Source: Pirellulaceae bacterium (lineage in GTDB: Bacteria; Planctomycetota; Planctomycetia; Pirellulales; Pirellulaceae). From it: a DNA stretch of 11,224 nt. Shown one piece after another: positions 1 to 11,224 of the stretch (the first letter of the stretch is position 1; every line of letters starts with the position of its first letter). The stretch spans positions 1 to 11,224 of the forward strand of contig JADLDX010000684.1 in NCBI GenBank assembly GCA_020846515.1, in the 5' to 3' direction. The notes below the pieces were generated by a model. That model was given only the letters and a program-made list of their open reading frames with translations, ran no database searches and had not been told where the DNA came from. Position numbers and translations under genes: made by a program.

Positions 1-22
1 AACTCGCCTCTGCGGCGCACGC

Positions 23-88
23 ACCCTCCCCGAAAATCTACGCTGAAGGCGTGATTTTCGACCCTCCCTAAGCTGCGCTTGGGAGGGT
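23..88. repeat. Tandem hairpins downstream of pabA
   Basis: Two hairpins of the same design lie back to back. The first pairs CGAAAATC (31-38) with GATTTTCG (53-60), then has an unpaired T39, then ACGC (40-43) with GCGT (49-52) around a 5-nt loop. The second pairs ACCCTCCC (61-68) with GGGAGGGT (81-88), then has an unpaired T69, then AAGC (70-73) with GCTT (77-80) around TGC. ACCCTCCC also occurs at 23-30, so GGGAGGGT could instead pair there and enclose the first hairpin. The second hairpin ends 4 bases past the pabA stop and may terminate or protect the 3' end of that transcript, although no T tract follows it on the minus strand. It may equally be a dispersed intergenic repeat. The pairing is read directly; the role is inferred. 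Confidence 0.6.
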
Positions 89-92
89 TAGT

Positions 93-830
93 TCACTCAA
101 GCTTGGATGATGGCCCTGCAACAGGCAGTACTGTCGGGGGCAAAGCTGTGGGGGGCATGTCGGGTGTCTGGTCAAGACTCTGCTTACTGAAGCTCGTCCA
201 AACCTGCGGAGATGCAAAGTCGGCATCGGGTAATGGCTGGCCATCGGACAGTTCGGCGATGGTTAAGAAGTTTTGTAGGATACGATAGCCGACTTCGCTC
301 AGGATCGATTCGGGATGAAACTGTACGCCAAACACGGGCCAGCGCTGGTGCTCCACCGCCATGATGATCGATGAACCATCCTCCGCCTGGCAAGTACCGA
401 TGATGCGTAACTGGTCAGGCAAACTCGCTGGCTCAGCGACCAACGAGTGATAACGCGCTGCTTCAAACGGATTGGGCAATCCCTCGAACAATCGCGACGG
501 CAAATAGTGGATGGCGCTGCTGCGACCATGCACCGCGCGCGGGGCTCGCACGATCCTGGCCCCAAACGACTGACAGATCGCTTGATGGCCCAAGCAAACG
601 CCCAACATCGGCAGCTGTTGGTGAAATCGCCGAATCACTTCCAGACTGAGACCCGCCTGCTCGGGCGCTTTGGGACCAGGTGAGATGATCACCGCCGTAT
701 ACTCACCCGCCTCAAGTCGCTCCAGTTCCACCTCATCGCTGCGCACGACTGTCGTCTCTTGCCCCAAGCGTTTCAGATAACGCTCGAGGTTGAATACAAA
801 ACTGTCATAGTTGTCGATGAGCAAAATCAT
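93..830 (-). CDS. pabA: Aminodeoxychorismate synthase, glutamine amidotransferase subunit (PabA)
   Basis: This class I glutamine amidotransferase releases ammonia from glutamine for PabB, which uses it to convert chorismate to 4-amino-4-deoxychorismate, the precursor of p-aminobenzoate. It is cytosolic. The start MILLIDNYDSFV is the family's typical N-terminus. The oxyanion region PGPKAPEQAG lies at 51-60, the nucleophile Cys79 sits in LGVCLGHQAI, and His172 and Glu174 in FHPES complete the triad. The catalytic domain ends near residue 190, the usual family length. About 55 further residues form a Pro/Ser/Thr-rich tail of unknown use. The ATG is 15 bases after the pabB stop, so the two are almost certainly cotranscribed. 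By itself the protein cannot be told from TrpG, and amphibolic subunits serving both enzymes exist. The PabB-type partner decides the name. Confidence 0.9.
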   Translation of the reverse strand: MILLIDNYDSFVFNLERYLKRLGQETTVVRSDEVELERLEAGEYTAVIISPGPKAPEQAGLSLEVIRRFHQQLPMLGVCLGHQAICQSFGARIVRAPRAVHGRSSAIHYLPSRLFEGLPNPFEAARYHSLVAEPASLPDQLRIIGTCQAEDGSSIIMAVEHQRWPVFGVQFHPESILSEVGYRILQNFLTIAELSDGQPLPDADFASPQVWTSFSKQSLDQTPDMPPTALPPTVLPVAGPSSKLE

Positions 831-845
831 GGACGCACCAAAATT

Positions 846-2312
846 CTATACGACCAATTGATCGATGGCCCGCAAGATACCATCGGCTTTGTGCCAGGTC
901 TCTTGCTCTTCCATTTCAGGCTGACTGTCGGCCACTATCCCACCGCCGACGGGCAACTGCCACCAACCTTCGCACGCAGTGATCGTGCGAATGAGAATGT
1001 TCAGATCCATATCACCGGCAAACGAGATGTAACCCAAGCTACCGCAGTAAGGTCCACGACAAGTTGGCTCCAGTTCGGCAATGATCTCCATGGCTCTTAT
1101 CTTCGGTGCGCCAGTGATACTGCCTCCAGGGAAGGTAGCCTTGAGTATATCGATAGGTGTACGACCACTGGATAACTTCGCTTCAATCGCACTAACCAAA
1201 TGCCACACGTATCGATAACCCTCTAGCTCGCACAACTGCGACACTCGAACACTGTCTTGATCGGCGATGCGTGACAAGTCGTTGCGTAGCAGGTCGACGA
1301 TCATGACATTTTCGCTGCGATCCTTTGGGCTATTGCGCAGCAACTGAGCAATCCCTTGATCGGCCACTGGATCGCTCATGCGTGGACGTGTGCCTTTGAT
1401 CGGCCTGACTTCGATCTGACCGTTTTGCAATTTCAAAAAGCGTTCGGGGGACGTACTGACCACTTGTACGCGTCCAAAGTCAGCGTAGCCGGCAAATGGT
1501 GCTGGGTTGGTGGTCCGGAGGTGCAACGCGAGATCTGCGGCCGAGCAGCGCGCCTTGTGCAGAAGTCGCTGGGCGAGGTTGACTTGAAAGATATCGCCCG
1601 CATGCACGTACTCGACGGCACGCGTGACAGCTTGACGATAGCCTGATGACGAAAAATTACTGGTCCAATTGCTAGACCAACGCGTAGGATATTGCGGAGC
1701 CAATCGATTGGCGGCCAGCGGCCAGGTGCCGGTCGCGGTAAGTGGTCGCGGATCTTTCGATGGCGCATCGGATTCCAGATGAGCCAACAGTTGCTGCAGT
1801 CGCCGATACGCCTGTATCTCTCGGGCGCGTCCGACCTTCGGCCACCCCTGACTAACGACCCAACTCTGACCGCGCGCATGGTCCCACGCCAACACTACGT
1901 CATACAGGCCCAGCGCTGCCAAGGGCAACTGAAATTCGTTGTATCGAAAACTGGGCAACTTTTCAAAACAGGCACCCAACTCATAACCGAACCAGCCCAT
2001 CCAACCACCCTGAAACGGCGGCAACTCTGCTACCGCCGGTTGGTAGTACTGCTGGCAGAATCGCGCCACACTATCAAGAGCTTCAGCGTATGGCTTGTCG
2101 ATACGCAGTGTTACCAGCGGATCAGCCGCCAGGTAACTATAACGTCCGAGGTTCGTCAGCGACTGGCTACTATCCAGCCACACACATCCAGGCAGCCGAC
2201 TAAGCCGTCGAAAGCAATGCTCAGGCGACCAACTACTGGGCAGCGCGCGCACAAAAGGATCAAACTGGGAGGCGACGGTCGACACGTGGAGGAGACAGTT
2301 TCGATGCTTCAA
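846..2312 (-). CDS. pabB: Aminodeoxychorismate synthase component I (PabB)
   Basis: The protein is a chorismate-binding enzyme that aminates chorismate at C4 with ammonia supplied by PabA, giving 4-amino-4-deoxychorismate. At 488 residues it has the usual N-terminal region (about 1-200, with YSYLAADP near 59-65) and the chorismate-binding domain (about 220-488). Visible motifs are GDIFQVNLAQR (239-249), LLRNDLSRIA (341-350), FPGGSITGAPK (394-404) and GGGIVADSQPEMEEQE near the end. The deciding feature is PIKGTRPR (304-311): its Lys306 matches the PabB active-site lysine, where anthranilate synthase TrpE has Ala (PIAGT). The start given is a TTG. An in-frame stop lies nine codons upstream with no ATG between, and no Shine-Dalgarno is evident. 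A GTG ten codons in is an alternative start. It is the second gene of the probable three-gene operon. Confidence 0.92.
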   Translation of the reverse strand: MKHRNCLLHVSTVASQFDPFVRALPSSWSPEHCFRRLSRLPGCVWLDSSQSLTNLGRYSYLAADPLVTLRIDKPYAEALDSVARFCQQYYQPAVAELPPFQGGWMGWFGYELGACFEKLPSFRYNEFQLPLAALGLYDVVLAWDHARGQSWVVSQGWPKVGRAREIQAYRRLQQLLAHLESDAPSKDPRPLTATGTWPLAANRLAPQYPTRWSSNWTSNFSSSGYRQAVTRAVEYVHAGDIFQVNLAQRLLHKARCSAADLALHLRTTNPAPFAGYADFGRVQVVSTSPERFLKLQNGQIEVRPIKGTRPRMSDPVADQGIAQLLRNSPKDRSENVMIVDLLRNDLSRIADQDSVRVSQLCELEGYRYVWHLVSAIEAKLSSGRTPIDILKATFPGGSITGAPKIRAMEIIAELEPTCRGPYCGSLGYISFAGDMDLNILIRTITACEGWWQLPVGGGIVADSQPEMEEQETWHKADGILRAIDQLVV

Positions 2313-2434
2313 GAGTTTCGCAAAGCAGTAAACCGCTTATTTTAGTGTCGTCACGCCGTGGGAGGAAGAACATGACCAGCGTATTACAGCTTTGGCGAAA
2401 ATATCTTTGCCGATAATGTTTTTGCCTCAGCATG

Positions 2435-3853
2435 CTATTGGTCGGCAGATTTGCGTCGCGCCAGGCGATGCGATTTTTCATAACGGGTCAGATATCCCCA
2501 GCGCAGCGCTTCATCCTGCTCGTACTGTTTGTCCAGCGTCAGGGCAGTCAGTGCTTTGCACATCTCGTAGCCCAAGTAAAATGCGTGGCTGGCATCCAAT
2601 CGCGGCCCTAGCGGACTGTCCAGCACTTCATTGAAGATCGCCATCGGATCGGCACCTTGAAAATGGTAACCGGCGGCCAAGAAATGGATCACTCCGTCCT
2701 GCGCCAGCAAACGAACGTTGCTGTCACGGATCGATTCGGCCAAATCCTCGATGACCTCACTGGTGTATCGATTTACTTTGCCATCGCGCAGCATGACCAA
2801 TCGATCGTCCAGCCGTTTAGGCGGCACACTGTGTTTGACAGCGTAGTGCACTAGTCGTCTGGCAATATCGCACTCTTGCACACTGGTTCGCGCCCAGTTG
2901 ATCACGTTCGTGGTCAACACACTCTGGATGCTCAGTTCCTGACAGATACCCAGCAACAACATGTTGATACCAGCTGAATCTACGTCGGTCAGTTCAGTGA
3001 GGTTACCGATACCCATCATCATGGGCAGCTCTGCATATCGTGAGCGCACTTGTGCGTAGCGCTGAAGACTGCGCGCTAGTCCACAACCAATCGGTTCGAG
3101 AATCGGATCCAAGCGTACTTTCACTCCGCGGGCGACTAAAAATTCTATCGTTTCAAAAAAATTTTTTTCTTCGTTCGGCACATCGGGAACCACTACAACT
3201 TCAGCACCCCAATCGAGCGCTGATCGACAGTTGGTACTGTTGACCGAGAGTACTAATTCCGCGCCAGCGCGGCACGCCTGCGCCACTTCATCGGCGTCGA
3301 ATGAATCGATCGATACACGTATCTGACGCTCGCGCAGCGCACTGACTGCATCACCGACGTTATGCCAGGTTACCCCAGGCGTGCAACCCAAATCGATGAT
3401 GTCGGCGCCTTGCTCGCGCAGTTGAATGGCGCGCGAAATCAATTGATCCATCGAGTAGGCGGGAGCATGATTGATCTCAGCCAAAATCTCAATCGAGTAC
3501 TCCGTCAGGTCAGCAGCGCTTTCGCGCTTTTTCCCGAAGAATTCTGACAAATTGCGAATGTCGCGCGGACCACAATCAACCTGCACTGATAAACCACTAC
3601 GCAGTTCATTCAGTCCACTTTCTAAGTGACCAGGTACGATGATGCGCGTCACGCCCGCAGGCACTGTCAACTTGCGCAGCAACCACTTCGGAGTCATCAA
3701 CGCAGCCACCGTAATCGGCAAAGCTACGATCGAAAAATCAAAACCGATCTTGTCGGCAAGACTGCTGACAGTCGATTGCACAGCGCTCTGCGCAAGCTGG
3801 CCAGTAACGAACAGGATGTGCTCGCGCGATGCTGGTATGGAATCATTTGACAT
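2435..3853 (-). CDS. Dihydropteroate-synthase-like pterin-binding protein (DUF6513 type, putative H4MPT biosynthesis)
   Basis: This 472-residue cytosolic protein combines an N-terminal domain of about 120 residues (starting HILFVTGQLA), a DHPS-like TIM-barrel core and a C-terminal domain from about 365. In the core, INHAP (127-131), ADIIDLG (150-156), SIDSFD (181-186) and MMGIGNLTELTD (279-290) align with the strand ends that hold the pterin in dihydropteroate synthase. True DHPS has GGESTRPG after IIDIG; here it is DLGCTPGVTWHNV, so a different acceptor from free pABA is likely. Homologues, often named dihydropteroate-synthase-related, occur in methanogens and in H4MPT-using bacteria including planctomycetes. 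From that and the adjoining pabBA genes I infer a role in joining the pterin to a pABA-derived ribosyl compound in H4MPT synthesis. The ATG is preceded by AGAGG at about 9 bases. A 122-base gap separates it from pabB. The family call is firm; the reaction is unproven. Confidence 0.8.
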   Translation of the reverse strand: MSNDSIPASREHILFVTGQLAQSAVQSTVSSLADKIGFDFSIVALPITVAALMTPKWLLRKLTVPAGVTRIIVPGHLESGLNELRSGLSVQVDCGPRDIRNLSEFFGKKRESAADLTEYSIEILAEINHAPAYSMDQLISRAIQLREQGADIIDLGCTPGVTWHNVGDAVSALRERQIRVSIDSFDADEVAQACRAGAELVLSVNSTNCRSALDWGAEVVVVPDVPNEEKNFFETIEFLVARGVKVRLDPILEPIGCGLARSLQRYAQVRSRYAELPMMMGIGNLTELTDVDSAGINMLLLGICQELSIQSVLTTNVINWARTSVQECDIARRLVHYAVKHSVPPKRLDDRLVMLRDGKVNRYTSEVIEDLAESIRDSNVRLLAQDGVIHFLAAGYHFQGADPMAIFNEVLDSPLGPRLDASHAFYLGYEMCKALTALTLDKQYEQDEALRWGYLTRYEKSHRLARRKSADQ

Positions 3854-3979
3854 GGTGTCGAACCTCTGCGCTCAAGTATCGCACAGCAGTCATGAAACGC
3901 GTAGTTGAGAAAAAGAGAAGCGAAGAAAAATCGATTTCCATCTTGACCAATTCTGAGTACACACTAAAAAAAGAGTCTG

Positions 3980-4052
3980 TAACGAGGAGTTCGTGGAAAA
4001 ACAACTGTCGTCCTTGTTGTTTTTCGTGGCCGGGACTCCTCGTTATTTTTTT
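3980..4052 (+). terminator. Long nested hairpin with T tract (terminator or attenuator-like)
   Basis: TAACGAGGAGT (3980-3990) pairs perfectly with ACTCCTCGTTA (4035-4045). Inside, GAAAAACAAC (3996-4005) pairs perfectly with GTTGTTTTTC (4016-4025) around the loop TGTCGTCCTT. An asymmetric internal loop (5 and 9 nt) separates the two stems. Seven Ts follow at 4046-4052, giving intrinsic-terminator geometry on the plus strand. A run of As at 3965-3971 supplies a second T tract, about 8 bases off, for the minus strand. Yet the hairpin lies between two divergent genes and 26 bases before the rluA-family start, so it ends no visible plus-strand gene. It could attenuate the downstream gene, insulate the two promoters, or be a palindromic repeat. 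The pairing is seen; the function is inferred. Confidence 0.7.
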
Positions 4053-4078
4053 GCGCTGATGGTAAACGCGAGTTTCGT

Positions 4079-4786
4079 ATGCTCGACATCTTACTCGAAG
4101 AAGCTCACTTCCTAGTCATCAACAAACCCAGCGGTTTATTCTCGCAGAGTGCAGCAGGCATCGAGAACGTACAAGAGATGCTGGTTCAACAGTTGGCAGC
4201 CCGCGACTCGCACCCAGGACGTCCCTTCATCGGTCTGCCACATCGCTTGGATCGTGGTACCTCGGGTGTCATGCTGCTCGCACGCAATCAACGCGCATTG
4301 AAACGATTCGGTGAACAATTCCACAGTCGTAAAGTGGCCAAACATTACATCGCCGTCGTGCACGGTATCATGCCACCAGGTCGCGTGCGTCTGTCGGATT
4401 ACTTGCGCAAGATTCCCGAAAAGCCGCTAGCGGAAATTGTCTCTGCCGAAAGCGATGGAGCCAAACTGGCGGAACTCGATGCCGAGCCGCTGGTGAGCGA
4501 AGCGGGTTTCACACTGGTCAACATCCAACTGCTGACCGGACGCATGCATCAAATCCGCTTGCAACTGGCCAGCCGTGGCTATCCCGTGCTAGGCGATTGG
4601 AGCTACGGCAGTTCACAAACCTTCGGACCGCTAGACCCCGAAGGCTTTCGACAATGCCTGGCGCTGCATTGCCAACGCCTGGAATTTCGACATCCACAAA
4701 CCGCCAAAGCCTGCAGCGTATCGGCACCTGTATCCGAGCATTGGAGCTGCTTGCCCGACAGCTTGCTGCAAGCCGTCCTGAAATAA
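4079..4786 (+). CDS. RluA-family pseudouridine synthase
   Basis: This enzyme isomerises specific uridines to pseudouridine in rRNA or tRNA. It has the full catalytic core of the RluA family: INKPSGL (14-20), the signature HRLDRGTSGVMLLAR (55-69) with catalytic Asp58, the AKHYIAVVHG strand (87-96), and LLTGRMHQIRLQLASRGYPVLGD (151-173). At 235 residues it lacks the N-terminal S4 RNA-binding domain of RluC and RluD. It is nearer in size to RluA, TruC or the short planctomycete members, so the target uridine cannot be named. The ATG at 4079 begins MLDILLEEAHFLVINKP, the normal N-terminus for S4-less members; the upstream ATG at 4059 is out of frame. No strong Shine-Dalgarno is visible. The gene stands alone, with the T-tract hairpin just upstream and a GTAG-foot palindrome 2 bases after its stop. 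Confidence 0.92.
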   Translation: MLDILLEEAHFLVINKPSGLFSQSAAGIENVQEMLVQQLAARDSHPGRPFIGLPHRLDRGTSGVMLLARNQRALKRFGEQFHSRKVAKHYIAVVHGIMPPGRVRLSDYLRKIPEKPLAEIVSAESDGAKLAELDAEPLVSEAGFTLVNIQLLTGRMHQIRLQLASRGYPVLGDWSYGSSQTFGPLDPEGFRQCLALHCQRLEFRHPQTAKACSVSAPVSEHWSCLPDSLLQAVLK

Positions 4787-4788
4787 TC

Positions 4789-4814
4789 GACGAGTCGCGG
4801 AGCGATTCGTCTAC
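4789..4814 (-). repeat. REP-like palindrome, family 2, copy 1
   Basis: Read on the minus strand, GTAG is followed immediately by ACGAATCGC, loop TCC and GCGACTCGT, a 9-bp stem with one G-T pair. The same 22-base core recurs at 7115-7136. This copy starts two bases after the stop of the pseudouridine synthase gene. The layout (GTAG at the foot of a short palindrome, near gene ends) matches REP elements. It may also act as a terminator or mRNA 3'-end stabiliser. Confidence 0.65.
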
Positions 4815-4911
4815 AGCCGGAAAACTTCGCACAATCGATACATTTTAACTGCACAAAGCCTTTGCTAGCTGCCGATGAAAGTCCTACGGCACTTTCTCTC
4901 ACTTCCCCGAG

Positions 4912-5271
4912 ATGCGCGAAATGATCATGCGAACGCTATCGCCCGTACTGTGGTTGAGCCTGGCTGCCCTGGCCAGCTCGCTCGGTTGCACTATGTGCAG
5001 CACAGAACATATGTGCGACTACCCGGGAGTTGGTGGCAAGTGGCAGCGTGGCAACCCAACCTGCGGCAGAGTGGGCTCGACACTCAGCGATGCTGGCGCG
5101 TATCAAAGCGGCAGCACGGTTGAGTTCGGAGCCAATTACGGCGAATCGTGGGGCCTGGTCGATCCGAATGACCCGACACTGGCTCCGGATGCACAGATTA
5201 TCGATGGCGAGTTATTCGAAGGCGAAATGCAAGCCATGCCCGAACCTGGCGCGATCATGATCGGCCCCTGA
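4912..5271 (+). CDS. Small secreted or lipoprotein candidate, Cys-containing
   Basis: A 119-residue protein with a hydrophobic N-terminal segment (about 8-25) ending in SSLGC, so Cys26 is a plausible lipidation site, although Ser rather than Leu/Val/Ile at -3 makes the lipobox imperfect. The mature part holds three more cysteines (29, 35, 51), a Gly-rich stretch GVGGKWQRG, the segment GRVGSTLSDAG, and an acidic C-terminal half ending in PEPGAIMIGP. Similar small Cys-bearing exported proteins, with a segment like GRVGS-LSD, are common in planctomycetes, but I know no function. Start choice is uncertain: ATGs at 4912, 4921 and 4927 are all in frame and none has a clear ribosome binding site. 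Its stop lies 23 bases from the end of the convergent decarboxylase gene. Confidence 0.65.
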   Translation: MREMIMRTLSPVLWLSLAALASSLGCTMCSTEHMCDYPGVGGKWQRGNPTCGRVGSTLSDAGAYQSGSTVEFGANYGESWGLVDPNDPTLAPDAQIIDGELFEGEMQAMPEPGAIMIGP

Positions 5272-5294
5272 TCGGCGACTCTCAGCACGACACA

Positions 5295-6974
5295 TTAAGG
5301 TTGACCTGCCACACGCGCACCCAATCGCTCGGCAAGACGCAGCAGTGTTTGACTGGCGTCGCCCTCTACCAATTTGGCGTGAATCACATGGCACTGACTG
5401 CGGTCGTTCCATGCGCTGTCCAGTGCAGCTAAAAATTCGCCTTCAGTTTGGACCAGGTATCCCTTGCCTGCTCCATACAACTCTGGCAAGCAATGGTAGT
5501 TCCAAGGCAGGATCTCGTTGTACTTCCATTGACCAGCGTGCAAGAAACGTTCGGTGCCGTAACCGTGATTGTCCAGAATGATCAGGATAGGCGAGAACTG
5601 GTTGCGAATCAGGGTCGACAGTTCATTGCCTGTCATCTGAAAAGCGCCATCGCCACACATCACTAGCACGCGTTTTTCCGGTTTGGCAAAGCAGGCACCC
5701 ACAGCCGCAGGGACGGAGAAGCCCATCGATGTGTAATAGGCCGGACTGAGAAAATCGGTACGTTGATGGATGCACAGTTCCGTAGCCGCAAACAACGCAT
5801 CACCGATGTCCGCAATTACGATGGTGTCGTCATCCAATCGCTGATCGATCGCCTTGACCATCCGGCTGATCTGCAGCGGTTGCTCGGGACGAGGCTCAAA
5901 CGGTCGCGAAGCACGAGGGCGCAGTGCTTCGGGAATCTCGCGAACTGCAGGCTGAGGCTTGGCCGCAATCAATCCGTTGAGAAATTCATCCAGCGGAACA
6001 TGATGATAGAAGTGATGCGAGATCTGCAGTTGCTCGCTGGTAACGTAGATGCAATTGGGCACATTCAACTTGGCTGTGTAGATCCCCAAATTGATATCCG
6101 TCATGAAGGCACCCAGCAGCAGGACACAGTCGCTGTCCTCGACATACTCGGTCACTTCGGTTCGCCCCATGGCACCTTCATACAGTCCGATATAAAGCGG
6201 ATGTTTTTCGGGTACTACACTTTTGCCAAGCAGCGTAGCGGCCAGTGGAATCTTGGCTTGCTCGGCCAGCTTCAATACTTGATCTTGCAGATTAAAGCGA
6301 TGGATTTCGATGCCGGCGATAATAATGGGCCGCTGAGCAGCCTGCAGTCGACCTGAGGCTTCGCGAATGGCTTCGGCCAAAGCCTGCGGCTCGACAGTCT
6401 GCGTTTCACGACGGTAGCTGTGCGCTATAGGCGGAATCACGCTCACCATATCCCGAGGCAGTTCGATGTACACAGGACGTTTGTATCGATCGGCCGCATC
6501 CAACACGCGGTCAATTTCGCTGAAGGCCATCAGGGGATCGTTTAGTTCGGCTGTCGCAATGCAAAGTTTTTCGAAAACCTGCAACTGAGTATGAAACTCG
6601 CGGACCTTGTGGTGCAGCAGCGGATTATTTACGCGTTCATTCAAGCCCGGAGCGCCACTGATCAAGACCACCGGTGACTTTTCGGCAAAAGCGCCCGCCA
6701 AGCTGTTGCAGACACTCAGCCCACCGACGCAGTAAGTGACGCAAACCGCGCCCATGCCATTGATTCGCGCATAGGCATCAGCAGCAAAGCCGGCGCAATC
6801 CTCGCGCGTGCAGCCCACGACATTGATCGGGCTCTGCTCCAGCAAACTATAAAAACCCAGTACGTAATCGCCCGGTATGCCGAACACATCGCGGATACCA
6901 TACTCTTGCAGGCGATGAATGAGGTACTGACCAATCGAGACTTCGCTCGCACGTCGACCGAGATTGGTGGCCAT
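5295..6974 (-). CDS. Thiamine-diphosphate 2-keto-acid decarboxylase (PDC/IPDC/KdcA group)
   Basis: The enzyme non-oxidatively decarboxylates a 2-keto acid to an aldehyde, using ThDP and Mg2+ in the cytosol. It is full length at 559 residues with the three-domain order: N-terminal PYR domain (about 10-180), middle domain (about 195-335) and C-terminal PP domain (about 370-540). The catalytic set is complete: Asp36 in GDYVL, Glu58 in the PYR domain, the paired His121-His122, and Glu475 in HGYGTER. These match, from memory, Asp27, Glu50, His113/114 and Glu473 of Zymomonas PDC. The ThDP motif starts GDG (441-443) and ends LDNHGYG. The sequence ERFLHAGQWKYNEILPWNY is closer to indolepyruvate and branched-chain keto acid decarboxylases than to Zymomonas PDC, so the substrate may be larger than pyruvate. 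A good ribosome site, AAAGGAG, sits 6 bases before the ATG. It is monocistronic. Family is firm; substrate is open. Confidence 0.93.
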   Translation of the reverse strand: MATNLGRRASEVSIGQYLIHRLQEYGIRDVFGIPGDYVLGFYSLLEQSPINVVGCTREDCAGFAADAYARINGMGAVCVTYCVGGLSVCNSLAGAFAEKSPVVLISGAPGLNERVNNPLLHHKVREFHTQLQVFEKLCIATAELNDPLMAFSEIDRVLDAADRYKRPVYIELPRDMVSVIPPIAHSYRRETQTVEPQALAEAIREASGRLQAAQRPIIIAGIEIHRFNLQDQVLKLAEQAKIPLAATLLGKSVVPEKHPLYIGLYEGAMGRTEVTEYVEDSDCVLLLGAFMTDINLGIYTAKLNVPNCIYVTSEQLQISHHFYHHVPLDEFLNGLIAAKPQPAVREIPEALRPRASRPFEPRPEQPLQISRMVKAIDQRLDDDTIVIADIGDALFAATELCIHQRTDFLSPAYYTSMGFSVPAAVGACFAKPEKRVLVMCGDGAFQMTGNELSTLIRNQFSPILIILDNHGYGTERFLHAGQWKYNEILPWNYHCLPELYGAGKGYLVQTEGEFLAALDSAWNDRSQCHVIHAKLVEGDASQTLLRLAERLGARVAGQP

Positions 6975-6990
6975 TGTATGCTCCTTTTTT
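6975..6990 (-). promoter_or_regulatory. Ribosome binding site of the decarboxylase gene
   Basis: On the minus strand AAAAAAGGAG (6981-6990) is followed by CATACA and the ATG at 6974. This is the clearest Shine-Dalgarno in the window and fixes the start. It directly adjoins the first copy of the tandem palindromic repeat. Confidence 0.75.
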
Positions 6991-7110
6991 CCCCCGCATT
7001 CCGTGTCGAGGTTCTTGGGTTAGACATCACCACGCAGAATTATATGCAGCATGTAGCCCCGGCACTCCGTGACGGGGCTCTTACGTTAGGGCATCTTCAT
7101 GCGGAAGAAT
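6991..7110 (+). repeat. Diverged tandem repeat with GTAG-foot hairpin (family 3)
   Basis: Two copies of a roughly 50-base unit, 6991-7040 and 7056-7110, are separated by 15 bases. By hand alignment they match at about 39 of 50 aligned positions, with small gaps; both carry CCGTG, GG-TCTT, GTTAG, CATC and end AGAAT. The second copy is an intact hairpin: CCCCG plus CAC (57-61 and 63-65 of the 7000s) pairs with GTG plus CGGGG (7069-7077), with one mismatch and loop TCC. It is preceded directly by GTAG (7053-7056). In the first copy the hairpin has decayed. The element lies between the decarboxylase start and the 3' end of the TraB-like gene. Confidence 0.65.
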
Positions 7111-7114
7111 GAAT

Positions 7115-7140
7115 GACGAGTCGCGGAGCGATTCGTTTAC
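7115..7140 (-). repeat. REP-like palindrome, family 2, copy 2
   Basis: This is a second copy of the palindrome at 4789-4814, identical over 22 core bases: a 9-bp stem ACGAATCGC/GCGACTCGT (minus strand) around TCC. Here the foot reads GTAA instead of GTAG. It lies 3 bases beyond the stop of the TraB-like gene, so both copies of this family abut a stop codon. A role in transcript ending is possible. Confidence 0.65.
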
Positions 7141-7143
7141 TGC

Positions 7144-8241
7144 TCAGTTCTGCATATCCCAAGCGTCCAGCCATATCGTTTTGGTCGGTTTCATTTGAAA
7201 CTGCTGGACCATTTCTTCGTGCATGTGTTTGAAGTGACCGGCACCGTAGAAGATGCCTAACCGTTTCTTGCCAGCATCGAGCTCTTTCTTGAGAACCTCC
7301 AAGGCCTTGGCGTTGCGTTCGGTAATCAACGTGCTCTTGCCGTCGTCTCCGGCAATGGCCGCCAATTGGCCGTCCATCTGTTCCATCTGCTCAGCCACCA
7401 CCCGCTTCATGGCCAACTCACGATTGCCCGACAACAGAGCGCTGAGCATATTCAGGTCGCCACCTTTCTTCGAGCTCTGCAGCGCCAGGCTGGATCCCAT
7501 CGAACGCATCATGAACTGCATGATCCCTTCTTGCCTCTCATTGAGACTCTGCGAGAACTCTTCGGGATTCATATCAGCATGCACAAAATTCTTGGCCTGG
7601 TAATCAATCTCTTCCAATTGAAAGCTCAAGCCCAACATGTCCTTCATGCCGCTTTGCAGAGCACTGATCGCGCTGCGATCCTTGGCCCGCACGTTATCCA
7701 ACTGCTTGACCATCTCCGGATCACTGACCATTTCATACAGCAACGCTTCGTAGCTGCGGAACATCGAATTCAGATTTTTGAAGTAGGTCTTGTCGGCGAT
7801 GTGAATGGCGCCGATCAAGTCGACCTCTGCACCTGAGTAAGGGCCAGCGGCCGCCTTGTAGGTCACGACTGCCGTCTGCAATTTCACAATCTGATTGTTC
7901 GCCCCTTTGACCGTACGAATGAATGCCTGCTCGGCACCGACGGGCTTGCCGGCTGATTCACTCGGCTTTTTCGCCGGCGATTTTTTGGCTGGTGATTTCT
8001 TGGCGGAATCACCTTTCGAATCTCCCGCGTTGCCATCCTGTTTGGCAGACGTTTTCGCCGATGGCTTGGTGGAAGACTTGGTGGAGCCTCGTGGCGGCGC
8101 TTCTTGCGTCGGACTCAGACCATCGGCCGGAGGTGGCTGAGGCTGCTCGATGGCCCATCCATAGGGGCTAGTCGCGGCGACCAGCCACAAGAGGCTCAGG
8201 CGTAAAGACCAATTCCATGCCGTCGAAAGTGGGTACTTCAT
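7144..8241 (-). CDS. Secreted TraB/GumN-like protein with Lys-rich linker
   Basis: The 365-residue product begins with a signal peptide: charged start, hydrophobic core at about 13-24, likely cleavage after GWA at 30. A low-complexity stretch follows (about 33-102), rich in Pro, Ser, Thr, Lys and Ala, with tandem KKSPA units at 81-92 resembling histone H1-type tails. The folded part shows marks of the TraB/GumN superfamily: an N-terminal strand and histidine motif DLIGAIHIAD (141-150), an acidic motif ALLYEMV (166-172), and near the end ERNAKALEVLKKEL (308-321) followed by LGIFYGAGHFKHM (328-340). Family members are poorly characterised; a metal-dependent hydrolase or peptidase role has been proposed for relatives. 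Gln- and Met-rich helices occupy 225-300. It lies 78 bases downstream of purQ on the same strand and may share its transcript, though nothing else links it to purine synthesis. Confidence 0.75.
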   Translation of the reverse strand: MKYPLSTAWNWSLRLSLLWLVAATSPYGWAIEQPQPPPADGLSPTQEAPPRGSTKSSTKPSAKTSAKQDGNAGDSKGDSAKKSPAKKSPAKKPSESAGKPVGAEQAFIRTVKGANNQIVKLQTAVVTYKAAAGPYSGAEVDLIGAIHIADKTYFKNLNSMFRSYEALLYEMVSDPEMVKQLDNVRAKDRSAISALQSGMKDMLGLSFQLEEIDYQAKNFVHADMNPEEFSQSLNERQEGIMQFMMRSMGSSLALQSSKKGGDLNMLSALLSGNRELAMKRVVAEQMEQMDGQLAAIAGDDGKSTLITERNAKALEVLKKELDAGKKRLGIFYGAGHFKHMHEEMVQQFQMKPTKTIWLDAWDMQN

Positions 8242-8319
8242 GACATTTACACCCGGAAAATGAAATTTTCGTATTGGAATTCCTCGAGAGCCACCTACTA
8301 CAACTGTAGCACGATCGGC

Positions 8320-9102
8320 CTACGCGAAGTAGTTGACCGCATTTTGGAAGAGAGCTAAACCATCGCCATGTGCCGGTTGTTCGGCCCGACGTGTCCAGTA
8401 TGGATGATGTGTCGCTTCGATATGCCTTTCTGGGTGGGGCATTAGCCCAAAAATGCGGCCGCTCGCGTCGCTCAGGCCCGCCACATTCATTTCCGATCCA
8501 TTGGGATTAACTGGAAATGGTAGTTGAGTATTGGACACCGCGCCATGTTCTTCGGCGTAACGCAAGCACAACTGGTTCGTGCCTGCAAAACGACAACCGT
8601 CGTCGTCGTTCCGCAAGACCATTCGCCCTTCGGCGTGTGCCATGGGCAAGTACATGCGATCGATGCCTTGCAAGAAAACACAATTGCTGGCCGCCGAGGC
8701 CAGGTGCACCCAGCGATCTTCGAAGCGATTCTGACGATTGAGCGTCAAGGTCGCCGGCGGATGCTCTGGGTTTTCAAAGAAAATGCCCAAACGCATCATG
8801 ATCTGGAAACCGTTGCAAATACCTAGCACCAAATGATCGGCGTCGCGAAACTGGTTGACTGTGTCGCTAAGGTGGACCTTCAGCTGCTGTGCCAGAATTC
8901 TGCCAGCAGCGATGTCGTCGCCATAACTGAATCCACCTGGGAAGCAAAGAATCTGATGGTCGGCGGCCAGTTGAGGCGATTCGATCAGTCGGTTTACGTG
9001 CAATAAAGTTGTCTGTGCGCCAGCCAATTCAAAGGCGTACGCAGTTTCGACTTCACAATTCGTTCCAGGGGCTCGCAGAATGAGCACCTTTGGCGTGGCC
9101 AT
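8320..9102 (-). CDS. purQ: Phosphoribosylformylglycinamidine synthase, glutaminase subunit (PurQ)
   Basis: PurQ hydrolyses glutamine and passes ammonia to PurL, which converts FGAR to FGAM in step 4 of purine synthesis. The 260-residue sequence shows the typical start (PKVLILRAPGTNCEVETAYAF), the loop FPGGFSYGDDIAAGRI (54-69), the nucleophile Cys96 in LGICNGFQIM, and His223 and Glu225 in MPHPERHIEA. It is longer than Bacillus PurQ (about 227) and matches the longer form found in several phyla. The large PurL and PurS partners are not in the window. ATG at 9102 gives a family-normal N-terminus; no strong Shine-Dalgarno is seen. The gene is first on its strand after the 429-base spacer carrying the hairpin cluster. 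Confidence 0.95.
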   Translation of the reverse strand: MATPKVLILRAPGTNCEVETAYAFELAGAQTTLLHVNRLIESPQLAADHQILCFPGGFSYGDDIAAGRILAQQLKVHLSDTVNQFRDADHLVLGICNGFQIMMRLGIFFENPEHPPATLTLNRQNRFEDRWVHLASAASNCVFLQGIDRMYLPMAHAEGRMVLRNDDDGCRFAGTNQLCLRYAEEHGAVSNTQLPFPVNPNGSEMNVAGLSDASGRIFGLMPHPERHIEATHHPYWTRRAEQPAHGDGLALFQNAVNYFA

Positions 9103-9222
9103 CGATCAACCCTTATCCGATAGTACTGTAGAACCATCTAAGTTAGCCGCGGAAGTTAGTGTGACCCCATAGGCAGACTCTGCCAAGGTGACGCCACGCG
9201 GTTAAACACAATACCGTTCAAA

Positions 9223-9412
9223 TTTACGTAGCCACCGCTGCCAAGCGGTGGATTTTGTTTACGTAGCCACCCGCTGCCAAGCGGTTTACGTAGCCACCCG
9301 CTGCCAAGCGGTGGATTTTGTCTCCGCCAGTCCACCGTCTGGCGACGGGTGGCTACGGACCCAGTCCACCGTCTGGCGACGGTGGCTACGGTAGCGACAG
9401 GTGGCTACGGAC
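9223..9412. repeat. Cluster of six REP-like hairpin units in two opposing sets (family 1)
   Basis: Three units face plus. Their GTAG feet are at 9228, 9263 and 9290, each followed by CCACCGCT, loop GCCA, then AGCGGTGG. The second and third have an extra C in the left arm, and the second lacks the last TGG of its right arm. Three units face minus. Two are complete: CCACCGTC, loop TGGC, GACGGTGG then CTAC at 9332-9356 and 9366-9389. The third is a half unit with CTAC ending at 9408. On the same strand the two sets differ in the stem by CT/AG versus TC/GA, which keeps both base pairs. Units are 27-37 bases apart. The opposing sets can also pair with each other as one large inverted repeat. This is the layout of a BIME-type REP cluster. 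Confidence 0.8.
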
Positions 9413-9495
9413 AAGTTCACCTAGAGGTGGGGTAAAAAAAAGCTTCAGTTCTTCGAGCTAGCGACTACACTACAGGTTGGAAGAAATCTTGTCCT

Positions 9496-9507
9496 GGGCT
9501 TTAGCCC
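9496..9507 (+). repeat. Short hairpin before the secreted protein gene
   Basis: GGGCT-TT-AGCCC forms a perfect 5-bp hairpin with a 2-nt loop, 24 bases before the ATG at 9532, and is followed by a T-rich stretch GCTTTTCTC. It could be a weak terminator, part of the 5' leader, or another dispersed palindrome. It has no GTAG foot. Confidence 0.4.
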
Positions 9508-9531
9508 GCTTTTCTCTAACGGATTCCAAGC

Positions 9532-10548
9532 ATGGTCGTCCGCTGGCTGCGAATATCGAAAAGTTTGACAGCTTTATGGGTTTCCCTGGCTCTGATTAGT
9601 GCTGGGAGCGCGCCGATGGCTCAAGCACAAACAGCTGGTGCCGCACAATCAGCGCCGGCGGCTGGCCTGCCTGTGGCGGCCAATTCAGGTCGGCGTCTGG
9701 CGGCAGATGCTATCCACATTATCCCACCGGCGGCCGAATTTGGGGAAACTTTCGAAGGTCCATTCGATCTCCCACTGGTCACACCGCCCGCCGAACTGAA
9801 CTGGACACCTAACTTGGCGCCGGCCAGTGAGACATTGGCAATCCTGGCCAAGAACCAGATATTCCGCCATGAAGTCTGGTCAATGGAAATGGGCTTCAAA
9901 CCAGTTCGCATGATCCCTGTCGAATTGACCAATGCCCAGGGAGTCGTCGAAACCAAGATCGTCTGGTATCTGCTGTATTACGTGCGTTACCTGGGTGGCG
10001 ATATTGATCCCTCGCCGAGCAAAGACAGCTTTGGCAATGAGATTTTCCAGCCAGCTCCAGGAGCTGGGCGTACGGTACGCCGCTTTTTGCCGGGCTTCAC
10101 CATGAACTGTTCAGCACTGGGTAAACGGTTTGAAAGCCGCTTCATTCCCCAGGCCATTCCACTAATCACTGAAAAAGAACGCGTTGGCAAGCCTGTTTAT
10201 GATGCCATTGCTATTCAGAAAGTGCCTATTCAATTGTCGACCCCGCGCGAATCCCACGAAGTTTGGGGGGTAGCTACCTGGACCGACGTTGACCCGCGAA
10301 CGGATTTTTTCTCGGTCGAAGTCCGAGGGTTGACCAATGCCCAGAAAACCGAAAATGTGGATGGCAAATTGGTTAGCAAGCAAAAGACGCTCGTGCTGAA
10401 CTTTTCCAGGCCCGGCGATACTGTCAACGAATTGGCCGACAAAATCCGATATGGAGTGCCTGCCTATAGTGATTCTGCCCATCAAAAACTGATACTCAGC
10501 AAGTATGGCCTGCAGGAGCGTCTTGATCACTATTGGATTTATCGTTAG
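9532..10548 (+). CDS. Secreted protein of unknown function (planctomycete type)
   Basis: I do not recognise a characterised family. The 338-residue product has a clear signal peptide: Arg/Lys-containing start, hydrophobic core at about 11-24, cleavage likely after AQA at 32. An Ala/Gly/Pro-rich stretch (33-58) follows, then a folded domain. Notable parts are [20 protein letters not shown] (62-81), [24 protein letters not shown] (105-128), [14 protein letters not shown] (143-156, a hydrophobic beta-like strand rather than a membrane helix), [28 protein letters not shown] (243-270) and the end [14 protein letters not shown]. There is only one cysteine (193). The repeated beta-like pattern with 'VEVRGLTNA' suggests an extracytoplasmic beta-rich fold. 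The ATG gives a proper signal peptide; no good Shine-Dalgarno is visible. The stop is 97 bases before rpmA on the same strand. Confidence 0.7.
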
Positions 10549-10564
10549 GATTCTCTTGTCAAGT

Positions 10565-10591
10565 TGGGCAGATCGCCTTCGCACCTGCCCA
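10565..10591 (+). promoter_or_regulatory. Hairpin in the spacer before rpmA
   Basis: TGGGCAG (10565-10571) pairs perfectly with CTGCCCA (10585-10591) around a 13-nt loop. It lies 16 bases after the stop of the secreted protein gene and 54 bases before rpmA. Without a T tract it is not a standard terminator. It may be a 3'-end structure of the first gene or a leader element of rpmA. Pairing is seen; role is a guess. Confidence 0.4.
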
Positions 10592-10645
10592 GAATTATTG
10601 TCAAACGAATCAATCACTCACAAAGTTGGCGACGAGAACTCAGTA

Positions 10646-10894
10646 ATGGCACACAAGAAAGGTCAAGGCTCGACCCGTAACGGACGCGACAGCAATGCTC
10701 AGCGACGTGGGGTCAAGCGATTTGGTGGCGAGCAAGTTACCGCTGGTTCCATTCTGGTTCGCCAAGTGGGTACAAAGTTTCATCCTGGTCGCAATGTCGG
10801 CATGGGCAAGGACTACACCTTGTTCGCACTGAAAGAAGGCACCGTCTTCTTCGACCAAGAAGGCCGACGTATCAACATCGCCATTGTTAACTAA
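10646..10894 (+). CDS. rpmA: Ribosomal protein bL27
   Basis: bL27 is a large-subunit protein whose N-terminal tail reaches the peptidyl-transferase centre. The 82-residue product begins [20 protein letters not shown] and continues with [27 protein letters not shown] and [20 protein letters not shown], all diagnostic. Length is normal. It has no Firmicutes-type N-terminal extension, so it needs no Prp cleavage. The ATG at 10646 is chosen because it gives the universal MAHKK start; the open frame continues upstream but that part is not conserved L27 sequence. The site GAG lies about 10 bases upstream, a weak ribosome binding site. In many bacteria rpmA follows rplU (bL21) and precedes obg; here a secreted protein gene precedes it and the next reading frame is on the other strand. 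Confidence 0.97.
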
Positions 10895-10925
10895 GTGGCA
10901 GCATCGCCCGCGTTTACGGATGTGC

Positions 10926-10978
10926 CAGACCAGGCCATGACAGACCAGGCCATGACAGACTAGGCCATGACAGACCAG
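10926..10978. repeat. 15-bp tandem repeat, 3.5 copies
   Basis: The unit CAGACCAGGCCATGA repeats at 10926, 10941 and 10956 (one C-to-T change in the third), followed by a partial copy to 10978. There are no spacers, so it is not a CRISPR array. It starts 31 bases after the rpmA stop in non-coding sequence. Near-identity of the copies indicates recent slippage expansion. Confidence 0.85.
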
Positions 10979-11038
10979 CACGGGCCAACCGAAGCGCAAA
11001 GTTACAGCGGTAAATCTATCTGACCAGCCATGTCGCGC

Positions 11039-11063
11039 GCTCTTACCTTGTCAAGGTAAGAGC
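11039..11063. terminator. Perfect 25-nt palindrome, possible bidirectional terminator
   Basis: GCTCTTACCTTG and CAAGGTAAGAGC are exact reverse complements around a single T (11051), giving an 11- to 12-bp stem. It lies between rpmA (plus) and the minus-strand reading frame ending at 11089, where a shared transcript end would be expected. No T tract follows in either direction, so intrinsic termination is uncertain. Confidence 0.5.
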
Positions 11064-11088
11064 AACTGATGCACTGGTTGCGCTCCGC

Positions 11089-11223
11089 TTAGCGTGAGTG
11101 CCTGGCGGAATTCGGCGCAACATGCACTTCCATCTGGTCGAGCGCTGCAGAGATCTGCTGGAGTTTCTCTGGCGATAAAGCATTATTTCGGCCAAATCGA
11201 ACTTGATAGTAGGCTTCGGTCAT
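11089..11223 (-). CDS. Short hypothetical reading frame at window edge, possibly partial
   Basis: On the minus strand an open frame reads MTEAYYQVRFGRNNALSPEK and continues with an amphipathic helix-like segment LQQISAALDQMEVHV, ending APNSARHSR: 44 codons plus TAA. The ATG is one base from the window edge, so the frame may extend further upstream and this may be only the C-terminal end of a longer gene. I recognise no family. Support comes from the sensible residue composition and from its place after the palindrome at 11039-11063. Confidence is low. Confidence 0.35.
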   Translation of the reverse strand: MTEAYYQVRFGRNNALSPEKLQQISAALDQMEVHVAPNSARHSR

Positions 11224-11224
11224 A

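Follow-up and report, generated by a model that had tools for sequence, protein, structure and literature searches.

The stretch of Pirellulaceae DNA analysed here (11,224 nt, below referred to as the window) carries a cluster of short GTAG-footed hairpins between two genes, and the question that this locus raises is whether these hairpins are REP elements and, if so, which enzyme disperses or once dispersed them. The spacer that hosts the cluster (9103-9531) separates two divergent genes: on the minus strand, a 260-aa ORF (8320..9102), which we take to be a purQ-like gene for phosphoribosylformylglycinamidine synthase I and upstream of whose start the cluster is located, and, on the plus strand, a called 338-aa ORF with no assigned function (9532..10548). 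Direct reading of the sequence identified six GTAG-footed units at 9228-9408, three per strand; the count and the orientations given in a preliminary description of this locus therefore stand, but only four of the six are full hairpins, the others being one truncated and one half unit. The type A stem is CCACCGCT/AGCGGTGG and the type B stem is CCACCGTC/GACGGTGG, both closed by the loop GCCA. As that description had claimed, the two types differ at two loop-adjacent stem positions (CT/AG versus TC/GA) in a compensated manner, such that pairing is kept in both, and the loop and the GTAG foot are invariant between the types in the cluster.

On the plus strand, unit 1 (9228..9251), delimited from sequence and repeats, is a complete type A element consisting of GTAG and the 8-bp stem with its loop, unit 2 (9263..9285) is a defective type A element with an extra C in the 5' arm and a 3' arm that is truncated at AGCGGT and then runs on into unit 3, and unit 3 (9290..9314) is a complete type A element with one bulged C, which forms the left end of a head-to-head pair. 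The 17-nt spacer of this pair, ATTTTGTCTCCGCCAGT (9315..9331), compares with a commonest length of 19 nt in the genome sample. The right end is unit 4 (9332..9356, minus strand), a type B element that is complete apart from one bulged base and whose foot reads CTAC on the plus strand, which equals GTAG on the minus strand. The two other minus-strand units are the complete type B unit 5 (9366..9389) and the half unit 6 (9394..9408), which comprises a foot and one arm and forms no hairpin. A 27-bp tandem array (9257-9312) overlaps units 2 and 3, and another of period 34 (9327-9391) extends across units 4 and 5. The exact 10-mer CGTAGCCACC occurs six times in the window, in every case inside the 9103-9531 spacer; with up to two mismatches it has 22 matches in the window versus 8.3 expected, the maximum over 200 shuffles being 16. 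A search of Rfam gave no match at the gathering threshold. Elsewhere in the window, a 15-bp tandem repeat, CAGACCAGGCCATGA, is present in 3.5 copies (10926-10978) directly downstream of a presumably rpmA-like ORF. Among the purQ loci of 14 congeners, no intact REP copy adjoins the gene (the orthologues are merely 63-70% identical, and the G010 locus offers just 59 bp upstream for comparison), and the window's right neighbour is not shared in the fetched flanks; one congener, G005, has a degenerate head-to-head REP pair about 200 bp upstream of purQ (L281 1236-1300).

The element is not unique to this locus, as the genome-wide search proposed in the preliminary description makes clear. The host assembly (6.48 Mb in 1089 contigs, 80.8% complete; the window is contig C684) contains 320 matches to a loose pattern versus three for a reversed-pattern control, and 253 matches to a strict 24-mer versus none in the control. 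The copies were characterized in a sample of 49 contigs (420 kb), namely 48 contigs among the matches listed for the loose pattern and the window's own. Among 141 accepted units, 129 have the GTAG foot, and 82 belong to type B, 48 to type A, and 11 to other types; mismatch-free cores are preceded by GTAG in 101 out of 108 cases. The exact consensus of A or B is retained in 66 of 131 GTAG-preceded cores (28 and 38, respectively), which suggests recent spread. Neighbouring units within 250 bp of each other form 84 pairs, including 41 in head-to-head, two in tail-to-tail, and 41 in the same orientation, 34 of the latter being alike. A single head-to-head pair is alike and 40 are unlike (34 strictly A with B, and six with a variant unit), versus a mean of 22.0 and a maximum of 34 unlike pairs in 5000 shuffles of the type labels among clustered units. 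In 22 of these 40 pairs the spacer is 19 nt long, mostly like ATTTCGCCTCCAGACGAGT and sometimes like AGAATCACCTGAAACGCTT. The pair layout together with this spacer defines a unit of 67 bp, GTAG-A-19 nt-B'-CTAC, and either end of this unit is amplified in tandem, the window cluster included.

The orientation pairing is accompanied by an intergenic bias, for which the preliminary description had also proposed a check: according to a simple ORF caller applied to the 49 contigs, 111 of the 141 units are outside ORFs, and the 57 clusters divide into 43 intergenic ones, five that overlap an ORF edge, and nine within ORFs, some of which are short and doubtful. The gaps around the 43 clusters outside ORFs for which both neighbours were called are tandem in 23, convergent in 15, and divergent in five cases, compared with 162, 50, and 52 among all 264 gene pairs; convergent gaps are enriched for clusters (p 0.026), and the depletion of divergent gaps is not significant (p 0.29). 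Among the genes beside repeats, no family recurs at more than six loci, and none resembles cargo or a host factor.

Stem covariation was assessed in copies selected by the foot, the loop, and a portion of the left arm, with the right arm free and G-T pairs allowed. Fully paired copies constitute 81 of 106 in the 49 contigs of the host genome and 164 of 204 in the loci of other genomes, among which redundant loci are possible. Of the 57 distinct 24-mers ending in GTGG or GTAG, 50, 44, 53, and 50 show pairing at the four inner stem positions, respectively, versus 46, 36, 49, and 47 in the best of 2000 shuffles, which ignore the relatedness of the copies. Fully Watson-Crick-paired inner stems of 12 different kinds are represented among these 24-mers.

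A scan of named genomes revealed at least 79 stretches with the element, three of which have non-planctomycete titles (Desulfobulbus, Alicyclobacillus, and Gammaproteobacteria); among the others are Roseiconus, Rhodopirellula, Aporhodopirellula, Stieleria, and many MAGs. Head-to-head pairs at 76 loci outside the host genome are unlike in 39 cases and alike in two. In 36 of the 39, the partners differ at two or more positions with a change in each arm, and 26 of these 36 pairs retain full pairing in both stems. Type B recurs across other Pirellulaceae, and its partners vary, mostly in a compensated manner, and include CGCT, GCTC, GTTC, and CACT; in the congener G006, GCTC is partnered with CGTC or CTTC. 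Among the matches listed, like or nearly like pairs of the same class were found in G116, G080, and G110, three genomes that gave no RAYT match at 1e-40.

A cognate enzyme of the RAYT type was identified in relatives of the host. Applied to 139 stretches with a total of 1.03 Mb, almost all of which had been picked for their REPs, a home-made profile produced one new match, of 29 bits, in Roseiconus nitratireducens, where the gene is located directly between repeats of this class. The Roseiconus protein falls below the cut-offs of both NF047646, the model of REP-associated tyrosine transposases (E 1.6e-10), and Pfam Y1_Tnp (E 0.0035), and enzymes of this kind are thus easily missed. Eight close homologues with 59-65% identity were found in the 32 genomes searched, and all nine genes are flanked by the element. 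All nine proteins match NF047646 (best E 3.7e-11; scores seen, 36 and 41 bits) below its curated cut-off of 80 bits, which is the threshold of the classifier and no biological trait. The HUH motif MPDHxH and the catalytic-tyrosine motif YxxRNPER are invariant in A1 and A2, and the fold conforms to that of RAYTs; a sequence search of the PDB gave no match.

A family-wide profile search detected a larger RAYT subfamily in 56 of 241 genomes and a close clade RAYT in 12 of the 241, including three in the window's genus. The element is present within 500 bp of the gene for all 12 clade RAYTs, and on both sides in 10 cases, whereas 20 of the 23 more distant subfamily members examined carry other GTAG palindromes. 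The RAYT tree comprises 35 of the 73 places from the family-wide search (36 were fetched, 30 through that search and six more through the search of 32 genomes) and leaves out the fragment L340 and duplicate loci. On these 35 rows, four stem classes, assigned by eye and with three RAYTs that have no recognised flank unlabelled, need three changes, which is the minimum; the shuffled mean is 17.2, and none of 200 shuffles was as low. The close clade occupies 12 rows with support of 95/96, and L299 and L300, whose flanks carry the window's A type, CGCT/AGCG, are sisters (support 100/98). The element also co-segregates with the enzyme: at least five strict copies occur in all 12 genomes with a clade RAYT (5 to 350) versus 21 of 229 others (Fisher p 6e-12, with kinship ignored). 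High copy numbers are also encountered where a clade RAYT was not found, namely in the window's genome (253), G211 (629), G182 (151), and G027 (117); the assembly of G211 (genus code g81) is 8.2 Mb in length and 100% complete and gave no RAYT match at 1e-40. For the proposal that recognition is of the folded single strand itself, the RAYT association and the several different compensated stems provide more support than the two covarying positions in the window.

The HUH/Y1 partner for which the preliminary description had called, a RAYT gene with this element on its flanks, thus exists in relatives, but the window's own assembly, at 80.8% completeness, contains no close cognate RAYT; its best match (G000:C585, E 1.3e-6) has no unit of this class in the fetched flank. 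The copies in this genome could therefore be orphans, that is, relics that were left when the RAYT was lost from the lineage and that have lately been multiplied only by tandem slippage. In agreement with such a history, 20 further genomes with no close RAYT maintain at least five copies of the element, and tandem arrays of one end are common. The incompleteness of the assembly speaks against it, since a gene flanked by repeats would be a likely place for an assembly gap, as does the recent spread suggested by the 66 exact consensus cores. We consider the orphan reading unlikely on balance. It would deny present activity in the window's genome and is compatible with dispersal by a RAYT as the explanation for the family, for which the orphan interpretation was dropped once the Roseiconus gene had emerged.

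Among other Y1 enzymes, genes detected by PF01797 (Pfam Y1_Tnp) were rejected as cognate candidates, as none of the 82 fetched Y1 stretches holds a unit of this class. These stretches include all 27 Y1 places of five REP-bearing congeners (two in G000, six in G003, four in G005, eight in G006, and seven in G013), four of the seven in the REP-bearing G008, and 30 from 16 further genomes; the remaining places in those 16 were compared by coordinates with the exact CCACC type among the matches listed, except for G071 and part of G068. The PF01797 searches missed the true RAYT because it falls below their threshold. A second RAYT of the window's genome (G000:C184, L031 1186-1740, minus strand; also L106; NF047646 174 bits) was ruled out as a partner, being flanked by a family of its own. 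This additional GTAG family, GTAGGCCGGAAC(N)GTTCCGGC, has 14 matches in the window's genome, some of them overlapping on both strands, and four are beside this gene. IS200-like Y1 genes (L064, L072/L082, L075, L208, L222, and L230) adjoin palindromes composed of GTAGC, an 8-bp stem, and a 3-5 nt loop; L208 and L064 score above the NF033573 cut-off, which assigns them to IS200 rather than RAYT despite their REP-like palindromes. In G006, a near-identical palindrome, GTAGCGAAACTCGT..GAGTTTCG, flanks both the IS200-like L064 (G006:C795) and the RAYT L312 (G006:C197), possibly as one repeat common to two enzyme types.

Such cases raise the prospect that a different Y1 enzyme, for instance an IS200-like TnpA with similar GTAGC palindromes, acts on the repeat in trans: genes of this type in the genus and the family adjoin their own GTAG palindromes, one palindrome in G006 accompanies enzymes of both types, and G211 maintains its copies with no RAYT match at 1e-40. 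We regard this as quite improbable, given that the unit is absent from all 82 fetched stretches around Pfam-detected genes, as well as from the C585 match, and present beside every clade RAYT. Still less credible is a role as terminators or mRNA-stabilising hairpins, in which an RNA hairpin is kept for work at gene ends, since, despite the enrichment in convergent gaps and the location of three of four terminator-like matches in 9050-9600 on two A hairpins with an ATTTTG tail (shuffle mean 0.8), the genes on either side of the window's cluster diverge, the spacer that is commoner in the genome starts with ATTTCG and has no T run, and the GTAG foot, the inverted paired layout, and the RAYT adjacency would be left unexplained.

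With dispersal by a RAYT as the preferred reading, the systematic difference between the two ends of the element calls for attention. Beside the clade RAYTs, all 31 head-to-head pairs are unlike, as are 25 of 26 tail-to-tail pairs, and the CGRAA RAYT clade obeys the same heterodimer rule (18 of 20 and 11 of 11, respectively). The rule is broken beside the YGRA RAYTs, where 11 of 13 head-to-head pairs are alike, and the YGGAY RAYTs, where five of eight are alike; it is not universal, being obeyed in two of the four RAYT clades. According to an earlier study, REPINs fold either into one long hairpin or into a two-hairpin 'clover', the latter being proposed as the recognised form (PMC3116915). 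We applied ensemble DNA folding to 73 native pairs that are unlike, consist of strict unbulged units, and have spacers of up to 80 nt; the window's genome contributes 19 of its 40 unlike pairs. The median advantage of the long fold over the clover is 3.7 kcal/mol in these 19 pairs, 0.8 kcal/mol in 20 pairs from G006, and 2.8 kcal/mol in 34 others, and the clover wins in 19 of the 73 (four, eight, and seven, respectively). In homodimer versions of the pairs, the gap amounted to about 16 kcal/mol, and the clover won in one of 146. In this model, the long hairpin is thus favoured over two local hairpins by about 16 kcal/mol when the ends are alike, but by only about 1-4 kcal/mol with the A/B mismatch; by narrowing the gap, the compensated difference would bring the clover within reach, though not make it dominant. 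This stricter calculation replaces one on hand-drawn structures, which had placed the native pairs at a balance of about zero.

A tentative idea, which we would place somewhat short of probable, is that selection keeps the partners different and the element near a tipping point between a long inert hairpin and a RAYT-readable clover, with B recurring across genera and the other end being repeatedly replaced, mostly by a self-pairing stem that pairs less with B. The heterodimer preference of many REPs is described as having no obvious explanation in PMC3733652, where protection from clearance is suggested; such protection may be a second reason for heterodimers. Selected asymmetry, if true, would explain the known preference.

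Comparison with described systems places the element among known kinds. In the Stenotrophomonas REPs of group 3 TnpA_REP, GTAG likewise abuts a perfect stem of 8-9 bp, whose short loop is relevant for recognition (PMC8266576, PMC3686654); these REPs also form inverted doublets, the RAYT gene is bordered by REPs of its own class, and REP diversity follows RAYT lineage. The planctomycete family differs in its stem, its 4-nt loop GCCA, its systematically unlike inverted partners, and a RAYT clade whose tested members score below the Pfam and NCBIfam cut-offs. For group 3 TnpA_REP, GTAG and one loop base are needed, a stem mismatch reduced or nearly abolished cutting whereas complement swaps had mild effects, and inverted REPs are not processed (PMC8266576); by analogy, the planctomycete pattern, with foot and loop fixed and the stem free to covary, fits these rules. 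The REPINs of Pseudomonas fluorescens share the unit of two inverted REPs with a short spacer (PMC3116915), but their doublets are described as symmetrical and as forming one long hairpin, whereas the two planctomycete ends, as compensated variants, pair less well with each other. Inverted partners of differing type are known from the BIMEs of E. coli (y with z1/z2) and from GTAG-24 of P. aeruginosa, whose dimers combine different stems, and unlike stems as such are thus not new (PMC8266576, PMC3733652); the E. coli REPs are imperfect and bulged, whereas the planctomycete stems are perfect over 8 bp, and one end is common to several genera while the other varies. In Pseudomonas and Stenotrophomonas, REP abundance is tied to the cognate RAYT, with exceptions that include RAYT loss (PMC3686654).

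The preliminary description had held that a planctomycete REP would be of interest; such an element is not new in principle, as PMC3733652 (2013) reports GTAG repeats in Planctomycetes, with several families in Rhodopirellula baltica, where tyrosine transposase genes also have repeats on their flanks, but the present family appears to be a new one of a known kind. No planctomycete names occur in the text of PMC2817692. A search for an earlier report of the element, GTAGCCACC included, found none among the matches listed, the R. baltica sequences of PMC3733652 standing outside this comparison.

Thus, we propose, with a probability of roughly 0.87, that the cluster is a small BIME composed of the tandemly amplified ends of an asymmetric, non-autonomous REPIN of about 67 bp, which is or formerly was dispersed by a divergent Pirellulaceae RAYT, and that the A/B difference keeps the local hairpins accessible. 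The REP/BIME identity first proposed from the window has held up, given the GTAG foot, the 8-bp palindrome, the conserved loop, the inverted pairs, the copy number, the gap bias, the covariation, and the RAYT in relatives. We infer cleavage and mobility, as well as the role of the unlike ends, along the following lines. The element, GTAG-hairpin A, a spacer of about 19 nt, and an inverted hairpin B-CTAC, would become single-stranded, for example on the lagging strand, and the RAYT would read the GTAG foot and one or more loop bases of a paired hairpin and then cut and rejoin alongside it, leaving the stem sequence free to drift while pairing holds. Unlike compensated stems would weaken the cross-pairing of A with B, such that the two local hairpins, the presumed recognised form, stay accessible. 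The RAYT of the window's genome may be encoded in sequence that the assembly lacks, or it may have been lost.

A REP/REPIN family with its own RAYT clade in the Pirellulaceae is well supported by 12 matched cases across genera, although the kind of element is known, in planctomycetes included. The part most worth following is the asymmetric design and its energetic effect: with varied stem pairs showing a similar narrowing of the fold gap, an old unexplained feature of REPs becomes a biochemically testable design principle.
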